Position numbers and translations under genes: made by a program
In this document: piece by piece, positions 1 to 64,000 of the stretch
Numbering within the stretch: the stretch's first letter is position 1
How the letters are laid out: every line of letters starts with the position of its first letter
Notes under the pieces: model-generated
Database searches by the model: none
What the model saw: the letters and a program-made list of their open reading frames with translations, nothing else
What the model was told of the DNA's origin: nothing
Assembly (NCBI RefSeq): GCF_014647155.1
Contig: NZ_BMOQ01000006.1
Location: 248,001 to 312,000 of the forward strand
Reading direction: 5' to 3'
DNA length: 64,000 bases
Source of the DNA: Halarchaeum nitratireducens
GTDB taxonomy: Archaea; Halobacteriota; Halobacteria; Halobacteriales; Halobacteriaceae

Positions 1-186
1 GACCTCGCTCGGCATGAGCTCGTTCGGCGTCGCGACGAACCCCGAGAGGGGGCGGATGCGGGAGACGGACTGGTCGATGGCGATCTCCTCGACGTGGCCG
101 TAGTCGTTGAGCGCGACCACCCACATCGGGACGAGGACCGAGGCGACGAACCCCGATACGATCCCGAGCCGTGTCTTTCGTCTCAT
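1..186 (-). CDS. Membrane-anchored protein of unknown function, N-terminal part
   Basis: The reading frame begins at an ATG (complement of 184-186) and runs off the left edge, giving 62 residues. The N-terminus is MRRKTRLG followed by a hydrophobic stretch (residues about 8-27), so it is a signal anchor or first membrane helix. The rest (VEEIAIDQSVSRIRPL and on) looks soluble. No family is recognised. A TATA-like stretch (acttaaaac on the minus strand, near 279-288) lies upstream but too far off to be sure it is the promoter. Confidence 0.6.
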   Translation of the reverse strand, partial: MRRKTRLGIVSGFVASVLVPMWVVALNDYGHVEEIAIDQSVSRIRPLSGFVATPNELMPSEV

Positions 187-310
187 GTATTGCTCTCGTT
201 CATCTGCCGCAGTCGCGTCTCGACACAGGAGGAAGTCGACGCGAAACGAGGATAGAGAGGGTCCCCGTATGCGATGGTGTTTTAAGTACCGGGGTGGGGT
301 GATCCGGGGG

Positions 311-475
311 TCACGATGTCGATGAGGACCCAGACAGCCGGGCGAAATCCGCCTCCGAGAGCGACGCCCCGCAGAGGACGCACCCGGCGGCGAGGAGGTC
401 GTCGCGCATGGCCGCGTCGACCGCGAACGACTCCGCGCACGACGGACAGCGGACCCGGTATTCGGCCTCGGCCAT
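311..475 (-). CDS. Small zinc-ribbon protein (54 aa)
   Basis: A short acidic protein starting MAEAEYRVRCPSC. It carries two Cys-x2-Cys knuckles (CPSC at residues 10-13 and CVLC at about 32-35), which together make a single zinc ribbon. The middle has the pattern AMRDDLLAAGC, also seen in the second microprotein of this window at 13026-13172, so the two are paralogs of a haloarchaeal zinc-ribbon family (probably the DUF7560 type). The function is unknown; such proteins are usually considered nucleic-acid or protein binders. It stands alone, with cysteine synthase on the other strand. The start is the first ATG before the CPSC motif. Confidence 0.75.
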   Translation of the reverse strand: MAEAEYRVRCPSCAESFAVDAAMRDDLLAAGCVLCGASLSEADFARLSGSSSTS

Positions 476-605
476 CGGTGCAGGCGGGTACCGGCGTCCG
501 ACGCATAGTCGCTCGCCCCCGATATGGCGGGCCACTTTACGGGCCGTGAAAGCCCCCGATACCGTGGTCGGGTCGTGAAGGGCGGACGACGCGTCGATAC
601 GCGTG

Positions 606-1523
606 ATGTCCATCGCAGACAGCGTCACCGACCTCGTCGGAGAGACGCCGCTCGTCCGCCTCGACTCCGTCCCCGGGACGGTCGTCGGGAAGCTCGAGTC
701 GACGAACCCGACGCACTCCGTGAAGGACCGCATCGCCGTCGCGATGCTCGAGGCCGCCGAGGAGCGCGGGCGCCTCGACGACGGGACGACGATCATCGAG
801 CCGACGAGCGGCAACACCGGCGTCGGCCTCGCGGCCGCCGCCGCGGCGAAGGGGTACGACCTCGTGCTCACGATGCCCGAGTCGATGAGCGAGGAGCGAC
901 GCCGCCTCCTCGCCGCGTTCGGCGCGGACCTCGTGCTCACGCCGAGCGCGGGCGGCATGGACGGCGCCGTCGAGCGCGCGCACGACCTCGCGGCCGACGC
1001 CGAGGACGCGTTCGTCCCCCAGCAGTTCGAGAACCCCGCGAACCCGCGCGTCCACCGCGAGACGACCGGCCCCGAGATCTGGGAGGCGACCGACGGCGAC
1101 GTCGACGTCGTCGTCGCGGGCGTCGGGACCGGCGGCACGATCACCGGCGTCGCCGAGCACCTCGTCGAGGAGCGCGGGGCGGACGTCACGGTCGTCGGCG
1201 TCGAGCCCGCCGGCTCCCCGGTCCTCTCCGGCGGTGACCCCGGGTCGCACGGCATTCAGGGGATCGGCGCCGGCTTCGTCCCGGACGTCCTCCGCACGGA
1301 CCTCCTCGACGACGTCGTCACCGTCGAGGGGGCGGCGGCCGAGGAGCGAACCCGCCAGCTCGCGACCGAGGAGGGGATCCTCGCCGGCGTCTCCTCGGGC
1401 GCCGCGCTCGACGCGGTCGCACGCGTCGCCGCGCGCCCCGAGCACGAGGACGACCTCGTCGTCGTCGTGCTCCCGGACACCGGCGAGCGCTACCTCTCGA
1501 CGGACCTCTTCGTCCGCGAGTGA
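606..1523 (+). CDS. cysK: Cysteine synthase / PLP-dependent beta-replacing lyase
   Basis: Makes cysteine from an O-activated serine (O-acetyl- or O-phosphoserine) and sulfide in the cytosol. The protein has 305 residues, the usual size. The PLP lysine lies in SVKDR (K40) and the phosphate-cup loop PTSGNTG follows near residue 60; a glycine-rich GTGGT loop that binds the PLP phosphate is near 178-182. The usual residues just before the lysine are N-P-x-S; here they read [13 protein letters not shown] codon directly precedes the ATG at 606, so a start at 603 is possible. It could be a cystathionine beta-synthase-like paralog, but no CBS domain is attached. Nothing nearby suggests a sulfur operon. 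Confidence 0.9.
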
Positions 1524-1609
1524 CCGAGCGTGACGACGGGACGGATGGCGTCGATCGAGCGGTCCGGACGACCGAACGCGAGGCGATGGCCGCGGCCCTC
1601 GACGAGTAG
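1520..1609 (+). CDS. Possible 29-codon ORF overlapping the cysteine synthase stop
   Basis: A GTG overlaps the cysteine synthase TGA (GTGA arrangement) and opens a 29-residue acidic reading frame ending EAMAAALDE before a TAG. Its composition is halophilic, and the overlap would permit translational coupling. It has no recognisable motif and is short enough to be chance. Confidence 0.25.
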
Positions 1610-1701
1610 CGCCACGGCCTCGGCCGTTCGGCGGCGGAGCTGACACACGACGCGACCGGCGTCCCAAAGACCCATGCGGCGATGCGTCGAATCGGGAGAC
1701 G

Positions 1702-3408
1702 ATGAACGCGTGGCAGGACGCGGACGGGCACGTCGCCTACGTGAGTATGGAGGTCGCGATCGAGAACGACGCGAACACGTACGCGGGCGGTCTCGGGGTG
1801 CTCGCGGGCGACACGCTCCGCGCGTTCGCCGACGCCGACGTCCCCGCGGTGGGCGTCACGCCGCTGAACGACGCCGGCCTTGGCGAACAACACCTCGAAG
1901 ACGGTACGCAGACCTACGAGGCCGCCGACTGGGACCCCTCCGCGTTCTTCGACCCCCTCGACGTGAGCGCGACCGTCCGCCTCGGCGACGATACCGTGAC
2001 CGTCGGCGCGTGGCGGTACGAGGTCGAGACGGCGGACGGATCGGTGCCGCTCGTCGCGCTCGACACCGACCGCCCCGAGAACCCCGGGTGGGCGCGCTCG
2101 CTCACCCGATCCGTCTACGGCGTCGGCCTCGACCGCGACGACGCGCTCGCACAGGAGGCCGTCCTCGGTATCGGCGCCGTGCGCGTCCTCGACGCCCTCG
2201 ACTACGACGTCCACACCTATCACCTCAACGAGGGCCACGCCAGTCCGCTCGTCCTCGAACTCCTGCGACGAACCGGGATCGATCCCGACGCCGTGCGCGA
2301 GCGCTGCGTCTTCACCACGCACACGCCGGTCGCGGCCGCCCACGAGGCGTACGACTACGACCGCCTCGACGCGCTCCTCGATCTCTCCGAGGCGCTCGCA
2401 TGCGTCCGCGAGCGGACGAGCGCGGAGGCCTACCACACCACGCGCGTCGCGCTCGCCTTCTCCCGGTACGCGAACGCGGTCTCGAAACGCCACCAGTGGG
2501 TGACGCATGACCTCTTCCCCGACTACCGCGAGCACATCGACGCCGTCACGAACGGCGTCCACGTCCCGACGTGGCTCGGGGAACACGTCGCGGACTGCCT
2601 CGACGCCTACATCGACGGCTACCGACGGGCGCCCTCGCGGCTCCGACACGCCACGCTCGTCGGCGACGACGACCTCTGGGCGGCCCACCAGGCGCAAAAG
2701 CGCGATCTCCTCGAACTCGTCGCCGAGCGCACCGGCGTCGACCTCGACCCGGACGTCCTCACGCTCGGGTTCGCGCGCCGCGCCGTCCCCTACAAGCGCC
2801 CGACGCTCCTCTTCGAGGACACCGACCGACTCCGCCGGATCGCCGCGCACGTCAACGGCCTCCAAATCGTCTTCGCCGGGAAGGGCTTCCCCGGCGACGA
2901 CGCGGGCGACGCGCTCGTCAGTGAGATCCATGATCACATCGACGCCCTCGCCGGCGACGTGCCGATGGCGTACCTCCCCGACTACGACCTCGAGATCGGC
3001 CGGCGAATGACGGCCGGCGCGGACGTCTGGCTCAACACGCCGCGCCGCCCCCGCGAGGCCTGCGGGACGTCCGGGATGAAGGCCGCGCTCAACGGTGTCC
3101 CCCACCTCAGCACGCTCGACGGCTGGTGGGTCGAGGGACACGTCGCGGACGCCACCGGCTGGCGCATCGGTCCCCCGCCCTTCGACCCGGAGACGCAGGC
3201 GCTCTCCGACGACGAGGAGGACGCCGTCGACGCGACCGCGCTCTACGATCGCCTCGCCGACGACGTCCTTCCGGCCTACTACGCGGACCGCGACCGCTGG
3301 CTCGACGTCATGCGGAACTGCATCGCGCTCAACGGCGCTCACTACCACGCGCGGCGCATGGTCGGTGAGTACTGCGCGAGCGCCTACGCGAGTTCGTCAT
3401 CGGCGTGA
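1702..3408 (+). CDS. glgP: Alpha-glucan (glycogen/maltodextrin) phosphorylase
   Basis: Phosphorolysis of alpha-1,4-glucan ends to glucose-1-phosphate. This is the short archaeal/bacterial GT35 form, 568 residues. Family landmarks in order are MEVAIEND-NTYAGGLGVLAGD near the N-terminus, HLNEGHASPLVLELL around residue 175-190, FARRAVPYKRP near 358, and GTSGMKAALNG, where K460 is the expected PLP lysine. The last motif corresponds to GTGNMK-x2-NG of classical phosphorylases. The ATG at 1702 follows a gap of about 90 nt and immediately begins the conserved N-terminus. It stands alone, with no glycogen-synthesis genes adjacent. Confidence 0.93.
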   Translation: MNAWQDADGHVAYVSMEVAIENDANTYAGGLGVLAGDTLRAFADADVPAVGVTPLNDAGLGEQHLEDGTQTYEAADWDPSAFFDPLDVSATVRLGDDTVTVGAWRYEVETADGSVPLVALDTDRPENPGWARSLTRSVYGVGLDRDDALAQEAVLGIGAVRVLDALDYDVHTYHLNEGHASPLVLELLRRTGIDPDAVRERCVFTTHTPVAAAHEAYDYDRLDALLDLSEALACVRERTSAEAYHTTRVALAFSRYANAVSKRHQWVTHDLFPDYREHIDAVTNGVHVPTWLGEHVADCLDAYIDGYRRAPSRLRHATLVGDDDLWAAHQAQKRDLLELVAERTGVDLDPDVLTLGFARRAVPYKRPTLLFEDTDRLRRIAAHVNGLQIVFAGKGFPGDDAGDALVSEIHDHIDALAGDVPMAYLPDYDLEIGRRMTAGADVWLNTPRRPREACGTSGMKAALNGVPHLSTLDGWWVEGHVADATGWRIGPPPFDPETQALSDDEEDAVDATALYDRLADDVLPAYYADRDRWLDVMRNCIALNGAHYHARRMVGEYCASAYASSSSA

Positions 3409-3496
3409 CCCGCAATGTCGTCCGACGAAGCGCTCGGAGAGCGACGGGGTGCTATCGGGGGGAGGAGCCGTCGAGCGGAGCGCTCGCCGCCTCCGA

Positions 3497-4073
3497 TCAC
3501 AGCCACGAGAGACCGGCGTTGAGTTGGTCGAGGAACGCGTCTCGGACGCGCGCATCCGCGGGGAGTGCGACGCGTTCGCCCGCTCGTTCGCCGATGGTCT
3601 CCACGAGGAAGGGGTGTGCGGGGTCGAACGAGGGACTCGTCCGGATCCGATAGTCGCTGGCGATGGTGAAGAGCGCGGCGTCGAACGCGCGGTGGTGGAG
3701 CGCGTTCAACACGCGGACGTTCTCGGGGTGTTCGGCGAGGGCGGGGCGTTGGCCCCGCGGGAGGACGTGTGCGAGATCGAGGAGCGACGCCTCGCGGATC
3801 CCGGTGATCGCACACGCGCCACCGTACCGTTCGAACGTCGCGTCGCGGAACGCGTCGCTCACCACGGTGTCCCTCGTCTCGTAGCGACGGACCCGCCCCT
3901 GCGCGTCGAGGGGGTCGCCGGTCGGCCACTGTGCGAGTTCGCCGGTCTGGACCCAGCGTCGCCAGACGTCCGGTGCGCGGCTGTCGTCGTTCTGCCGGGC
4001 GCGCTCGTGCAGCCACGTGACCGGGACGGATGCCGGTGTGGTCGTCGCGGACGACGGTCACGTAGTCGGCCAC
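3497..4073 (-). pseudogene. HNH endonuclease, apparently frameshifted
   Basis: The C-terminal part (stop at 3497) is a typical HNH domain: CAITGIREASLLDLAHVLPR, then ENVRVLNALHHRAFD and a C-terminal FTI segment, as in HNH proteins with a restriction-enzyme-like domain. Its frame stays open upstream (WLHERARQNDDSRAPDVW and so on) but hits TGA at 4058-4060. The frame 1 nt away starts at a GTG (4071-4073) with MADYVTVVRDDHTG and would join smoothly to WLHERAR if one base were removed from the CCC run at about 4022-4025 (plus-strand ggg). The intact protein would be about 190 aa. This is either a real pseudogene or a homopolymer sequencing error; alternatively a downstream GTG at 3865 makes a 122-aa protein. 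It is divergent from the queuosine-type operon. Confidence 0.7.
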
Positions 4074-4086
4074 CGGATAGATATTC

Positions 4087-4100
4087 TATCGATATTACTT
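4087..4100 (+). promoter_or_regulatory. TATA-type promoter of the preQ0 operon
   Basis: An AT-rich stretch (tatcgatattactt) in otherwise GC-rich sequence lies about 27-40 nt before the GTG start at 4127, the distance expected for an archaeal TATA box with a leaderless or near-leaderless transcript. No other promoter-like sequence precedes the four overlapping genes. Confidence 0.5.
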
Positions 4101-4126
4101 TGGGTGCCCTCAGAGAACACGACATC

Positions 4127-4579
4127 GTGTCTCTCGAACAGCAACCCGCGTCATCACTCGCCGACGCCGGGGAACGAACCCTCCACATCGGCGGCGAGCG
4201 GCCCATCCGGATCAGCACCGGCCATCGACTCCTCCATCACGACGGGAAGTGCAGTCGGCCCCACGGCCACAACTACGAGCTCTCCGTCGAAGTGACCGGC
4301 AGGCTCTCCTCGGACGGCTGGGTCGTCGACAAGGGCGACGTCACGGACGTCATCGACGAGTGGGATCATCGCTTCCTCGTCGAGGCCGGCGACCCGCTCG
4401 TCGAGGCCTTCGAGGCCAGCGACGACGCCGACGGTCTCGTCGTCCTCGAACACCCCCCGACGGCCGAAGTGATGGGCATTCTGTTGGAGGAGAAGCTCTA
4501 CGACGCCCTCCCGGATCGCGTCTCCGATATTTCTGTTTCCGTCCGGGAAACGGCTGAGCTCTGCGCCGGGGGGTACTGA
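4127..4579 (+). CDS. queD: 6-carboxy-5,6,7,8-tetrahydropterin synthase (QueD/PTPS family)
   Basis: Converts dihydroneopterin triphosphate to 6-carboxytetrahydropterin, the second step to preQ0 for archaeosine tRNA modification. The protein has 150 residues. Zinc-binding histidines are H33 (STGHRL) and H46/H48 (HGHNY), and the catalytic Cys is C42 in CSRPHGHNY. The D-H pair of the family is at about 80-81 (DEWDHRFL), after WVVDKGDV. The open frame extends far upstream, but that part has no domain and GTG 4127 sits just after a TATA-like stretch, so it is chosen. The stop overlaps the queE start (TGATG). Confidence 0.92.
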   Translation: MSLEQQPASSLADAGERTLHIGGERPIRISTGHRLLHHDGKCSRPHGHNYELSVEVTGRLSSDGWVVDKGDVTDVIDEWDHRFLVEAGDPLVEAFEASDDADGLVVLEHPPTAEVMGILLEEKLYDALPDRVSDISVSVRETAELCAGGY

Positions 4580-5358
4580 TGCCGGTCAACTCGACCGCCG
4601 ACTCCGAACCGTCGAGCGCGGAGACGTCTGACGGCGCGACGCTCCCGATCAACGAGTGCTTCTACTCGCTCCAGGGGGAAGGCACACTCGCGGGCGTTCC
4701 GAGCGTCTTCGTGCGCACGAGCGGGTGCAACCTCCGGTGTTGGTTCTGCGACTCCTACCACACCTCGTGGGAGCCCACGCATGGCCAGTTGGGCATCGAC
4801 GACGTCGTCGCGGAAGTCGAGTCTCACGAGGAGGCCGACCACGTCGTTCTCACCGGTGGTGAGCCGCTCATCCACGAGCAGTCGGTCGACCTCCTCGAAC
4901 GCCTCGACGAGTTGGGCTACCACACGACCGTCGAGACGAACGGCACCGTCTATCGCGATGCACCCATCGACCTCGCGAGCATCAGCCCGAAGCTCGCCTC
5001 CAGCACGCCTACCGAGACGCGGGATCCGAAGGGCGACGGCGAGTGGGCCGAGCGCCACGACGAACGTCGGATCGATATCGATACGCTCGCGGATCTCGTC
5101 GACGCCTACGACTCACAGTTGAAGTTCGTCGTCACCGGCGAAGACGACCTCCCGGAGATCGAGAATCTGCTCGATCGCGTCCGGAACGCCACTTCGACGA
5201 CGGTTCGCGACTCGGCCGTCCTCCTGATGCCCGAGGGAGTGACGCGCGAGCAGTTAGACGTCTCGCGGAACGCGGTCGCCGAGCTCGCGATGGAGTACGG
5301 CTACCGCTACACGCCCCGCCTCCACGTCGACCTCTGGAACGACGCCCCCGGTACCTGA
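4579..5358 (+). CDS. queE: 7-carboxy-7-deazaguanine synthase, radical SAM
   Basis: Radical-SAM ring contraction of 6-carboxytetrahydropterin to 7-carboxy-7-deazaguanine. The protein has 259 residues. The 4Fe-4S cluster motif Cx3Cx2C is C50-NLR-C54-WF-C57, preceded by the typical FYSLQGEGTLAGVPSVFVR. A TGGEP SAM-binding motif follows near residue 94. The ATG overlaps the queD stop by one base, and folE begins 4 nt after its end, so the four genes are one transcript. The first 20 residues are an acidic N-terminal tail typical of haloarchaea. Confidence 0.94.
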   Translation: MPVNSTADSEPSSAETSDGATLPINECFYSLQGEGTLAGVPSVFVRTSGCNLRCWFCDSYHTSWEPTHGQLGIDDVVAEVESHEEADHVVLTGGEPLIHEQSVDLLERLDELGYHTTVETNGTVYRDAPIDLASISPKLASSTPTETRDPKGDGEWAERHDERRIDIDTLADLVDAYDSQLKFVVTGEDDLPEIENLLDRVRNATSTTVRDSAVLLMPEGVTREQLDVSRNAVAELAMEYGYRYTPRLHVDLWNDAPGT

Positions 5359-5362
5359 GACG

Positions 5363-5965
5363 ATGACCGACCACTCACAGCTCACGCAGTCCGACCACGA
5401 GAGTATCGACCGGGAGAAGGCCCGGCGCGCGACGCGCCTCCTCCTCGAAGCGCTCGGCGAGGACCCCGACCGGCCCGGCCTCGAAGACACCTGGGAGCGT
5501 CGCGTTCCCGACGCCTTTGCGACGCTCACCGACGGCAATCGCGCCGAGGCGAAACCGACGATGCGCACCTTCGACGCCGACTCCGAGGACCTCGTCGTGA
5601 AGACCGGCATCCCGTTCTACTCGCTCTGCGAGCACCACCTCCTCCCTTTCCACGGGACGGCCCACATCGCCTATCGGCCCGGCGAGGAAGTCGTCGGCCT
5701 CTCGAAACTCGCGCGGTACGTCCGCTGGCAGTCTCGCCAACTCACCATGCAGGAGCGCCTCACCAACGACATCGCGTCCGGCCTCGCAGACGAACTGGAT
5801 GCGCCCACGGTACTTGTCGAAATGAACGCCACTCACCTCTGCGAAGCGATGCGCGGTATCGAGACTGAGAGCACGACCACGACACGGACGACGGTCGGCG
5901 ACCCGACCGACGTCGAGCGCGAGCAGTTCCACGCAGCGGTTGCTCGCGCGGAGGGCCAGCAATGA
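5363..5965 (+). CDS. folE: GTP cyclohydrolase I (FolE)
   Basis: Converts GTP to 7,8-dihydroneopterin triphosphate, the substrate of QueD. The protein has 200 residues. The signature SLCEHHLLPF gives zinc ligands C89 and H92, and C160 in ATHLCEAMRG is the third. WQSRQLTMQERLTN is also typical of the type IA enzyme. Because it sits between queE and queC (overlapping queC by 4 nt, ATGA), its role here is most likely the first step of preQ0 formation, though the product also feeds other pterins. Confidence 0.93.
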   Translation: MTDHSQLTQSDHESIDREKARRATRLLLEALGEDPDRPGLEDTWERRVPDAFATLTDGNRAEAKPTMRTFDADSEDLVVKTGIPFYSLCEHHLLPFHGTAHIAYRPGEEVVGLSKLARYVRWQSRQLTMQERLTNDIASGLADELDAPTVLVEMNATHLCEAMRGIETESTTTTRTTVGDPTDVEREQFHAAVARAEGQQ

Positions 5966-6660
5966 GCGACGCGACACGCGCCGTCGTCCTCGCCTCCGGG
6001 GGGATGGACTCGGCGACGGCCGCCGCTGTCGCCCAAGAACGGGGGTACGACCTCTACCTGCTTCACACGAGCTACGGCCAACGTACCGAGAACAAGGAGT
6101 ACGAGTGCGCGAAGGCGCAGGCTGAGCACTTCGACGCGGCGGACTTCCTCCACCTCACCACCGACCATCTCTCGAAGATCGGTGGCTCCTCGCTCACGGA
6201 CGCGGAGATGGACGTCGAGGAAGCGGACTTGGAGAGCGACGAAGTTCCGACCTCGTACGTGCCGTTCCGGAACGCGAACCTCCTCTCGATGGCGACTTCC
6301 TACGCCGAAGCGAACGACTGCGACGCCGTCTTCATGGGCGCGCACTCCGAGGACTTCTCGGGGTATCCGGACTGCCGCCCCGAATTCTTCGACGCCTTCC
6401 AGCAGGTCGTCGACGTCGGCACCAAGGACGACACCCAGATCAACGTCGAGGCTCCCTTTACCGAGTGGTCGAAGACCGATATCGCCCGGAAGGGAACCGA
6501 ACTCGACGTCCCCTACGAACTCACGTGGAGTTGCTACCGCGACGACGAACCCGCGTGTGGCACCTGCGATGCCTGCGCCTTCCGCCTCCAGGCCTTCCAG
6601 AATATCGGCGTCCGTGACCCAATCGAGTACGCCGAGAGACCTGATTATACTGAGGGGTAA
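5962..6660 (+). CDS. queC: 7-cyano-7-deazaguanine synthase
   Basis: ATP-dependent conversion of the carboxyl group of carboxy-deazaguanine to the nitrile, giving preQ0. The protein has 232 residues. The PP-loop SGGMDS is at 12-17 and a zinc site is formed by cysteines in the C-terminal part (SCYRDDEPACGTCDACAFR). This ends the operon. The archaeal tRNA-guanine transglycosylase that would use preQ0 is not in this window. Confidence 0.95.
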   Translation: MSDATRAVVLASGGMDSATAAAVAQERGYDLYLLHTSYGQRTENKEYECAKAQAEHFDAADFLHLTTDHLSKIGGSSLTDAEMDVEEADLESDEVPTSYVPFRNANLLSMATSYAEANDCDAVFMGAHSEDFSGYPDCRPEFFDAFQQVVDVGTKDDTQINVEAPFTEWSKTDIARKGTELDVPYELTWSCYRDDEPACGTCDACAFRLQAFQNIGVRDPIEYAERPDYTEG

Positions 6661-6702
6661 CGGTAACGCCCTTGACGGCCGGTGTGACCGGCGAGGGAGT
6701 AC

Positions 6703-8010
6703 TTACAGGCCGTACTGCTCGCGCACGAGCCCATCGATCCCGCGGTCGGCGAGGAGTTCCATCGGGACGAGCATGTCGAGTTGGACGACGCCGGGGAGGC
6801 GGCCGATCTGAACGCCGCCGGTGAACGTACATCGGGCGCGGATCTCGCCCTCTCTCATGTCGAGCAGCGTGGACGCGCGGTCGAAGGCGTTCTGCGTGGC
6901 GGCGTTCACCGTCGCGCCGGAGCCGACCACCTGAAGCGGCCCCATCTCGGTCGTCACGTCGACATCGTGCTCGGCGCCGAGATCGAGTCCCGCCTCGCGC
7001 TCCGCGTCGCCGTACGGCTTACTGATGAAGGGGAGGTCCGCCTCGTTGGGGAGGACGATCGGCCCGTCGAGTTCGAGCCCCTCGATTACCTCCACGTCCA
7101 TCGTGACGGTCCCGCTGACGTCGGTCGTGTGCAACGAGAGCTCGCCGTCACCCTGGTTCGCGTGCAGGTCGCCGACGTAGAGCCCCGCACCGTCGACGTC
7201 CACCGGGCAGATGAGCGTCGCTCCCGCACGGACTTCCGGGATGTCCATGTGACCATCGGTGCGCTCCTCGAGATCCGCCTCGGTGTTCACGCCGTAGTCG
7301 TGCTCCGCCCCGATGAGGTTCTGTCCGAAGTCGCCAGCGTTGTGCGAGTCGGGCATCGTGACCGACGGCGTCGTACCGATGTTGCCGATAAACGGTCGGA
7401 GGCGCCCTAGCGTCCCCGGCATCCCGTCCGGTTCGTACAACAGGATCGGATGCTGTCGGGCGTTCTCGGGGATGTCCATCACCTCCGCGGCGTTCAACGC
7501 GAGCTCGTGAGCCCCGTCCGCGTCGAGCGTGATGCCGACGGCGTTCTCGTGGTCGAACGCGACGGTGTAGCCGTACTCGAAGCCGAACGAGGAGGCGTTG
7601 GCGCCGCACTCCGCACACCGGATCGCGTCCTCACCCGTCCCCTCGACGATCGAGTCGGGCCACGCGGTGCCACACTCCGGACAGCGGTGGTCGACGAACG
7701 GGTCGTCCTGGAACGCGCCCGCGCGCTCGGCCATCGAACCCGTGCTCGTCGCCATGCTCGTCACCTCGACGTCGCGGACGTGGACCGCGACGGCGTCGCC
7801 GACTTCGGCACCCTCGACGCGGATCGGACGCGTCACCTCGTGGCCGCCGCGAAAGGAGGGCGTGATCATCGGGCCCCAACAGCCCGGCGGCGTGTACGTG
7901 GTGATCGTCCCGCCGTCGGTGACCGTCCCCGCCCACTCCTGATCCGGTCCGACGAGACCCAGCGTGTACTGATCGACGTAGAGCTCTTCGCGCGGCTCGT
8001 GCTGAGACAT
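6703..8010 (-). CDS. Acetamidase/formamidase family protein
   Basis: Hydrolyses short amides (formamide or acetamide) to ammonia and the acid. The protein has 435 residues. It shows DQYTLGLVGPDQEWAGTV, a CWGPM-PSFRGGHEV stretch, and the long PDSHNAGDFGQ and GDLHANQGDGEL motifs typical of the FmdA/AmdA family. An internal CPECGTAW ... CAECGA zinc-ribbon insertion lies around residues 115-145. ATG 8010 fits the family's N-terminus; another in-frame ATG at 8040 would add ten residues. It is separated from the genes around it, with no urea or amide transporter adjacent. The exact substrate cannot be told from sequence. Confidence 0.9.
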   Translation of the reverse strand: MSQHEPREELYVDQYTLGLVGPDQEWAGTVTDGGTITTYTPPGCWGPMITPSFRGGHEVTRPIRVEGAEVGDAVAVHVRDVEVTSMATSTGSMAERAGAFQDDPFVDHRCPECGTAWPDSIVEGTGEDAIRCAECGANASSFGFEYGYTVAFDHENAVGITLDADGAHELALNAAEVMDIPENARQHPILLYEPDGMPGTLGRLRPFIGNIGTTPSVTMPDSHNAGDFGQNLIGAEHDYGVNTEADLEERTDGHMDIPEVRAGATLICPVDVDGAGLYVGDLHANQGDGELSLHTTDVSGTVTMDVEVIEGLELDGPIVLPNEADLPFISKPYGDAEREAGLDLGAEHDVDVTTEMGPLQVVGSGATVNAATQNAFDRASTLLDMREGEIRARCTFTGGVQIGRLPGVVQLDMLVPMELLADRGIDGLVREQYGL

Positions 8011-8087
8011 CTCATACCAACCTTCGTCGCAGTTTCGCATAAAGACGCCGCCCGCCGTGAGCGAGAACTCGCCCTCCGCGACGTCCG

Positions 8088-8597
8088 TCACACGCCCGTA
8101 GCGGCGTCGGCGAGCGCCGTACCGGCACCGAACGCCGAGAGGACGGCGAGGAGGCCGAGGCTGAGGAGCGCGTAGTTCGCGATCGGGTTCGCGGCCGTCA
8201 CGATATCGTACGTGTAGCGCCGACCGTTCCACGGGGCGAAGGGGCGAACGCCGGCGGGCGTGAGCGCGTCGGCGGCGATGTGTGCGAAGATCGAACTCGC
8301 GGCGACGACGAACCCGAAGCTCCCGAGGCCGACCGCGGCCGGCACACTCCACCGGGCTCCGACGACGACCCCGACGAGGAGGCCGACGCTCCCGACGACG
8401 GCGGCAAACCAGACGGTGTGCGTCGGCCCACGATGCGTGACGGTGGGGATCCGCTGATCGTAATCCGGGACCGTCGTCAGGGCGAGCGTGGCGAGCGCGC
8501 CGACGAACACGAGCGTCTCGAACCCGAGCGCCGCCACGGCGAACGCGATCGGCGCGTACGCGAGGAGCGCGGCGCCGTAGTGACCGTACCGGTACAC
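8088..8597 (-). CDS. Membrane-bound metal-dependent hydrolase (YdjM-like, DUF457)
   Basis: About 169 residues with four to five membrane helices. The motif PDYDQRIPTVTHRGPTH near residues 45-60 and the HIAADALTP-GVRPFAPW stretch are characteristic of the LexA-regulated YdjM/DUF457 family of predicted membrane metal-dependent hydrolases. The histidines and aspartates in these two segments are the presumed metal ligands. The physiological role is unknown. GTG 8597 is chosen because it directly precedes YRYGHYGAALLAY, where the fold begins; a start at 8699 would add an unconvincing Arg-rich tail. Confidence 0.82.
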   Translation of the reverse strand: MYRYGHYGAALLAYAPIAFAVAALGFETLVFVGALATLALTTVPDYDQRIPTVTHRGPTHTVWFAAVVGSVGLLVGVVVGARWSVPAAVGLGSFGFVVAASSIFAHIAADALTPAGVRPFAPWNGRRYTYDIVTAANPIANYALLSLGLLAVLSAFGAGTALADAATGV

Positions 8598-8768
8598 GGT
8601 GGTTCGATCAACGCGCCACCGCCGGATAACGGTCCGGGCCGGGCCGCTCGCCGAGGACGCGACGGCGGTGTGCGATCGATGACTCCGCACCCGACGCACC
8701 CGGTGCTCTCGGCGTCGATTCGACCCGCCGGTGCTCGAAGCACCCCGATCCGGCCGCCAGCGCCCCTG

Positions 8769-10148
8769 TCACGACACGACGGGGCGGGAGACGATCCAGA
8801 GCGAGAGGACGGTGTAGGCGACCATCAGCGCGACGAGCGGACCGTGTGCCCGCCACGCTCGCGTTCGGTCGTCGTACCGCCGCAGCGTCGCGTAGTGGGC
8901 GGCGACGACCGCGACGACGTGACCGACGACGATGATGACGACCTCGAACCCCCAGTAGGTCGGGACGGAGAGCCACGCGAGCGGCGCGAAGGCGACATCG
9001 AGGCCGATCCCGGCGAGCGCCAACTCGGCGACGCGTGCCGCCGACGTGACGACGGCCGTGCTGTAGTGTGCGACCTCGTAGACGACGACGATCGGGAGGA
9101 CGCTGGGCGCGATGCGCCGCGCGGTCGCGACGACGTCGTGACCGCCGCCGAGTCGGTCGACGAGGACGGCGGTGAGCGCGAACGCCGCGAGGAAGCCAGT
9201 GAAGCCGGCGAGGTAGAGTGCGATCTCGGTGGCCGTGTACGAGATGCCGAGCAGTCCGTGCGCTCCGACGAGCAGCGCTTGGAACTGCGGGGTGCTGGTG
9301 AAGCCGTCGAAGCTGATCGTGTAGACGGTGGCGACGACGAACGCGACGCGGCCGAGCGATGCCACCGGCCGCGCGCAGGCCGCCCACGGCGCGCGGAGCG
9401 TCGCCCCGAGTCGGGAGTCGCGTCGGTGCACGGCGATCGGTGCGACGCGACCGAGGAGGGCGAGGAAGACCCCGACCGGGTCGGCGTGCTCGCGCCACGT
9501 CGGACCGACGACGAGGAGGCCGGCGAGCATCCAGAGGGTGTAGGCCGCGAGGAGCGCCGCCGTCTTCGACGGCGACTCCGGGACCACGGTGAGGTTCTCC
9601 AGCACGCCGACGAGCAGGAGGAATCCGGCGAGCGCGGGCCAGCCGCCGAGCCACGCGACGTCCCGCTCACGGAGCGCCACCGCTCGCCCTTCGAGCCGGC
9701 AGAGCCAGTCGTAGAGGGCGTTCCACGGCGCGAGGACGCGCCACGGCGAGCCGACGAGCGCCGCGACGAGCGCGAGCCCGTGGACGGCGAGCACCCACGT
9801 CACGAGCGTGGCGACGTTCGCGGCGCGGATCTGGCGGCCGACGAACCCCCGATAGAGCACGACCGCGAACCCCGCGACCGCGAGCAGTTGGACGCCCGCG
9901 ACGAGCGCACGCGTCGCCCGCCGCCCGAGCACGGCGTGCGTCCGCTCGTCCGCGGTCGGATCCGAGACGAGGCGCGCGGACGCCGCGGCGGTCACGAGGA
10001 CCGTCACGCCCGCACCCGCGTAGAGATAGCCGAGCGGGATCGGCGCTGCGAACCGCGACGCCTGGATCTGGTGCGCGCTCACCGTCCCGGCAGTCACGAG
10101 GAGGGACACGACCGCCCAGACGGCCCGGCGGAGTGCGCGTCCCCTCAT
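8769..10148 (-). CDS. Polytopic membrane protein of unknown function
   Basis: A 459-residue protein that is mostly membrane, with roughly a dozen hydrophobic helices separated by short Arg/Asp-rich loops. The N-terminus (MRGRALRRAVWAVVSLLVTAGTVSAHQ) looks like a signal or first helix. Conserved-looking polar positions inside helices include H and W clusters (NALYDWLCRLEGR, VVYEVAHYSTAVV, PTYWGFEVVIIVVGH). I do not recognise the family with confidence. Its ATG overlaps the stop of a small upstream ORF (ATGA), which suggests coupled translation. Confidence 0.75.
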   Translation of the reverse strand: MRGRALRRAVWAVVSLLVTAGTVSAHQIQASRFAAPIPLGYLYAGAGVTVLVTAAASARLVSDPTADERTHAVLGRRATRALVAGVQLLAVAGFAVVLYRGFVGRQIRAANVATLVTWVLAVHGLALVAALVGSPWRVLAPWNALYDWLCRLEGRAVALRERDVAWLGGWPALAGFLLLVGVLENLTVVPESPSKTAALLAAYTLWMLAGLLVVGPTWREHADPVGVFLALLGRVAPIAVHRRDSRLGATLRAPWAACARPVASLGRVAFVVATVYTISFDGFTSTPQFQALLVGAHGLLGISYTATEIALYLAGFTGFLAAFALTAVLVDRLGGGHDVVATARRIAPSVLPIVVVYEVAHYSTAVVTSAARVAELALAGIGLDVAFAPLAWLSVPTYWGFEVVIIVVGHVVAVVAAHYATLRRYDDRTRAWRAHGPLVALMVAYTVLSLWIVSRPVVS

Positions 10149-10267
10149 ACGTCGAAGGCGTCCTCGGCGAGTCGGGCGAAGCGGCCGCCGCGTCGGTCGG
10201 CGACGCGCGACGTGATCCGGGCGCGTTGGTCAGTCATCGCGGATCCCCCCAGAGTGTGCACCGTCAT
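10145..10267 (-). CDS. Small ORF (40 aa) coupled to the membrane protein
   Basis: An ATG at 10265-10267 opens a 40-residue frame ending in the acidic tail RFARLAEDAFDV and stopping in a TGA that overlaps the start codon of the next gene (ATGA). A second in-frame ATG at 10237 would give 30 residues. It has no membrane segment. The overlap and amphipathic, charged C-terminus make it plausible as a real microprotein, but nothing confirms it. Confidence 0.4.
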   Translation of the reverse strand: MTVHTLGGSAMTDQRARITSRVADRRGGRFARLAEDAFDV

Positions 10268-10384
10268 CTCACTCCCCCGTTCGGGGATCGTCTACTAATG
10301 TGGTCTCATCATCGACCGTGGTCCGCCCGACCGTCCGTGTGCCGTCGACGGCGGCGTGCTCGCGGCGCTCGTCGTGCGGGCGAG

Positions 10385-11593
10385 CTACGAGGTGTCGGTG
10401 TCGTCGGAGAGCGCGACGACGCGACCGTCACCGTACATCACGAGGATCTCGTCGCGGCCGTCGCCGTCGATGTCGAAGAGCGTCGGCTCCGCCCAGACGG
10501 CGACGTCCCGGCTGTACGACGCTTGTACGTCCCCCGTTCGCGGGGACAGCACGTAGACGGTGCCGCCGTTGGTGACGGCGACGATCTCCGATGCGCCGTC
10601 GCCGTCCACGTCGCCCGCGACGGGCGGCGGCAGCACGTCCGCGTCCGTCGAGAGCGTCGTTCGCCACTCGGTCGCACCCGTGCTGACGTTCAACGCGGCG
10701 ACGACGTCGCCGCCGCCGCCGACGTAGACTTCGGGCGTTCCGTCGCCGTCCCCGTCCTCGACGTGACCGAGTGACGGCCGCGTCCAGTTCGTGCGCTGCC
10801 AGCGTCGAGCGCCGTCCGCGTCGAACGCGGTGATCGTCGACCCGCCGGACGCGACGACGACGCTCTGTCCGTCGAGGCGGCCGGCGGCGAGCCACGTCCC
10901 GCGGGTCGGTCGCTGCCAGACGACGCGACCGGTCGCGTCGAAGACGGTGAGGTTCTCGTTCGATCCGACGGCGATAGTCGGCCCGGAGACGCTCGGGACG
11001 TCGATCCGCTTCGGCGTGGCGAGAACGGTCTCGTCGATGTCGTATCGCCACGCGACGCTCCCGTTCGCGGTGGTCGCGAACACCGACCCCCGGAAGTCGG
11101 GCTGGACGACGAGACGCCGCGGTTCGGTGAGGACGACGGGGCCGGCGTACCCGAACGACGTGAGGTTCTGCGTCCACTGGGTCTCCCCGGTGTCGGCGTC
11201 GTAGACGTACAGGCGTTCCTCGGTCGTCGGCACGAGCACGTCCGCGCGCCCGTCGCCGGTCGCGTCGGCGACCACCGGATCGCCGATCCCGTGGATCGCG
11301 CACCGATCCGGATCGATCGCGCGCTGCCAGCGGATCCCGCCGCTCGCGTTCAGCATCGTCACCGCACAGCGCGCGTCCTCCCCCGCGACGGAACTCACCG
11401 GTGCGACGACGTCGACGCGGTCGTCGGCCGCGGCGGCGGTGACCGGATGGTGGTTCACCTGATTCGACCGCGGCGTATCCGAGACCCAGTCGACGGACAG
11501 CCCGCCGGAAGAGCCCGTGAAGAGGCCGACGCCGACGACGCCACCGAGGGCGAGTAACACCACGACGGCGGCGACGGCCGTCCGAGTTCGCAT
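10385..11593 (-). CDS. Secreted PQQ-like/FG-GAP beta-propeller protein
   Basis: A 402-residue protein with a signal peptide or N-terminal anchor (MRTRTAVAAVVVLLALGGVVGVGLF) and a repeated outer-sheet pattern. Repeats of the type VADATGDGRADVLVPT, VEDGDGDGTPEVYVGG, GDVDGDGASEIVAV and DIDGDGRDEILVMYG are Ca-binding FG-GAP/VCBS motifs, interleaved with PQQ-like blades (LYVYDADTGETQW, VYVLSPRTGDVQA). This predicts a cell-surface seven- or eight-bladed propeller. No catalytic residues are evident; binding or adhesion is likely. ATG 11593 is preferred to the GTG at 11602. It stands alone. Confidence 0.85.
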   Translation of the reverse strand: MRTRTAVAAVVVLLALGGVVGVGLFTGSSGGLSVDWVSDTPRSNQVNHHPVTAAAADDRVDVVAPVSSVAGEDARCAVTMLNASGGIRWQRAIDPDRCAIHGIGDPVVADATGDGRADVLVPTTEERLYVYDADTGETQWTQNLTSFGYAGPVVLTEPRRLVVQPDFRGSVFATTANGSVAWRYDIDETVLATPKRIDVPSVSGPTIAVGSNENLTVFDATGRVVWQRPTRGTWLAAGRLDGQSVVVASGGSTITAFDADGARRWQRTNWTRPSLGHVEDGDGDGTPEVYVGGGGDVVAALNVSTGATEWRTTLSTDADVLPPPVAGDVDGDGASEIVAVTNGGTVYVLSPRTGDVQASYSRDVAVWAEPTLFDIDGDGRDEILVMYGDGRVVALSDDTDTS

Positions 11594-11715
11594 CACTGGC
11601 ACTTCGATCGAACACCGTTAAACGCTGTCGGGAGCGCGGCGCGTTCGATCCGCGGACCACGTCACGTGTCCGCCCCGACGACCGCCGCACGGGGCGATCG
11701 AGCGCGCGGTTCGAC

Positions 11716-12390
11716 TTAGAGGAGGTCGTCGAGTATCTTCGACTGCGCCGCGACGAGATGCTCGCTGAACGTCGTCGGTCCGATTCCGAGCGCCGCCGCG
11801 ACCTCGGTCGCGTTCGCGCGCCGCGGCCGCTCGAAATACCCCATCTCGTAGGCGGTTTCGAGGACTTCGAGTTGCCGGTCGGTCAGCCGACCCGCGTCGA
11901 CGAAGACGTCGTCGCCGGACGTGCTCTCGGCGGGCGAGCGGACGAACCGCTCGATGTCCATGCTGGGGAACCGCTCGCGGAGGTCGGCGACGACGTCCCG
12001 GAGCCGGTCGTAATCCTCGGCGTAGAACGTGAGTCTCGGCACGCCCGCGCGGACCTCGTGGCGGACGACCGGGCAGCCGAGTTCGCAGAGCCGCCGCCGG
12101 GGACAGTCCACGTCGGCGTCGACGTCGAGCCGGTAGCGAATCGTCTCACCGTGTTCGAAGATCGGCACCGGCACCGGGTCCGGGTCCGCGTTTGGGGCGT
12201 CAGCGAGCGAGTCCGGCGCCGTTCCCGTAGAGAACTCGAGCACGCGTACGCGAGACGGGGGATCGGTGTCGGCTCGCCGCTCGGCCACCGCGATCGAGGA
12301 GAGGGTCGCCGCGGCTCGATTCGAGAGCGTGCCGAGCGGACAGACGTCCGCGTCGAGGAACGAGACGGTAGTCCGGATCCCGGACGGCAT
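11716..12390 (-). CDS. Bat/DmsR-type HTH transcriptional regulator
   Basis: A 224-residue haloarchaeal regulator. The C-terminal 60 residues have the bacterio-opsin-activator-type HTH (HTH_10): LTDRQLEVLETAYEMGYFERPRR ... TEVAAALGIGPTTFSEHL..A..KIL. The N-terminal 150 residues form a sensor-like domain with a CPRRRLCELGCPV cluster of three cysteines (about residues 95-105) that might bind metal or sense redox. The gene is monocistronic and its target is unknown; adjacent genes do not form an obvious regulon. Confidence 0.88.
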   Translation of the reverse strand: MPSGIRTTVSFLDADVCPLGTLSNRAAATLSSIAVAERRADTDPPSRVRVLEFSTGTAPDSLADAPNADPDPVPVPIFEHGETIRYRLDVDADVDCPRRRLCELGCPVVRHEVRAGVPRLTFYAEDYDRLRDVVADLRERFPSMDIERFVRSPAESTSGDDVFVDAGRLTDRQLEVLETAYEMGYFERPRRANATEVAAALGIGPTTFSEHLVAAQSKILDDLL

Positions 12391-12466
12391 AGCCGTGGGC
12401 GACCCTTCGACGCGGGGGTACTTGAACGTGAAGCACCCGACCCGGCGCGGGCGGGGTCGACGGCGC

Positions 12467-12919
12467 TCAGTGATCGCGCTCGACGATGATCTCGCGGCCG
12501 GAGAGGGTCTCCGCGACGAGTCGGTAGAGGTTGATGTCGAGATCGCGCTTCTCCTCGCCCCAGATCTCGAAGAGCGGGCGTTTGGCCTCGCCGTACTGTT
12601 CGATGTGCTCGACGGAGAGGTCGTCTCGATCGATCTCCTGAAGCTGGCCCTGTGCGACGACGCTCCGGTACGTATCCGCCTCCTCCTCGTAGACGACGAG
12701 GCGTGCCGCCGGGGCGGACGCGAGGAACTGACGCTTCTCGCTCTCCGGAGAGGAGACCAAGCGGAGGTAGAAGGTTCGCTCGTCCGGGTCGTAGCCGTAC
12801 GAGATCGGGATCGCGTAGGGATCGTCGTCGCGGGCGAGGGAGATCACGCCGGTCTCGTGACGCCCCAATATCGCGTCCGTCTCGTCGGGTGATAGTTCGG
12901 TCTGCGTGTTCAGGGCCAT
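12467..12919 (-). CDS. Pyridoxamine 5'-phosphate oxidase-like flavin-binding protein
   Basis: A 150-residue FMN-binding split-barrel protein of the PNPOx-like haloarchaeal family. It shows ILGRHETGVISLARDDDPYAIPISYGYDPDERTFYLRL near the N-terminus and VVYEEEADTYRSVVAQGQLQEI in the middle, the strands forming the barrel. Such proteins may bind FMN or F420; the substrate is unknown. The ATG at 12919 has a TATA-like taatattc (12955-12962 region) about 36 nt upstream on the minus strand, consistent with a leaderless start; the frame upstream of it is not credible coding. Confidence 0.85.
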   Translation of the reverse strand: MALNTQTELSPDETDAILGRHETGVISLARDDDPYAIPISYGYDPDERTFYLRLVSSPESEKRQFLASAPAARLVVYEEEADTYRSVVAQGQLQEIDRDDLSVEHIEQYGEAKRPLFEIWGEEKRDLDINLYRLVAETLSGREIIVERDH

Positions 12920-13025
12920 CGGCTCGTATCCGGTCAAAGCACGAGGTGCAATGAATATTACTCTGTCCATCCGTCTCGGCACGCGCCGAACGGTGACAGG
13001 GCGCGTCCCGACGGTACAGGGGAGA

Positions 13026-13172
13026 CTATGCGAACGCCGAGCGAGAGACGGACGCACCGCAGATAACACACCCTCTGTCGAGGAGCGCGTCCTTCATCGA
13101 GGCGTTCACGTCGAGCGACTCGCCGCACTCGGGACAGACGAAGGTGTATTCGGCTTCCTCTTCGCTACCCAT
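13026..13172 (-). CDS. Small zinc-ribbon protein (48 aa), paralog of 311-475
   Basis: A 48-residue protein beginning MGSEEEAEYTFVCPEC. It has two Cys-x2-Cys knuckles, CPEC (residues 13-16) and CVIC (35-38), and the spacer ASMKDALLDRGC that matches AMRDDLLAAGC of the other microprotein in this window. It therefore forms one zinc ribbon and belongs to the same family. It lies upstream of the flavin-binding protein gene and is transcribed in the same direction, but 107 nt separate them, so co-transcription is uncertain. The function is unknown. Confidence 0.8.
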   Translation of the reverse strand: MGSEEEAEYTFVCPECGESLDVNASMKDALLDRGCVICGASVSRSAFA

Positions 13173-13324
13173 CGTAGAGAGTGGATCGTCGTATCACAAT
13201 AAATATCCCCCTCTTATTTCGACAGCGCGAGAACGGCGCGCGACGGGGCGGGTCCGGCGCCGTATATAAACCACCCCACTATTGGGACTGTCAATTGTTT
13301 CTCCTCCCGTCGATACGTCTGAGT

Positions 13325-13732
13325 ATGATTCAGCTCTCGGAGACGGTGTCGCGCGCGGGTGGGGAATCCGACGACGGCGCGACGGTCGTCGACTGCCCGG
13401 AGACGGTGCAATCACTCCTCGCGGCGCTCAACGCCGACGACGGGCACGCGATCCTCGACGCGACCGACGAGCGCGCTCGCTCGGCGAGCGAGATCTCGGA
13501 GGCGTGCGACATCCCGCTCTCGACGACCTATCGGAAGCTCAGTCTCTTCACGGAGGCCGGACTGCTGGAGGAGCGGACTCGGGCGCGATGCGGACGCAAG
13601 CCGGTCAACGAATACCGACGGTTAGTGGACGACATCGAACTCGACATCGAAGCGGACGGGGAGATCCGAGTTCGCGTCTCACACCGTGAGCGCTCGGAGG
13701 GCGGGGCGCCCGTCGAACCGGTGCCGCGCTGA
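13325..13732 (+). CDS. ArsR-like winged-helix transcriptional regulator
   Basis: A 135-residue regulator. After a short acidic head, a winged-helix domain is seen: VQSLLAALNADDGHAILDATDERARSASEISEACDIPLSTTYRKLSLFTEAGLLEER, with recognition helix PLSTTYRKLSLF. A C-terminal strand-rich segment (IELDIEADGEIRVRVSHRE) follows. ATG 13325 is chosen because conserved sequence starts close behind; an open frame extends upstream to 13181 but includes a promoter-like stretch (tatataaacc near 13262). The target is unknown. The next genes belong to the oxidase locus. Confidence 0.85.
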   Translation: MIQLSETVSRAGGESDDGATVVDCPETVQSLLAALNADDGHAILDATDERARSASEISEACDIPLSTTYRKLSLFTEAGLLEERTRARCGRKPVNEYRRLVDDIELDIEADGEIRVRVSHRERSEGGAPVEPVPR

Positions 13733-13753
13733 CGCGCGTCGGATACGGCGGGC

Positions 13754-13939
13754 TCAGGCGTGGCCGGTCGAAGCGCGCTTCTCGGGGATGAAACACCGGT
13801 AGAGGAGCCCCGCGATGAGGGCGACGTTGAGGAACGTGAGCACGACGACCGGATCGGGGTTTTTCGCGAGATAGACCGCGGTGGGGACGAACGCCAACAG
13901 CACCAGTGCGGTCAGCCAGTGGAGCGGAACGTCGGCCAT
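13754..13939 (-). CDS. Small two-helix membrane protein beside the oxidase locus
   Basis: A 61-residue protein, MADVPLHWLTALVLLAFVPTAVYLAK then NPDPVVVLTFLNVALIAGLLYRCF, i.e. two membrane helices in a hairpin with a charged tail. ATG 13939 is the start that leaves no unnatural N-terminal tail. It is divergent from the ba3-type oxidase operon beginning at 14103. Small one- or two-helix subunits are known in archaeal ba3 oxidase clusters, so it may be an accessory subunit, but that is inference from position only. Confidence 0.65.
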   Translation of the reverse strand: MADVPLHWLTALVLLAFVPTAVYLAKNPDPVVVLTFLNVALIAGLLYRCFIPEKRASTGHA

Positions 13940-14102
13940 AGACGTCAGTCCCTCGCCGATCGGGTAAGGGCTGTCGGGTGTTCCAATCAGGATAGAAACT
14001 CCCGATGGGATAAGTGGGCGGTCATCTGACTCGCACACATGGGAGCGTCACGACCGCTCGCCGCGACGGCGACGTCACCGAGACAGGGGTCGCCACCGAC
14101 CC

Positions 14103-15362
14103 GTGAGCACGGTGTCTGACCGACGGTACAGCCGGCGGCGGTTCCTCCGCGACACGACCGCCGTCGCCGCGGCCCTGAGCGCGAGCACCGGGGTTTCGGC
14201 GGCCGCGTCCAGCCCGAGCTACGACGGATGGTTCACGGGCGACGCGAGAGGCGCCGAAACGAAAAACTACGACGGAACGACGGTCGACAAGACCGGTCAG
14301 GATTCGGTCACGATCGAGGTCGGCGCACAGGGCAACGGCGGCTCCTACGCCTACGCCCCGCCCGCCGTCCGGATCTCGCCGGGCACTGAAGTGACCTTCG
14401 AGTGGGTGTCGAACACCCACGACATCCAGATCGAGTCGGCCCCCTCGGGGGCGAGCTGGGAGGGCGTCGACTCCATCGAGAACGAGGGGTACACCCACTC
14501 GCACACCTTCGAGACCGCCGGCGTCTACAAGTACTACTGCACGCCTCACCTCTCGCTCGGGATGAAGGGTGCCATCGTCGTCGGTGGGAGCGGCGGCGGT
14601 GGCAGTAGCGGCGGTCGCAACGCGAGCGCGGATTGGGGCGACTGGTTCACCGACTCCGCGAGGGGCGGCGCCGTCGGGAACTACGACGGGACGACGGTCG
14701 ACAAGACCGGTCAGGATTCGGTTACGGTCGAAGTCGGCGCACAGGGCAACGGGGGCTCCTACGCTTACGCCCCGCCGGCGCTGAAGATATCGCCGGGCAC
14801 CGAGGTAACCTTCGAGTGGGTGTCGAACACCCACGACATCCAGATCGAGTCGGCCCCCTCGGGGGCGAGCTGGGAGGGCGTCGACTCCATCAAGAACGAG
14901 GGGTACACTCACTCGCACACCTTCGAGACGAGCGGGACGTACACGTACTACTGTACGCCCCACCTCTCGATGGGGATGAAGGGTGGGATCTTCGTCACCG
15001 GCAACAGCGGTGGCGGCGGTGGCGGTGGTGGCGGCGGCGTCATCCCGGACCTCAACTGGTGGAACATCGCGTGGATCGCCGGTCCCTCGGCCGTCGCGAT
15101 CCCGTCCATCGTCGCGTACCTCCTCTGGGACTACCACCGCGCCGGCGCGTTCGACGGCGTCCTCGATCGCGGACCGTCGGAAGCGCCCCCGGAGACCACG
15201 GAGGCACCGCCGGCGTCGCCCGAGCGCGAGCTCGATCACGACGAGTACGATCCGTGGGGGACGGCGACGTTGCTCGGCGTCTACTTCGTCATCATCTCGG
15301 TCGCGTGGGCGCTGATGTACTTCGTCGAATTCCTCGGAAACGGCCCACACATCTTCGGCTAA
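14103..15362 (+). CDS. Two-domain halocyanin with C-terminal membrane anchor
   Basis: An exported blue-copper electron carrier, probably donor to the ba3-type oxidase encoded next. The 419-residue protein has a Tat motif RRRFLRD (residues 11-17) and two plastocyanin-like domains: copper ligands H106, C146, H149, M154 and H244, C284, H287, M292. A Gly-rich linker (residues about 300-313) precedes an anchor helix (WIAGPSAVAIPSIVAYLLW) and a second C-terminal helix. The two domains are nearly identical over long stretches (repeat unit 138 codons). GTG 14103 or GTG 14112 could be the start. coxB starts 4 nt after the stop. Confidence 0.88.
   Translation: MSTVSDRRYSRRRFLRDTTAVAAALSASTGVSAAASSPSYDGWFTGDARGAETKNYDGTTVDKTGQDSVTIEVGAQGNGGSYAYAPPAVRISPGTEVTFEWVSNTHDIQIESAPSGASWEGVDSIENEGYTHSHTFETAGVYKYYCTPHLSLGMKGAIVVGGSGGGGSSGGRNASADWGDWFTDSARGGAVGNYDGTTVDKTGQDSVTVEVGAQGNGGSYAYAPPALKISPGTEVTFEWVSNTHDIQIESAPSGASWEGVDSIKNEGYTHSHTFETSGTYTYYCTPHLSMGMKGGIFVTGNSGGGGGGGGGGVIPDLNWWNIAWIAGPSAVAIPSIVAYLLWDYHRAGAFDGVLDRGPSEAPPETTEAPPASPERELDHDEYDPWGTATLLGVYFVIISVAWALMYFVEFLGNGPHIFG
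14245..15000 (+). repeat. Internal tandem duplication of the halocyanin domain, period 414 bp
   Basis: The first copper-binding domain is repeated 414 bp later. The bases from 14394 to 14477 recur exactly at 14808-14891 (84 bp), with only scattered substitutions on either side (for example in the GTC/GTA and GAG/AAG codons that flank the block). This high DNA identity points to a recent duplication or ongoing gene conversion. All four copper ligands are retained in both copies. Confidence 0.9.
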
Positions 15363-15366
15363 CACA

Positions 15367-15960
15367 ATGGAGATACACCGCCTCGAAAAGATCTGGCTCG
15401 CCGTATCGCTCGTGTTCATCGTCGCGCTCGTCGCCTCTATCGTCTACGGCGTCGCCGGCATGGGCGTCGGCACCGTCGGCGACACCGGACAGCAACTCGA
15501 CCCGAACGGGCTCGATCAGACGCGGTTCGCCGACCCCGGCGGCCACTGGGTGGACGACGATCACTACGTCGTGAACGTCGTCGCCCGCCAGTTCCTCTTC
15601 CAGCCGGGCACCCAGGAGCCGATCATGGTGCCCGCGAACACCACCGTGACGTTCTACGTCACGAGCCCCGACGTCGTCCACGGGTTCGACGTCGTCGGCA
15701 CGCATCTGAACGCCATGGTCATCCCCGGACAGGAAACCAAACTCACCACCGAGTTCGACGAGCCGAAGTCGTACGGGATCGTCTGTCACGAGTACTGCGG
15801 CGCCGGCCACCAGAGCATGGCCGGCCAGCTCATCGTCGTCCCGGCCGACGAGCTCCCGAAGAACGGGAGCGCCGCGTCGGGGAACGCCACGGCGACCAAC
15901 GCGACCGCCGACGCGGCGAACGCGAGCGCGGCCGTCGCGGCACCGGAGGTGTCGGCATGA
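15367..15960 (+). CDS. Heme-copper oxidase subunit II (ba3-type), CuA
   Basis: Membrane-anchored CuA subunit that passes electrons from halocyanin to subunit I. The 197-residue protein has one N-terminal helix (IWLAVSLVFIVALVASIVYGV) and the CuA loop C140-HEYCGAGH-S-M151: ligands H105, C140, E142 (backbone), C144, H148 and M151 are all present. The Ala/Asn/Thr-rich tail (residues 165-197) is a low-complexity linker-like extension. A single N-terminal helix is typical of ba3-type oxidases. It is followed by a short ORF overlapping its stop (ATGA), then subunit I. Confidence 0.93.
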   Translation: MEIHRLEKIWLAVSLVFIVALVASIVYGVAGMGVGTVGDTGQQLDPNGLDQTRFADPGGHWVDDDHYVVNVVARQFLFQPGTQEPIMVPANTTVTFYVTSPDVVHGFDVVGTHLNAMVIPGQETKLTTEFDEPKSYGIVCHEYCGAGHQSMAGQLIVVPADELPKNGSAASGNATATNATADAANASAAVAAPEVSA

Positions 15961-16016
15961 ACGCCGTCCGCGCCGCCCGGCAGAGTCGCGTGCGCTCGGG
16001 GGGTGAGCGCGCGTGA
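15957..16016 (+). CDS. 19-codon ORF bridging subunit II and subunit I
   Basis: The ATG overlaps the subunit II TGA (ATGA) and its own TGA overlaps the subunit I GTG (GTGA at 16013-16016). The 19 residues are Arg-rich (MNAVRAARQSRVR...), unlike surrounding proteins. It may only serve to couple translation of the two subunits, since no intergenic space would otherwise let the ribosome reinitiate at 16013. Confidence 0.35.
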   Translation: MNAVRAARQSRVRSGGERA

Positions 16017-17692
16017 CGTACATCGACGACTTCCCCGGTGAGGCGCGCGTCGTCCGCGCGGCGTTCGCCATCGCCTTCGCCTCCATCGGGCTCGGCGGGG
16101 CGCTCGGCGTCCTGCAGGCGCTCTTCCGCACGGGCTACAGTCGCTCGCTCTTCTCGGCGGTCGACTACTACTCCATCCTCACCGCACACGGGGTGTTGAT
16201 GGCTCTCGTCTTCACGACGTTCTTCATCGTCGGACTCTTCACGTGGGGCGTCACGCGCAGCCTCGATACGGGCTTTCGCGATCTGCGCTTCACGTGGGGC
16301 TGGCTCGGCCTCATGACGCTCGGCACCGTGCTGGCGTTCGTCTCGGTCCTCGGCGGGATCGTCGGCTGGATCCCGACGCACGCCGCCGTCCTCTACACGT
16401 TCTACGCGCCCCTGGAGGCGAGCCCGACGTTCTACCTCGGCCTCGCGCTCCTCATCGTCGGCTCGTGGGGCGCGGGCGTCGACTACGTCCTCGCACTCCG
16501 CGAGTGGCGCGCGGACAACCCCGACGAGCGCATCCCCTTACAGACGTTCATGGCTGTGGCGACGATGCTGCTCTGGTTCGTCTGCACGCTCGGCGTCGCC
16601 GTCGAGGTCGTCGTCTTCCTCCTGCCGTGGTCGCTCGGGCTCATCCCCCGCGTCGACCCGCTCCTGACGCGGACGCTCTTCTGGTACTTCGGGCACGCCG
16701 TCGTCTACTTCTGGCTGCTGCCCGCGTACTTCGTCTGGTACACCATCTTCCCGAAGCTCTCGGGCGGCCGGCTCTTCAGTGACCCGCTCGCGCGCGTCGT
16801 CTTCGTGCTCTTCCTCGTGTTGAGCACGCCGGTCGGCGTCCACCACCAGTACGGTGACCCCGGCCTCTCGCAGGGCCTGAAGTTCGTGCAGATGACGAGC
16901 ACGTACTTCATCCTCCTGCCGAGCCTCCTCACCGCGTTCACGGTCGTCGCGAGCATGGAGCACGGCGCCCGCCAGCGCGGCGGCAAAGGCCTCGTCAAGT
17001 GGCTGCGCGCGCTCCCGTGGGAGAAGCCGTCCTTCTCGGGCATCGCGCTCGCCGGCCTCGCGTTCGCCGCGAGCGGGTTCGGGGGGATGGTGAACGCCGG
17101 GCTGAACGTGAACGCCCTCGTCCACAACACGATGTGGGTGCCCGGCCACTTCCACCTCACCGTCGGGACCGCCGTCGCGCTGACGTTCATGGCGATCACC
17201 TACTGGCTGCTCCCGCAGCTCAGCGGCAAGCGTCTGCGGCTGCGGACGCTCGCCGCCGTCCAGCCCTACCTCTGGTTCGTCGGCATGGTGTTCATGTCGA
17301 ACGCGATGCACCGCGTCGGCCTCGCGGGCGTCCCGCGGCGCACCTCCGAACCACAGTACGAGCAGGTGATCTTCAACACGCCGATCGCGACCATCGGCGA
17401 GCTCCACTTGCAGACCGTCGGCGGGGCCTTCCTCCTGTTCGCCTCGCTGCTGTGTTTCCTCGCGGTCGTCGTCTCGACGTGGCTCGGCGACCGCGGCGCC
17501 GAACCCCTCGCCGTCAACGGGCACATTCCCGAGGCCCTCTCCGGCCCGGAGCACGGCCCGAGCATCCTCGATAACTTCCGCGTCTGGGTCGTCCTCACGT
17601 TCCTGCTGTTGCTCATCGCGTACGGCCCGCCGCTCGCGGCGATGGTACAGAACGGCCTGTTCGCACCCGGAAGCGCCCCCATCCCAGCCTAA
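16013..17692 (+). CDS. Heme-copper oxidase subunit I, ba3 (B) type
   Basis: Catalytic subunit of a terminal O2 reductase: reduces oxygen to water and pumps protons. The 559-residue protein has about 13 helices. Heme/CuB ligands visible: H59 (TAHGV), H228 and Y232 of FGHAVVYFWLLPAYFVWY, H277-H278 (VGVHHQYGDPG), H379 and H381 (VPGHFH). The B-family pattern is clear from YFWLLPAYFVWYT and HHQYGDPG. The residue after H228 is Ala where the consensus of the family is Pro (HPxVY). A GTG start overlaps a short ORF; the 183-aa gene follows 4 nt after the stop. Confidence 0.93.
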   Translation: MTYIDDFPGEARVVRAAFAIAFASIGLGGALGVLQALFRTGYSRSLFSAVDYYSILTAHGVLMALVFTTFFIVGLFTWGVTRSLDTGFRDLRFTWGWLGLMTLGTVLAFVSVLGGIVGWIPTHAAVLYTFYAPLEASPTFYLGLALLIVGSWGAGVDYVLALREWRADNPDERIPLQTFMAVATMLLWFVCTLGVAVEVVVFLLPWSLGLIPRVDPLLTRTLFWYFGHAVVYFWLLPAYFVWYTIFPKLSGGRLFSDPLARVVFVLFLVLSTPVGVHHQYGDPGLSQGLKFVQMTSTYFILLPSLLTAFTVVASMEHGARQRGGKGLVKWLRALPWEKPSFSGIALAGLAFAASGFGGMVNAGLNVNALVHNTMWVPGHFHLTVGTAVALTFMAITYWLLPQLSGKRLRLRTLAAVQPYLWFVGMVFMSNAMHRVGLAGVPRRTSEPQYEQVIFNTPIATIGELHLQTVGGAFLLFASLLCFLAVVVSTWLGDRGAEPLAVNGHIPEALSGPEHGPSILDNFRVWVVLTFLLLLIAYGPPLAAMVQNGLFAPGSAPIPA

Positions 17693-17695
17693 CCC

Positions 17696-18247
17696 ATGAC
17701 GGAACACGCATCCACCCCGAGCGACGACGCGGACGACGCCGAGACGGAGAGCGACGTCTGGAGTCGCCGCTCGTTCGTCCGCTACTTCGCACCGATCAGC
17801 ATCGCCATCCCGATCGTCGTCGAGACGGAGACCCTCGTCGGTCTCCTGCAGAACGACTTCGGCGAGGACAGCTCGTGGACGCAACCGACCGGCGTCTCGG
17901 TGGGTATCGGCGGCGACCTCCGCCCCGACCTCGACACGCGGCAGAAGCTGCAGAACGCGGTGCTCGAATCGGTCGAAGACGGCCGCCGCCTCCGGCTCGT
18001 GGTCGCCGTCCGCAACACCGCCGACGCGCCCTACCGCCTCGAACTCGGCGCCGTCACCACCGAGGGCGGCGACACCGTCGAGGGCGGCTACACCACCGAC
18101 CCCGTCGCACCGGACGAGACGGCGACCTTCACCGCAGAGTACGCCCTCCCGGCGGACGCGTCGCCCGCGAGCGTCGAGACCACCGTCACGATCGGCAACC
18201 AGCCCTCGCGGAAGACCGTCCAGCTCGCGCCCGTCCCGACCCAGTAA
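17696..18247 (+). CDS. Tat-targeted protein of the oxidase locus
   Basis: A 183-residue protein. After an acidic head of about 20 residues comes RRSFVRYFAPISIAIPIVVETE, which combines a twin-arginine motif with a hydrophobic anchor, so it is probably exported or membrane-anchored facing outward. The rest is a beta-sandwich-like domain (VSVGIGGDLRPD ... RLRLVVAVRNTADAPYRLELGAV ... TVTIGNQPSR). I do not recognise the domain by name. Its position 4 nt after subunit I and 7 nt before a copper ATPase suggests an accessory role in the oxidase, but the copper-binding motif MX10MX21HXM of Cox assembly factors is absent. Confidence 0.7.
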   Translation: MTEHASTPSDDADDAETESDVWSRRSFVRYFAPISIAIPIVVETETLVGLLQNDFGEDSSWTQPTGVSVGIGGDLRPDLDTRQKLQNAVLESVEDGRRLRLVVAVRNTADAPYRLELGAVTTEGGDTVEGGYTTDPVAPDETATFTAEYALPADASPASVETTVTIGNQPSRKTVQLAPVPTQ

Positions 18248-18253
18248 TCCCCG

Positions 18254-20707
18254 ATGTCCGACCAGACGCACTGCACGCTCTGCGACCTCCCGACGCCCGA
18301 CCCCCCCGTCACCGCCGACGGCGTCGAGGGTGCGTTCTGTTGTCGGGGCTGCCTCGAAGTCGCGCGCACTCTCGACGACGCGGCCGTCGCGGACGCGGAT
18401 CCCGAGGACGTCCGCGCGGCGGTCCGCGAGAGCGCGAACGACGACGACGCGGCGAGCGAGGTCCCCGACGGCGCCGAGACGGCCTATTTCTCGGTTGAGG
18501 GCATGCACTGCGCGACGTGCGAGGCGTTCCTCGAAAGCCGCGCGGCCGACGCCGACGGCGTCCACGAGGCCGCCGCGAGCTACGCGAACGACGCGCTGAA
18601 GGTCGTCTACGACCCCGAGGCGAGCGAGCGCGAGGAGATCGCGGACGCGTTCTCGGGTTACGGGTACCGGGTCGCCGATCCCGACGCCGACGCCGAGCGG
18701 ACGGAGACGCTCACCACGGGCGTGCGCCTGCTCGCCGGCGGCTTCTTCGGCATGATGGTGATGCTCTGGTACGTCGTCTTCCTCTACCCGCTCTACCTCG
18801 GCGGCGACCCGCTCGTTCCATTCTTCGACCCGCGCGGCGTCGGCGGCCAGTACCTCTTCTGGAACGTCGCCGTCCTCTCGGGTGCCGCGACGGCGTTCGC
18901 GGGCTATCCCATCTTCCGCGGGGCGCTCGTCAGCCTGCGCGCACGCCGTCCGAACATGGACCTCCTCGTCGCCCTCGCCGCGGGCGCCGCCTTCGTCTAC
19001 AGCCTCGCGGTGCTCGTCCTCGGCGGCGTCGAGGTGTACTTCGACATCCCGGTGGTCATCACCCTCGCCGTCACCGCGGGCGAACACTGGGAGACGAAGG
19101 TGAAATCGCGGGCGAGCGCGGGCCTCGCCGAGCTGACGGCCGACAGCGTCGACACCGCCACGGTCGTCACCGCGGACGGGACCGAGGAGCGCGCGCTCGA
19201 CGACGTCGAAGTCGGCGACCGCGTCGTCGTGTCGACGGGCGAGCGAGTGCCGCTCGACGGGACGATCGCGGACGGCGACGGCGCGGTCGACGAGTCGCTC
19301 CTCACCGGGGAGTCGAACCCCCGCGAGGTCGACCCCGGTGACGACGTCGTCGGCGGGAGCGTCCTCGTCGCCGGTGGGGTGACCGTCGCGGTCACGGAGA
19401 CGGAGAGCACGATGGACCGCATCGTCGCGACCCTCTGGGAGGCACAGAGCACGCACGGCGGCGTTCAACACCTCGCCGACCGAATCGCGGGCGTCTTCGT
19501 GCCCGCGGTCCTCGCGCTCGCCGGCCTCGCGTTCGTCGCGTACCTCGTCCTCGGCTCCGCCGTCGACACCGCCGTCCTCACCGCGCTCACCGTCCTCGTC
19601 GTCTCCTGTCCGTGCGCGCTCGGGCTCGCGACGCCGCTCGCCGTCTCCAACGGGATCCGAAGCGCCCTCGCGCGCGGCGTGGTCGTCACGGGCCCCACGG
19701 TGTTCGAGCGGGGCGGCGACGTCGACGTCGTCGCCTTCGACAAGACGGGGACGCTCACTACCGGGGACATGCGCGTTCGCGACGTCGTCGGTGACGAGGA
19801 GGCCCTCGACGCGGCGGCGGCGCTCGAACGGTACGCCGACCACCCGGTCGCCGGCGCCGTCTGCGCGTACGCGGACACGGCGGACGACCACACCGTCGCG
19901 GACGTCGAACGCCACGCAACGGGGGTCAGCGGGACGGTCGACGGCGAGCGCGTCCTCGTCGGCCGACCGGCGCTCTTCGAGTCCGAGGGGTGGACGCTTC
20001 CGAACGCCCTCGCCGCCCGCGCGACCCGCGGTGACGCGAACGGACTCGTGCCGATCGTCGTCGGGACGGGGGGCGTCGCACGCGCCATCGCCGTCGCGGG
20101 CGACGAGCCCCGAACGGAGTGGACGGCGGTCGTCGACGACCTCGCGGCGACGCACCGCGTCATCGTCCTCACGGGCGACGAGAGCGCCGCCGCGGATCGG
20201 TTCCGCGACCATCCGGGAGTCGACGAGGTGTTCGCTGGCGTCCCCCCGGAGGGGAAGACCTCGGTCGTCGATCGCCTGCGAACGGACGGGACGGTGGCGA
20301 TGGTCGGCGACGGGACGAACGACGCGCCCGCGCTCGCCGCCGCCGACCTCGGCGTGGCGATCGGGGACGGCACCGCGATGGCCGTCGACGCCGCGGACGC
20401 CGTCATCACGAGCGACAGCCTCGACGCCCTCCCCGCCCTCTTCGGCGTGGCGCGCGCGACGCGCCGGCGGACCCGCGAAAACCTCGCGTGGGCGTTCTGC
20501 TACAACGCGCTCGCGGTGCCGCTCGCGCTCGTCGGACTGCTCAATCCGCTCGTCGCCGCGGCCGCGATGGGAACGAGCAGCCTCCTCGTCGTCGCAAACA
20601 GCGCGCGCGCCCTCTCCACGGAGTCCAGGAGCGTGGGCGACACGCTGCGCGGCCGCGTGAAGGCGGCACTCGCCCGCGTCGGCGGGGCGACGACGCCCCC
20701 GTCCTGA
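18254..20707 (+). CDS. Copper-type P1B ATPase with N-terminal metal-binding domains
   Basis: Moves copper out across the membrane; here probably supplies copper for CuA/CuB of the oxidase, as FixI/CcoI-type pumps do. The 817-residue protein starts with CTLC and FCCRGC (C7, C10, C29, C30, C33; ATPase metal-binding domain PF12156 type), then an HMA domain with MHCATCE (C86, C89). The actuator TGES is at 351, the transmembrane CPC motif at 452-454, and the phosphorylated Asp at D496 in DKTGTLTTG. The GDGTNDAPA hinge follows near 680. It lies 7 nt downstream of the previous gene. Confidence 0.95.
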   Translation: MSDQTHCTLCDLPTPDPPVTADGVEGAFCCRGCLEVARTLDDAAVADADPEDVRAAVRESANDDDAASEVPDGAETAYFSVEGMHCATCEAFLESRAADADGVHEAAASYANDALKVVYDPEASEREEIADAFSGYGYRVADPDADAERTETLTTGVRLLAGGFFGMMVMLWYVVFLYPLYLGGDPLVPFFDPRGVGGQYLFWNVAVLSGAATAFAGYPIFRGALVSLRARRPNMDLLVALAAGAAFVYSLAVLVLGGVEVYFDIPVVITLAVTAGEHWETKVKSRASAGLAELTADSVDTATVVTADGTEERALDDVEVGDRVVVSTGERVPLDGTIADGDGAVDESLLTGESNPREVDPGDDVVGGSVLVAGGVTVAVTETESTMDRIVATLWEAQSTHGGVQHLADRIAGVFVPAVLALAGLAFVAYLVLGSAVDTAVLTALTVLVVSCPCALGLATPLAVSNGIRSALARGVVVTGPTVFERGGDVDVVAFDKTGTLTTGDMRVRDVVGDEEALDAAAALERYADHPVAGAVCAYADTADDHTVADVERHATGVSGTVDGERVLVGRPALFESEGWTLPNALAARATRGDANGLVPIVVGTGGVARAIAVAGDEPRTEWTAVVDDLAATHRVIVLTGDESAAADRFRDHPGVDEVFAGVPPEGKTSVVDRLRTDGTVAMVGDGTNDAPALAAADLGVAIGDGTAMAVDAADAVITSDSLDALPALFGVARATRRRTRENLAWAFCYNALAVPLALVGLLNPLVAAAAMGTSSLLVVANSARALSTESRSVGDTLRGRVKAALARVGGATTPPS

Positions 20708-20831
20708 CGCTTCGTCTCGCTCGCGGCTACGGACGGTACACTCGCCTCGCCCGCTGCTCCCGTCACCCGCATCGTGGCGAATCGAACTGTGCCGTCTGGA
20801 GCGTCGGAAACACGCCCGAGTCATCCTGAGA

Positions 20832-20840
20832 AGGTTTATA
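20832..20840 (+). promoter_or_regulatory. TATA box of aroD
   Basis: The sequence ggtttata is centred about 28 nt before the ATG at 20865, matching archaeal TATA spacing for a leaderless mRNA. The region between the previous gene (ending 20707) and here is otherwise GC-rich and has no reading frame. Confidence 0.65.
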
Positions 20841-20864
20841 CGGCAGGGAGTGGTACAGTGTGTC

Positions 20865-21599
20865 ATGAATCTGGATGGGTTCGCTCTCGCTGCAACAACG
20901 AACGACCTCAGTCGGGAGGCCGACGCGCGGGCGGTAGCGGACGTACTCGAGTTCCGAATGGACAGCGCCGAGGACCCGATCGGCCAACTGTCCGATTACG
21001 ACGGCGACCTCCCGATCCTCGCGACGAACCGGGCGAAGTGGTTCGGCGGCGAAGCGACCGACACGGGCCGACTCGATCGGCTGTCGGCGGCGTCCCGATT
21101 CGAGTCCGTCGAGCTCGTCGACATCGAGTTGGAGACCGCGCGCGGAACGGGCTGGGTCCTCGACGAGTTCAGGGAGAACGACGTCGACCTCGTCGTCTCA
21201 CACCACGACTTCGATGCGACGCCGGAGCAGGACGTCCTCGACGCGATCATCGAACAGTGCGCGCAGTACGGGGACATCGCCAAGGTCGCGACGTACCCGC
21301 AGCGTAACGACGACGTCCTGCGTCTCCTGAAGGCGATCAACGACGCGTCGAACGACGGGCGAGACGTCGCTGGCATCTCGATGGGCGGACTGGGCAGTCA
21401 CAGTCGCGTCGTCGCCCCGCTCTACGGCTCGAAACTCGGCTACGCGCCGCTCGCGGAGGACACGAGCGAGTACGCACCGGGACAGATCCCCGTTCGGAAA
21501 CTCGCGGCCCTCATCGAGGCGCTCCAGATCGCACGCGAGGACGTCACGGAACTGGACTCGCTCACCGAGAAGCTCGCCGAACGGGAGACGCCCGCGTGA
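20865..21599 (+). CDS. aroD: 3-dehydroquinate dehydratase, type I
   Basis: Dehydrates 3-dehydroquinate in the shikimate pathway through a Schiff base. The 244-residue protein has FRMD at residues 30-33, VVSHHDF with catalytic H113/H114 region, and the Schiff-base lysine K140 in DIAKVATYPQ. MGGLGSHSRV near 175 fits the MG.xG.xSR family signature. The ATG at 20865 is chosen over earlier in-frame codons because a TATA box lies 25 nt upstream. The following genes are spaced more than 100 nt away. Confidence 0.93.
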   Translation: MNLDGFALAATTNDLSREADARAVADVLEFRMDSAEDPIGQLSDYDGDLPILATNRAKWFGGEATDTGRLDRLSAASRFESVELVDIELETARGTGWVLDEFRENDVDLVVSHHDFDATPEQDVLDAIIEQCAQYGDIAKVATYPQRNDDVLRLLKAINDASNDGRDVAGISMGGLGSHSRVVAPLYGSKLGYAPLAEDTSEYAPGQIPVRKLAALIEALQIAREDVTELDSLTEKLAERETPA

Positions 21600-21686
21600 C
21601 CGCTCTCCCGAAGCGGTAACCGCTCGGCGTCAGGAAACGCCGCGAGCCGGCCTGTCGACGCCGATAGATCCGCATCGGACACCGGG

Positions 21687-21697
21687 GCGCTTAAGCC
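21687..21697 (+). promoter_or_regulatory. TATA-like promoter before the leader ORF and ACT gene
   Basis: gcgcttaagcc lies 24-33 nt before the ATG at 21720. This is the expected distance for a leaderless start at the short leader ORF rather than at the ACT-domain gene (34 nt farther on). Confidence 0.4.
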
Positions 21698-21719
21698 AGT
21701 CCCTCCGTATCAGCCCACA

Positions 21720-21761
21720 ATGCCTGATCGCCTCTGCCAGACGGTGAGCGCCGATGAGTGA
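21720..21761 (+). CDS. Leader peptide-like ORF (13 aa)
   Basis: ATG 21720 starts MPDRLCQTVSADE and ends at a TGA (21759-21761) lying 8 nt beyond the ATG of the ACT-domain gene (21754), so the two overlap in different frames. Spacing to the TATA-like box suggests it is the first translated codon of the mRNA. A role in controlling translation of the downstream amino acid genes is possible but unproven. Confidence 0.35.
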   Translation: MPDRLCQTVSADE

Positions 21762-22281
21762 GACCCGCGAGCCGACCACGTACACGATCCGGCTCGAACT
21801 GGTCGACGAACCCGGCGAGCTCCTCCGGGCGCTCCGGCCCATCGGCGAGAAGGGTGGGAACCTCCTCTCGATCTTCCACGAGCGCGGCGACAAGACCCCG
21901 CGCGGGCACATCCCCGTCGAGGTCGACCTCGAAGCCACGCCCGAGCGCTACGAGGCGATCGTCGACGAACTCCGAACCGAGGGCATCAACGTCATCCAGG
22001 CCGGGACGGAACGCTACAGCGAGTCCCTCACCGTTCTCCTCTCCGGCGACTTGGTCGACACCGGTCTCTCGGAGACGCTCACGCGGATCCGCGAGAACAC
22101 GAACAGCACCATCTCCGACTTCGAACTCTCCGCCCCGCAGGGATCGAGCGACATCTCCAGCGGCCGCCTCCGCCTCGGGATCGAGGAGGGCGAGACGGGG
22201 CACACGCTCTCGGTGATCCGGGAGATCGCGGACGAGAAGGACCTGCAAGTCGTCGAGCCGCTCTACGAGGGCGGCGTATGA
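21754..22281 (+). CDS. ACT-domain amino-acid-sensing protein
   Basis: A 175-residue protein with two ACT-like halves. The first begins YTIRLELVDEPGELLRALRPIGEKGGNLLSI, the standard ACT strand-helix pattern; the second half (RYSESLTVLLSGDLVDTGL and on) looks like a regulatory extension. Its stop overlaps the start of homoserine dehydrogenase by 4 nt (ATGA), so it is likely a regulatory partner sensing an amino acid such as threonine. Archaea often encode the ACT part of homoserine dehydrogenase as a separate protein; this arrangement fits. Confidence 0.85.
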   Translation: MSETREPTTYTIRLELVDEPGELLRALRPIGEKGGNLLSIFHERGDKTPRGHIPVEVDLEATPERYEAIVDELRTEGINVIQAGTERYSESLTVLLSGDLVDTGLSETLTRIRENTNSTISDFELSAPQGSSDISSGRLRLGIEEGETGHTLSVIREIADEKDLQVVEPLYEGGV

Positions 22282-23240
22282 GGCTCGCGATCGTCGGCAC
22301 CGGCGCGGTCGGTGCGTCGGTCGCGGAGCTGGCCGCCGAGTACGGCCACACCGTCACCGCGCTGGCGGATTCGCGCAGCGCGGTCACGGACGCCGCCGGT
22401 ATCGACGTCGAGTCCGCCCTCGCCCGCAAGCGCGACGAGGGACGCGTCGGGAGCGGCGATCCGGAGGACGCCCTGAACGGAGCGTACGACTGTCTCGTGG
22501 AGGCGACGCCGACGACGCTCGGCGACGCGCGACCCGCGTACGACCACGTTCGCGCCGCCTTCGAGCGCGACCGGGACGTCGTCCTCGCGAACAAGGGACC
22601 GGTCGCGGAACGCTACGCGGACGTCCGGGCGCTGGAGCGCGAGAGCGAGGGGCGCCTCCGCTTCGAGGCCACGGTCGGCGGTGCGATGCCGGTCCTCTCG
22701 ACGATCGAGGACTGCGGCCCGGCGCACGTGACCGGCATCCGGGGCGTGCTGAACGGGACGGCGAACTTCGTGCTCTCGCGGATGGCCGTCGAGGGCCTCG
22801 ACTACGAGCACGTCCTCGCGGAGGCGCAGGACCTCGGCGTCGCGGAGGCAGACCCGTCCTTCGACGTGGAGGGGACCGACGCGGCGCTGAAGTGCGTCAT
22901 CGTCGCGAACGTACTCGCGCGGGGCGAACGCGAGTACACGCTCGCGGACGCGGACGTGGAGGGAATCGTCGACGTATCGAGTAACGCGCTTCGGCTGGCG
23001 AGCGGAGACGGTCGGACGGTGCGCCTCATCGGCGAGGTCGTGGACGGGTCGGTCCGCGTCGCCCCGCGGACCGTCCCGACGAACTCCCCGCTCGCCGTCT
23101 CGGGCACCGAGAACGTCGTCCAGATCGGGACGACGGACGCCGGCCGACTGAACGTCTCGGGTCGCGGCACCGGCGGCCCGGAGACCGCGTCCGCAGTGCT
23201 CGCCGACGTTCGCCGACTCGAGTCGACCGCCCGCGACTGA
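22278..23240 (+). CDS. hom: Homoserine dehydrogenase
   Basis: Reduces aspartate semialdehyde to homoserine, feeding threonine and methionine. The 320-residue protein has a Rossmann fingerprint GTGAVGASVAELA at residues 7-19, ANKGPVAE at about 101-108 (lysine near the active site), EATVGGAMPV near 133 and the signature GVLNGTANFVLS-RM near 157. No C-terminal ACT domain is attached, in agreement with a separate ACT protein immediately upstream. It is translated in overlap with that gene. Confidence 0.93.
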   Translation: MRLAIVGTGAVGASVAELAAEYGHTVTALADSRSAVTDAAGIDVESALARKRDEGRVGSGDPEDALNGAYDCLVEATPTTLGDARPAYDHVRAAFERDRDVVLANKGPVAERYADVRALERESEGRLRFEATVGGAMPVLSTIEDCGPAHVTGIRGVLNGTANFVLSRMAVEGLDYEHVLAEAQDLGVAEADPSFDVEGTDAALKCVIVANVLARGEREYTLADADVEGIVDVSSNALRLASGDGRTVRLIGEVVDGSVRVAPRTVPTNSPLAVSGTENVVQIGTTDAGRLNVSGRGTGGPETASAVLADVRRLESTARD

Positions 23241-23405
23241 CGCTCCACGCGAGGGGCGTCGACGCCACGTCGAGCCCGCAGCGGAGGGTTTTCGCTACTC
23301 AGCTGGGAGCCGTGATAGACGTCCGTTGCGGACGGGGCGCCAACCGGCACCATGGACTAGTCATCGAAATAAACACTTTTTACTGATTAATTCACACGTA
23401 GACAC

Positions 23406-23729
23406 ATGGCAGTTCATAACAATCGAGGAAAGAGCGGATGTTCCGCCACGCTTCCCGATGTCGTCCCATTTGAACTGTCTCATCTGACCCGACAGAGTTG
23501 GGAGTTGGGCACGTCCTCCATTCGAGATGAGCAAGCGACGCGTCTCGGCAGATGGCGCTCTCAAGATGAGCAGTGGCGGTTGTCGATCTTCGAGGTTACG
23601 AGCGAGACCTCACTGATCCGCGTCCAGACACCGGTCGGCCGCGAACAATTTTACGGTGCACTTCAGTCGGAGCTCCAATCCGCCGTTCGAACCCTCGATA
23701 CACACCCCTCTTGGGAACGGATTAAGTGA
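23406..23729 (+). CDS. Hypothetical protein (107 aa)
   Basis: A frame with an AT-rich promoter-like stretch upstream (cactttttactgattaatt, 23378-23396). The protein has a mixed charged composition less acidic than the neighbours, with FELSHLTRQSW and SIFEVTSETSLIRVQTP segments. I do not recognise it. It lies at the edge of a lower-GC patch carrying mobile sequences. Confidence 0.45.
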   Translation: MAVHNNRGKSGCSATLPDVVPFELSHLTRQSWELGTSSIRDEQATRLGRWRSQDEQWRLSIFEVTSETSLIRVQTPVGREQFYGALQSELQSAVRTLDTHPSWERIK

Positions 23730-23759
23730 GCATACATATAGGCATTCGACAGAGCTGCC

Positions 23760-23830
23760 CTCTACCCGCCATTGATCTTGATAACGGTCTCGTCAACCGC
23801 GATCTTTGACGGCTTCGCCTAGACATCAAA
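23760..23830 (-). pseudogene. Remnant of a transposase
   Basis: On the minus strand the frame reads KIAVDETVIKING and then breaks off. This matches the region around the first catalytic Asp of IS6-like transposases, and closely parallels HVALDETVIRINGQQ in the intact element at 24101. A stop codon occurs before and after, so only a fragment of about 20 codons survives. Confidence 0.55.
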
Positions 23831-24051
23831 ACTAACGACCTGCTCATTTCTCAAATTGGCTTAGCCAGACAGTGCCGTTTGGCGCCGTTGACAGAATCTT
23901 AACAGTGATGAATATTGTGAGAATACAACAATATACTTTGGTGTGTAGCTGAGTCGTATCGGTGTGTTGTCCAGACACGATGGCACCGATCTGACGGCTT
24001 GATTCCGTGAGATACGGCGATAAACGCGATTACGGGGCAACTGGGGGGGCG

Positions 24052-24740
24052 GTGTTTAGTTAAGGCTGAAAAGTGAGGCGTGGTGATTTTGTGCTGGTCT
24101 ATGGCAGAAATCACCCGCCTCAGCGGTCGTAGCGACTGGATCGAGTTGGATTTTGTGGAGCGAGAGCGGACACCGAGTGAGCTGATGGAGCTCAGTATTC
24201 GACTCCATCTGTCGGGACTCTCACTTTCGAATACCGTCTCAGAACTTGAGAAGTTCGGTGTCGAACGGTCACGGAAGGCCGTGCACGACTGGGTGCAGAA
24301 GGCCGATCTACAGCCCGCCAGCGACGCGAGTCCGGATCACGTCGCGCTCGACGAGACGGTGATCCGAATCAACGGCCAGCAGTTCTGGCTGTACGCCGCT
24401 GTCGATCCCGAAACAAACAGATTCCTGCATATACGGCTGTTTACGACGACTACGACGGCATTAACGCAGCAGTTCCTTCGGGAGGTTCGTGAGAAACACG
24501 ACGTCTCCGACACCGTATTTCTCGTCGATCACGCCCAGCATCTAGCGGCTGCACTGCATCGAGCTGAACTCCGATTTCAAACCGTTCGTCATGGAAATCG
24601 GAACGCCATCGAACGTATATTTCGAGAAATAAAACGACGTACTTCATCGTTTAGCAATAGTTTCAGCCACGTCGATCCGGAGACCGCCGAAACGTGGTTG
24701 CAAGCCTTCGCCGTCTGGTGGAATTCGCTTAACTAAACAC
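24052..24740 (+). mobile_element. IS6-type insertion sequence, apparently intact
   Basis: A 689-bp element with 13-bp perfect inverted ends, gtgtttagttaag at 24052-24064 and its complement at 24728-24740. It carries one transposase gene that fills most of its length. Flanking bases show no obvious 8-bp target duplication. A second copy with the same ends lies at 42450-43137. Confidence 0.85.
24101..24736 (+). CDS. IS6-family transposase
   Basis: A 211-residue transposase with an N-terminal helix-turn-helix region (SIRLHLSGLSLSNTVSELEKFGVERSRKAVHDWV) and a DDE catalytic domain. The acidic triad is seen in the order ALDETVI (first Asp near residue 83), VDHAQHL (second Asp) and RNAIERIFREIKRR (Glu). 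The length is normal for haloarchaeal members and no stop interrupts it. ATG 24101 is 49 nt inside the left end. Confidence 0.92.
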   Translation: MAEITRLSGRSDWIELDFVERERTPSELMELSIRLHLSGLSLSNTVSELEKFGVERSRKAVHDWVQKADLQPASDASPDHVALDETVIRINGQQFWLYAAVDPETNRFLHIRLFTTTTTALTQQFLREVREKHDVSDTVFLVDHAQHLAAALHRAELRFQTVRHGNRNAIERIFREIKRRTSSFSNSFSHVDPETAETWLQAFAVWWNSLN

Positions 24741-25144
24741 GATGCCAACAATATTGAATAGCTTTAACATTACTATAATAACCGAACATCTGACCAATAG
24801 ATTGATAAAACCACACTCATCAAGGAGACGCTAAACGAGTAGTCCCCGGAATAGCTATGTTCTACGCTCCGAGCATAGCGATGTGTCATGGTGATACGGA
24901 CGATAAGGCGGCTACGCCACGGAAGACAGGGTATCTGCACTGGCGGAACGGCTTTGTAGTATCGCACCAAGATAGAGCACTTAAGCGGTCTATGGTCAGC
25001 CGCCGTCGATAGTTAGGACCAACACTGAGAACTACACTATGTCTGTCTCGAACCCTATATGACTACATAGTACCATAATTCCCCAGAAATATATTAAAGC
25101 TCCCATTTATGACTTTTTCTTGATTTCGTTATTATACCACACTA
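24741..25144. other. Lower-GC region without a recognisable gene
   Basis: About 400 nt between the IS and the Rieske gene. It is AT-rich at both ends. Short open frames exist on both strands, the longest about 65 codons on the minus strand, but none has coding-like composition or a recognised motif. It looks like decayed mobile DNA. Confidence 0.4.
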
Positions 25145-25525
25145 TCAGGTCTTTCGGTCGCCGACGTAGACCGTCCCATCCTCAACAACGGTGTTCCACG
25201 TGGGGAGGATGATGTCACTATCCGCGAGGTGCTCACCGCTGTCGAGGTCGTACGACCATCCGTGCCACGGGCACGAGACGATGCACTCCTCATCGGTATA
25301 GGATTTGTCAACGCGCTTGCCGGGTTCCTCGAACTCACCGACGAGTTTACGTTGCGTCTCGCCTTCGCAGACCGGTCCGCCGTCGTGCATGCAGTAGTTC
25401 CGGAGCGCGTAGTACTCGCCCTCGACGTGGAGCACACCGACCTCGACACCGTCCACATCGACGAACGCTCGGTCTCCGTCCTCGAACTCGTCTGCGGAGC
25501 CGACTTCCACCAAGTCGCTGCTCAC
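25145..25525 (-). CDS. Rieske-type [2Fe-2S] ferredoxin
   Basis: Small soluble electron carrier. The 126-residue protein has the Rieske cluster ligands C45-M-H47 and C85-P-W-H88 (CMHDGGPV and CPWHGWSYDL), with the insert length of aromatic-oxygenase-type Rieske proteins. There is no signal peptide. Its GTG overlaps the stop of the amidohydrolase gene (GTGA), so both are translated together. No oxygenase alpha subunit or reductase lies next to it. It may donate electrons to a partner encoded elsewhere or fill an unknown role with the amidohydrolase. Confidence 0.92.
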   Translation of the reverse strand: MSSDLVEVGSADEFEDGDRAFVDVDGVEVGVLHVEGEYYALRNYCMHDGGPVCEGETQRKLVGEFEEPGKRVDKSYTDEECIVSCPWHGWSYDLDSGEHLADSDIILPTWNTVVEDGTVYVGDRKT

Positions 25526-26640
25526 AGGCCGAACACCTCCACCGCGTTCCCGGAGAGGATCTGCTTTTTCTCGTCCTCGTCCAGGAACGGCAGGTCGAGC
25601 ACGGTGGTCGGTCGGTCGTAGTCCCAGTGCGGGTAGTCCGAGGCGAACATCAGGCTGTCCGCGCCCACCATCTCCACGCACTTCCCGAGGTATTCGGGAT
25701 CAGCCGAGACCTCGAGGGGCTGGGTGCCGTAGTAGAAGTCCGTGATGTACTCGCCAGGCTTCTTCTCGAGGAGTGGCGCCTCCTCCGGGCGCTTGAGGTA
25801 CTCCTCGTCGAGGCGAGTGATGAGCCCCGGGAGGTAGGTGACGCCGGATTCCATAAACGTGATATCGAGGTCGGGAAACTTTTCGGGAACACCCTGACAG
25901 ACGAGGCTGACGATCTGGGACATATTCGATTCGAGGAAGCCGAGCGTGTGCGTTTCGATCATCTCCTCGTAGCCTCCACGCACGTACTCGTCGAGGCCGG
26001 CGCCGCCCGTGTGGAAGACGGCGGCGAGATCCATGTCCTCGCAGCGCTCGTAGAGCGGATCGTACTTGCGGTTGCCGAGCGGCGGGGTCGCGCCCGCGGT
26101 GACGAAGCACGCGCCGACGTACTCCTCGCGGTCCTCGATCATGTCGAAGATTTCGAGCGAGGCGTCGACGTCGTAGTACGGAATGGGGGCGAGGCCGTGA
26201 ATCCCGTCGTCAGGGTCGAGGACTTCCTCGCTCATGTACTCGACGTACGCCTTCGCGAAGGCGGCCTGTCGCTCGTCGTCGGCGGTGGTGCCGGCGCCGG
26301 CGAGGATGAGGTGGGAGATGAGGAGGGTGTCGTCGACGCCGATGGACGCCATCCCCTCGCGGATGCGCTCCGGCGTCTCCGGGTCGTCGGGGTAGGAGGA
26401 GTGTTCGCGCGTGATCTTCCCGTAGGCTTGCCGGTCGCCCGTGGAGAACGGGAAGAAGGAGCTGAGGTTCTGCTTCGCGCCCTTCTCGTCGAAGTTCGAG
26501 CCCTCGAAGCGCGTCTTCCACGGCTCTTCGAAGTACTCGGCGACGTTCTCGAAGGACTCCATGTAGTGACAGTCGCAGTCGACCACGTGGTACTCCGCGA
26601 GTTCGTCCAGGCGCCTCGACTCGCTGTCTACCTGTGACAT
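25522..26640 (-). CDS. Amidohydrolase-2 family protein (decarboxylase/hydrolase)
   Basis: A 372-residue TIM-barrel metal enzyme of the amidohydrolase 2/ACMSD-like family. It starts HVVDCDCHYME (residues about 18-28) where a DxDxH element normally holds the metal, then has VFHTGG, and ends with the family's SDYPHWDYD near 340, the Asp serving as a metal ligand. Members decarboxylate or hydrolyse aromatic and related substrates. It overlaps the Rieske gene by 4 nt. A TATA-like gataataaaac lies 22-31 nt upstream. The substrate is unknown; the context is amine or aromatic catabolism. Confidence 0.87.
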   Translation of the reverse strand: MSQVDSESRRLDELAEYHVVDCDCHYMESFENVAEYFEEPWKTRFEGSNFDEKGAKQNLSSFFPFSTGDRQAYGKITREHSSYPDDPETPERIREGMASIGVDDTLLISHLILAGAGTTADDERQAAFAKAYVEYMSEEVLDPDDGIHGLAPIPYYDVDASLEIFDMIEDREEYVGACFVTAGATPPLGNRKYDPLYERCEDMDLAAVFHTGGAGLDEYVRGGYEEMIETHTLGFLESNMSQIVSLVCQGVPEKFPDLDITFMESGVTYLPGLITRLDEEYLKRPEEAPLLEKKPGEYITDFYYGTQPLEVSADPEYLGKCVEMVGADSLMFASDYPHWDYDRPTTVLDLPFLDEDEKKQILSGNAVEVFGL

Positions 26641-26648
26641 ACCCAGTC

Positions 26649-26671
26649 ATCTATCATTGTAGATAATAAAA
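26649..26671 (-). promoter_or_regulatory. Promoter with small palindrome before the amidohydrolase
   Basis: A TATA-like gataataaaac (26661-26671) lies 22-31 nt before the ATG. Between the TATA box and the gene is an inverted repeat, atcta-tcattg-tagat (26649-26664). It might be an operator for the neighbouring IclR regulator; no second copy was found to support it. Confidence 0.35.
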
Positions 26672-26853
26672 CCTCGTATTACCGGCCGAAAGAGCATATA
26701 CCGGCCGATTAGCCGGGACGTTCGCCATCACGGGATAGACGATAGCGGGCCGGATTCGGACCTCAGCTGTCGTTTTACGTCGATATGTCCGTAAATACGG
26801 AGACGGCTGCCACCCGTCCATCCCGCTACGCGGAACGAAGTTCGGGAGTCGTC

Positions 26854-27600
26854 TTATCCGTCGTCTTGATCGGTGAGCGCGCGTTCGACTCGCCTGACCG
26901 CCGCCGCGAGCGCGTCAACGAGTTCGTCATGCTCCGCGTTCAGAATAGACGGGGACGCGCTCGCGAGCGACAGCCCCCCGCGAACGCTCCTGTCCACGAT
27001 AACCGGCATCCCGAGCGCGTAGATTCCCGAGATATGGCCCTCGCGATTGACCGCGTACCCGCGGTCGCGAGTGGTCGTGACGCTCGCGCGTATCGTCTTC
27101 CGAACCGCGTCGCCGCTCTCTGCTGCCCGCGTCTCGACGAATCGCTCGATTCGCGGCTCCGGGAGGTGCGCGAGTATCGCCTTCCCGGCTGCCGTCTCGT
27201 CGAGGTCAGCCCAGTCACCCACGAGCAACTCCGGGCTCGGCGTCGGATTCGACCCCGCGCCGTCTACGAACATCAGCCGCCCGTCCTCCTCGATCGCGCT
27301 CCACGTGGTGTGGCCGGTCTCCGCCGAGAGCGTGCGGATCTCGTCTCGCGCCGCCCGATAGAACGCCCCCCGAAAGCGAACGCGCGTCCCGAGTCGGAAC
27401 CACGCGTGCGAGAGGCGATACCGGCCGTCCTCGTTCACCGCGAACCCGCACGCGGCGAGCGTCTGGAGGTGCCGATGCACCGTGCTCTTGCTCAGGGATA
27501 GCTGCTCCGCCAACTCGGTCACGCCCGCGTCACCGGCTGCGTCCAGCCCCTCCACGATTCGAAAGAGCGTCTCGTCCGACCCCACGCGCCGTTCGCTCAT
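26854..27600 (-). CDS. IclR-family transcriptional regulator
   Basis: A 248-residue regulator. An N-terminal winged helix reads LFRIVEGLDAAGDAGVTELAEQLSLSKSTVHRHLQTLAACGFAV, followed by the effector domain with GKAILAHLPEPRIERFV and a C-terminal half typical of IclR proteins (GYAVNREGHISGIYALGMPV). ATG 27600 gives the family's normal beginning; an open frame upstream of it is not part of the fold. It lies between the amidohydrolase and aldehyde dehydrogenase genes and probably controls this catabolic island. Confidence 0.93.
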   Translation of the reverse strand: MSERRVGSDETLFRIVEGLDAAGDAGVTELAEQLSLSKSTVHRHLQTLAACGFAVNEDGRYRLSHAWFRLGTRVRFRGAFYRAARDEIRTLSAETGHTTWSAIEEDGRLMFVDGAGSNPTPSPELLVGDWADLDETAAGKAILAHLPEPRIERFVETRAAESGDAVRKTIRASVTTTRDRGYAVNREGHISGIYALGMPVIVDRSVRGGLSLASASPSILNAEHDELVDALAAAVRRVERALTDQDDG

Positions 27601-27678
27601 ACGCCACACCTCGCACTCCTGGGTTAAAAATTCGTGCCGCACGGGCGCGTCGGCGCCCATGCGAATCGTCTCCCGCGG

Positions 27679-29169
27679 TTAGAACGGGAAGTCGCGGGGC
27701 TCGTGCTGGAGAGAGAGCCACTGCTTCTCGGTTATCTCACGGAGGAACGCCTCGCCGTTGTACGTCCCGACGCCGGACGCCCCGATGCCACCGAACGGGA
27801 CGTGCGCCTCGTCGTTCACCGGCTGGTCGTTCACGTGGACGTGCCCCGTCTCCATCCGCCGCGCGATGCGCGCACCGGCCCCCACGTCGCCGGCGTGGAC
27901 GCTCCCGGAGAGCCCGTACTCGGTGTCGTTCGCCATCTCGATCGCTTCGTCGACGTCGGAGAACGGTATGACGGGCGCGATCGGGCCGAAGTGCTCGTTA
28001 CACGCCGTCGGCATCTCGTTCGTCACCCCGGAGAGGATGGTCGGCTCCACGACCAGCGAATCCTCGACGCCGTCGAGTTCGTGGATGCCGCCGCCGGTTT
28101 CGAGGGTCGCGCCAGCGTCGACCGTGTCCTCGACGTAGGAGAGCATCTTCCCGCGCTGGCGCTCGTCGATGATCGGCCCGACCACCGTCGAGGGGTCGTG
28201 CGCGCTCCCCCGCGGGAGGTCCTCGGCGCGCTCGGTAAGGCGTTCGACGTACTCGTCGTAGACGGCCTCGTGGACGATGTGGCGGTTGATGCTGATACAG
28301 ACCTGTCCCTGATGGACGAACGACCCGAAGACGCCCGCGTCGATCGCTGCGTCGAGGTCGGCGCCGTCAGTGACGACGTGCGCGTTGTTCCCGCCGAGTT
28401 CGAGGGCGGCCTCCGCGAGGTTCTTACCCGCGGCCGCACCCACCCGCCGACCGACCTCGGTGGAGCCGGTGAACGCGACGACGTCGCTCTCGGGATGGCC
28501 GGCGACGCGGTCACCGATCTCGGACCCGCGCCCGGTGACGACGTTGAGGACGCCCGGCGGCAGGTCGGTTTCCTCGAAGAGCTTCGCGAACAACAGTCCG
28601 CCCGTGATCGGCGTGTTGGTGGCGGGTTTGAGGACGACGCTGTTGCCGGCGGCGATGGCGGGGGCGACGGCGCGCATTGAGAGGTTCAGCGGGAAGTTCC
28701 ACGGCGAAATCACCGTCACCACGCCCGCGGGCGTTCGTCGGACCAGGTGTTCCTTGTCGGGGATGTTCGACTCGGCATGCTCGCCCTTCATGCGACGGGG
28801 GAGCGTCGCTGCCTCGCTCGCCTGATCCGAGGCGAGTTGGACGGACGTCTCCGCCATCACGCGCGTCCCGCCCGCCTCCGCGACGAGCAGGTCGATGACA
28901 TCCTCGCGATAGTCCTGGAGTGTCCGGAGGACCTGCTGGACGACCTGCTCGCGCGCGGCGGGTGGGTGGGCGGCCCACGCCTGCCGGGCGTCGGCGGCGG
29001 CCTCGTAGGCGGCGTTGACGTCGGCCTCGGTCCCGGCGGGGACCTGCGTGATCACCTCGCGCGTCGAGGGGTCCTCGACGTCGATCGTCTCTCCGCTCTC
29101 GCTCTCCCGCCACTCCCCGTCCACGTAGAGCGCGTTCCAGTCCGCGCTTGGTGAGAGGTCTGCTGTCAT
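27679..29169 (-). CDS. Aldehyde dehydrogenase
   Basis: Oxidises an aldehyde to the acid with NAD(P)+. The 496-residue protein has PWNFPLNLSMR (about 156-166), FTGSTEVG, catalytic Glu E257 in ALELGGNN and catalytic Cys C291 in HQGQVCISINRH. The sequence around the cysteine suits benzaldehyde/phenylacetaldehyde-type enzymes, but substrate cannot be fixed. A TATA-like attttatattt sits 21-32 nt before the ATG. It is next to a second ALDH gene in the same direction with a 113-nt gap. Confidence 0.92.
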   Translation of the reverse strand: MTADLSPSADWNALYVDGEWRESESGETIDVEDPSTREVITQVPAGTEADVNAAYEAAADARQAWAAHPPAAREQVVQQVLRTLQDYREDVIDLLVAEAGGTRVMAETSVQLASDQASEAATLPRRMKGEHAESNIPDKEHLVRRTPAGVVTVISPWNFPLNLSMRAVAPAIAAGNSVVLKPATNTPITGGLLFAKLFEETDLPPGVLNVVTGRGSEIGDRVAGHPESDVVAFTGSTEVGRRVGAAAGKNLAEAALELGGNNAHVVTDGADLDAAIDAGVFGSFVHQGQVCISINRHIVHEAVYDEYVERLTERAEDLPRGSAHDPSTVVGPIIDERQRGKMLSYVEDTVDAGATLETGGGIHELDGVEDSLVVEPTILSGVTNEMPTACNEHFGPIAPVIPFSDVDEAIEMANDTEYGLSGSVHAGDVGAGARIARRMETGHVHVNDQPVNDEAHVPFGGIGASGVGTYNGEAFLREITEKQWLSLQHEPRDFPF

Positions 29170-29281
29170 ACACCATCCTCACTCGGCTCGTGAAATATAA
29201 AATGATAGGAGATAATATGAAGGTGACATATCTCGACGCGTCGCTGTTCACGAGCAAACGCCGCTGTCCGACCTGGCCCGT

Positions 29282-30814
29282 TCAGCCGAGGTTGACGTTG
29301 ATGGCTTTCATCTGCGTGTACTCGTCGAGTGCCTCCCGGCCGTTCTCTCGGCCGAGGCCGGACTGCTTGTAGCCGCCGAACGGCTGGCCGGCCGACACGT
29401 CGTTGTAGTGGTTGATCCAGACGACGCCCGCGTCCAGGTCGCGCGCCGTGCGCAGCGCGCGCGTGATGTCGTCCGTGATGATGCCCGCCGCGAGCCCGTA
29501 CTCGACGTCGTTCGCCCGCGCGACGACCTTGTCCTCGTCGCTCCACGAGAACGTCTCCTCAACCGGGCCGAAGATCTCCTCCTGGACCGAACGGTGATCG
29601 TGGTCGAGGCCGTCGATGATCGTCGGCTCGTAGAACGCGCCGTCCGCAAGTGCGTCCTCGTCGGGACGTTCCCCGCCAGCGAGGACCGTCGCGCCGCTCT
29701 CGCGCGCCGCTTCAACGTACGACGCCGTCCGCTCTACCTGCCCCTGCGAGACCTTCGGCCCGAGATCCGTCTCCTCCAGAAGCGGGTCGCCGATCTGCAT
29801 CCCGCTCGCGGCCTCCGCGAACGCGCCGAGGAACTCCTCCTCGATGTCCTCGTGGACGAAGAGCCGCGAGCCGGCCGCACAGCACTCGCCCTTGTTGAAG
29901 AAGATCGCCATCATCGCCGTTTCGACGGCCATCTCGACGTCCGCGTCCGGATAGACGATGAGCGGGCTCTTCCCGCCGAGCTCCAGCGTCGTCTTCTTCA
30001 CGTCCTCGACGGCCGTCCGCATGATCTCCTTGCCGACGTCGGTCGAGCCCGTGAACGAGATCTTGTCCACGTCGTCGTGGCTGGACAGCGGTGCGCCCGC
30101 GTCCTCGCCGTAGCCCGTGACGACGTTGACGACGCCGTCCGGCACCACGTCGTCCACGAGTTCCATGAGCTTCAGAATGGAGAGCGGGGTCTCCTCGGAG
30201 GGTTTGAGGACGATGGTGTTGCCGGCGGCGAGCGCGGGTCCGAGCTTCCAGATGGCGATGAGGAGGGGGAAGTTCCACGGGACGATACCGCCAACGACGC
30301 CGTACGGTTCGCGGAGCGTGAACACCTGCTTGTCGCGGTCGAAGAGGTCGTCGGTCGGGACTGTCTCGCCGGTCACGGACCGCGCCAACGCTGCGTTGTA
30401 CGTGAGGTGGTCGACGACGAGGCCCATGTCGCCCATCGCCTCCGTGACGGTCTTGCCGGTGTCGAGCGTCTCCAGTTTCGCGAGCGTCTCCTGGTTCTCC
30501 TCCACCCGGCGCGCGATATCGGCGAGTACGCGCTGGCGATCACCCGGCGAGTAGCCCGACCACACCTCCTCATAGGCGTTCCGGGCGGCCTTGACGGCGC
30601 GGTCGATGTCGGCGGCCGTGCCGGCGGGGACGTCCGCTAGCACCTCGCCCGTGGTCGGGTCCCGCGTCGCGAACGTCTCGCCCGACGCGCTCTCCACCCA
30701 CTCACCGCCGACGTAGAGCCGATGGTGTTCGGGAAGGACGTCCGCGGCGACGTCGCGGTGGCGTCGCTTGATCTCGTCACTCTCTCCACTGGTCGGTTCC
30801 GATCCTGCGCTCAT
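29282..30814 (-). CDS. Aldehyde dehydrogenase (betaine-aldehyde type)
   Basis: A 510-residue NAD(P)-dependent aldehyde dehydrogenase. Landmarks: PWNFPLLIAIWK (about 179-190), FTGSTDVGKEI, catalytic Glu E278 in LELGGKSP and catalytic Cys C312 in NKGECCAAGSRLFV, the position matching GQxC of the family. It ends with YKQSGLGRENG, typical of the betaine/aminoaldehyde subgroup. A TATA-like caataattttaaatc lies about 27-40 nt upstream. It would suit oxidation of an aldehyde produced by the amine oxidase at 36901-38943. Confidence 0.93.
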   Translation of the reverse strand: MSAGSEPTSGESDEIKRRHRDVAADVLPEHHRLYVGGEWVESASGETFATRDPTTGEVLADVPAGTAADIDRAVKAARNAYEEVWSGYSPGDRQRVLADIARRVEENQETLAKLETLDTGKTVTEAMGDMGLVVDHLTYNAALARSVTGETVPTDDLFDRDKQVFTLREPYGVVGGIVPWNFPLLIAIWKLGPALAAGNTIVLKPSEETPLSILKLMELVDDVVPDGVVNVVTGYGEDAGAPLSSHDDVDKISFTGSTDVGKEIMRTAVEDVKKTTLELGGKSPLIVYPDADVEMAVETAMMAIFFNKGECCAAGSRLFVHEDIEEEFLGAFAEAASGMQIGDPLLEETDLGPKVSQGQVERTASYVEAARESGATVLAGGERPDEDALADGAFYEPTIIDGLDHDHRSVQEEIFGPVEETFSWSDEDKVVARANDVEYGLAAGIITDDITRALRTARDLDAGVVWINHYNDVSAGQPFGGYKQSGLGRENGREALDEYTQMKAINVNLG

Positions 30815-31151
30815 AGTTCGAACGAAGCTATCGAACCCTACTGATTTAAAATTATTGATTATTGCGCTCTGCCGGATCGGTGCGCGTGCGGTCGTGGACC
30901 GCTGACGCGTCGCCGACGGTCAGGCCGACTCGTCCGCGGGGTTCGCGTGGTTTCGTGCACCACAGGGGGACCGAGACGGTGAGGAGTCGCGCGTGGGTGA
31001 CCGCCAACAACGCGGAATAGCCGCCCCTGGTCCCACGGATCACGCCGCGGACACTCGGACTCCTCCGTCTGGGACGACTGTCCGACTATCGCGCCCATTC
31101 CTCCAGGAGATAGCTTTATCATCCGATGTTCCGCAATGGACCTATGCTAGC
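30815..31151. other. Divergent intergenic region of aldehyde dehydrogenase and MoaF-like genes
   Basis: About 340 nt separating divergently transcribed genes. Each end has an AT-rich promoter-like stretch (30841-30857 on the minus strand; tttatcat near 31110-31117 on the plus strand). The middle is GC-rich, and the small frames in it show no motif. Confidence 0.4.
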
Positions 31152-31976
31152 ATGACTGGAAGCTCCGAGTGGGTGCCGATGGGCGACATCGCCGACGAGT
31201 ACGAGAAGAACCAGATGCCGGCGACCGACTCGCTGTCCGGGTCGTCGTACACGCTCAACTTCAAGGACGGGCGCGTCGTGGAGTACGAGCTCCGCGATCC
31301 CGAAACGCTCGAGTGGACGGTAACGGCCGGATCGGACGAGGGCGTGGGCGGTCAAGCGGCCTACACTGCGACGAAGCCACGCGACGACATCTACTTCGTG
31401 GATCACATGCGAGACGACGCGCCTCGAACCTCCACGTCGCTGGTCCTCGACCTCAACCGGGGAATCGCCACGTCCGTCACCGCAAGCATTCCCGCGTCCA
31501 AATCGGAGATGCCCCAGTTGCTACTCGAGAACGCGAACGAGGGCAAATCGCTGTCCGCCGGTGACGTGGCGTTCGACTGCGCGACGATTGGTCAGCCGTT
31601 TACCGAAGGGTCGGCGGTACACGAACGCACGGACGACCTTACGGGAAAGCGTATGCGGTACACCTACAGCGATAACAGCGTCTACGAGCACATCTACCTG
31701 AACGAAGAGCGCTACGTCTGGCACTGCTTGCGTGGCGAAGAACGCGGCCTCGCGGAAGCGTCTCCGTGCAGTTACTACGAAATCGCGGATGGTCTCTACA
31801 TGATCGTCTGGGAGGAGGTCGTCCTTCCCGTCATCGGCGTCGTCCTGATCGACTTCCACGCGATGAAGACCACCGGGAAGATGCTTTGCGACGACAAGAA
31901 CGACTTCGAGGGCGTCGTTAACATCCCGATGGGCGCCCACGCGGAGCAACTCAACGTAACCCCTACCCTCGACTGA
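31152..31976 (+). CDS. MoaF-family protein
   Basis: A 274-residue protein, a lipocalin-like beta-rich fold in two halves. The first half has SSYTLNFKDGRVVEYELRDPETLEWTV, the second GKRMRYTYSDNSVYEHIYLNEERYVWHCLRGEERG, both characteristic of MoaF. In enterobacteria MoaF is encoded with monoamine oxidase regulon genes, so its presence near the copper amine oxidase is meaningful, although its molecular role is not established. It is the only plus-strand gene among the surrounding minus-strand catabolic genes. ATG 31152 gives a natural start. Confidence 0.8.
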   Translation: MTGSSEWVPMGDIADEYEKNQMPATDSLSGSSYTLNFKDGRVVEYELRDPETLEWTVTAGSDEGVGGQAAYTATKPRDDIYFVDHMRDDAPRTSTSLVLDLNRGIATSVTASIPASKSEMPQLLLENANEGKSLSAGDVAFDCATIGQPFTEGSAVHERTDDLTGKRMRYTYSDNSVYEHIYLNEERYVWHCLRGEERGLAEASPCSYYEIADGLYMIVWEEVVLPVIGVVLIDFHAMKTTGKMLCDDKNDFEGVVNIPMGAHAEQLNVTPTLD

Positions 31977-32138
31977 CCACCACGCGACAACCGTCGAAGC
32001 CGCCCGACACGCTACTGGCCCATGAACGGGCATACGATGTCCGCACGCCCCACCGGGACGACGCAGCCGACGCACTGCCGTCCAGCGATCCCGCAGAGTA
32101 GCACGACCGATGGTCAGATCAGTGTCACTCTTCCGGCG

Positions 32139-33671
32139 TCATCGCGCATCCTCGATAAAGGACGCGGCGCGCTCCGCTATCGCGATCGTGGGGGCGTTCG
32201 TGTTCCCGCCGACGATCTCGGGCATGATCGAGGCATCAGTGACGCGTAGCCCTTCGACGCCGTGGACGCGAAGTCGGTCGTCGACGACGCCGTCGCCCTC
32301 GGCCCCCATCCGGCACGTTCCCACTGGGTGGTAGACGGTCGTCGCGTGCTCCCGGACGAACGCCTCGATCTCCTCGTCGGACGTGACCGACTCACCCGGA
32401 TGCACCTCCGCGCCGCGATAGTCGTCGAGCGGCGAGGTCTCGACGATCTCTCGGACCAGTTTGACCCCTTCGACGAGGGGCTCGATGTCGCCGTCCTCGG
32501 TGAGGTACTGCGGGTCGATGACGGGGGACTCGTGCGGGTCGTTTGACGCGAGGCGCACGGTCCCAGTGCTCTCCGGACGGATCTGGGTCGGCATCATCGT
32601 GAAGTACTTCCGACCGTCGTCCGGGGCATCGAGGCCGTGCTCGAGGAGGTAGACCGGGGCGTTGTGCAACTGCAAGTCGGGTGCCGGGGCGTCGGGGTCG
32701 GTCCGAACGAACGCGCCGGTCTCGATCACGTTCGAGGAGGGCGCGGGGTTCGCCGGCCCGGCGGTCCGCTCGTACACGACGCCGAGTTTGAGGTGGTCCT
32801 GGAGGTTCCGACCGACCTGCGGGAGGTCGACGCGTACATCGATTCCGTGCTTGGAGAGGTGCTCGGCCGGCCCGATGCCGGAGAGCATCAGGAGCTGTGG
32901 CGAGTTGATCGCGCCCGCCGACAGCAGCACCTCGCGCTCGGCGCGAGCCTCGTGAGCGGTCCCGTCGCGCTCGTACGCGACGCCGGTCGCGCGGTCGCCG
33001 TCGAAGGTGACGCGGGTCGCCTGCGCGTTCGTTTCGACGGCGAGAGTCGACCGGTCGAGCGCCGGCTTCACGAACGCCGCCGCGGAGCTACAGCGTTCGC
33101 CGTCCGACTGCGTGAGGTCGTAGAATCCGGATCCAGCCTGCGTCGGGCCGTTGAAGTCCGGGTTGTGTTTGACACCGGCCGCGTCCATCGCGTCGACGAA
33201 CGCCTCGGAGACCGGGTGCGGGTCCAGCGGTTCCGCGACGTTCAGCGGGCCGCCGGTGGCGTGGTAGTCGTCCGCGCCGCGCTCGTGGTTCTCGGAGCAC
33301 TTGAACTGTTCGAGCATCGCGTCGTAGCTCCAGGCGTCGCCGCCGCGCTCCGCCCACCGGTCGTAGTCGTACGGGTGGCCGCGGACGTAGATCATGGCGT
33401 TCATGGAACTCGACCCGCCGAGCGTGCGGCCGCGCGGGTGGTAGAGCTGTCGGTCGTTCAGCTCCGGTTGTGGGACGCTCCGATAGTTCCAGTCGGCGTC
33501 CGTCTCGAAGAGCTCCGGGAACCGCGCGGGCGTGTGAATCGCGTCGTCGTCGTCGGGCGCGCCGGCCTCCAAGAGGAGGACGTCAGCGTCTCCGCTCGAC
33601 AGGCGGTTCGCGAGCACGCAGCCCGCCGAACCAGCGCCGACGACGACGTAGTCGTAGGTGGAGTCACCCAT
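32139..33671 (-). CDS. GMC-family FAD oxidoreductase (choline dehydrogenase-like)
   Basis: Oxidises an alcohol to an aldehyde with FAD. The 510-residue protein has the dinucleotide fold VVVGAGSAGCVLANRL (residues about 8-23), ending in LLEAG, then GRTLGGSSSMNAMIYVRG (GMC signature 1) and GAINSPQLLMLSGIGP (signature 2). Near the C-terminus is YHPVGTCRMG, including the catalytic His region, and the family's final N-x-APTIAIAE. An AT-rich promoter (33689-33704) lies 18-33 nt before the ATG at 33671. It belongs to the catabolic island; the substrate is not fixed. Confidence 0.93.
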   Translation of the reverse strand: MGDSTYDYVVVGAGSAGCVLANRLSSGDADVLLLEAGAPDDDDAIHTPARFPELFETDADWNYRSVPQPELNDRQLYHPRGRTLGGSSSMNAMIYVRGHPYDYDRWAERGGDAWSYDAMLEQFKCSENHERGADDYHATGGPLNVAEPLDPHPVSEAFVDAMDAAGVKHNPDFNGPTQAGSGFYDLTQSDGERCSSAAAFVKPALDRSTLAVETNAQATRVTFDGDRATGVAYERDGTAHEARAEREVLLSAGAINSPQLLMLSGIGPAEHLSKHGIDVRVDLPQVGRNLQDHLKLGVVYERTAGPANPAPSSNVIETGAFVRTDPDAPAPDLQLHNAPVYLLEHGLDAPDDGRKYFTMMPTQIRPESTGTVRLASNDPHESPVIDPQYLTEDGDIEPLVEGVKLVREIVETSPLDDYRGAEVHPGESVTSDEEIEAFVREHATTVYHPVGTCRMGAEGDGVVDDRLRVHGVEGLRVTDASIMPEIVGGNTNAPTIAIAERAASFIEDAR

Positions 33672-34113
33672 ATCCCTATTATTACGATAAAATATTATAA
33701 ATCTATCTCCCGACAATATGCGGCGTCTCTCGAAAACCGAGTGAGAGGAGGTTTCGCCGGCTCAAATAGCGGTTTCGAATCGAATAGCCGACGCGCTGGA
33801 CGCGCCACCCCCACCCGAATAGTTTTTTGACGTTTTCCAGCGGGGGGCGGCCATGGTGATTCGATGCGAGGCCGGGACGCGTCCGGAGTTCGTTCGCTCT
33901 CGCGGGACTCCGACTCGCGGCCAGGTGACGGCGCGGCTGTCCCCGGGGAATCGGGTGCGCGCCATGTCGGCACGCGGAACGTCTGTTCCGCCAGTCGGGA
34001 CGGCGTGGCGGACGTCGACGCTGAACCGCGGCCCGCCGCGACGAAACGCCCCGGGAACCGGTAGAATGTCTGTTCCGTTGATTCTTGTTTCGGGCGGCGA
34101 GTCGACTCGGAGT
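33672..34113. other. Intergenic region without a clear gene
   Basis: About 440 nt. It contains the GMC gene's AT-rich promoter at its left end. The remainder is GC-rich and has short open frames without motifs. The bases tctgttccg occur twice (about 33981-33989 and 34069-34077) without a larger repeat. Confidence 0.35.
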
Positions 34114-35448
34114 TCAGTCGCTCGGCGTGGCCTTCGCGTCCCGTCTCGCCTTGAGTTGCGTGAGGCCCACGGCGACCACGGAGAGCGCGACCAGGATTCC
34201 GAGCGTCGTCACCAGGACCGAGTTCCCCGAGTAGAACAACGCGATCAAGAGACCGACGATGCCGACCACCGCGACGATCGGCGTCGAGTCGGGGCCGCCC
34301 GCGTAGAACGGGCGCTCGGCGTCCGGATACTTGTAGCGGAGCGCGATGACGCTCGCCAGAATCGTGATGTAGACCACGATGAACAGGTCGGCCGCGGCGT
34401 TGACAAGGACAGTCGGGACGGACACGACCCACAGGAGGACGAGAATAATACCGCCCGTGAGTACGAGTGCAGCATCCGGCGTCTGGAAGCGAGGGTTGAT
34501 GTGGCCGAGGACCGCCGGTAGGTAGCCCTCGCGGCCGAGGTTCCAGAGCTGCCGGGATGTCCCGGCGAGTACGGCGTTGAACGTCGCGCCCGTCGCAACG
34601 AAGCTGATGATCGCCATGATCCACTTGCCGGTGGCGCCGAAGAACACCTCGAACGCGGTCACCTGCGGGAACGGCGAGGAGGCGAGCGCCTGCGAGGCGA
34701 CCGATCCGTCCATTGCGATGATGAACGGGATGCGAACGACGAAGACGAGCGCGAGCACGGTGAACATCGCCTTCGGGAGGACGTTCTTCGCGTCTTCGAC
34801 CTCCTCGGCGAGCGGCCCGAGGACCTCCCAGCCGACGAGCAACCAGATAGCGAACGGAATGTACGCCAGGATGGGCGTCCACCCACCGGGCGACCACGAG
34901 AGCTGCGACGGTTCAAACGGCGAGACACCGAACCCGCCGATCTGGAGCAGCGACATGACTACGATGGCACCCGCGAGTGCGATCAAGAGAACGGCGGCGG
35001 TTTTGCCGACCCAGTCGATGCCGAGGATGTTGATTCCGACGAACCCGACCACCAGTATCGTTCCCCAAATCTGCCACGAGAGTACGTTTGGGAACACGAA
35101 GTTTAAAATGTGGCCGACGATGTTCGCCTCCGAGGCCAGCGCAATGAACACCAGCCAGTAGACGAGCCCGATAACGACGCCCGCGCTCGATCCGAAACTC
35201 CGTTTCGCGTACGTCGTGAAGCTTCCCGCGACGGGAAACATCGTGGCGACCTCGGAGAGTCCAAATGCCGTGAGAATCATCAGTACGAACGCGATGGCCA
35301 TGCTGATAATCAACCCAGAGCCGATCTGGCTGACTGCGCTCCCTGCGACGTACAGCGTCGTCGAAGAGGTGACGAGACCGAAGCCGATCGCGACCGCGGT
35401 CCAATACCCTAGCTGGCCGGTTTTAAGCTCCGTATTCTTGCCTCCCAT
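34114..35448 (-). CDS. APC-superfamily amino acid/amine permease
   Basis: A 444-residue transporter with about 12 helices. The start (MGGKNTELKTGQLGYWTAVAIGFG) and SEVATMFPVAGSFTTYAKRSFG in helix 2-3 are typical of APC permeases, as is WEVLGPLAEEVEDAKNVLPKAM in the loop after helix 6, and GTSRQLWNLGREGYLPAVLGHINPRFQTPDAAL later. The first possible codon at 35520 would add a non-family N-terminus, so ATG 35448 is chosen. Within this island it is the likely importer of the amine or amino acid oxidised here. Confidence 0.9.
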   Translation of the reverse strand: MGGKNTELKTGQLGYWTAVAIGFGLVTSSTTLYVAGSAVSQIGSGLIISMAIAFVLMILTAFGLSEVATMFPVAGSFTTYAKRSFGSSAGVVIGLVYWLVFIALASEANIVGHILNFVFPNVLSWQIWGTILVVGFVGINILGIDWVGKTAAVLLIALAGAIVVMSLLQIGGFGVSPFEPSQLSWSPGGWTPILAYIPFAIWLLVGWEVLGPLAEEVEDAKNVLPKAMFTVLALVFVVRIPFIIAMDGSVASQALASSPFPQVTAFEVFFGATGKWIMAIISFVATGATFNAVLAGTSRQLWNLGREGYLPAVLGHINPRFQTPDAALVLTGGIILVLLWVVSVPTVLVNAAADLFIVVYITILASVIALRYKYPDAERPFYAGGPDSTPIVAVVGIVGLLIALFYSGNSVLVTTLGILVALSVVAVGLTQLKARRDAKATPSD

Positions 35449-35823
35449 AGGTATGACAATAGCCACCAGCCACCAGGCAAGCATAAAATTTTGGATGAAG
35501 TCAACCTTTTCGGCGAACATGTTACCCCGTGTTGGCAGTTCGACCGATGGACGTCGTCATCCCGGTGATTTCGAGAACCCGGTCGCCGGCGGAGGACTGT
35601 TATCTCAGTGACTTCTCTCGCCGGTCACCGTGCCGTCGAGACTCCCCCCCGAGGTGCGTCCTCCGTCAGCACCCGAGGACTACTCAGATTCCGACGGGCG
35701 GATCGCCGACACCGGCTATCCGATGTCGGAGGAGATCACGACCTATCGGCCGGTAGCAGCGTTGTGGGGGACCGATCGCGACACCGGCGACGGAACTCGT
35801 CCACCGATACCGGTGCCCGCCCG
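35449..35823. other. Intergenic region upstream of the permease
   Basis: About 375 nt. The right part holds no motif-bearing frame. On the minus strand an AT-rich ttttatgc stretch about 40 nt before the permease ATG could be its promoter. Nothing else is recognised. Confidence 0.35.
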
Positions 35824-35946
35824 CTAGCTCCCCCCCAAGAGGCGGTACGCTTCCAGACATCCCCGGCAGCAGAACGTTCCCTCGACGTCCGATGCCGTCA
35901 CAGGCGACCCCGATAGCGACGCACCGCAGTGCGTGCAGCCGCTCAT
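35824..35946 (-). CDS. 40-aa FCCRGC metal-binding protein
   Basis: MSGCTHCGASLSG then VEGTFCCRGCLEAYRLL. This is the same small metal-binding domain that forms the N-terminus of the copper ATPase at 18254 (CTLC ... VEGAFCCRGC), here encoded as a free-standing protein with five cysteines. Its ATG overlaps the stop of the SafE-like gene (ATGA), so they are co-translated. A copper-carrying role is inferred from this similarity and from the copper amine oxidase encoded beside it. Confidence 0.82.
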   Translation of the reverse strand: MSGCTHCGASLSGSPVTASDVEGTFCCRGCLEAYRLLGGS

Positions 35947-36728
35947 GGCAAAAGAAGGGGATGGTAGAACGGTAGATGGACGGTTGGAACGGCGATACCG
36001 AGCATCGAGAGGCCGTGCGAGAGCGGGATGTAGCCCATTACGAGAAACACCGCCCCGAGCGCGCGTCTCGAAAGCATGCCGTGGCGACCGTTGAGTGACC
36101 CGGCCGTCGTGCCGACCGCGAGCATCGTCGGCGTCGTCGAGATCCCGAGCACGCCGAGCGCGACGGCTCCTGACACCGGATCTGCTTGCGTGAACGCGTA
36201 GAGGTACGCGGGGAAGAGCAGCGGACACGGGAGCACGCTGTGCGTCGCGCCGAGCACGAGCACGCGCGGCGGGACGACCCAACCGTCCAGCGCCGACGAG
36301 ACCGACCGATGGAGCCGACCGAACGCTCGTCCGCCGAGCCGTCCACCGGGAACGCGGTCCAGTACGCTCCCCATCCGACCGGACAGCCGATAGAGACCAA
36401 CGCTAACGATGAACGTGCCGACGACGACACCGAATAGGGCCCGAACGAGCGTCCCATATCGACTCACGGCCGCTGCGCCGTAGAGGACCGTCCCTAACAG
36501 ACCGAACGTGAAGCCGAGCGCGATGTATCCGGCCGTTCGTCCGAGATTGAACGTGAGCTGCTGGCGGACGAGTGTCGAGCGTTCGATGCCGCCCCGCCGG
36601 TCGTCGTAGCGCTCCGCGTAGAGCGACGCGAGCGGCCCGCACATCCCGATGCAGTGCGCGCCGCCGAGGAGTCCGACGAGCGCAAACACTCCCAGTTCGA
36701 CCGTTGTCTTTTCGACGACAGCGCTCAC
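35943..36728 (-). CDS. SafE-like (sulfite exporter TauE/SafE family) membrane protein
   Basis: A 261-residue polytopic membrane protein with about six helices. The signature GLLGGAHCIGMCGPLASLY sits at residues 16-34, with a His and two Cys in the first helix, and GATHSVLPCPLLFPAYLYAF comes later, again with His and Cys. In bacteria such proteins are found with copper P-type ATPases and cytochrome oxidase assembly. With the FCCRGC protein downstream and the copper amine oxidase upstream, a role in copper delivery is likely. GTG 36728 is chosen; the open frame upstream is not part of the family. Confidence 0.82.
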   Translation of the reverse strand: MSAVVEKTTVELGVFALVGLLGGAHCIGMCGPLASLYAERYDDRRGGIERSTLVRQQLTFNLGRTAGYIALGFTFGLLGTVLYGAAAVSRYGTLVRALFGVVVGTFIVSVGLYRLSGRMGSVLDRVPGGRLGGRAFGRLHRSVSSALDGWVVPPRVLVLGATHSVLPCPLLFPAYLYAFTQADPVSGAVALGVLGISTTPTMLAVGTTAGSLNGRHGMLSRRALGAVFLVMGYIPLSHGLSMLGIAVPTVHLPFYHPLLLP

Positions 36729-36900
36729 GCACCACCACCTCGCCCGATCCGTTTCGGCGCGGTCAGCCGCCGGTCCTCGCGCGAACACGCCCCGAGTCGA
36801 GAGCGTGACGGGCGATCGGGCAGTAGTCGTAACGCGGTCCGTTCGAGTCTGTGTACGTACTGGGGCATCGATCGCTATCGTCCGCTGTCGCGTGCAGTCG

Positions 36901-38943
36901 TCAGTCGTCAGTCTGGCTCACCGCGTCGGGATCATCGTACTTCTCCGCCCGGCGCTGCTGGACGTCCTTGATGGCGTGTTCGGGAGGGACGTCTATCGAG
37001 GGATTCTCGTCGAAGAAGTTCACCGGTTCGAGCTTGAAGCTCGCGATATGTACTGGGAGGATCGGCCAGTCCTCCGGGCGCGTGATGTGGTTAACGCCGA
37101 GCGTATACCAGAGCACGATGTCCTCGCCGTCGAGCGAGCGGTCAGCCTCGGTCCACTCGGGAAGACCCTCACTGCCGGGGTTCTGGTTCGGGTACTCGCC
37201 GGCGGGGAACCGCTCGTCGTCGCGGTGTGGAGTCGCCCAGATGTGGTTATCGATGAATGACGCGCGCGCTTGCACGCTTGAGCCGGGCTGCGCGCACGCT
37301 TCGACGTTCTCGCCGGGCGCGAGCTTGTATCCGGCCGGCTCGTCGACGCAGTTCGTCTTGTTCGGATTGACGACCTGCCAGTAGCGGCCCTTGTGCGGGT
37401 CGGTGAGTTCCTGGGCTTCCTGTTCGGATTCGAGCTGGGTTTTCTCAGCGTAGAACGCCTGCCCAGCCGGATTCATCTGTTCGGGGTCGCCAGGCCAGTC
37501 GTTCTGCACGCCGTTCGGTCCCGCAGGGACAGCCTGGTTCTGGACGCGGTAGAGCTCGTTCTCTGCGCCATCGATGTCGACATCGAGGCGGAAATTGAAG
37601 AAGTGTTGGTGGATCATCCCCTTCACCTGTGGGGCGAGTTCCTCGGCGAACCCACCAGGGTCCTCGTCGGGAGCCATGAGGCCGACGCTGTCGATACCGG
37701 TGAGTCGCACCTGCCCCTCAATGGAGCCGTCCTGGTAGAGGTACCAGTTGAACTGGTAGTCGTAATTCCCAACGGTGGCGACGAAGGAGATGACGAGTCG
37801 GCGGTTTCGGCGCACTTCGGTGTTCTCGGTGCGCCAGTCGGTGTGCTTCCAGAGGGTACCGTAGTCCTCCTCGTGGAGGCAGATGGCGTTCGGAATGACG
37901 TTGACATCGCCACTGCTATCGCACATGACGCCGTCGAAGTAGTGCATGTAGCCGAGACAGTCACAGCCTTCTGTGAGCGGATTGGCGAGACTGCCGATGT
38001 TGTACTCACCGACGTCGAAGGCGTTCTTCCAGTTTTCGTTGGGGTCGCGGCTCCCGTACGGGACGGACATCTCGGCGCAGGACGCGCGATTGAGGACGGA
38101 GCGAATCTCACCGTCGTCCTCGTAGCCGACATTGTGGAGGACGAGTCCCTCGCGCTGCGTCCAGCCGACGCGCAAGTGCCAGTTCTGCCACTCAACTTTC
38201 CGGCCGTCGATGTCCCAGCTCGGCCCCTCGGGCTGATCGACGTTGTACGGCTTCAGGTCGGTGCGAAGGTCTCGGTGCTCCTCGCGGTACTGCGCGTCTT
38301 CGAGTTCGTCGATGACGTTCGACTCGCTGACGCCGGTGTCGAGTACCTTGACCACCTCCATGTCGTCCAGATCGACCCAGGCGTGGACGCCGTCGAGCGG
38401 GCGGGCGTATCCGTTGTCGTCTTCGCTGGTCCGGATGAAGGACATCGCGTGCGAGAGGCGACGGTCGGTGTCGATGTCGTCGGGGACGAGGTGGTGGCCG
38501 GCGGACCAGGGGTCAACAATAGCGAGGTCGAAGTTCTCGACGCCGCGTTTCGCGACGGCCTGCCGCCACTCTTCGTTCGCTTTTACGGTCTCTTCGCAAC
38601 GATCGAACTCCTCGAGTGTGATGGACGGCTGGACCCCTTCGATGTGTTCCCAAGACGTGAGTTCGCCGTCGGTGAGGGAGATGTACGCCTCGTACGTCGC
38701 CTTCTCGATCGGGTCACGGAGTATGACGAACGCCTTGCGGGATGGCACGGTGCCGTTCTTTTCGTAGTCGCGGAGAGCGTCCTTCGAAGGCTCGTCGAGG
38801 ACGATTTTCACGTAGCGAGTCGCGGAGTCAATGTCCCGTTCGCTTTCGAGGATGTCGCGTGCAGCCTCGATCTCGCTCCGTGTGAGGGGATCGACTGGAT
38901 GATCGATAGTCTGATCGACCGCCGATTCTGGCTCTGTCGCCAT
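36901..38943 (-). CDS. tynA: Copper (primary) amine oxidase
   Basis: Oxidises a primary amine to the aldehyde with release of ammonia and H2O2. The 680-residue protein shows the topaquinone precursor Y394 in TVGNYDY (consensus T-x-x-N-Y-D/E-Y), catalytic base D310 in NAFDVGEYN, and copper ligands H445 and H447 (MIHQHFFNFRLD) and H619 (VNHITRPEDWPILP). Spacings match known enzymes of this family. No signal peptide is seen, so it appears cytosolic. ATG 38943 is preceded by a TATA-like stretch. Aldehyde dehydrogenases in the same island could process the product. Which amine is used is not known. Confidence 0.95.
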   Translation of the reverse strand: MATEPESAVDQTIDHPVDPLTRSEIEAARDILESERDIDSATRYVKIVLDEPSKDALRDYEKNGTVPSRKAFVILRDPIEKATYEAYISLTDGELTSWEHIEGVQPSITLEEFDRCEETVKANEEWRQAVAKRGVENFDLAIVDPWSAGHHLVPDDIDTDRRLSHAMSFIRTSEDDNGYARPLDGVHAWVDLDDMEVVKVLDTGVSESNVIDELEDAQYREEHRDLRTDLKPYNVDQPEGPSWDIDGRKVEWQNWHLRVGWTQREGLVLHNVGYEDDGEIRSVLNRASCAEMSVPYGSRDPNENWKNAFDVGEYNIGSLANPLTEGCDCLGYMHYFDGVMCDSSGDVNVIPNAICLHEEDYGTLWKHTDWRTENTEVRRNRRLVISFVATVGNYDYQFNWYLYQDGSIEGQVRLTGIDSVGLMAPDEDPGGFAEELAPQVKGMIHQHFFNFRLDVDIDGAENELYRVQNQAVPAGPNGVQNDWPGDPEQMNPAGQAFYAEKTQLESEQEAQELTDPHKGRYWQVVNPNKTNCVDEPAGYKLAPGENVEACAQPGSSVQARASFIDNHIWATPHRDDERFPAGEYPNQNPGSEGLPEWTEADRSLDGEDIVLWYTLGVNHITRPEDWPILPVHIASFKLEPVNFFDENPSIDVPPEHAIKDVQQRRAEKYDDPDAVSQTDD

Positions 38944-38970
38944 GACAGGCAATGTCTTTCGAATCAAGCC

Positions 38971-38979
38971 TAATAAATG
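38971..38979 (-). promoter_or_regulatory. TATA box of the copper amine oxidase gene
   Basis: gcatttatta on the minus strand lies about 28-37 nt before the ATG. Position and composition fit an archaeal promoter with a short or absent leader. Confidence 0.55.
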
Positions 38980-39432
38980 CTTCTGTGATCAAGGTCTGAT
39001 GCTGTTCGATGCGTCCGCTGGTCGAACGGTTTCGTTCGATAGTCCCTGTATACAGGGTTGACGACCATATTTTTACACCAATATCGTCGTAATAGGTTGC
39101 TGGATACACTCTACTATTTATGCAGAAATTCCCGCTTCGCCCGACTGGAACAGCGAAACATAGCGTGATAATACACACTATGGTATATTTTCTCTTCTGA
39201 CAAAAGTATGATGCACATTTTGAGATGAAAATTGAATGATCTATATGCCCTGAACTATATCAATTCCACCATATTGAGAGTTGCCACTCGGCACCTGAGG
39301 AGGATAGAGATGATACTCCATATATACGTATTCAAATTCGATACGTCTCTCTCAGCGACCGGTGTGGCACATCACTGGGGTACTAGTCCACGCGGGGTAA
39401 CGGTTATGTTCCCATGCTAGTATTGTAACCGC
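38980..39432. other. AT-rich divergent intergenic region
   Basis: About 450 nt of clearly lower GC, between the divergent amine oxidase and IclR genes. It contains several TATA-like stretches (for example near 39066-39073 and 39183-39190) but no credible reading frame. It probably carries the regulated promoter(s) of the island. Confidence 0.45.
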
Positions 39433-40248
39433 ATGCCAGACAGAACTGATCGAATTGTACAGACGACAGCGAGATCTTTGGATATCATCAACGTCGTGGA
39501 GGCTATGAATGGTGCGACGATGTCCGAACTCCGCGAGCAGATCGACATGGCGGAAAGCACGCTCTACAAGCACCTAAACGTGCTACTGGAGCACGGCTAC
39601 CTGATGAAACGAGACGGCCAATACGAGCTCGGCTTCGAGCTGTTCCATCTCGGTGAGTACGTCAAGAAGACTGTCGAACCCTACCAGCTCATCAACCGCA
39701 CGATCACGGAACTGCGAGAAGAGATCCCGGAGCAAGTCGAGTACGGCGTCGAATCGAACGGACTGCTCGTTGGATACATCCCCTCCACTGACTATAATTC
39801 GAGCTTATTCTACGACCTAACAGAAGATCCGAGGTGCGACGTCGTAGACTACGCTGGGAGCAAGGCGCATCTCCACACGAACGCGATCGGAAAAGCGATG
39901 CTCGCTGAAATGTCCGATCGGCGAGTCAGAGAGATAGCGGATCGATACGGTCTGGCGAAGCAAGCGAAAAACACGATAACATCCATCGACGCGCTGCTCG
40001 ATGAGCTCACGACGATCCGCAGGAACGGGTACGCGACGACGGACGAAGAGTGGGACGACGGCCTTCGAGAGATCGGAATGGTCGTCGCGCCGTACGACGA
40101 TGCTATCGGCGGATTCAACGCTTTCGGGCCGTTATATCAGGTCAGTGATGAGCGACTCTACGAGGAGCTGCCCGAGATACTAGCCGACACCGTCGAGAGC
40201 TTGGAGGCGGAGATCCGCGCCAGAGACAAGGACGAGAACACCGGCTGA
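39433..40248 (+). CDS. IclR-family transcriptional regulator
   Basis: A 271-residue regulator. The winged-helix domain reads SLDIINVVEAMNGATMSELREQIDMAESTLYKHLNVLLEHGYLMKRDGQYELGF; the effector domain has HLHTNAIGKAMLAEMSDRRVREI and NGYATTDEEWDDGLREIGMVVAPYD, both IclR hallmarks. It is divergent from the amine oxidase and convergent with the amidase, so it likely controls the oxidase promoter. It is not closely similar to the IclR protein at 26854, indicating two separate inputs. Confidence 0.93.
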   Translation: MPDRTDRIVQTTARSLDIINVVEAMNGATMSELREQIDMAESTLYKHLNVLLEHGYLMKRDGQYELGFELFHLGEYVKKTVEPYQLINRTITELREEIPEQVEYGVESNGLLVGYIPSTDYNSSLFYDLTEDPRCDVVDYAGSKAHLHTNAIGKAMLAEMSDRRVREIADRYGLAKQAKNTITSIDALLDELTTIRRNGYATTDEEWDDGLREIGMVVAPYDDAIGGFNAFGPLYQVSDERLYEELPEILADTVESLEAEIRARDKDENTG

Positions 40249-40254
40249 GTCGGG

Positions 40255-41709
40255 TCAGGAGAGGGGTGGATAGTTGTCCGCCCACGGACGCCGGCGTTCG
40301 ACCGCGCCGCTCGCCGCCAGCACGGTGTCCTCTGCGAACCGGGACCCGACGAGTTGTGCCCCGATCGGAAGCCCCTCACTGGAGAGTCCCGCGGGGAGGG
40401 ACGCGGCTGGATGTCCAGTGAGGTTGAACGGCCACGTGAGGAAGGCCTCCTTGTCCGTCGACACCGGCGTGCCGTCGATCGCACCTGGGGCTCGCTCCCC
40501 CTTCTCGAACGGCGGTGTGGCGAGCGTTGGTGTGAGCAAGAGGTCGTACTCATCGAGAACGTCCGCAATGGATTCGTACGCGCGAGATCGAAGCACGTTC
40601 GCCTGGTGGTACTCCACCGCGCTGTACTCGCGCCCCCGCTCGACGTATTCGACGATATGGGGCGAGAGTTCGTCGCGGTGGTCGGCCATCAGATCGATGT
40701 TCATTCCTCGTTTGAGGCTCTCGAAACTCGACGCCATGCTGGACTCAATGAGCGTGTCATAGCTGCGCAAGAGTACTTCGAGCGAGAGCCCCAACTCGAC
40801 GTCGATCGGCTCGACGGTCGCTCCAGCGGCTGTGAGTGTGTCTGCGACACCTTCGACGATGTCCACAACCGCAGACTCGACCTCGAAGACACCGAGGTCG
40901 CTGCTGAACGCGATAGAGAGCTCATCGATCGGGCGTTCGACTGCGTTCAGGTAGTCGATCCCGCCGTCGGGGACGCTGAGCGGATCGCGGGAGTGTTCGC
41001 CGGCTATCGTCGCCAGGAGGAGGGCGGTATCCTCGACCGTCCGCGTCAGGCCGCCGTACGAGACGAACGGAGCGACGTCGCGGAACAGGTCCGGCAGCGA
41101 GGCGTTCGGGACGGTTCCCGGCGTCGGTTTCAACCCGTACACACCGCACGCGCTCGCGGGAATCCGAAGCGAGCCCGCGACGTCTGAACCGAGCGCAATC
41201 GGGATCATCTGGGATCCCACGGCTGACGCGCTGCCGCCGGACGAGCCTCCGGCCGTCTTGCTGGAATCGAACGGATTGCCCGTCGAACCGAACATCGGGT
41301 TCGTTGTGTCGCCGGACGCCCCGAACTCGGGGCTGTTCGTCGAGCCCACCACAATCGCGCCCGCGTCTTGGAGTCGCTGGACGATGACTGATGTCGCATC
41401 GGGCAGAAGTTCACCGATCGGAGCCACCCCGCCGAGTGTGTACGGCATCCCTTCGACGTGTGAGTCGAGGTCTTTGAGCGCGACGGGGACCCCGTGGAGC
41501 GGTCCGACCGGCTCTCCATCGTCAAGCGCGCGTTCCGCATCGGCGGCCTCCTCGCGCGCAGCGTCTTCGCGGAGGTGGACGAACGCGTTGAGTTCGTCGT
41601 TGCGTTGCCCGATTCGATCGAACGTTTTATCAGTTTCCTCAACGGGTGAACGACGACCGTGGCGGATGTCGAACGCCAGTTCTACCGCGGACCGCGTCAC
41701 ATTTGCCAT
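40255..41709 (-). CDS. Amidase signature family hydrolase
   Basis: Hydrolyses amide bonds. The 484-residue protein has the Ser-cisSer-Lys triad K79 (GVPVALKDLD), S156 (AGGSSGGSAS) and S180 (GSDVAGSLRIPA), with the usual spacing. The tail (FLTWPFNLTGHPAASLPAG) is typical of the family. An AT-rich promoter lies 18-28 nt upstream of ATG 41709. It belongs to the catabolic island by position; converting an amide to acid and amine would fit, but the substrate is unknown. Confidence 0.92.
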   Translation of the reverse strand: MANVTRSAVELAFDIRHGRRSPVEETDKTFDRIGQRNDELNAFVHLREDAAREEAADAERALDDGEPVGPLHGVPVALKDLDSHVEGMPYTLGGVAPIGELLPDATSVIVQRLQDAGAIVVGSTNSPEFGASGDTTNPMFGSTGNPFDSSKTAGGSSGGSASAVGSQMIPIALGSDVAGSLRIPASACGVYGLKPTPGTVPNASLPDLFRDVAPFVSYGGLTRTVEDTALLLATIAGEHSRDPLSVPDGGIDYLNAVERPIDELSIAFSSDLGVFEVESAVVDIVEGVADTLTAAGATVEPIDVELGLSLEVLLRSYDTLIESSMASSFESLKRGMNIDLMADHRDELSPHIVEYVERGREYSAVEYHQANVLRSRAYESIADVLDEYDLLLTPTLATPPFEKGERAPGAIDGTPVSTDKEAFLTWPFNLTGHPAASLPAGLSSEGLPIGAQLVGSRFAEDTVLAASGAVERRRPWADNYPPLS

Positions 41710-41726
41710 GCGTCGCCTGTGTGATG

Positions 41727-41737
41727 GTATAATATTA
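41727..41737 (-). promoter_or_regulatory. TATA box of the amidase gene
   Basis: The minus strand reads taatattatac 18-28 nt before the ATG at 41709, giving a leaderless mRNA. Confidence 0.55.
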
Positions 41738-42194
41738 ACGTTTCGCCGGTGTGGGTATCGGTGTTCGATGTGCCCAGTCGCCGCGCCGGATAGTGGCAGA
41801 AGGCGCTCGATCCACATATGAGAGAGCTTTCTAGCGTTCACCGGATTCATGGATGGTAGATACAACGGTACGCTCGCTCCGGTCCGGGGATCTCTCTCTC
41901 GTTTTCGGGCGGGCACCCCACCGCTTAGCGTTTGAACCTCCCTCACGAGGGAGCACCCCTCCTATAATGGAGATAACCACAAGAAGAATTACATATATAT
42001 TGTCGTAATATTAAAAATGGTCTCCACTATTGAGGGAGCGAAGCGGCTCACTGTGCAGTCGCGCGCGTAATCGGGGGGGGGGAGGTTCGTCGGATCCTGA
42101 CCGTACCAACGTGTTACGGCGAAAGAACTATATTACCACGGTTGAGATTACCACCCATGGTTCGGATGCTGCCAGATAGAGGAGGAGACGGCGC
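41738..42194. other. Low-GC intergenic region
   Basis: About 450 nt without a gene. A perfect 6-bp hairpin, ctccct-cacg-agggag, lies at 41938-41953 and may be a transcript end or protein site. A TATA-like aactatatta (42127-42136) and an aggagga ribosome site (about 42179-42185) precede the next gene. Confidence 0.4.
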
Positions 42195-42440
42195 ATGAAC
42201 CGTAACGAAATGCTCGGTGAGGTCGTATTCTCGGGTATCATGTCGTTCTTCATAGGAATGGTTGCATCCACTGTGTTAGTGATCGTCTTCAGCGGTCTCG
42301 GCCCGGGGTTCGTGATGCGATGGCTCACGTCCGTCGTGCTCGCGTTTATCATTGCGTGGCCGACGGCCGTCGTTTGTACGCCGCTCGCCGTCCGAATCCA
42401 GAACCGCCTCCCGGTACCCAACAATCAGGCCGTATCGTAG
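42195..42440 (+). CDS. DUF2798-like small membrane protein (81 aa)
   Basis: Two membrane helices, GIMSFFIGMVASTVLVIVFSGL and TSVVLAFIIAWPTAVVCTPLAV, with charged ends. The WPTAVVxTPLAVRI pattern resembles DUF2798 proteins. An aggaggag ribosome binding site lies 9-16 nt upstream, unusual here where most starts are leaderless. It is directly followed by an IS element 10 nt beyond its stop. Confidence 0.7.
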   Translation: MNRNEMLGEVVFSGIMSFFIGMVASTVLVIVFSGLGPGFVMRWLTSVVLAFIIAWPTAVVCTPLAVRIQNRLPVPNNQAVS

Positions 42441-42449
42441 GTTCTGGTC

Positions 42450-43137
42450 GTGTTTAGTTAAGGCTGAAAAGTGAGGCGGGATTGATTCTCGCTATCAATG
42501 GCTGAAATCACCCACCTCAGCGGTCGTAGCGACTGGATCAACTTGGAGTTTGTGGAGCGAGAGCGGACACCGAGCGAGCTGATGGAACTGGGTATTCGAC
42601 TTCATTTGTCGGGACTCTCACTTTCGAATACCATCTTGGAACTTGAGAAGTTCGGTGTCGAACGGTCGCGGAAAGCGGTTCACGACTGGGTACAGAAAGC
42701 CGATCTACAGCCAGCCAGCGATGCGAGTCCAGATCACATCGCGCTCGACGAAACGGTGATCCGAATCAACGGACAGCAGTTCTGGCTGTACGCCGCCGTC
42801 GATCCCGGAACGAACAAATTCCTCCATGTTCGGCTGTTTACGATGGCTACGATAGCATTGACGCAGTAGTTTCTGCGGGAGCTTCGTGAGAAGCACGACG
42901 TCTCCGACGCTGTGTTTTTCGTCGATCACGCCCAGCACCTAGCGGCTGCACTCCATCGAGCAGGACTCCGATTTCAAACCGTTCGTCATGGGAATCGGAA
43001 CGCTGTCGAATATATCTTCCAAGAAATAAAGCGACGCACTTCATCGTTCAGAAATAGTTTCAGCCACGTTGATCCCGAGACCACAGAAACGTGGTTACAA
43101 GCCTTCGCTGTCTGGTGGAACTCGCTTATCTAAACAC
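42450..43137 (+). mobile_element. IS6-type insertion sequence, second copy
   Basis: A 688-bp element with ends gtgtttagttaag (42450-42462) and its imperfect complement (43125-43137, one mismatch). It is closely related to the copy at 24052-24740. The transposase is interrupted by a stop codon (below), so it would need the other copy to move. No target duplication is obvious. Confidence 0.85.
42498..43133 (+). pseudogene. IS6-family transposase with an internal stop
   Basis: The same 211-codon gene as at 24101, with many substitutions, but codon 124 is TAG at 42867-42869 where the other copy has CAG (LTQQFLRE becomes LTQ-stop-FLRE). The rest of the frame is intact to 43133. DDE residues are present on both sides of the stop. 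It is a single nonsense mutation without frameshift. Confidence 0.85.
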
Positions 43138-43190
43138 GATGGATTGACTGACGGGTAGGCTTATTATACCTCGTTGCATATGATCGGACA

Positions 43191-43883
43191 GTGTCCGAGA
43201 AATCGAAACAAGGAATAAACGTTTGCATCAGTCTGCATCCTGATAGCGATGAGCGTGTCTTCCGGTTGGAAGCAGCGGACGACATCGCCCGGATTCTCGT
43301 TGACGCACACGACTCGGAATTCACGATTCGCGACCTCGTCAACGAGACGGGGTACAGCCGATCCACGGTTTGGCGTGCCGTCGACTTCTTAGCGAACATT
43401 GGCATCGCACACGTTCGTGAGACACCACAGCGAAACTACGTCAAAATCGATCCCGAACACCTCCAGAAGGACGACCCAATCCTCGCGATTGCGCAGTCTG
43501 AGTACCGCGAGCCGATCCGAGCGTTCATTCGACGCGTTCGGTCCACACTTGCGGATGAACCTGCCGTCGACGATCTCCTCGGAATTCTCGTCTTCGGGAG
43601 CGTCGCACGCGGTGAGGCTGACCGGAAGAGTGACATCGACATCTTCGTTATCATTGATGGCGACCGCACCACTGCTCGACGCCGTATCTCCCAAGTTGCG
43701 GCTAATCTCGAGGAGCAACCATTTGACGGGGACCGATATACGTTCGAACCGTTCGTTGAAACGCCCGAGAGCGCCACACGTGCCGGTGAAAAGCTCTATG
43801 AGATATTCCGTGGCGGAATCACGGTGTACGGCACGGAGCGGTTCCACGAGGTCCGAAAGAAGGTGATGGCGAGTGAGCGGTAG
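43191..43883 (+). CDS. HTH-nucleotidyltransferase (MNT-type antitoxin-like)
   Basis: A 230-residue protein with an N-terminal winged helix (DDIARILVDAHDSEFTIRDLVNETGYSRSTVWRAVDFLANIGI) and a minimal nucleotidyltransferase domain. The NTase motif is G136-S137 ... D148-x-D150 in GSVARGEADRKSDIDIFVI. It overlaps the HEPN-like gene by 11 nt, as is usual for NTase-HEPN modules. In MntA-HepT systems the NTase blocks the HEPN RNase by adenylylating it. Here the HTH domain could also give autoregulation. It lies immediately downstream of the IS. Confidence 0.87.
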   Translation: MSEKSKQGINVCISLHPDSDERVFRLEAADDIARILVDAHDSEFTIRDLVNETGYSRSTVWRAVDFLANIGIAHVRETPQRNYVKIDPEHLQKDDPILAIAQSEYREPIRAFIRRVRSTLADEPAVDDLLGILVFGSVARGEADRKSDIDIFVIIDGDRTTARRRISQVAANLEEQPFDGDRYTFEPFVETPESATRAGEKLYEIFRGGITVYGTERFHEVRKKVMASER

Positions 43884-44358
43884 TCGAATCGAGTCACTCG
43901 TCGATGAAGTGCAGGCCGCGTTCGATCGACGACCGGAGGACGTTGAGGCTGGTCTTGAGACGAATGAAGCGGACGTCCTTCAGCTGCGGAAATCGTGTCG
44001 CCTTCTTCGCGGTGCGGACCTCCTTCTCGAGGAAGGATTCTACACGCTCGTAATCGAGGCATCGTTCGTCGCGATAGAGCGTGTGATCGAGTTTCGATTG
44101 CTCGAGAGTGGAGTCGAGCCACGAGACCTCCCCGGCACGCATCCTGGTGCCTACACCGAAGCAGCCCAGCGTGGCATCCTCTCAGAATACAGCGCGATGG
44201 ACATCCAAGAGCTGTGGCGCGATCACCGCGCGAAAACCTACTATCAGGACGGTCTTGCAGCCCGTCAACGAGCTGAAATCCTCTATGAGCTTGCGACCGA
44301 GACACACGAGTTCATCGTGAATCAGTCGTCCAAACGTCACGAGTGTCTCTGCACGTAG
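43873..44358 (+). CDS. HEPN-like protein (toxin partner of the NTase)
   Basis: A 161-residue all-helical protein following the NTase gene. The pattern SCRLLRGADLLLEEGFYTLVIEASFVAIERVIEF forms long amphipathic helices, and WRDHRAKTYYQDG near residues 115-127 resembles the end of the HEPN domain. The exact RNase motif Rx4-6H is not seen: R116 and H118 are only two apart. So it may be a divergent HEPN or a non-RNase partner. GTG 43873 gives an 11-nt overlap with the NTase gene. Confidence 0.75.
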   Translation: MSGSRIESLVDEVQAAFDRRPEDVEAGLETNEADVLQLRKSCRLLRGADLLLEEGFYTLVIEASFVAIERVIEFRLLESGVEPRDLPGTHPGAYTEAAQRGILSEYSAMDIQELWRDHRAKTYYQDGLAARQRAEILYELATETHEFIVNQSSKRHECLCT

Positions 44359-44382
44359 TCCTACAACTCGTGTTACATCTCC

Positions 44383-45642
44383 TCAGAGGTGCTCCTCGAA
44401 GATGTCTGCCAACTCCTCTTGGACGAGTTCTCGCATTGCGTCGGCGCGGGCTTGGCGACGCGTCTGCTCGTCGAGGTAGTTGCGTTCCGACACCGACGCG
44501 TCCCGCGACCCCTGTGAGGCGGCGACGGCGGCGGTCCCCGCTTCGATGGTCGGGCGCTGTTGACGGTAGAGGCGGTACCACGTCCGCCGTCCCATCTTCG
44601 GGAGGGGACGCTCGCCGTCGATCGTGACGTCGGCGCGCTCGCCGAGGTCACGGAGCCAGCGCCGTGCTGTCTGCGTGGAGATCGGCTGCTCGATCGACTG
44701 ACCGGGGAGGAGGTAGCCGGTCCACTCCCCATCTTCGGCGAGCACGTCGATGCGTTCGGTGATGGCGTCGACACCGACGAGGATCTCGACCGTATTGCGC
44801 GTGCGGCGGGCGTTCTTGCGTTGGCCGGCCTCGAAGGCGATGTAGGGGACGTCGCCCTCACCGGGGTCGAGTTCGAGTTGGTCGACGTGCAACTCGCAGG
44901 CTTCGATGGGTCGGAGACCCCAGCCGGCGAGCGCCAGCAGCAGGAAGCGCTCCTCGTCGGTCGCGACGTCGAGGAGCGCGACAAGGTCGTTCCGAGAGAG
45001 GGCGGGATGGTCGTAGACGGGGTCTTCGTCCCAGCCGAAGCGATTCAGCAGACTCTCGGCGGGGTTGTAGAGGCCGCGTCCCATCTCGACGAGGAACGTG
45101 TACCAGTTTTTGACGGCGGAGACGTACTTCTTCTTCGAGGCGAGCGTCCCGAGCTCGTCGTCGAGGACGCGGAAGGTGTCCCGGACGCGGGCGATCTCGT
45201 CCGGCTTCTCGGTCTCGTCGAGGAGCGGCGAGAGCAGGTCACTCGTGTCGTTCACTTCCCGGTAGGTCGTGACGTACGTCTTCAGTCGGGAGCGACGCGG
45301 CCCCACCGTCGTCGGGGCGCGCCCGCGGTCGCGCTCAAGCTCCTCAAGGTAGTCCTCCAGGCCGTGCACCGTGGGCTCGTGGTCGATTCCCCACTCGTCG
45401 TTCTTCTCGGGGTTCGGCGGGAGTCCGACTTCGTCGTAGAACTCGCCCGGCGAGAGGTCGTAGTCGCGTCGCAGGCGTTCGACGAACCCCGAATAGTTGC
45501 CCTTCAGCCACGCGTAGGTCGGCGTCCCCCGGTCGGGGTCGATATCGACGTCCGGGTCGGCGCGGAGCGCGGGCGCGATCTCCGCCTCGTAGAACTGGGC
45601 GAAGTCGTCGAGGTCGTCGAAGCGGGCGTACGTCGCTTCCAT
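44383..45642 (-). CDS. Tyrosine recombinase/integrase
   Basis: A 419-residue site-specific recombinase. The core-binding domain occupies about residues 80-190; the catalytic domain has R244 in AGWGLRPIEACEL, then a GRRTWYR segment where the H-x-x-R box is expected, and the Tyr nucleophile Y389 in SERNYLDE. The H-x-x-R histidine is not evident, so activity is uncertain. The first 80 residues are an added N-terminal domain (TYAWLKGNYSGFVERLRRDYDLSPGEFYDEVGLPPNP). It is likely a chromosome-borne integrase or remnant of a mobile element. Confidence 0.85.
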   Translation of the reverse strand: MEATYARFDDLDDFAQFYEAEIAPALRADPDVDIDPDRGTPTYAWLKGNYSGFVERLRRDYDLSPGEFYDEVGLPPNPEKNDEWGIDHEPTVHGLEDYLEELERDRGRAPTTVGPRRSRLKTYVTTYREVNDTSDLLSPLLDETEKPDEIARVRDTFRVLDDELGTLASKKKYVSAVKNWYTFLVEMGRGLYNPAESLLNRFGWDEDPVYDHPALSRNDLVALLDVATDEERFLLLALAGWGLRPIEACELHVDQLELDPGEGDVPYIAFEAGQRKNARRTRNTVEILVGVDAITERIDVLAEDGEWTGYLLPGQSIEQPISTQTARRWLRDLGERADVTIDGERPLPKMGRRTWYRLYRQQRPTIEAGTAAVAASQGSRDASVSERNYLDEQTRRQARADAMRELVQEELADIFEEHL

Positions 45643-45644
45643 GG

Positions 45645-45815
45645 CTATTCCGGCCGGGAGGGGTCGCTCGCAGCATCCGGTCGGTAGACGTCGGCAGCGG
45701 CGTCGATGTCGAGTTCGCGGCAGGTACGGGTGGGAATGCTCGCTCGCTTCCCCGAAACCGTGCGTTCCGAACCGCCGCTCTCACTCACGCTCGCGACGAG
45801 GAGCGCGACGCGCAT
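45645..45815 (-). CDS. AbrB/SpoVT-like small DNA-binding protein (56 aa)
   Basis: SESGGSERTVSGKRASIPTRTCRELDI matches the start of AbrB/SpoVT-like swapped-hairpin proteins (xVSGNRASIPKxxREELGI). The protein ends after about 45 such residues with an acidic tail, so it is shorter than usual. ATG 45815 or the in-frame GTG of MSESGGS could start it. It lies 2 nt upstream of the integrase ATG, so it may regulate that gene. Confidence 0.5.
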   Translation of the reverse strand: MRVALLVASVSESGGSERTVSGKRASIPTRTCRELDIDAAADVYRPDAASDPSRPE

Positions 45816-45953
45816 AAGCCTAGTGTGTGACCACACGACTAGCGCCGCCGTCGAGGTGATGGCGCGCCGTACGACGGTTCTGTCCCCGGACTGGTGGCGG
45901 GAGTCAGTGCCGCGGCGCCACGAGCCAGCCGACTGCCCGACGTGGGTCGTGGT

Positions 45954-46913
45954 TCAGTTAGCGACGCTCGTCTCCTCCAGTTCCTGTACGTACTCACGCA
46001 AGCGCTCGTCGTCGAGAACGTCGAGGAGGAGCTCGTCGTCCAGACGCTCCGCCCACCGCCGTTTAGCGCGCTCCTCCCGTCGTTGGGCTTCCTCGCGATC
46101 CATGTACGACGACTTCATCCGTTCGACGTCCTGCTCCTGGATCTCCCTGAGGTGTTCCGGGTCGATGTCGTGGTCTTCGGGCACACGGTGGGTTCGGAAC
46201 CGTTCGTTCCACGCCTCCTCATCGTCCCACTCGTGATCCACGGTCGACCGGGGCCAGTTCCAAGACCGGTAGGCCGCGACCTTCTCCCAGTACCCCTGAT
46301 CGCGGCGAACGTCGACGACGACAGCCATTCCGACTTCCATCCCGTTCCCCGCCGCAGTGAGCGCCTGCGTCCCTCGACCCACTTGTGCGCCGGCAACGTA
46401 CAGCCCGTCGACAGGTGCCCGTCCCTCCTCGTCAACGTAGTCCAGTGATACGTGTTCGTGCACGTCCCCGTCTCCGTGCTGGTGGGACTCGAACATCTCG
46501 TCCTCGTCGTCCAGTCCCTCGAGGTAGTCGCGGTCGTACGTCGTCGCCGCGACGACGCGGTCCGTATCGACGGTCCGACCCTCCTGTGTCTCGACGCGGA
46601 ACCCACCCGTTTCGCGCTCGTCGACCGAGAGAACCATATCCGAGACGACGGCGCCGCCCGCTTCCTCGACGTGTTCATGTATCAACTCGTAGAACGTCTG
46701 GATGTCGACGCCCCACGGGAACCCGAGGTAGTTCTCTAGGTATGCACACTGGCTGAGTGCCGACCTCCCGCGGTCGAACACGACGGTATCGAGGCCGTAC
46801 TGGGCGGTGTATAGGGCAGCGGCGGATCCCGCCGGACCGCCACCGACGACGACGACGTCGACGTTGTCGTTACTCATACTCGTTTCACCCTCCTCATTAT
46901 TCTCTCCTGCCAT
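45954..46913 (-). CDS. Thioredoxin-reductase-like FAD protein, iron-regulated
   Basis: A 319-residue flavoprotein with an FAD Rossmann motif VVVVGGGPAGSAAALYTAQYGLDTVVFD (starting near residue 18) and the closing GLYVAGAQVGRGTQALTAAGNGMEVGMAVV near 168-198. The NADPH domain and the CxxC of thioredoxin reductases are missing; one Cys is at SQCAYLEN. The last 110 residues are an acidic, helical extension (HEWDDEEAWNERFR ...). Starts at ATG 46913 or 46877. An iron-box palindrome overlaps its start, and the eight binding proteins lie upstream, so reduction of ferric siderophores is a possible role. Confidence 0.75.
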   Translation of the reverse strand: MAGENNEEGETSMSNDNVDVVVVGGGPAGSAAALYTAQYGLDTVVFDRGRSALSQCAYLENYLGFPWGVDIQTFYELIHEHVEEAGGAVVSDMVLSVDERETGGFRVETQEGRTVDTDRVVAATTYDRDYLEGLDDEDEMFESHQHGDGDVHEHVSLDYVDEEGRAPVDGLYVAGAQVGRGTQALTAAGNGMEVGMAVVVDVRRDQGYWEKVAAYRSWNWPRSTVDHEWDDEEAWNERFRTHRVPEDHDIDPEHLREIQEQDVERMKSSYMDREEAQRREERAKRRWAERLDDELLLDVLDDERLREYVQELEETSVAN

Positions 46914-46915
46914 AC

Positions 46916-46933
46916 TTTTAGGCTAGCCTAAAA
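46916..46933 (-). promoter_or_regulatory. Iron-box-like palindrome (DtxR/Idr type)
   Basis: A perfect 18-bp palindrome, ttttaggc-ta-gcctaaaa. It lies directly in front of ATG 46913, with a TATA-like stretch (ttattattttt on the minus strand, 46931-46942) overlapping its far end. It resembles the TTAGG-N-CCTAA motif of DtxR-family metal repressors. The placement over the transcription start fits repression by iron. Confidence 0.75.
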
Positions 46934-47119
46934 AATAATAAGCGTATCGGTTCAGGTGACCAAATCACGTGAGTGTCGCGTTAGGCGGCGGGGCGCCCGA
47001 ACGTCCTCTTCTCGAATCGGAATCTCGAACACGAGACGCACGAAGCGCGATACCGTCCGGGTCTATCACCCGTCGAAACCCGTCTCCGCGACACGGGCTC
47101 CGGCGACGGCACGCGACGA

Positions 47120-48298
47120 TTACCGCTCCGTGATCACGCTCGCGAGTCTATCGCGGTCGAATATTTGCTCATCCGCAAACCGGTCCGGATAGTAGAGGCC
47201 GGCGTACCGTTCGAGCATGAACAGATTGTGGAGCGGGCCGCAGAAGATCGGCCCGCCACGGAAGATCTGATCGTTCTGCACCGCGGATAGCTGGCCGCCG
47301 ACCTCGTGCTCGCGGATGTGTGATACGATCGACTCCTCGAACGCCTCACGGGTTCGCGCTTTGCCGCGATACCGAAGCAGGAGCGAGTCAGGATCGATTT
47401 CGAGAAGCGTCTCGTAGTCAATACTACCGCTATCGCTGGTCGAGAATCCGCTGACGTCGGTGTCAGCGAACGCATCGGCGATGCCCAGCGTGTGGAAGTG
47501 TTCCTTGTTCGCGCCCTCCCCCGAGAGGCGGTACGGGTAGAACTCCTCGGGGTCGTCTGGGGCATAGAGGAGCAGTGCGTCGGGCCGCTGGTCCGCCGCC
47601 GGGAGTTCCGCTTCGATAGTCGCGACCGTCTCCTCGTGTATCGATCGGATGGCCTCGAACCGCTCGCGCTCCCGGACCACCGCCGCGACCTTCTCGAACG
47701 CCTCGTACAGCGTGTAGTATCGGTAGTCGTGCCACGGGTCGGTCCGTCGGAAGATGACGTTCCCGAGGAAGGGCGCAACTCCCTCCGCGATCTCCTCGAC
47801 GTCTGCGTTCGACCAGCTGTCGAGAATCCGCGTCAGCCAGTGTGGGTCCATGAGGTGAAAGTCCGCGTCCATCTCGTAGAAGACCTCCTTCGAAACACCG
47901 CCGTTCTTGCTTGCGAGCTGAGTCAGGCTGCTCGAATCGATCGACACGCCGTCGAGTTCGTCGTAGTGGGTCGTTAGGTACTGGCGGCGGGTTCGGATGG
48001 ACTCGACCGCATCGCCGTGACCCAGCGCGACCAGCATGTCGATGTACGTGGGATCACACCCCGCGATCGTCTCGGGGACGCGATCGAACGCGACGGTACC
48101 GGTCGGTTCCATGGTGACCGCGTACGCCCCGTCCGATGTGGCGTTCGTCGCGGGCTCAGTCGCCGTGCGCCTCGGATCCGACCCGTGGTCCACACAGCCG
48201 GCCAGAAGCGACCCAGCGACGACTGCACTTCCGTACTTCATGTACTCTCGTCGAGTCGATGCTTCTGCCGCACTCGCGTTGGTGTTCTCGTTGCTCAT
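47120..48298 (-). CDS. Siderophore-type ABC solute-binding lipoprotein (8th of array)
   Basis: A 392-residue Tat lipoprotein: twin Arg in TRREYMKYGSAVVAGS then the lipobox LLAGC (residue about 33). The ligand-binding core follows the FepB pattern: VAFDRVPETIAGCDPTYIDMLVALGHGDAVESI, then YEMDADFHLMDP. The region SLTQLASKNGG and APFLGN is closest to the fourth array member (51975-53201). It is the last gene of the operon, 1 nt after the seventh. This shortest member has lost some residues between about 170 and 180. It would bind an iron chelate outside the membrane. Confidence 0.87.
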   Translation of the reverse strand: MSNENTNASAAEASTRREYMKYGSAVVAGSLLAGCVDHGSDPRRTATEPATNATSDGAYAVTMEPTGTVAFDRVPETIAGCDPTYIDMLVALGHGDAVESIRTRRQYLTTHYDELDGVSIDSSSLTQLASKNGGVSKEVFYEMDADFHLMDPHWLTRILDSWSNADVEEIAEGVAPFLGNVIFRRTDPWHDYRYYTLYEAFEKVAAVVRERERFEAIRSIHEETVATIEAELPAADQRPDALLLYAPDDPEEFYPYRLSGEGANKEHFHTLGIADAFADTDVSGFSTSDSGSIDYETLLEIDPDSLLLRYRGKARTREAFEESIVSHIREHEVGGQLSAVQNDQIFRGGPIFCGPLHNLFMLERYAGLYYPDRFADEQIFDRDRLASVITER

Positions 48299-48299
48299 T

Positions 48300-49547
48300 T
48301 TAGATTTCCCCGCTAACGATGTCGACGACGGCTTGTCGGTCGAACAGCTGTTCACTCTCCGAAATCTCGGGATACAGCTTACCGGAGCCGTATCCCGGCC
48401 ACTCTCCGAACTGATCGGGGTAGAGCTGCTTGGCCGTCATCTCCAGATTGAAGAGGCTCATGATCGGACCCTGCATCCCGTACCCGGACGGGTAGTAGCG
48501 CTCGTCTCGAAGCGCCGGAATGTCGTCCGCGAGTGGGTTGTCGAGGACCGCTTCGCGACCCTGAATGAACGTCTCGCCGAGGGCGACCCCCCAATACCGA
48601 AGCATCACGTCCGGTTGTGCCTCGACGAGCGCCTCGAAGTCGTAGGATCCGTCGGCCTCCGGACCGCCCTCGATCGTCTCGAACGCGTTCTTGATACCCA
48701 TCGGACGAACATGCGCCCAGATGTAGCCGTCCTGCGTGAAGTCGTACGGCCAGAATGTGCCACCGCTGTAGGCGACGATAGCGACTGACGGCCGTTCGGA
48801 TTCCGGCGGGAGGTTCGCCTGAATCCGAGCGACGAGGTCATCACGGATCGATTTGAACGCCTGGTAGCGTTCCTCTTCCCGGAGAACGGCGGCGATCTTT
48901 TCGATGTACTCCCAGAGCGTGTAGTACTCGTAGCCATCGCGGTAGGCGTCGGGCGGATCGGCGTTTGTTCGGCTGTAGTAGTTCCCGAACCACGGCCCGA
49001 CGTCCTCCGCAATCGCATCGATGTCCTCCTCGCTCCACCCGAACGATGAACTTCGCAGGAGCGCGGGATCGAGGAAGTGAACGTCGCTATCGAGCTCGTA
49101 GAACGCTTCCATATCCAACGCCCCCGGGTCGTCAGCCGACGTGACTCGGCCGAGGTCTTCCCACTCGAAGGTGACCGATTCGAGGCGGTCGTAGTAGTAG
49201 GAGACCGTGTTGCCGAACAGCTGTTTGTCGTATCCGATGGCGTTGATCGACTCACCGTGGCCGAGCGCGACGGCAGTACCCGCCGACAGCGGGTAGTACG
49301 TCAGGAAATCGGATGGAACGCTGTCGAACTCCACGTCCCCGACCGGCGATAGCGTAACCGCGTAGGACCCGGTTGCCGTCGTGGCGGTGTCGGTACTCGC
49401 GTCGCTCGTCGCGGCTGTGTTAGTCGGTTCGTTACTCGTTGTACCGACACACCCGGCGAGCAGTCCCCCACCGACGATCGCGCCGCCGCCCTTGAGGACG
49501 TCTCTGCGCGTCGACACCTCCTCCGTCGTCGTATCACGTGAGGTCAT
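48300..49547 (-). CDS. Siderophore-type ABC solute-binding lipoprotein (7th of array)
   Basis: A 415-residue protein with Tat motif TRRDVLKGGGAIVGG and lipobox LLAGC, a Thr/Ser/Ala-rich linker, and the binding domain. It carries YELDSDVHFLDP and SSSFGWSEEDIDAIAEDVGPWFGNYYSR, the second being shared closely with the fifth gene (50755-51972). ATG 49547 overlaps the previous gene by 4 nt (ATGA). No permease or ATPase is adjacent. The ligand is likely an iron chelate. Confidence 0.87.
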   Translation of the reverse strand: MTSRDTTTEEVSTRRDVLKGGGAIVGGGLLAGCVGTTSNEPTNTAATSDASTDTATTATGSYAVTLSPVGDVEFDSVPSDFLTYYPLSAGTAVALGHGESINAIGYDKQLFGNTVSYYYDRLESVTFEWEDLGRVTSADDPGALDMEAFYELDSDVHFLDPALLRSSSFGWSEEDIDAIAEDVGPWFGNYYSRTNADPPDAYRDGYEYYTLWEYIEKIAAVLREEERYQAFKSIRDDLVARIQANLPPESERPSVAIVAYSGGTFWPYDFTQDGYIWAHVRPMGIKNAFETIEGGPEADGSYDFEALVEAQPDVMLRYWGVALGETFIQGREAVLDNPLADDIPALRDERYYPSGYGMQGPIMSLFNLEMTAKQLYPDQFGEWPGYGSGKLYPEISESEQLFDRQAVVDIVSGEI

Positions 49548-50752
49548 GCTTCGAACTCCCCGTTGATGATGTCCGCGACGCGTCGTCGATCGAAGAGCTG
49601 CTCGTCCGCCGGGAACTCGGGGTACGGACCGCCAGTATAGTCGGGCCACGCGCCGAACCGGTCGGGGTAGAGCTCCTTGGCGACCATCTCCAGCTGGAAG
49701 AAGTTCATAATCGGGCCGCCGTACCGGGCGCTAAGGGGATAGACGCGGTTGTTCTTCACCGCGGAAATCTCGCTGGCGACCGGGTCGTCGCGGAGGTTCT
49801 GCTTCTGCGCCCGCCAATCGTTCGCCCGAGCGAACGCGTTCTCGATGAGGATGACCTCCGGGTCGGCCTCGACGAGCGCCTCCAAGCCGATCGTATCGCT
49901 CTCCGGGATGTCCGCGAGCACGTCGTCGACGCCGAACGGACGCGTGTGCGAACGGATGAACCCGGGACCGTCCATGTGGAAGACCCAGATCGAGTCCAGG
50001 TCCGGAGACATCATCACACGGGCTGTTCGCGGACGCTCGTCGTTCGACGGAACGTTCGCCGCGATCGTCGCGTCGAGGTCGGCTTTGACTTCCGAGAGCG
50101 CGTCGTACCGCGCCCGCTCCTGAAACACCTCCGCGACCTGCTCGAATATCTCCCAGAGCGTGTAGTACTGGTACTGGTCCGCCCAGTCCGCCGGCGGTTC
50201 GCTGTGGTTCCGACTCAGCGCGTTTCCGAACCACGGCGCGACCCCCGTTCGGACTTCCTCGACGTCCGCGGTATCCCACGCGTCCATCGTTGAGACGTAC
50301 GCCGGATCGGCCAGGTGAACGTCGCTGTCGAGCTCGTAGACGATCTCTTTGTCCGGATTCCACGAGTTGTAGAGGTCCGCCCAATCGACAGACACCCCGT
50401 CGAGACGTTCGAGGATCTTGTCGTAGTTGCCCTCGAAGTTGGCGGGACTGTACATCGCGTTGAGCGCGTCGCCGTGACCGAGTGCGACGACCATATCGGT
50501 GTGATGGACGAGGATCGTGAACACGCTCTCCGGCGGCTGGTCGAACTCGACGGTGCCTGCCGGCGCCAGCGTCACCGAGTATGGTTCGTCCTCCTGCGTC
50601 GTCGTGGTCGTCGAATCAGGCGCTGGGGTCGTCGTCGACTCGCCGGCGCTGCCGGTACACCCGGCGAGCAAGCCGCCACCCGCGACCGCGCCGCCGTACG
50701 TCAGGTAGTCACGCCGCGTTGGTGCCTCGTATCGAGTGGTGTCGTGGTTCAT
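49544..50752 (-). CDS. Siderophore-type ABC solute-binding lipoprotein (6th of array)
   Basis: A 402-residue protein with Tat motif TRRDYLTYGGAVAGGG and lipobox LLAGC. Key segments are FTILVHHTDMVVALGHGDAL, ERLDGVSVDWADLYNSWNPDKEIVYELDSDVHLADP and APWFGNALSRNH. The HHxDM pattern links it to the first gene (55743-56960). The stop of the fifth gene lies 2 nt before its ATG. It is probably an extracytoplasmic iron-chelate receptor. Confidence 0.87.
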   Translation of the reverse strand: MNHDTTRYEAPTRRDYLTYGGAVAGGGLLAGCTGSAGESTTTPAPDSTTTTTQEDEPYSVTLAPAGTVEFDQPPESVFTILVHHTDMVVALGHGDALNAMYSPANFEGNYDKILERLDGVSVDWADLYNSWNPDKEIVYELDSDVHLADPAYVSTMDAWDTADVEEVRTGVAPWFGNALSRNHSEPPADWADQYQYYTLWEIFEQVAEVFQERARYDALSEVKADLDATIAANVPSNDERPRTARVMMSPDLDSIWVFHMDGPGFIRSHTRPFGVDDVLADIPESDTIGLEALVEADPEVILIENAFARANDWRAQKQNLRDDPVASEISAVKNNRVYPLSARYGGPIMNFFQLEMVAKELYPDRFGAWPDYTGGPYPEFPADEQLFDRRRVADIINGEFEA

Positions 50753-50754
50753 TG

Positions 50755-51972
50755 TTAGATGTCTCCGTTGATGATGTCCGCCACGCGCTGGCGGTCGAAC
50801 AACTGCTCCCCCTCGGGAATGTCCGGGTACGGCTCACCGTCGACGTAGCCCGGCCACTCGCCGAACGCGTCGGGAAAGAGCTGTTTCGCCGTCATCTCCA
50901 GCTGAAAGAGGTTCATGATCGGCCCCTGCCCGCCGACTCCAGAGGCGTAGACGCGGTCGTTTCGAACGGCGGTCAACTCTTGACCAACGGGGTGGGATTC
51001 CAGTGCTGCCTGCATCTTTGCCATGTTGGTGTCAGGGGTGATTCCCCAGAACTGGAGGATCACATCAGGGTCGAGATCCAGCATCCCTTCGAAATCGAGC
51101 CAACCGGAGTTCTCCTCGAGGCCACCCGCCTCGGCGAACACGTCTGTGGCCCCGAACGGTCGGGTGAACGAACGCGCGTACCCGGGATCGTTGAGGAAGT
51201 ACACGCGGAACTCCTCCTCGTTGTGCATGGTGAGCGCGACGCTCGGTCGCTCCCCCGGTAGCTTCGAGGCGATCTCACTCATCAAATCGGCGTGGACCGC
51301 CGCGAGCGCGTCGTAGCGCGCCCCCTCTCGAAGCACCTGCGCGACCTTCTCGACGATCTCCCAGAGCTCGTAGTACTCGTACGACCCCGCGTAGGCGTCC
51401 GGCGGGGAGCCGTTGAGCCTGCTGTAGTAATTTCCGAACCACGGACCGACGTTTTCGATGATCTCGTCCACGTCCGCCTGACTCCACCCGAACGACGAAC
51501 TCTGAGCCCACGTCGGATCCATGAAATGGACGTCCGAGTCGAGTTCGTAGAGGATCTCCTTGTCGAGGCCGTCGTTGTAGATCTGCGGGAGCGACTCCCA
51601 GTCGGGCGAGACGACGTCGAGGGAGTCGAGGTAGAAGTCGAGGATGTCGCCGTACCACGAGAAGCCGAGGGAGTTGACGGCGTCGCCGTGGCCGAGCGCG
51701 ACCGCGGCGTCCGCGTACAGTTGACTGTACACCATGGCGCTCTCCGGAACGCTTTCGAAAGAGACCTCGCCCACCGGCGACATCGTTACCGAGTACGATT
51801 CACCGTCGGGCGTCTCTGTTTGCCCCCGCGTCAATTCTCCGTTCGACGGTGCGTCATTTTGACGCCCGAAACAGCCCGCGAGGAGTCCGCCACCGACTAC
51901 CGCCCCGCCGTACGTCACGTACTCCCTACGTGTCGGTGCCTCCGTCGTACCCGTCTCGTCGTTGTTACTCAT
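50755..51972 (-). CDS. Siderophore-type ABC solute-binding lipoprotein (5th of array)
   Basis: A 405-residue protein: Tat motif TRREYVTYGGAVVGGG with lipobox LLAGC, followed by the binding domain. YADAAVALGHGDAVNSLGF, YELDSDVHFMDP and QSSSFGWSQADVDEI are visible; the last resembles the seventh gene. The ATG is preceded by the fourth gene's stop at 2 nt. The middle has a Trp/Tyr-rich SYEYYELWEIVEKVAQVL shared with all members. Confidence 0.88.
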   Translation of the reverse strand: MSNNDETGTTEAPTRREYVTYGGAVVGGGLLAGCFGRQNDAPSNGELTRGQTETPDGESYSVTMSPVGEVSFESVPESAMVYSQLYADAAVALGHGDAVNSLGFSWYGDILDFYLDSLDVVSPDWESLPQIYNDGLDKEILYELDSDVHFMDPTWAQSSSFGWSQADVDEIIENVGPWFGNYYSRLNGSPPDAYAGSYEYYELWEIVEKVAQVLREGARYDALAAVHADLMSEIASKLPGERPSVALTMHNEEEFRVYFLNDPGYARSFTRPFGATDVFAEAGGLEENSGWLDFEGMLDLDPDVILQFWGITPDTNMAKMQAALESHPVGQELTAVRNDRVYASGVGGQGPIMNLFQLEMTAKQLFPDAFGEWPGYVDGEPYPDIPEGEQLFDRQRVADIINGDI

Positions 51973-51974
51973 GT

Positions 51975-53201
51975 TTAAATGCCTCCGTTGATGACGTTCG
52001 CAACCCGCTGTCGGTCAAATAACTGCTCGCTCTCGGCGATCTCGGGATACGATCCACCCGTGTAGGTCGGCCAGTCGCCGAAGATATCGGGATAGAGTTG
52101 TTTCGCGGTCATCTCTAGCTGGAAGAGGTTCATGACTGGCCCCTGAAGTGGGTTCCCGCCAGCGTAGACGCAGCCGTTCCGAATGGCCGAGAGCTGTTGG
52201 CCGACCGCGTGGTTCGACAGTTCCTTGCGGAGGGACTCGACGTCGTAGTAGGAGTATCCGTAGCGATGCAGAATGACGTCCGGGTCGATTTCGACCATCG
52301 TCTCGAAATCGTAGGACGACTCGTAGCTGATGTCACCTCCGGCGAACGCGTCCGTCGCGCCCAACGGCCGAGTGTGTGCGTTCGCGAACCCGGGCGTGTT
52401 GATTTTCGCGGGGTAAAACGTCTCATCCATGTAGATCACCGACCCGACGGTCGGCCGCTCACCCTCCGGGGGATGGTTTGACCGGATCGTTGCGAGCAGA
52501 TCGTCGTGTATTGACGCGAGCGCTTGGTATCGCTGCTGTGCCCGGAAGACCTTCGCTACCTTCTCCGAGATTTCCCAGAGTGTGTAGTACTCGTAGTCAT
52601 CTCGGTAGGGTTTGGGTGGTTCGGCGTTCCGGCGGCTATAGTTGTTCCCGAAGAACGGTGCGATGTTCTCCGTGATCTCCTCGACGTCGTCGACGCTCCA
52701 GCCGTCAAAGGAAGCGACGAGCGAGGGATCGACGAGGTGGAGGTCGGAGTCCAATTCGTAAAACACCTCCATATCGACGGTGAGATTCCCCGATCCAGTG
52801 TTGAGCTGCGTGAGGCTCTCGTAATCGAAGGAGACACCATCGAGGTGCGCGTAGAACGCATCGAGCGCGCTCCCGACATCCGTGCTGAATCCGAGGGAGT
52901 TCACCGCGTCCCCGTAGCCGTATGCGACGGCCATGTCCGCGTACAGGAGGTTGTACACCATTACGCTCGTCGGCGGCTCTTCGAGCTTGACGGTTCCCGC
53001 CGGTGCCATCGTCACCGAATACCTCTCGCCCTCCTGCGTCGACGTGTCTGTCTCGTTCTCATCTCTTTCGTTCGGTGTCGCCCCGGACTCGGACTGGCCT
53101 GCACATCCGGCGAGCAGGCCGCCGCCGATGACCGCGCCGCCGTACTTCAGGTAGTCGCGCCGCGTCGGTGCCGCTGTCGTGTTCGCGTCGTCGTCGGTCA
53201 T
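51975..53201 (-). CDS. Siderophore-type ABC solute-binding lipoprotein (4th of array)
   Basis: A 408-residue protein with Tat motif TRRDYLKYGGAVIGGG and lipobox LLAGC. It has LLYADMAVAYGYGDAVNSLGF, YELDSDLHLVDP and APFFGNNYSRRN; SLTQLNTGSGN relates it to the eighth gene. It ends DRQRVANVINGGI. The stop-start distance to the neighbours is 2 nt on both sides. Like its paralogs it would be exported folded by Tat and held by a lipid. Confidence 0.88.
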   Translation of the reverse strand: MTDDDANTTAAPTRRDYLKYGGAVIGGGLLAGCAGQSESGATPNERDENETDTSTQEGERYSVTMAPAGTVKLEEPPTSVMVYNLLYADMAVAYGYGDAVNSLGFSTDVGSALDAFYAHLDGVSFDYESLTQLNTGSGNLTVDMEVFYELDSDLHLVDPSLVASFDGWSVDDVEEITENIAPFFGNNYSRRNAEPPKPYRDDYEYYTLWEISEKVAKVFRAQQRYQALASIHDDLLATIRSNHPPEGERPTVGSVIYMDETFYPAKINTPGFANAHTRPLGATDAFAGGDISYESSYDFETMVEIDPDVILHRYGYSYYDVESLRKELSNHAVGQQLSAIRNGCVYAGGNPLQGPVMNLFQLEMTAKQLYPDIFGDWPTYTGGSYPEIAESEQLFDRQRVANVINGGI

Positions 53202-53203
53202 CG

Positions 53204-54502
53204 TCAGATGTCACCGTTGGTGATGTTCGCGACCCGCTCGTGATCGAACAACTGCTCGTCGGGACCGAACGCCGGATAGGAGTCGCCGTTCTCGTAGTCA
53301 GGCCACGCACCGAACTGCTCGGGGCAGAGCTGCTTGGCGGTCATCTCGAGCTGGAAGAGGTTCATCAGTGGCCCCTGCCAGCGCGTCCCCTGCACGTACA
53401 CCCGGTCGTTCTGCACGGCGGCCAACTCGCTTCCCACGGGGTCGTCTCGCAGATTCTGCTCCATCTGTTCGAAATCGACCTCTTCCGTGACCGTCCAGAG
53501 TGTGAGAATCGCGTCCGGGTCGGCGTCCAGCAGCGCCTCCGTGTCGAGTCGCTTGAACGGACCCTCCAACTCCGCACCGCCGAACACGTCGATCGCGCCG
53601 AGCGGCCGGGTGTGGGCGTTCCAGTAGCCGGGCGCGTTCAGTCGGAGCCGGTAGATGTCGGCCAGGTCCTCCCTGAGGGAAAGGTACGCGACGGTCGGCC
53701 GTTCCGACTCCGGCGGCAGCCTGTCTTCGATGGTCCCGAGCAGGTCGTCGTGGACGGACGCGAGCGCTTCGTACCGTTCTCGCTCCCCGTACAGCGTCGC
53801 GACGCGATCGAACAACTCCCACAGCGAGTAGTACTCGTACCCGTCGGCCCACTCCTCCGGCGGCGTGGCGTGGTAGTTGCTGTAGTAGTTGCCGAGCCAC
53901 GGCCCGACGTTGTTCGACACTTCGTCGATGTCGCTTCGGTTCCAATTGTCCTCCGTCGTTACCCACGCGGGGTCCACGAGGTGGAGATCGCTGTCGAGTT
54001 CGTACAGCTGCTCCTTCGCGAAGCCGTACTCCCCCGCCTTGTCCGCCCACTCGATCTCGAAGTCGTCGAATCCGGCGGTGAAGTACTCGAGACCCGCGAC
54101 GGTCCCGTCCCACCAGAGGTAGTTGATGGTCTCACCCCGACCGAGCGCACTGGCCATGTCCGGGAACCACGGGAAGTGGGTGAACACGTTCGTCGGGGGT
54201 TCCTCCAGCGAGACCGTGCCGACGGGCGATAGGTCGACCGTGTAATCAGACTCCGTCGTCGAGGTCGTCTCGCTCCCCTGCTCGGTCGCCTGAGTCGTCT
54301 CCGCTGTCTGCGTCGATTCACCCGTCGGTTGGCTGGAACATCCCGCGAACAGTCCCCCACCTACGACCGCGCCGCCGTATTTCACGTACTCCCGTCGAGT
54401 CCGTTCGATTCGCCCACTTCCTCGACGACGTCCCGCTCGCTGGCGCTCGCTCGAAGCACGCCGCATCGGCGTTTCAGTCGTCTTCTCGTCGTCGTCACCC
54501 AC
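53204..54502 (-). CDS. Siderophore-type ABC solute-binding lipoprotein (3rd of array)
   Basis: At 432 residues the longest member. It has an extra basic N-terminal stretch (RRASSERQRAGRRRGSGRIER) before the Tat motif TRREYVKYGGAVVGGG and lipobox LFAGC. Then follow FTHFPWFPDMASALGRGETI, YELDSDLHLVDP and GPWLGNYYSN. It begins with a GTG at 54502, placing it 2 nt from the previous stop, as in the rest of the array. A later start within the basic stretch cannot be excluded. Confidence 0.85.
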   Translation of the reverse strand: MGDDDEKTTETPMRRASSERQRAGRRRGSGRIERTRREYVKYGGAVVGGGLFAGCSSQPTGESTQTAETTQATEQGSETTSTTESDYTVDLSPVGTVSLEEPPTNVFTHFPWFPDMASALGRGETINYLWWDGTVAGLEYFTAGFDDFEIEWADKAGEYGFAKEQLYELDSDLHLVDPAWVTTEDNWNRSDIDEVSNNVGPWLGNYYSNYHATPPEEWADGYEYYSLWELFDRVATLYGERERYEALASVHDDLLGTIEDRLPPESERPTVAYLSLREDLADIYRLRLNAPGYWNAHTRPLGAIDVFGGAELEGPFKRLDTEALLDADPDAILTLWTVTEEVDFEQMEQNLRDDPVGSELAAVQNDRVYVQGTRWQGPLMNLFQLEMTAKQLCPEQFGAWPDYENGDSYPAFGPDEQLFDHERVANITNGDI

Positions 54503-54504
54503 GG

Positions 54505-55740
54505 TCAGATCTCTCCGTTAACGATGTCCGCGACCCGCTCGCGGTCGAATAGCTGCTCACTCTCGGGAATCTCGGGGTAGTCTTCACCGTCGACGTACCC
54601 GGGCCACTCGCCGAGTTGTTCGGGGTAGAGCTGCTTGGCAGTCATCTCCGTCTGGAAGAGGTTCACTATTGGTCCCTGGTATCTGACGCCCTGTGCGTAG
54701 ATGCGGTCGTTCTTCGCGGCCGAAATCGTCTGCCCGACCGGGTCGTCCCGGAACCGCTCTTTCGTCTCCGCGATACTGTAGCTTGAGGAGAGTCGGAACA
54801 GCGCGAGGACGACGTCCGGGTCCGCTTCTGCCATCGCCTCCATATCGACCTGGGCGTTCCGCTCGAAGTCCATGTCGGCGAATGCATCGACCGCACCGAG
54901 CGGACGGGTGTTTGCGGCGAGGAACCCGGGCGCGTTCAGATGGAAGACGCCGACGTGGTCTTCGACTGGGAAGGTGAGCGCGACGGTCGGTTGCTCGTCC
55001 TTCGGCGGGCGTTTTTCTTCCACCGTCGAAAGCAGCTGCTGGCGTTCCTCGTAGAGGGCCTGATAGTGCTCTTTCGCCTGAAAAACTTCGGCCACCTTCT
55101 CGAAGATCTCCCACAACGAGTAGTACTGGTACCCGTCTGCCCACTGCGTCGGTGGCGTCGAATGCGTGTTGCTGTAGTAGTTCCCGAACCACGGCGCGAT
55201 CTGTTCGCGGATCTCTTCGATGTCCGCCTGATCGAGAGAGTCCAACGTCGTGGCGTAGGCCGGGTCGGTCAAGTGAACGTCGCTGTCGAGCTCGTAGAAT
55301 CCCTCCTTCCCGAGCCCCCACGTGTCTTCGAGGTTCTTCCAGTCGAGCGAGACGCCGTCCAGCCGCTCGTAGAAGTGGTTCAGTAACGTGCCGTGGTACT
55401 CGGGGAAGTAGATTGAGTTGATGGCGTCCGCTTTCCCGGCCGCGATCGCCATGTCAGCCGTGTTCGGCAGCCCGGTGTACACGGCCTCTGGAACAGAGTC
55501 GAAGCTGACCTCGCCCATCGGCGCCATCGCCACCGAGTAAGACTGCCCGCTCTGCGAACTCGTTTCGGATGTCGTCGTGGATTCTGTCTCGTCCGCCGTC
55601 GTTGCCCCTGAGGTCGTTGAACTGGGGTCACCGCCGGAACAGCCAGCGAGCAGCCCCCCGCCGATGACCGCCCCACCGTACGTCACATAATCTCGTCGCG
55701 TCGGTGCTTCTGTTGTATTCGTGTCGGTGTTGTCACTCAT
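54505..55740 (-). CDS. Siderophore-type ABC solute-binding lipoprotein (2nd of array)
   Basis: A 411-residue protein with Tat motif TRRDYVTYGGAVIGGG and lipobox LLAGC, then a Thr/Ser-rich linker. The binding domain shows YTGLPNTADMAIAAGKADAINSI, YELDSDVHLTDP and APWFGNYYSNTHSTPPTQWADGYQYYSLWEIFEKVAEVF. The WADGYxYYSLWE stretch is shared with the third gene. The ATG at 55740 leaves a 2-nt gap to the first gene's stop. Confidence 0.88.
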   Translation of the reverse strand: MSDNTDTNTTEAPTRRDYVTYGGAVIGGGLLAGCSGGDPSSTTSGATTADETESTTTSETSSQSGQSYSVAMAPMGEVSFDSVPEAVYTGLPNTADMAIAAGKADAINSIYFPEYHGTLLNHFYERLDGVSLDWKNLEDTWGLGKEGFYELDSDVHLTDPAYATTLDSLDQADIEEIREQIAPWFGNYYSNTHSTPPTQWADGYQYYSLWEIFEKVAEVFQAKEHYQALYEERQQLLSTVEEKRPPKDEQPTVALTFPVEDHVGVFHLNAPGFLAANTRPLGAVDAFADMDFERNAQVDMEAMAEADPDVVLALFRLSSSYSIAETKERFRDDPVGQTISAAKNDRIYAQGVRYQGPIVNLFQTEMTAKQLYPEQLGEWPGYVDGEDYPEIPESEQLFDRERVADIVNGEI

Positions 55741-55742
55741 AT

Positions 55743-56960
55743 TCAGAACTCTCCCTTGATGATGTCCGCGACGCGTTGGTGGTCGAACAGCTGGTCCTCC
55801 TTGGAAAAGTCGGGGTATGCTCCACCGTCGTACGCCGGCCATTCGCCGAACTGCTCGGGATAGAGCTCCTTGGCGCCCATCTCGAGCTGGAAGAGGTTCA
55901 TAATGGGGCCACCGAACCGAACGCCGAGTGGATAGATGCGGTCGTTCTTGACGGCCGGTATCTGTTGGGCGACCGAGTCGGTACGGAGTTCGGTCTTGAC
56001 CTGTGTCCAGTTCGCCCCCGGTGAGACGCCACCCGTTCGCAGAATGACGTCCGGGTCGGCTTCGACGAGTGCTTCGAGGTCGATTTGCGCGCCGACCCGC
56101 ATATCGGCGAACGCGTCTTCGACACCCAGGGCCCGCGTGTGCGCCCGATAGAATCCCGGGCCGTTCATACTGTACGCCCAGATTCCCTCACTCACACCGG
56201 ACGGGGAGATGAGCACCCGTCCCGTTCGGGGTCGTTCGTCCGCGGGCGGGAGGTTCGACCGAATCGTCGATAGCAGGTCCTCGTGGACCGCTGCGAGGGC
56301 TTGATATCGCTCTTCCTCCTGGAAGACCCGGGCGACGCGCTCGAAGATCTCCCAGAGGTCGTAGTACTCGTAGTCATCCGCCCATTCAGCGGGGGGCTCA
56401 CCGTGCTGGCCACTGAACGAATTTCCGAACCACGGTGCGACGTTCTCGTGGACTTCGTCGATGTCTGCGGTAGTCCAGCTGTCCATCGTCGCGACCTTCG
56501 CAGGATCGGCGAGATGAACGTCGCTGTCCAGTTCGTAGAGTTGCTCCTTTCCCGGATTCCACGATCCGTACAGGTCCGCCCACTGGACGGAAACGCCATC
56601 GAGCCCGTTCAGGAACCGATTGTAGAGTCCCTCGAACAGGCTGGGATTGAAGATGGCGTTAACGTCATCACCGTGCCCGAGCGCGAGCGCCATGTCGGCG
56701 TGATGAGCGAGGATGGTGAATGCCGCCTGCGGCGATTCAGTGAACTCGACGTCACCCATCGGCGCCATCGTCACCGAGTACGACGAATCGCTCGGAGTCG
56801 TCGCCTCTGTGGTCGTGTCTCCACCCACAGTCGTGGTCGTCTCGTCCATCCCGCCGCCGCCCGAACAGCCGGCGAGCAGGCCGCCGCCGACGACCGCCCC
56901 GCCGTACGTCACGTACTCCCTCCGCGTCGGTGCTTCGTGTTCCGCGTCGTCGTCTGCCAT
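55743..56960 (-). CDS. Siderophore-type ABC solute-binding lipoprotein (1st of array)
   Basis: The promoter-proximal gene, 405 residues. It starts MADDDAEHEAPTRREYVTYGGA, with Tat RR and lipobox LLAGC at about residue 32. Family core: FTILAHHADMALALGHGDDV, WNPGKEQLYELDSDVHLADP, APWFGNSFS. The HHxDM segment links it to the sixth gene. The ATG follows an iron-box palindrome by 4 nt with a TATA box behind it, so the entire eight-gene operon is predicted to be induced by low iron. Confidence 0.88.
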   Translation of the reverse strand: MADDDAEHEAPTRREYVTYGGAVVGGGLLAGCSGGGGMDETTTTVGGDTTTEATTPSDSSYSVTMAPMGDVEFTESPQAAFTILAHHADMALALGHGDDVNAIFNPSLFEGLYNRFLNGLDGVSVQWADLYGSWNPGKEQLYELDSDVHLADPAKVATMDSWTTADIDEVHENVAPWFGNSFSGQHGEPPAEWADDYEYYDLWEIFERVARVFQEEERYQALAAVHEDLLSTIRSNLPPADERPRTGRVLISPSGVSEGIWAYSMNGPGFYRAHTRALGVEDAFADMRVGAQIDLEALVEADPDVILRTGGVSPGANWTQVKTELRTDSVAQQIPAVKNDRIYPLGVRFGGPIMNLFQLEMGAKELYPEQFGEWPAYDGGAYPDFSKEDQLFDHQRVADIIKGEF

Positions 56961-56964
56961 GCGT

Positions 56965-56980
56965 TTTAGGCTCGCCTAAA
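56965..56980 (-). promoter_or_regulatory. Iron-box-like palindrome of the binding-protein operon
   Basis: tttaggc-tc-gcctaaa is a 16-bp inverted repeat with 7-bp arms, the same sequence family as the box at 46916-46933. It lies between the ATG at 56960 and the TATA-like aaatatagt at 56983-56991. A weaker partial match, ttaggtcagccaaaa (57002-57016), lies upstream of the TATA box and may be a second site. Confidence 0.75.
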
Positions 56981-57198
56981 GAACTATATTTGCTTCGGTT
57001 CTTAGGTCAGCCAAAACCTACCTCGGCCGGTGGACTTCACTCGTCTCGAAGAGTCACTCTATCCGCCCTCCGAAGACGCTTACAGACCAGCTACTGCCAT
57101 CTCTCGTCGTGCCTACTGCGTCCGACGAATCCACCGTCGTCGCTGACGAGCGCCGTATCCGCGGCCCGACCCGTCGAGAGAGGACGGGCACCCACCCG

Positions 57199-57696
57199 TC
57201 ACGAGCCTAAGGCGATGAGTAGCGCGAACGCGCCGGCGAGGAGCGCCGCGAGCGCCCACACGGACCCCTGACCGAGTGTCCGCACGAACACGGCGTAGCC
57301 GATCGTCGCTCCGGCGGTGAAGACGACGATACTACTAACCGCGTGGACGAGTTCGATCCGGATGGTAGCAGAGGGGTCACTGACCTCGGCGGCGATCCCC
57401 AGTGCGGTCCGTCCGACGTCCCACGCGATCACCGTGAGGACCGCCGCGATCAGTACGAGACTCGGGGCCATCCCCGCGAGACCCGCGAACATGAGTCCGC
57501 CGACGAACGCCGCTCCTCCGCCATCGACGAGCAGTCGTGACTGCCGAAAGAAGCCGGCCGCGAGGAGACAGACGCCGAGGACGCCACCGACGAGCGTCGG
57601 AATCGAGACCGCGATCACGACGAGAGCACCGAGTCCGGTGATCAGGGAGACCCCAGCGCTCACCCGCGGCACTCGCCCCCATCGACGCCGGGTCAC
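57199..57696 (-). CDS. Membrane protein of the DUF58/MoxR locus (165 aa)
   Basis: About five helices starting from GTG 57696 (MTRRRWGRVPRVSAGVSLITGLGALVVIAVSIPTLVGG). It resembles the small membrane proteins that accompany DUF58 genes in haloarchaea (probably DUF7519 type). The GTG overlaps the stop of the DUF58 gene by 4 nt. Function is unknown. Confidence 0.7.
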   Translation of the reverse strand: MTRRRWGRVPRVSAGVSLITGLGALVVIAVSIPTLVGGVLGVCLLAAGFFRQSRLLVDGGGAAFVGGLMFAGLAGMAPSLVLIAAVLTVIAWDVGRTALGIAAEVSDPSATIRIELVHAVSSIVVFTAGATIGYAVFVRTLGQGSVWALAALLAGAFALLIALGS

Positions 57697-59657
57697 GATG
57701 ATTCTCCCCTCCGCGTTGGTTCGAGCGTGTCCGCCGTCCGGACGTGAATCCCGGCGCTTCGAAGGGTCTTGATACGGACCCCCCGCATCAACACCGCGTA
57801 TCCCTCTCCAGCCGACAGCGACGCGGACTCCTCGGCCGGGAAGGGGGAGTGTACGGAGACGGCGTAGCCGTGCGCGTCGAGCGACCGGACGAGCTGAACG
57901 GCCTGATCGTCGAGGAGCGGAGAGACGACCACGATCTGCGTCGCGGTCTGCGTCTGCCGCGTGATCACTCTCAGCGCGTGCTCCGCGTCGAAGTCGGCCG
58001 TGGGCGGCGTCCAGTCGAAGGCGTCGTCCTCCGTGAGCAGCGTCCGGATCCGAGCGCGGTGGGTCGCCCCTGCTTGCGGCGCGAGCCAGCACGAGCGCGG
58101 GGACACCGCCACTAGTCCGACCGGGATCTGCTCGTCGAGGAGCGCCATCGAGACGTCGTGCGCTGCCGCGATGCTCGCGCGAGCGAGGGGCGTATCTGCG
58201 TCACGCCCCACCGTCCGATACGTCTCACGACGGGTATCGACGGCGACGAGCACGCGCGTGAGCCGGGATTCGTCGAAATCGATCGTGGTGAACTCGCCCG
58301 TCTTTGCTCGCTGCTTCCAGTGCACGCGCGAGAGCGGGTCGCCCCGTCGGTACTCGCGGACGGAGTGGAATTCGACGCCCGCACCCGCGGCATTCGAGCG
58401 CGACGCACCCGGGAGCGGCGTCGTGCGACGGCGATGGCCCGCTATCGCGGCGGGCCGGCGAGGCCGGTGGCAGGTGAGTGTCGTCGGGGCGGGTTCGACG
58501 AGGGACTCGCGGCGGTGGAGTCCGGTGACGTCGCGCGTGATGGCGAGCATCGGCTCGAACGCGTGGTGCCCGGGCACGGCCTCGACGCAGTAGGTGAACG
58601 TGGCCTTCTTTCCGGGGCGTAAGGCGGTCGTGAATCGCGGCGACCCCTCGGTGACGCGAAGTCCGGGCGGGACGCCGTCGATGACGCGGAGGTCAGCGAG
58701 CGTCTCCGAACCCGTGTTCTCGATACCGATCGTGACTGTGACTTCCGTCCCCGGGGCGGGTGTCTCGATGTCGAGCGCGCGGGAGACGCTGACCGATTCC
58801 GTTGGCGGGGTGGCGACGCGGGCGTAGCCGGCGACGATCACGCCGAAGGTCGTGAGCAAGAGCAGCGAGGGCGTCAGCGTGAGGATGCCGAGGCCGCCGA
58901 GCGCCAGCGCGGCGACGACGACGTCGCTCGCCCGACTCGCCCGCCGCTCTCGCGCCGTCTCATCGTTCGGCCCCCAGTACTCTCGTACCGAAACCGGTGG
59001 TGGCGACTGCCCAGGCGTCGTTCCTTCACGGAGGGCGGGGACAACGGGTGTGTTCGTGGTGCGGTTCGCGAGGGCGGCGACGGCGTGTCGCGCGCGACGC
59101 GCGAACACCGCCTCCGGCGACCACAGGGAGCGAAGCCGCTGCCGGATGGAGAGTTCCGGGACGATGTCGCCGGTGAAGAAGGCCGCCGCATCCGAGTCTG
59201 CGGTCCAGGTACCCGTATCGAGGCGGGATTCGATCTCGTTGCGCGATCGGTGGTCGCTGTCGGTGAGCGCCCGTCTCGCCATCTCTCGCAGATCGTCACG
59301 AAGACGGATACGGGCCGTGGGCGCCGCTTCGCGGCGGTCCGTCCAAGAGATGCCGTCGAGGCGGCGGGCGAAGGACTCGCCGAGCGATTCGTAGTGGGGA
59401 CGGCGCTCGGGTGTCGGCGTCTCCGGGGGCTGCGTCTCCGCGTCGTCTCCCTGGTCAGTGGACGACGAGAGAACGTCTGTGAGGAAGTAGACGCCGGCGA
59501 GGAGGAGGACGACGACGCCACCGAGTGCGAACGGTGCTGTGCGGCCGACCCCGGTCGGAGTGAATCCGCTCCCGAGTGTGGGTGCGACGAGGAGGCAGAC
59601 GCCGAGAAGGCTCGCGACGAGCCCGACGACGAGGAGTGGGCGGCGTGACCCCGTCAT
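57693..59657 (-). CDS. DUF58-domain protein
   Basis: A 654-residue protein with two N-terminal helices and two more near 250-285, then a beta-rich region (VSVSRALDIETPAPGTEVTVTIGIENTGSETLADLRVIDGVPPG), and the DUF58 core: EFHSVREYRRGDPLSRVHWKQRAKTGEF, followed by a VWA-like domain with LVAVDTRRE. Such genes pair with MoxR ATPases, and one is present at 61423. It overlaps the following membrane protein gene. A cell-envelope or metal-enzyme chaperone role is assumed for the family. Confidence 0.9.
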   Translation of the reverse strand: MTGSRRPLLVVGLVASLLGVCLLVAPTLGSGFTPTGVGRTAPFALGGVVVLLLAGVYFLTDVLSSSTDQGDDAETQPPETPTPERRPHYESLGESFARRLDGISWTDRREAAPTARIRLRDDLREMARRALTDSDHRSRNEIESRLDTGTWTADSDAAAFFTGDIVPELSIRQRLRSLWSPEAVFARRARHAVAALANRTTNTPVVPALREGTTPGQSPPPVSVREYWGPNDETARERRASRASDVVVAALALGGLGILTLTPSLLLLTTFGVIVAGYARVATPPTESVSVSRALDIETPAPGTEVTVTIGIENTGSETLADLRVIDGVPPGLRVTEGSPRFTTALRPGKKATFTYCVEAVPGHHAFEPMLAITRDVTGLHRRESLVEPAPTTLTCHRPRRPAAIAGHRRRTTPLPGASRSNAAGAGVEFHSVREYRRGDPLSRVHWKQRAKTGEFTTIDFDESRLTRVLVAVDTRRETYRTVGRDADTPLARASIAAAHDVSMALLDEQIPVGLVAVSPRSCWLAPQAGATHRARIRTLLTEDDAFDWTPPTADFDAEHALRVITRQTQTATQIVVVSPLLDDQAVQLVRSLDAHGYAVSVHSPFPAEESASLSAGEGYAVLMRGVRIKTLRSAGIHVRTADTLEPTRRGESS

Positions 59658-60370
59658 TTGCCCGGTCGTTCGGGGTCGTCGTCGGTCTCGCCCCGGTTGT
59701 CGGCGTGTCGTATCGTGTGGAGGGCGCGCCGGGCGTCGCGTTCTCGGTCTGGAGTCGGGGGCGCGTCGCCGTAGCGGACGGTTCGGAAGAGGCGTGTGAT
59801 GGTTCGAACGGCGGACGCGGGGAGGCCAGCGTCGACGGCGGCGTCCGCGAGTTCGCGCGGCGTCTTGTGGCGGCTGTCATCCGGGCGGGCGATCGCGACC
59901 ATCGTCTGCCACGCTCGATAGACGTCGTTATCTGCGGGGACGTGCGTCGCCTCGGGCGACCGGGTGTGCTCGGTCGGGTCGTCGGAGTAGTCGGTGGGCG
60001 TCGCGGTCGGTTCGACGGGCGCGGACCCATCGTCACCGGTGAGCCACCAGAGGACGAGGGCCCCACCGACGAGGAGGAGAAGCGCGGCGATTGCGAGACG
60101 GGCGAACGCACTCGTTGCGTGGGTCGAACCGGTCGCGAGCCCGGACGGGACGCTGAGGTCCGGAAGGAGGTAGTGGCCTGCTGACTGCGTGCCGGTCGGA
60201 GTCTCCGCGTTCGAGGGCGTCCCGTTCGAGCCACTCGTCCCCGGCGATCCAGAAGGGCTCGAAGCGGCGGTCTGGGCGGGGTGCGCCGCGTGCAGCGTAC
60301 CGGCTGCGGCTCCGAGGACGGCGAGCCCGAACACGGTAACGAGGAGGGCTGCGAGGTGGGAACGATTCAT
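59654..60370 (-). CDS. DUF4129-like membrane protein
   Basis: A 238-residue protein with a signal/anchor helix (LAALLVTVFGLAVLGAAAGTLHA), a Ser/Thr/Gly-rich linker, a second helix (LAIAALLLLVGGALVLWWLTG), and a C-terminal domain YRAWQTMVAIARP ... TPRELADAAVDAGLPASAVRTITRLFRTVRYGDAPP that is typical of DUF4129. It overlaps the DUF58 gene start by 4 nt. Confidence 0.85.
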   Translation of the reverse strand: MNRSHLAALLVTVFGLAVLGAAAGTLHAAHPAQTAASSPSGSPGTSGSNGTPSNAETPTGTQSAGHYLLPDLSVPSGLATGSTHATSAFARLAIAALLLLVGGALVLWWLTGDDGSAPVEPTATPTDYSDDPTEHTRSPEATHVPADNDVYRAWQTMVAIARPDDSRHKTPRELADAAVDAGLPASAVRTITRLFRTVRYGDAPPTPDRERDARRALHTIRHADNRGETDDDPERPGK

Positions 60371-60526
60371 GTCTGGCGGCGTACGTGGACTCGTTTAGTG
60401 ACGCGCCGTAATAAGGGTTGGACCGTTCCGGGTTCGCCGCCACTCGTACCCGATGTGGGGATGCATCAGTCGTGGGCGATTCGGAGAGCGTGTTCGCCAT
60501 CTCTTTCGCGCAGTCACGTTCCACGA

Positions 60527-60790
60527 TCAGAGTAGCCCGGGGATCTGGAGTAGGAGAAACCCCACGACACCCGAAACCACGGCCCAGAACCCGACGTCGC
60601 CGATCTCGAAGTCGGACGGGGAGCCGGTGAACAGCTCGTATATGGACGCAAGTACCATCCCGACACCGGCGATGCTACCCGAGATGAGTGGGAGGCTCGC
60701 GCTTCCATTGACGAGAGTGAGGATTGCCCCCGTTGCGAAGACTGTACCGTAGATCGCCATGCATGTGTAAAATACGTAGAACCGTTCCAT
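60527..60790 (-). CDS. Small three-helix membrane protein
   Basis: From ATG 60790 an 87-residue protein with three hydrophobic segments (MERFYVFYTCMAIYGTVFATGAILTLV, GVGMVLASIYELF, FWAVVSGVVGFLLLQIPG). An in-frame ATG at 60886 would add a 32-residue charged tail. Unknown function. It sits between the DUF4129 and MoxR genes. Confidence 0.5.
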   Translation of the reverse strand: MERFYVFYTCMAIYGTVFATGAILTLVNGSASLPLISGSIAGVGMVLASIYELFTGSPSDFEIGDVGFWAVVSGVVGFLLLQIPGLL

Positions 60791-60953
60791 GGCGTCGTAG
60801 TCGCACAGGACCACCATAAACGTGGGGAGCCGGTCCCGCGACTGAGGGGATACACCTATCTTCTGTGAGAGGGAAGACGCGTCCATGGCCCTCCCGGACT
60901 GATTCGAGCAGGCGGGGATCGTCGTCGGCTCTACGATACTGCTTTCACTCCCG

Positions 60954-61271
60954 ATGAGTGAGCTGAGCGCCGCGCTCGTCGGGTACAGCGTCCAGCCGAC
61001 GTGGCTGTTCGTCGTCTCGCTCGTCCCCGGAGCCATCGTCGGGCTGTTACTCGCCACCGGCCATCTCCCCGTCTCGTACTCGCAGGTGTGGGCCTTCTCA
61101 CTCACCGGGTGGCTCCTCGCGTACGTCGGTTGGGCTCTCGCAGGACTTCCCGTCCCACCGACCGATCAGACCCTCGGAGTTCTCATCTGGGTCGTCGCAC
61201 TCTGTCTCGCCGGCGGCCTCGTCTGGCTGCGCCCCATTTCGCTCGCCCGAAAACGACTTGGCCACACCTGA
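60954..61271 (+). CDS. Small membrane protein (105 aa)
   Basis: Three hydrophobic segments: LFVVSLVPGAIVGLLLATGHL, VWAFSLTGWLLAYVGWALAGL and LGVLIWVVALCLAGGLVWL. It ends in a basic tail (RKRLGHT). It is the only plus-strand gene in this part. No family is recognised. Confidence 0.5.
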   Translation: MSELSAALVGYSVQPTWLFVVSLVPGAIVGLLLATGHLPVSYSQVWAFSLTGWLLAYVGWALAGLPVPPTDQTLGVLIWVVALCLAGGLVWLRPISLARKRLGHT

Positions 61272-61422
61272 GACGGATATCCCCCTCTCGATGGCGTACA
61301 CGTCACGCCATCAGTCGGACATCTTCGCTCAGTTCGCTGCCCACCCTCCCAACCGTCTCCTCGACTGCACCGCCGCGACTGGAGCACGAAACCGCGCGGT
61401 AGCGGTTACCGCGGTCGTTTCC

Positions 61423-62382
61423 TCACGCGGGCTCTTCGATAGTCGGGACGACGAGTCCATCTACGATGTCGGCGATGATGCGGTGTCTATCGACGTTTTC
61501 GACGGTGGCCTGCGAGGTGAGGACGAGACGGTGCGCGAGAACCGACTGAGCGACGCGTTTGACGTCGGTGGGCGTCACGAAGTCGTGTCCCCCGATGATG
61601 GCACGCGCGCGACTGACCTCGAGAAGCCGCTGGGTTCCACGGGGAGACACGCCAGCGTGGACGCGGTGGTCGTCGCGGGTCGCGCGGGCGAGGTCCGCGA
61701 TGTACTCGACGACGTCGTCACCGACGCGGACGGTCTCACAGGCTGCTCGGAGAGCACGGACCCCGTCGGGTGAGAGGAGCGCGTCGAGGTCGGGAGTCTG
61801 TGCCGTGCGCCCGAGCCGCCGGTCGAGAATCTCGACCTCCCCGTCGCGATCGGGGTAGCCGAGAGCGGTTTTGATCGTGAAGCGGTCCACCTGCGCTTCC
61901 GGGAGCTCGAACGTGCCCTCCTGTTCGACCGGGTTCTGGGTGGCGAGCACGAAGAACGGTTCAGGGAGGGGGTGGGTATCGCCCTCGACGGTCACCTGCT
62001 CTTCCTCCATCGCCTCTAAGAGGGCGGCTTGCGTTTTGGGCGGTGCGCGATTGATCTCGTCGGCGAGCACGACGTTCGCGAAGATCGGGCCTCGGCGGAA
62101 GTCGAAGGACTGCTCGTGTTCGTCGTAGACGTAAGTGCCGGTGATGTCGCTGGGAAGGAGGTCCGGGGTGAACTGGATGCGGGCGAAGTCGAGACCGAGC
62201 GTCGTGGCGAGGCTGCGGGCGGTCAGAGTCTTTCCGGTCCCGGGGACGTCTTCGAGTAGGACGTGCCCTCCGGCGAGCACGCCGACGAGGACGTCTTCGA
62301 GGACCGCTTCGTCGGCGACGACCGACTGTTGAAGGTGTGAGAGCACAGCGTTACACCGCTTACTCGCCTCACCGATGTCCAT
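61423..62382 (-). CDS. MoxR-family AAA+ ATPase
   Basis: A 319-residue AAA+ protein. Walker A is GTGKT in LLEDVPGTGKTLTARSLA near residues 37-55, Walker B is VVLADEINRAPPKTQAALLEAMEE (about 105-128), and ATQNPVEQEGTFELPEAQVDRF (sensor/arginine finger region) follows. Together with DUF58 and DUF4129 proteins it forms the usual chaperone-like cluster. ATG 62382 gives the standard start. Confidence 0.93.
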   Translation of the reverse strand: MDIGEASKRCNAVLSHLQQSVVADEAVLEDVLVGVLAGGHVLLEDVPGTGKTLTARSLATTLGLDFARIQFTPDLLPSDITGTYVYDEHEQSFDFRRGPIFANVVLADEINRAPPKTQAALLEAMEEEQVTVEGDTHPLPEPFFVLATQNPVEQEGTFELPEAQVDRFTIKTALGYPDRDGEVEILDRRLGRTAQTPDLDALLSPDGVRALRAACETVRVGDDVVEYIADLARATRDDHRVHAGVSPRGTQRLLEVSRARAIIGGHDFVTPTDVKRVAQSVLAHRLVLTSQATVENVDRHRIIADIVDGLVVPTIEEPA

Positions 62383-62579
62383 AGAGAAGTGTCTCCGCCC
62401 GTATGTATGAAATTTGGGTCCTGTCTAGTTACGCCGACGCTGCTGGGTTCGACTGTTTGCGGTGATCAGTGAGAACCAGGTACGGCTGGCATGGTGAGTC
62501 CACGGTTCGGTGCCTCACAGAGCCCTCGTCGGCAGTGCCCTCCGCGGCGTGGTTGAGGGCTGGGAAGTCACGACGTCGG

Positions 62580-62966
62580 TCAGGGCGTGATGTGGCGCCG
62601 AACAATCAGCCAGTACGCGACCGGCAGGCACGCGACGAACGCGACCGGCCAGAACAGCATCTGCGAGACAGGATCGGGTGGAAGCACTACGGCGGAGACC
62701 AGAAAGCCCCCCACGCCAGCGACGGCGACGACTGCCGCATACTGCTCTCGTCGGGACGGCGACCGTTCCCGGTCGTGTTTGCGGCGCCACCAGCCGACGT
62801 AGTAGAGGAGGAGGACGCCGGAGAGTGGTGCGAAGACGGCCCAGAAGAGCGGGTGTGGATTTCCGCGAGCGCGGGCATCGAGGGCGACCCACACGCTGAC
62901 GGCGATGAACACGATCAAGAGGAGTATCGTACCGAGGGTGGTGATGAGAGGGAACGCGGGGAACAT
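62580..62966 (-). CDS. Small membrane protein (128 aa)
   Basis: Four hydrophobic segments. The beginning FPLITTLGTILLLIVFIAVSVWVALDARARGNPHPLFWAVFAPL contains a D-A-x-x-R-G-x-P-x-x-x-W-A motif found in many small haloarchaeal membrane proteins with PLDc_N-like domains. A charged loop (RRKHDRERSPSRREQ) splits it. Function unknown. Confidence 0.65.
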   Translation of the reverse strand: MFPAFPLITTLGTILLLIVFIAVSVWVALDARARGNPHPLFWAVFAPLSGVLLLYYVGWWRRKHDRERSPSRREQYAAVVAVAGVGGFLVSAVVLPPDPVSQMLFWPVAFVACLPVAYWLIVRRHITP

Positions 62967-63188
62967 GGGTTACCGAGGGATCGTGTCGATTGTAGGTCTT
63001 TCCGGTCCGGATACACAGACGATGACGTCGGTCATCGACGGCGGTCGAACACCCCGGAGTAGAGCGGGTAGACTACGCGTCGTTTCCGCTCGGCATACGA
63101 TCGGCGGTGCCATCCGTGGCGCCAGTTCGTCGCAACCGATAGCCGAGTGGCAGTACGAAACCGACTACCGTGAGGACCTTCTTCGGGG
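62967..63188. other. Intergenic region
   Basis: About 220 nt of moderate GC with no motif-bearing frame on either strand and no repeat. Confidence 0.3.
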
Positions 63189-63872
63189 TCACCCCCATTC
63201 GGAACGACCGTGTGCGCGTTCAATACGTGTGCCGACTTTGCCGTCTTGGGACGGTGAGATGGTCGCGTTCTGAACGCCTCTTGAACCGACCGCTGGCGAG
63301 TTTGCGCGAATCGCTTCCCAGTCCGTAACCATCGTCACAGTGCCGTTCGCCAAATCGACCCGCACTGAGTACGCGAGTTCGTGTCGCTGTGGTGCGTTGG
63401 GCTGTCGGATTTGGACGACTGCTCGGTCCGTTACATACGCTGGCTCACGGTGGACGACAACTGTCCCATCCCCGTCGTCGCTAGTGACAGTTGCGATCGT
63501 GAAGACATCGCCCGTATCCGCAGACTCGTCGGTCTCGGTCGCGTTATATCTGCCCGCCTGCTCCGATGGAAGAGTGAGCTCGTGAATCGGCTTCACGGTG
63601 ACGGTGTAGTTCTCCAGTGCCGCGAGCCCTGTTCGTACGGTCTGATTACGTAGCGCGATCTGTCGTGCCCGCCGGCGTTCAGTCGCCGTCAACGGCGACT
63701 CCGTTTCGGTCCGCACCCTGAACCGGGTGGAACCGACTTTCTCGACCCGAATGGTCCGCGCGTTCGAGACGTCTCCGAGGAGTGTGACGTCGTTACCGGC
63801 GTTCGACAGGGTGACGCTCTCATCGGAGATCCGGCGTGGAGCGCGGAGCTCGACGGCGTGTACGACCGCGTC
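63189..63872 (-). CDS. Extracellular-domain-like protein, start uncertain
   Basis: The frame is open from 63872 down to a TGA at 63189. Its last 175 codons (from GTG 63716) include TATERRRARQIALRNQTVRTGLAALENYTVTVKPI and a beta-rich tail (IATVTSDDGDGTVVVHREPAYV, ELAYSVRVDLANGTVTMVTDWEAI), suggestive of a secreted or surface domain. Coding-like sequence (VTLSNAGNDVTLLGDVSNARTIRVEKVGSTRFRVR) continues upstream of that GTG up to a TGA at 63873, with no convincing start codon. It may be the second half of a gene broken by that stop. The true boundary is uncertain. Confidence 0.5.
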   Translation of the reverse strand, partial: DAVVHAVELRAPRRISDESVTLSNAGNDVTLLGDVSNARTIRVEKVGSTRFRVRTETESPLTATERRRARQIALRNQTVRTGLAALENYTVTVKPIHELTLPSEQAGRYNATETDESADTGDVFTIATVTSDDGDGTVVVHREPAYVTDRAVVQIRQPNAPQRHELAYSVRVDLANGTVTMVTDWEAIRANSPAVGSRGVQNATISPSQDGKVGTRIERAHGRSEWG

Positions 63873-64000
63873 TCAGGAACGATCCCGGTACACGAGTCCG
63901 GCTCGGATGAGCGGTGCGGCGAGGGCGACGAGTGCGACGACCCACGCCAGCCGCGAGTACGGTGGTGCGGAGAGGTGGCGATAGAGCGCGACGAGCGCGA
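63873..64000 (-). CDS. C-terminus of a membrane protein, cut by the window edge
   Basis: The frame enters from the right edge with a helix (RLAWVVALVALAAPLIRAGLVY) and stops at TGA 63873-63875 after YRDRS. The downstream frame is the same and continues with coding-like sequence, so this may instead be the N-terminal anchor of the next protein with a nonsense codon between. Either reading leaves it a partial gene. Confidence 0.4.
   Translation of the reverse strand, partial: ALVALYRHLSAPPYSRLAWVVALVALAAPLIRAGLVYRDRS

Follow-up and report, generated by a model that had tools for sequence, protein, structure and literature searches.

Two palindromes ahead of a binding-protein array and an FAD gene in Halarchaeum nitratireducens: probable operators of a DtxR-family iron repressor

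The window analysed here is a 64,000-nucleotide stretch of the Halarchaeum nitratireducens genome (contig NZ_BMOQ01000006.1, positions 248,001 to 312,000). Nine of its minus-strand genes lie behind two palindromes, all nine as the initial annotation had grouped them: eight encode PF01497 proteins, called W1 to W8 here, and one encodes an FAD-domain protein. For brevity, the palindromes are referred to as operators, a function that is predicted. The features of the region are as follows.

45954–46913, minus strand: FAD-binding oxidoreductase, 319 aa, with a thioredoxin-reductase-related FAD domain and a charged C-terminal extension
46916–46933, no strand: candidate operator of the FAD oxidoreductase gene, a perfect 18-bp palindrome, TTTTAGGCTAGCCTAAAA
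46934–46941, minus strand: TATA-like element of the FAD gene, TTATTATT on the minus strand, read from the sequence
47120–48298, minus strand: W8, PF01497, 87% identical to a G019 protein
48300–49547, minus strand: W7, PF01497, its ATG overlapping the W6 stop
49544–50752, minus strand: W6, PF01497, 83% identical to a G019 protein
50755–51972, minus strand: W5, PF01497
51975–53201, minus strand: W4, PF01497
53204–54502, minus strand: W3, PF01497, 92% identical to a protein of G019, a genome of another genus
54505–55740, minus strand: W2, PF01497
55743–56960, minus strand: W1, PF01497 siderophore-type binding protein, TAT-type lipoprotein
56965–56980, no strand: candidate proximal operator of the array, TTTAGGCTCGCCTAAA, palindromic save for two central bases
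56984–56991, minus strand: TATA-like element of the array promoter, read from the sequence
57002–57015, no strand: weaker candidate distal operator, TTTGGCTGACCTAA on the minus strand

Both palindromes have exactly the sequences and coordinates that were first assigned to them. Their placing between a TATA-like stretch and the first codon is borne out on the minus strand, where each promoter reads in the order BRE-like stretch, TATA-like stretch, operator and ATG (at 46913 and 56960). The 14-bp core lies 4 bp from the ATG of the FAD gene and 5 bp from that of the array, and the distance from TATA to ATG suggests leaderless transcripts at both genes. Palindromicity alone is not rare, with 15 perfect 7+2+7 palindromes of whatever sequence in the window; this particular sequence is found among them only at 46916–46933 and 56965–56980. 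For TTTAGGCNNGCCTAAA, the window holds two exact matches and three with up to three mismatches, against a shuffle mean of 0.36. What stands above chance is the sequence common to the two sites, their position and their recurrence across the genome. Both cores match exactly the 14-bp TTAGGNNNNCCTAA, the single-dimer DtxR/IdeR site, and reading the sequence at either place for a 19-bp two-dimer site revealed no second TTAGG/CCTAA pair at a 5-bp shift. The resemblance to DtxR-family sites, which the initial annotation had pointed out, can be made specific: PMC8464063 proposes this 14-bp core as the consensus recognised by one IdeR/DtxR dimer, and describes the classical 19-bp site as accommodating two.

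All eight array proteins exceed the curated cut-off of 27.5 for Peripla_BP_2 (PF01497), at 35.5–49.6 bits. They are TAT-type lipoproteins, and their genes are tightly packed, overlapping by 4 nt at one extreme and standing 2 nt apart at the other. A model of W1 built from an eight-row alignment (pLDDT 77.9) is nearest to ferric-siderophore-binding proteins, with 3tny, YfiY with ferric schizokinen, at the top; this match of the fold is what suggests siderophore-type binding by W1. The FAD protein is harder to place. Its best Pfam and NCBIfam matches span residues 19–132 only, and residues 19–204 match PDB 2cvj, a 180-aa ‘thioredoxin reductase related protein’. Judged by its sequence, it appears to fall short of a thioredoxin reductase, which combines an FAD and an NADPH domain with a CxxC: the protein has no CxxC, and it scores 68.5 bits with TRX_reduct, far under the cut-off of 343.45. 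Its single-sequence structure model was poor (pLDDT 40.7) and was left unused. Relatives of the protein adjoin binding-protein genes at four further loci of the genome.

The inventory of operators had been incomplete, having overlooked a second, distal operator at the array promoter. The distance of this site upstream from the proximal core is exactly 36 bp, and a BRE-like GCTTCGG and the TATA element lie in between; the FAD promoter has no such mate. G019 has the same operator pair at its own, related array promoter (L063, 13724/13760). Pairs of this kind are widespread: of 391 haloarchaeal genomes, 257 have one or more pairs of TTAGGNNNNCCTAA sites separated by 10–40 bp, with none for the control. 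Among the 75 pairs listed, many of them from closely related genomes, the spacing is 36 bp in 41, 35 bp in 13 and 34 bp in 8. A mate at 34–36 bp with no more than three mismatches accompanies 10 of 40 operator-ATG promoters, compared with 13 of 8000 shuffles; some of these 40 are homologous to one another, a few of the frames are doubtful, and the loci were picked partly for holding sites. In the promoters of this set that were displayed, BRE- and TATA-like stretches lie inside the gap. We read the operator pair as a putative bracket around the TBP/TFB site.

The initial annotation placed the motif before just two transcription units, which is correct for the window and not for the genome. Across the whole genome (3.14 Mb in 27 contigs), a scan returned 22 TTAGGNNNNCCTAA sites and one for the reversed pattern; TTAGGCNNGCCTAA has 12 exact sites. 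Because the 14-bp motif with up to two mismatches is no commoner in the genome than its control (39 versus 56), weak sites are unsafe. Occurrence of the motif at random sites, the outcome named in advance as speaking against the proposal, is not what we find: 17 of the 22 sites have the ATG or GTG of a coding-like frame within 9 bp, compared with 570 of 5000 positions drawn at random from those loci. This comparison covered the DNA around all 22 sites and coding-like frames no shorter than 100 codons. Doubt attaches to two of the 17, L030, where the frame is probably a shadow, and L037, with a GTG start; the five sites that have no start within 9 bp include the distal member of one operator pair. 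Behind the operators lie the following genes.

L026, L029, L031, L032, L033, L034, L035: binding proteins
L029, L032, L033: FecCD permeases; also an ABC ATPase
L031, L032: FAD proteins
L025: CARDB-CARDB-RND cluster (HAE3/RND permease)
L096: DpsA
L027: DoxX/DoxD-type protein, its start not adjacent to the site
L030: DUF7552/DUF7551 protein
L028: 476-aa protein without a family
L037: DUF7260 gene and, next in line, a DtxR-type gene

Among the 22 sites, those in L036 and L095 have no confidently assignable gene. That the two palindromes by themselves define one regulon is too narrow a claim, as they are two of 22 sites. The genes behind the other operators are of iron type, which supports reading the sites as DtxR-type operators of iron-uptake genes. 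The genome has 18 PF01497 matches. For 16 of them an operator heads the apparent transcription unit, and these 16 are all the iron-type binding proteins of the genome. Around the remaining two genes, about 3.6 kb of DNA each holds no operator. Three of the four FecCD permeases are likewise in apparent units behind TTAGGNNNNCCTAA. The exact 16-bp form of the operator is found in 20 of the 26 genomes of the family, at 68 sites in total, with a control of 0. Starting from two palindromes, the analysis arrives at a concrete map of a regulon with about twenty predicted operators in one haloarchaeon.

The genome encodes three DtxR-type proteins (PF01325 at 44–70 bits as translated, cut-off 26), and the best NCBIfam model of each is MntR, with all three under its curated cut-off. 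C5:93805 carries a FeoA domain, and its gene is preceded by another palindrome, TTAGACGCATCTAA; C7:7095 comes next after the DUF7260 gene behind TTAGGACAGCCTAA; and C5:97919 is near genes that look, by eye, to be of suf and ferritin type. In genome G024, an operator lies about 55 bp ahead of a DtxR-type gene. Orthologues of C5:97919 at 72% identity or more are present in 22 of the 26 genomes (its own included), and in the three g5 genomes, which have no exact 16-bp operator, the best match is at most 45%. The co-occurrence is imperfect, however: G015 has the exact 16-bp operator and a match of at most 44%, and G002, G017 and G023 have the orthologue and no exact 16-bp operator. Because of these exceptions, the distribution only hints at a regulator.

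We propose, with considerable confidence, that each of the two palindromes is an operator for a single dimer of an iron-activated repressor from the DtxR family, of the FerR/Idr type, and that they are two of about twenty such sites in the genome. When iron is plentiful, a dimer carrying metal would occupy the stretch from the TATA box to the ATG, so that RNA polymerase could not join TBP and TFB, in the manner of Archaeoglobus MDR1; the position of the operator downstream of TATA fits the model of polymerase exclusion given in PMC2995911. When iron is scarce, the dimer would leave the operator. At the array promoter, the weaker operator 36 bp upstream would allow two dimers to bracket BRE and TATA, for tighter repression. 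The array would then be read as a single polycistronic message for eight different lipoproteins that bind ferric siderophores and draw jointly on a small number of FecCD permeases whose genes lie elsewhere. The FAD protein, perhaps a reductase that releases the iron, would come from a message of its own. The sequences, positions and recurrence of the sites, the gene families, the pair spacing and the phylogeny are what the analysis shows. Binding, its dependence on iron, the identity of the repressor, the ligands, the reductase role and the sharing of permeases are what we infer in this proposal. A regulon of this kind, haloarchaeal and of FerR/Idr type, is already known, and its control by iron would extend to the genes described here.

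Other explanations of the palindromes have to be weighed against iron repression. The 15 perfect 7+2+7 palindromes of the window might make one think of chance, or of an unrelated common promoter element, yet recurrence, zero or near-zero controls, start-codon adjacency and gene content all oppose this idea, and the genome-wide counts contradict it; we give it practically no credence. The sites could instead serve an activator or have a dual purpose, being occupied at low iron within a network of several DtxR paralogues. Such a role would suit the three DtxR-type genes and the operator before the DpsA gene, whose product may be needed at high iron, and we also count in its favor a 2017 paper that, by its title, reportedly has interlocking positive feedback loops keeping the archaeal iron balance. 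A protein bound downstream of TATA and 3–7 bp from the ATG should nevertheless block polymerase, and activation strikes us as unlikely. The MntR model, best for all three DtxR-type proteins if below cut-off each time, raises the further prospect that the operators answer mainly to manganese, with the genes behind them importing metal complexes of a general kind. Those genes are, however, of siderophore and iron-storage type, and the best MntR-like candidate (L038:5806) has the different palindrome TTAGACGCATCTAA before its own gene, so that manganese may have a separate motif. Haloferax FhuD paralogues, moreover, respond to iron starvation according to passages of PMC11349517. We consider it quite improbable that manganese is the main signal.

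How the array arose is a separate question, and tandem duplication of the eight binding proteins in this lineage would be compatible with the proposed regulon. It would account for head-to-tail genes with regular junctions and conserved gene ends. We reject it because of the tree (45 binding proteins from 12 genomes, with the L031 and L034 frames and one L029 frame left out), in which the starred branches force eight separate placements of array members and no two of them are sisters. Identities point the same way: W1–W8 are only 34–61% identical to one another, yet W3, W8 and W6 are 92, 87 and 83% identical to G019 proteins, when ValRS is 82% identical in G019 and 93–95% in three genomes of the same genus. 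Local duplication has, in our judgment, a slim chance of being correct. Gene conversion at gene ends was considered as well, at the fourfold sites of 28 pairs; the pair of W1 and W4 is the most extreme (ends 22/26, middle 33/74), and we do not claim conversion, as most of the other pairs do not stand out.

W8 and the FAD gene form one 2352-bp block with 89.7% DNA identity to G019, where the block stands apart from the array of that genome, behind its own operator. The FAD-gene operator is in the same place there, with one mismatch in the core (TTAGTCTAGCCTAA), and the FAD protein is 92% identical to its G019 counterpart; its relatives in three genomes of the same genus reach at most 49%. The simplest reading of this block would be transfer between genera and subsequent joining to the array, and loss in sister species is a possible alternative. 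Because its members are not local duplicates and several are nearest to another genus above background identity, the array as a whole looks assembled, in part by transfer. Runs of binding-protein genes elsewhere comprise at least five in G019, at least four in G007 and at least three in G005, and the array of eight seems longer than these.

Together, the operator pair and the array lead us to a broader conjecture, which we offer tentatively and would not bet on: that a clamp of two DtxR-type dimers, 34–36 bp apart around BRE and TATA, is a standard haloarchaeal device, joined here to a cassette bank of receptors. Repressor, TBP and TFB would compete within one fixed frame, and eight siderophore receptors would have been recruited singly, partly across genera, to one message and three permeases. 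Searching titles in the literature on DtxR, the TATA box and haloarchaea turned up no paired DtxR operators among the papers listed, which does not prove their absence, and a letter search for the 14-bp motif strings gave no match among those that it listed, all plainly unrelated, a result that says little. If the conjecture is true, many foreign siderophores would be taken up on one iron signal. Two questions follow that Haloferax volcanii would allow one to test: does a 36-bp pair across BRE/TATA act as one switch, and do many divergent receptors with few permeases widen the range of usable siderophores?

The array proteins have the Pfam family PF01497 and the fold in common with siderophore-binding proteins of the FhuD, YfiY and CeuE type. 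Unlike these, they are TAT-type archaeal lipoproteins in eight divergent copies in one run, with ligands that are presumed. As for the promoters, the review PMC2995911 states that repressors binding downstream of the TATA box leave TBP/TFB in place and exclude RNA polymerase, and it names MDR1 of Archaeoglobus fulgidus as the first metal-dependent case. MDR1 belongs to another species and has other operators; the likeness lies in the position of the operator, and binding in Halarchaeum is a prediction. The DtxR/IdeR operators of Actinobacteria have the same 14-bp TTAGGNNNNCCTAA core for one dimer. Their 19-bp two-dimer operator TTAGGTTAGSCTAACCTAA, with four interleaved CCTAA repeats, is unlike the sites described here, where the second site, if present, is a separate palindrome mostly 34–36 bp away across BRE/TATA.

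The closest known system is the haloarchaeal FerR/Idr regulon (Leyn & Rodionov 2015; Halobacterium and Haloferax Idr papers), as described in citing papers, mainly PMC11349517. According to PMC11349517, a ferR signal precedes the fhu genes of Haloferax volcanii, iron starvation raises 5 of its 11 FhuD paralogues by more than 4-fold, and an RND permease is the most induced protein. Common to that regulon and to Halarchaeum are an operator before siderophore ABC transporter genes, many FhuD paralogues and the presence of DtxR-type regulators, a likeness of descriptions rather than of motifs matched letter by letter. What sets the present locus apart from the FerR/Idr regulon as described is that eight binding-protein genes follow one another behind a single pair of operators.

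A variant of the predicted DtxR/IdeR-type operator, TTAGGTAACCCTAA, lies 7 bp upstream of a DpsA gene of Halarchaeum nitratireducens (locus L096:3653, G000:C2:441652); the regulon may extend to iron storage. A gene for a DUF7552/DUF7551 protein is likewise preceded by an operator (L030, G000:C3:330305), and in the relative G007 the operator at position 13949 of locus L064 precedes a protein that, as judged by eye, resembles it. The DUF7552/DUF7551 protein may be a functionally uncharacterized protein whose place in the regulon is conserved. An exact copy of the operator also stands before the following gene:

L028:4572-6002 (G000:C2), encoding a protein of 476 aa that looks secreted

This protein matched no family in Pfam or NCBIfam; in the relative G005 (L071), the operator is also followed by a frame of equal length. 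Behind another operator variant, a siderophore-type binding-protein gene is broken by a single TGA (L034, G000:C2:150745-151404), reflecting either a pseudogene or a sequencing error.

A tyrosine-recombinase gene (PF00589; window 44383-45642) lies just downstream of the FAD-binding oxidoreductase gene, as would fit a region that has been mobile in the past; ARAGORN found no tRNA genes in the window. Elsewhere, a ParA-like ATPase gene, identified by eye, occurs near siderophore-uptake genes in two genera (L032 2365-3270; L064 1996-2895), which suggests a plasmid or island context.

Directly 5' of a FeoA-domain DtxR-type gene is TTAGACGCATCTAA (L038:5780-5793, G000:C5), a palindrome that differs from the iron-type operator and may serve as the operator of a second metal repressor.

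Follow-up and report, generated by a model that had tools for sequence, protein, structure and literature searches.

The receptor array and its origin

The eight consecutive genes S1-S8 in the 64 kb stretch of Halarchaeum nitratireducens DNA analysed here (the window) likely form an iron-starvation operon, whose products would be membrane-anchored receptors for different ferric chelates that share a transporter encoded elsewhere in the genome. The first-pass annotation had described eight tandem, nearly abutting minus-strand genes of 392-432 residues, and an ORF check confirmed both coordinates (47120-56960) and packing: all eight ORFs are intact, and the gaps from S8 to S1 in transcription order are 2, 2, 2, 2, 2, -4 and 1 nt. 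The array starts with S8 (55743..56960), which encodes a 405 aa Tat lipoprotein of the ferric-siderophore solute-binding type (PF01497, E 6.6e-12). The remaining genes also encode solute-binding lipoproteins. S7 (54505..55740, 411 aa) has its nearest relative in Haloarcula pellucida (62%). S6 (53204..54502, 432 aa) has a long N-terminal extension and is 92% identical to a protein from another genus of the family, which is encoded within a permease-containing array (L117). S5 (51975..53201, 408 aa) is related to proteins of Halarchaeum rubridurum (70%) and L117 (66%), and S3 (49544..50752, 402 aa) to proteins of L117 (83%) and a further locus, L121 (75%). For S4 (50755..51972, 405 aa), no close orthologue was found among the relatives compared, the best reaching about 55%. 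S2 (48300..49547, 415 aa) overlaps S3 by 4 nt and resembles proteins of Haloarcula salina (69%) and L121 (67%), and S1 (47120..48298, 392 aa), the last and most divergent member, matches Haloarcula proteins at 60-65%. In S7 (55740), S2 (49547) and S1 (48298) the start codon lies inside the longest ORF.

No permease or ATPase gene was detected in the window by profile search, and tblastn with the four FecCD permeases and the FepC-type ATPase of the genome returned nothing significant there, which bears out the earlier description of an array without an adjoining transporter. The same tblastn with the four permeases also led us to reject a decayed permease beside the array. A complete type II (FecCD/BtuCD-type) ABC importer, with permease and ATPase encoded together with the receptor, is thus not present in the window; candidate FecCD permeases and ATPases for the importer are located on other contigs.

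The array is neither a chance assemblage nor an artefact, because pairwise identity among its members is only 35-60% and most have nearer relatives in other haloarchaeal genera (up to 92%) than within the array; an assembly artefact, against which the first-pass annotation had cautioned, is ruled out on these grounds. In a tree of all eight, as had been suggested there, the members fall on separate branches, and descent from one clade can be rejected (p-AU 7e-6). Relatives occur in at least five genera, and recent tandem duplication is ruled out by the divergence, the relatives elsewhere and the one-clade test. Separate branches need not imply different ligands. Most or all of the eight receptors might bind the same chelate, the array serving to raise receptor dosage while still sharing a remote permease, and such redundancy would fit the single promoter region and the operon-like gene run, the promiscuity that class III receptors may show, and the fact that ligand classes are not readable from these sequences. 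However, dosage predicts near-identical copies, not the divergence observed, and the eight represent old, distinct lineages whose orthologues are kept apart in other genera, so that we consider redundancy unlikely. A tyrosine recombinase gene (44383-45642) was considered as an integron-like capture device; it is treated as a coincidental neighbour, since profile searches around other arrays turned up no relative of it.

Fold, export signal and docking residues

All eight proteins match PF01497 (Peripla_BP_2) with E values of 9e-9 to 5e-13 and 35.5-49.6 bits, above the curated cut-off of 27.5 bits, which places them inside the family assigned to them in the first-pass annotation; the "FepB-like" core described there holds for the fold but not beyond that level. 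A Tat-type lipobox leader (RRxx...LLAGC or LFAGC), comprising twin arginine, hydrophobic stretch and lipobox cysteine, is present in 8/8, in agreement with the earlier reading, and S1-S8 are accordingly predicted Tat-exported lipoproteins by motif. The AF2 model of S8 (pLDDT 89) has the siderophore-binding-protein fold, with two lobes bridged by a long helix (216-236). Foldseek matched it to YfiY, HtsA, CeuE and FepB with E values of about 1e-12 to 1e-10, and target-normalised TM scores against solved members were 0.58-0.76. By profile, motif and model, S1-S8 are class-III-type solute-binding lipoproteins of the ferric-siderophore fold.

The fold alone leaves the ligand unfixed, and weak sub-threshold matches to IsdE (heme) and to the F420-0 receptor model TIGR03868 would be in line with heme, B12, an F420 precursor or another cofactor as ligand. 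These matches are far under the curated cut-offs, most of the best solved-structure matches of S8 bind siderophores (schizokinen, staphyloferrin A, catecholates), and the operator of the array (see below) is common with the putative iron regulon; a ligand other than a ferric siderophore is therefore very improbable.

The permease-docking glutamates, one per lobe, are both present in 8/8 receptors and in 200/200 aligned proteins. In S8 they are E139 and E296, which align with BtuF E72 and E202 and belong to seven columns invariant in the 200 proteins; in the MAFFT alignment the placement of BtuF is clear and that of FhuD poor or ambiguous, and profile-profile comparisons against individual E. 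coli sequences were too weak to be informative. On the permease side, all four FecCD permeases of the genome (C1, C2, C7 and C8) retain the arginines R56, R59 and R295 of BtuC. Receptor-permease salt bridges were reported to be indispensable in FecB, FhuD2 and FeuA (PMC3741162).

The glutamates bear on a possibility raised in the first-pass annotation, namely that some receptors act as surface iron-chelate stores or scavengers; this is disfavoured because the docking glutamates are strictly kept. More generally, lipid-anchored proteins acting as iron-chelate stores, as buffers or as decoys, without ever engaging a transporter, would agree with the lack of a permease in the window and with the 7/20 arrays of at least three receptors (S1-S8 included; loci mostly examined over 10 kb on each side) that have no permease within the locus. 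Against permease-independent proteins stand the invariance of both glutamates and the occurrence of close relatives in permease-containing arrays, and we regard this explanation as very unlikely.

A probable iron regulon and a proposed remote transporter

The palindrome TTAGGCGAGCCTAA is found at the operon start, 5 nt before the S8 start. This putative DtxR/FerR-type operator is a perfect TTAGGCNNGCCTAA palindrome (56966..56979) that ends directly ahead of that spacer to the ATG, and a second, degenerate copy with two mismatches lies at 57002..57015. A search with the motif yielded 19 sites versus 2 with the reversed pattern; the operator precedes the array and all other receptor loci in the genome except two B12-type loci, and a gene for a DtxR-family regulator lies near one site. 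The TTAGGCGAGCCTAA motif is present within 150 nt upstream of 120/123 haloarchaeal receptor units surveyed, compared with 1.3% of random control stretches, and the S1-S8 operon is thus very probably part of the haloarchaeal iron (DtxR/FerR-type) regulon. The operator presumably corresponds to the published FerR signal.

A further gene, absent from the first-pass annotation, starts 206 nt downstream of S1 on the same strand (45954..46913) and has its own operator, a perfect TTAGGCTAGCCTAA palindrome (46918..46931) 4 nt upstream. It encodes a thioredoxin-reductase-like, FAD-only flavoprotein of 319 aa (PF07992, E 3e-11) with a helical C-terminus. The redox-active CxxC and the separate NADPH domain of thioredoxin reductases are lacking, CxxC was not found among the relatives listed either (a 31-member alignment was built), and the AF2 fold is nearest to the FAD-domain-only TTHA0370. 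The gene recurs as a partner of these receptors and possibly encodes a ferric-chelate reductase.

The genome contains 18 PF01497 matches and, in the count advised by the first-pass annotation, 4 FecCD permeases and two clear FepC-type ATPases. One of these ATPases (C7), next to a B12-type receptor, does not belong to the operator-linked set, which comprises about 16 receptors, 3 FecCD permeases and 1 FepC-type ATPase (~16:3:1). The assembly consists of 27 contigs and is 98% complete, so that a further permease could be missing from these counts. The L117 array, which also carries orthologues of S3, S5 and S6, contains a permease that shares 84.5% identity with the C2 one, and the FecCD permease at C2:355788 is the most likely shared partner of S1-S8. 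No FepC-type ATPase adjoins the C2 or the C8 permease, so that sharing of the ATPase, too, is presumed. Docking of all eight receptors on the same permease is plausible from the conserved residues, which do not prove it. Together, the regulon, the docking residues and the 16:3:1 ratio lend good support to the earlier suggestion of one transporter, encoded elsewhere, for several receptors.

In Halobacterium, BasB and CosB present ligands to a chemotaxis transducer, and since haloarchaea employ solute-binding lipoproteins in this way, S1-S8 might hand their ligands over for sensing instead of import. No transducer was present among the genes examined beside the array, and import is favoured both by the operator and by the permeases linked to related receptors, which makes a sensing role extremely improbable.

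Under the import model, a DtxR/FerR-family repressor would leave the operator at low iron and all eight receptors would be made, exported folded via Tat and then anchored in the membrane. Each would bind a different ferric siderophore, mostly from other organisms because no IucA/IucC synthetase was found: the genome gave no match while the Haloferax and E. coli controls were positive, and the IucA/IucC route to a siderophore of its own was rejected. Loaded receptors would dock on the common FecCD permease, import would be powered by the FepC-type ATPase at C1:100078, the single one in the operator set, and iron would be released on reaching the cytoplasm, a step in which the linked flavoprotein may act.

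The receptors most likely feed a transporter elsewhere, and therefore a single channel could import iron scavenged from many sources, pointing to siderophore piracy in hypersaline communities. To our knowledge, the ligand has not been measured for any haloarchaeal siderophore receptor. We tentatively raise the possibility, which we hold at somewhat less than even, of an exchangeable receptor library in haloarchaea, in which single receptor genes, each of a distinct ligand range, move between genera into iron-controlled arrays and a small constant core, here 3 permeases and 1 ATPase, serves all. An organism without an IucA/IucC-type pathway would then, by adding receptors, come to pirate a wider range of siderophores, and S1-S8, with relatives in several genera and no transporter, would be the clearest case found. 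The genome also offers a natural test of the promiscuity of an ABC importer core, with many receptors, few permeases, apparently one ATPase and one operator, and eight naturally diverged receptors expected to fit one permease should be useful for dissecting specificity.

Comparison with known systems

Related receptors adjoin a permease, often together with its ATPase, at six loci (L040, L079, L102, L114, L117 and L118). A search for similar arrays in other haloarchaea, as the first-pass annotation had advised, revealed equal or longer, permease-linked ones in Natrialba and Natrinema. Natrialba aegyptia (L040) has at least 11 receptors and Natrinema versiforme (L079) has 8, each with FecCD permease and ATPase in the cluster and the latter also with the flavoprotein gene, while L117 (related genome G019) has 5 plus 1 receptors, a FecCD permease and the flavoprotein gene. 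These three share receptor subfamily, tandem packing and operator with S1-S8 but carry a FecCD permease in the cluster, which the S1-S8 array does not. Per-genome receptor totals in the class-wide survey are lower bounds, because at most 11 candidates were scored in each genome.

The receptor fold of S1-S8 is that of the class III receptors in the type II ABC importers BtuF-BtuCD, FhuD-FhuBC and FepB-FepDGC, and the docking glutamates of S1-S8 and the arginines of the genome's permeases match the BtuF/BtuC positions; however, these systems have one receptor per permease and ATPase and no array of Tat lipoproteins. In Bacillus subtilis, FhuD and YxeB use one common permease. Siderophore-specific receptors of this bacterium are FeuA, FhuD, YxeB, FpiA, YfmC and YfiY, and FeuA also imports the siderophore of another species (PMC5411514). 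This resembles S1-S8 in that several receptors of different ligand range occur in one cell, but at most a few receptors are present per permease and they do not form a single long operon.

A close parallel in overall composition is Haloferax volcanii, with 11 fhuD paralogues, 2 fhuG permeases and a FerR regulon signal before each operon; several of the FhuD receptors are more abundant under iron starvation (PMC11349517). Its fhuCGD systems likewise combine many receptors, few FecCD-type permeases and a regulon signal, at 11 receptors to 2 permeases as against about 16:3:1 with the ATPase here. An eight-gene receptor operon without a permease is not described in the main text of that study (PMC11349517), and no published description of the arrays themselves was found in the literature searched. 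The earlier statement that no described system is like this one was too strong, given the 11:2 ratio of H. volcanii and the permease-linked tandem arrays of several haloarchaea. Neither a surplus of receptors over permeases (Haloferax) nor an array of this length or more next to a permease (Natrialba, Natrinema) is thus new. What the present case adds is the longest array found to lack a permease, together with its mosaic origin and the partner predicted for it.

An array of eight distinct siderophore-type receptors

Eight adjacent minus-strand genes, from S8 (55743-56960), the first in transcription order, to S1 (47120-48298), the last, encode proteins of 392-432 aa and are spaced by 1-2 nt or overlap by 4 nt. 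The first-pass annotation had described them as tandem siderophore-type binding lipoproteins, which was borne out, as the N-termini of all eight proteins carry a twin-arginine motif followed by a lipobox cysteine and the proteins matched PF01497, the ferric-siderophore-type binding fold, above the cut-off in a profile search; matches to curated NCBI family models were weak and all sub-threshold. The AlphaFold2 model of S8, built from a 67-row alignment, was confident (mean pLDDT 89), and the closest solved structures were mainly siderophore receptors, including YfiY (schizokinen), HtsA (staphyloferrin A), CeuE and FepB. The annotation had also stated that no transporter gene adjoins the array, and we found no permease or ATPase gene within the whole 64-kb window. 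Upstream lies an unrelated DUF58-type gene. Downstream, a flavoprotein gene (45954-46913) sharing the strand of the array begins after approximately 200 nt and is followed by a tyrosine recombinase gene (PF00589, 44383-45642). The G+C content of this stretch is ~62-63%, below that of the receptor loci on other contigs (68-69%).

Pairwise identity among the eight proteins is 35-60%, they fell on separate branches in the trees, and a tree constraining them to one clade was rejected (p-AU 6.9e-6). In the comparison set of surveyed loci, the nearest relative of most array proteins belongs to another genus: S6 (92%) and S3 (83%) have theirs in genome G019, from another genus of the family, S2 in Haloarcula salina (69%), S7 in Haloarcula pellucida (62%), S8 in Halovenus (62%) and S1 in Haloarcula (60-65%), that of S5 being found in Halarchaeum rubridurum (70%), and S4 had no close relative in this set. 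Given the separate branches, the rejected one-clade tree and the nearer relatives elsewhere, the array brings together receptor types that are old and distinct, and an assembly artefact is therefore ruled out. The high but uneven similarity to other genera suggests possible single-gene transfer.

A shared palindrome and a linked flavoprotein

The perfect palindrome TTAGGCGAGCCTAA ends 5 nt upstream of the S8 start and is directly preceded by an AT-rich, TATA-like stretch, and TTAGGCTAGCCTAA is located 4 nt upstream of the flavoprotein gene. With ≤1 mismatch, this putative DtxR/FerR-type operator occurred at 19 sites genome-wide versus 2 for the reversed control, lying a few nt before all other receptor genes of the array kind (C1, four C2 loci, C7:78.8k and C8); further sites precede a DoxD/halocyanin pair and a secreted Tat protein. 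It was absent at two receptor loci, C7:28k and C3:354k, whose receptors we took as B12-type from their context. Among the surveyed loci, some of them closely related and thus not independent events, 120 of the 123 receptor runs had the strict form in the 150 nt preceding them, compared with 1.3% of random stretches from the same loci. A FerR regulon signal is reported to precede all fhu operons in Haloferax (PMC11349517), and we infer that the palindrome of the array may be the same signal. A gene for a DtxR-family protein (PF01325), which may regulate the operator-marked genes, has a site with one mismatch (C7:5971; L037 3472) ~1 kb upstream. A further site precedes genes for secreted CARDB-domain proteins and then an apparent RND permease (C1:151585; L032 3586-7001). 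This set resembles the H. volcanii pair HVO_A0466/A0467, a proposed schizokinen exporter; yet no IucA/IucC synthetase was found in the genome, and we therefore question schizokinen as the general substrate.

The flavoprotein is FAD-only and thioredoxin-reductase-like; it shares the FAD-binding half with thioredoxin reductases, whereas the CxxC motif and the NADPH domain are missing, also from its relatives (such as L016 5922-6854, L117 5203-6117 and L118 11128-12042), most of which have a helical C-terminus. The closest fold is the FAD-only TTHA0370. Relatives with 35-50% identity lie ≤2.5 kb from 60 of the 123 receptor runs, and the family recurs beside haloarchaeal siderophore receptors and permeases with the same operator. 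The literature searched held no description of its function; from gene context, our guess would be a ferric-chelate reductase. A HEAT-repeat gene stands beside receptor operons in three genomes (L016 9460-10521, with a PF13646 match; L117 16839-17876 and L118 13265-14293, judged by sequence resemblance).

Many receptors and few permeases

The annotation had proposed counting permease and ATPase genes in the rest of the genome; across the whole assembly (27 contigs, 98% complete), there were 18 PF01497 matches and 4 FecCD permeases. The operator-marked set comprises 16 receptors, three permeases (C1, C2, C8) and one FepC-type ATPase (C1:100078), and outside it are two receptors and the C7 permease with its own ATPase. 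No FepC-type ATPase adjoins the C2 and C8 permeases (loci L016 and L014); the latter is followed by a FetA/FetB-like pair (ABC ATPase and UPF0014). One of the 16 receptors (C2:150745-151404; L018 3578-4780) has an internal stop codon, so that either the gene is in decay or the sequence is in error at this point. Across 242 haloarchaeal genomes, FecCD matches ranged from 0 to 6 and first-look receptor candidates reached 22 per genome, the present genome being second with 21; few permeases with a variable receptor number are general in the class.

At L117 in G019, an array of S3, S5 and S6 orthologues lies directly behind a FecCD permease that is 84.5% identical to the C2 permease, and the C1 and C8 permeases had no match above 60-67% in the comparison set. 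The gene order is receptor-receptor-flavoprotein-permease at the C2 locus and three receptors, flavoprotein, permease in H. rubridurum. From this likeness and these gene orders, the C2:355788 permease is predicted to be the partner of the array. Alternatively, the receptors might be permease-independent surface stores. In E. coli, BtuF E72 and E202 dock on arginines of BtuC. These glutamates align with S8 E139 and E296, two of only seven invariant mature columns across 200 aligned receptors, and the three BtuC arginines checked (R56, R59, R295) are conserved across all permeases of the genome. Equivalent docking contacts were reported to be indispensable in FecB, FhuD2 and FeuA (PMC3741162). 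The conservation of these residues on both sides is the main evidence against such stores and would fit receptors served by a permease.

Comparison with known systems

A many-to-few relationship has already been published for Haloferax, with 11 receptors to 2 permeases (PMC11349517). Similar arrays in other haloarchaea, for which the annotation had proposed to look, were found: arrays of at least three receptors occurred at 20 of the loci examined, 7 of which, including the present one, had no permease in the locus, although with flanks of ≤10 kb it may sit further out for some of the seven. Arrays of equal or greater length in Natrinema (8 receptors) and Natrialba (at least 11) adjoin a permease, whereas the present array is the longest without one among the loci examined. 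The array combines known parts and a known principle, and its novelty is the unusually large, detached form.
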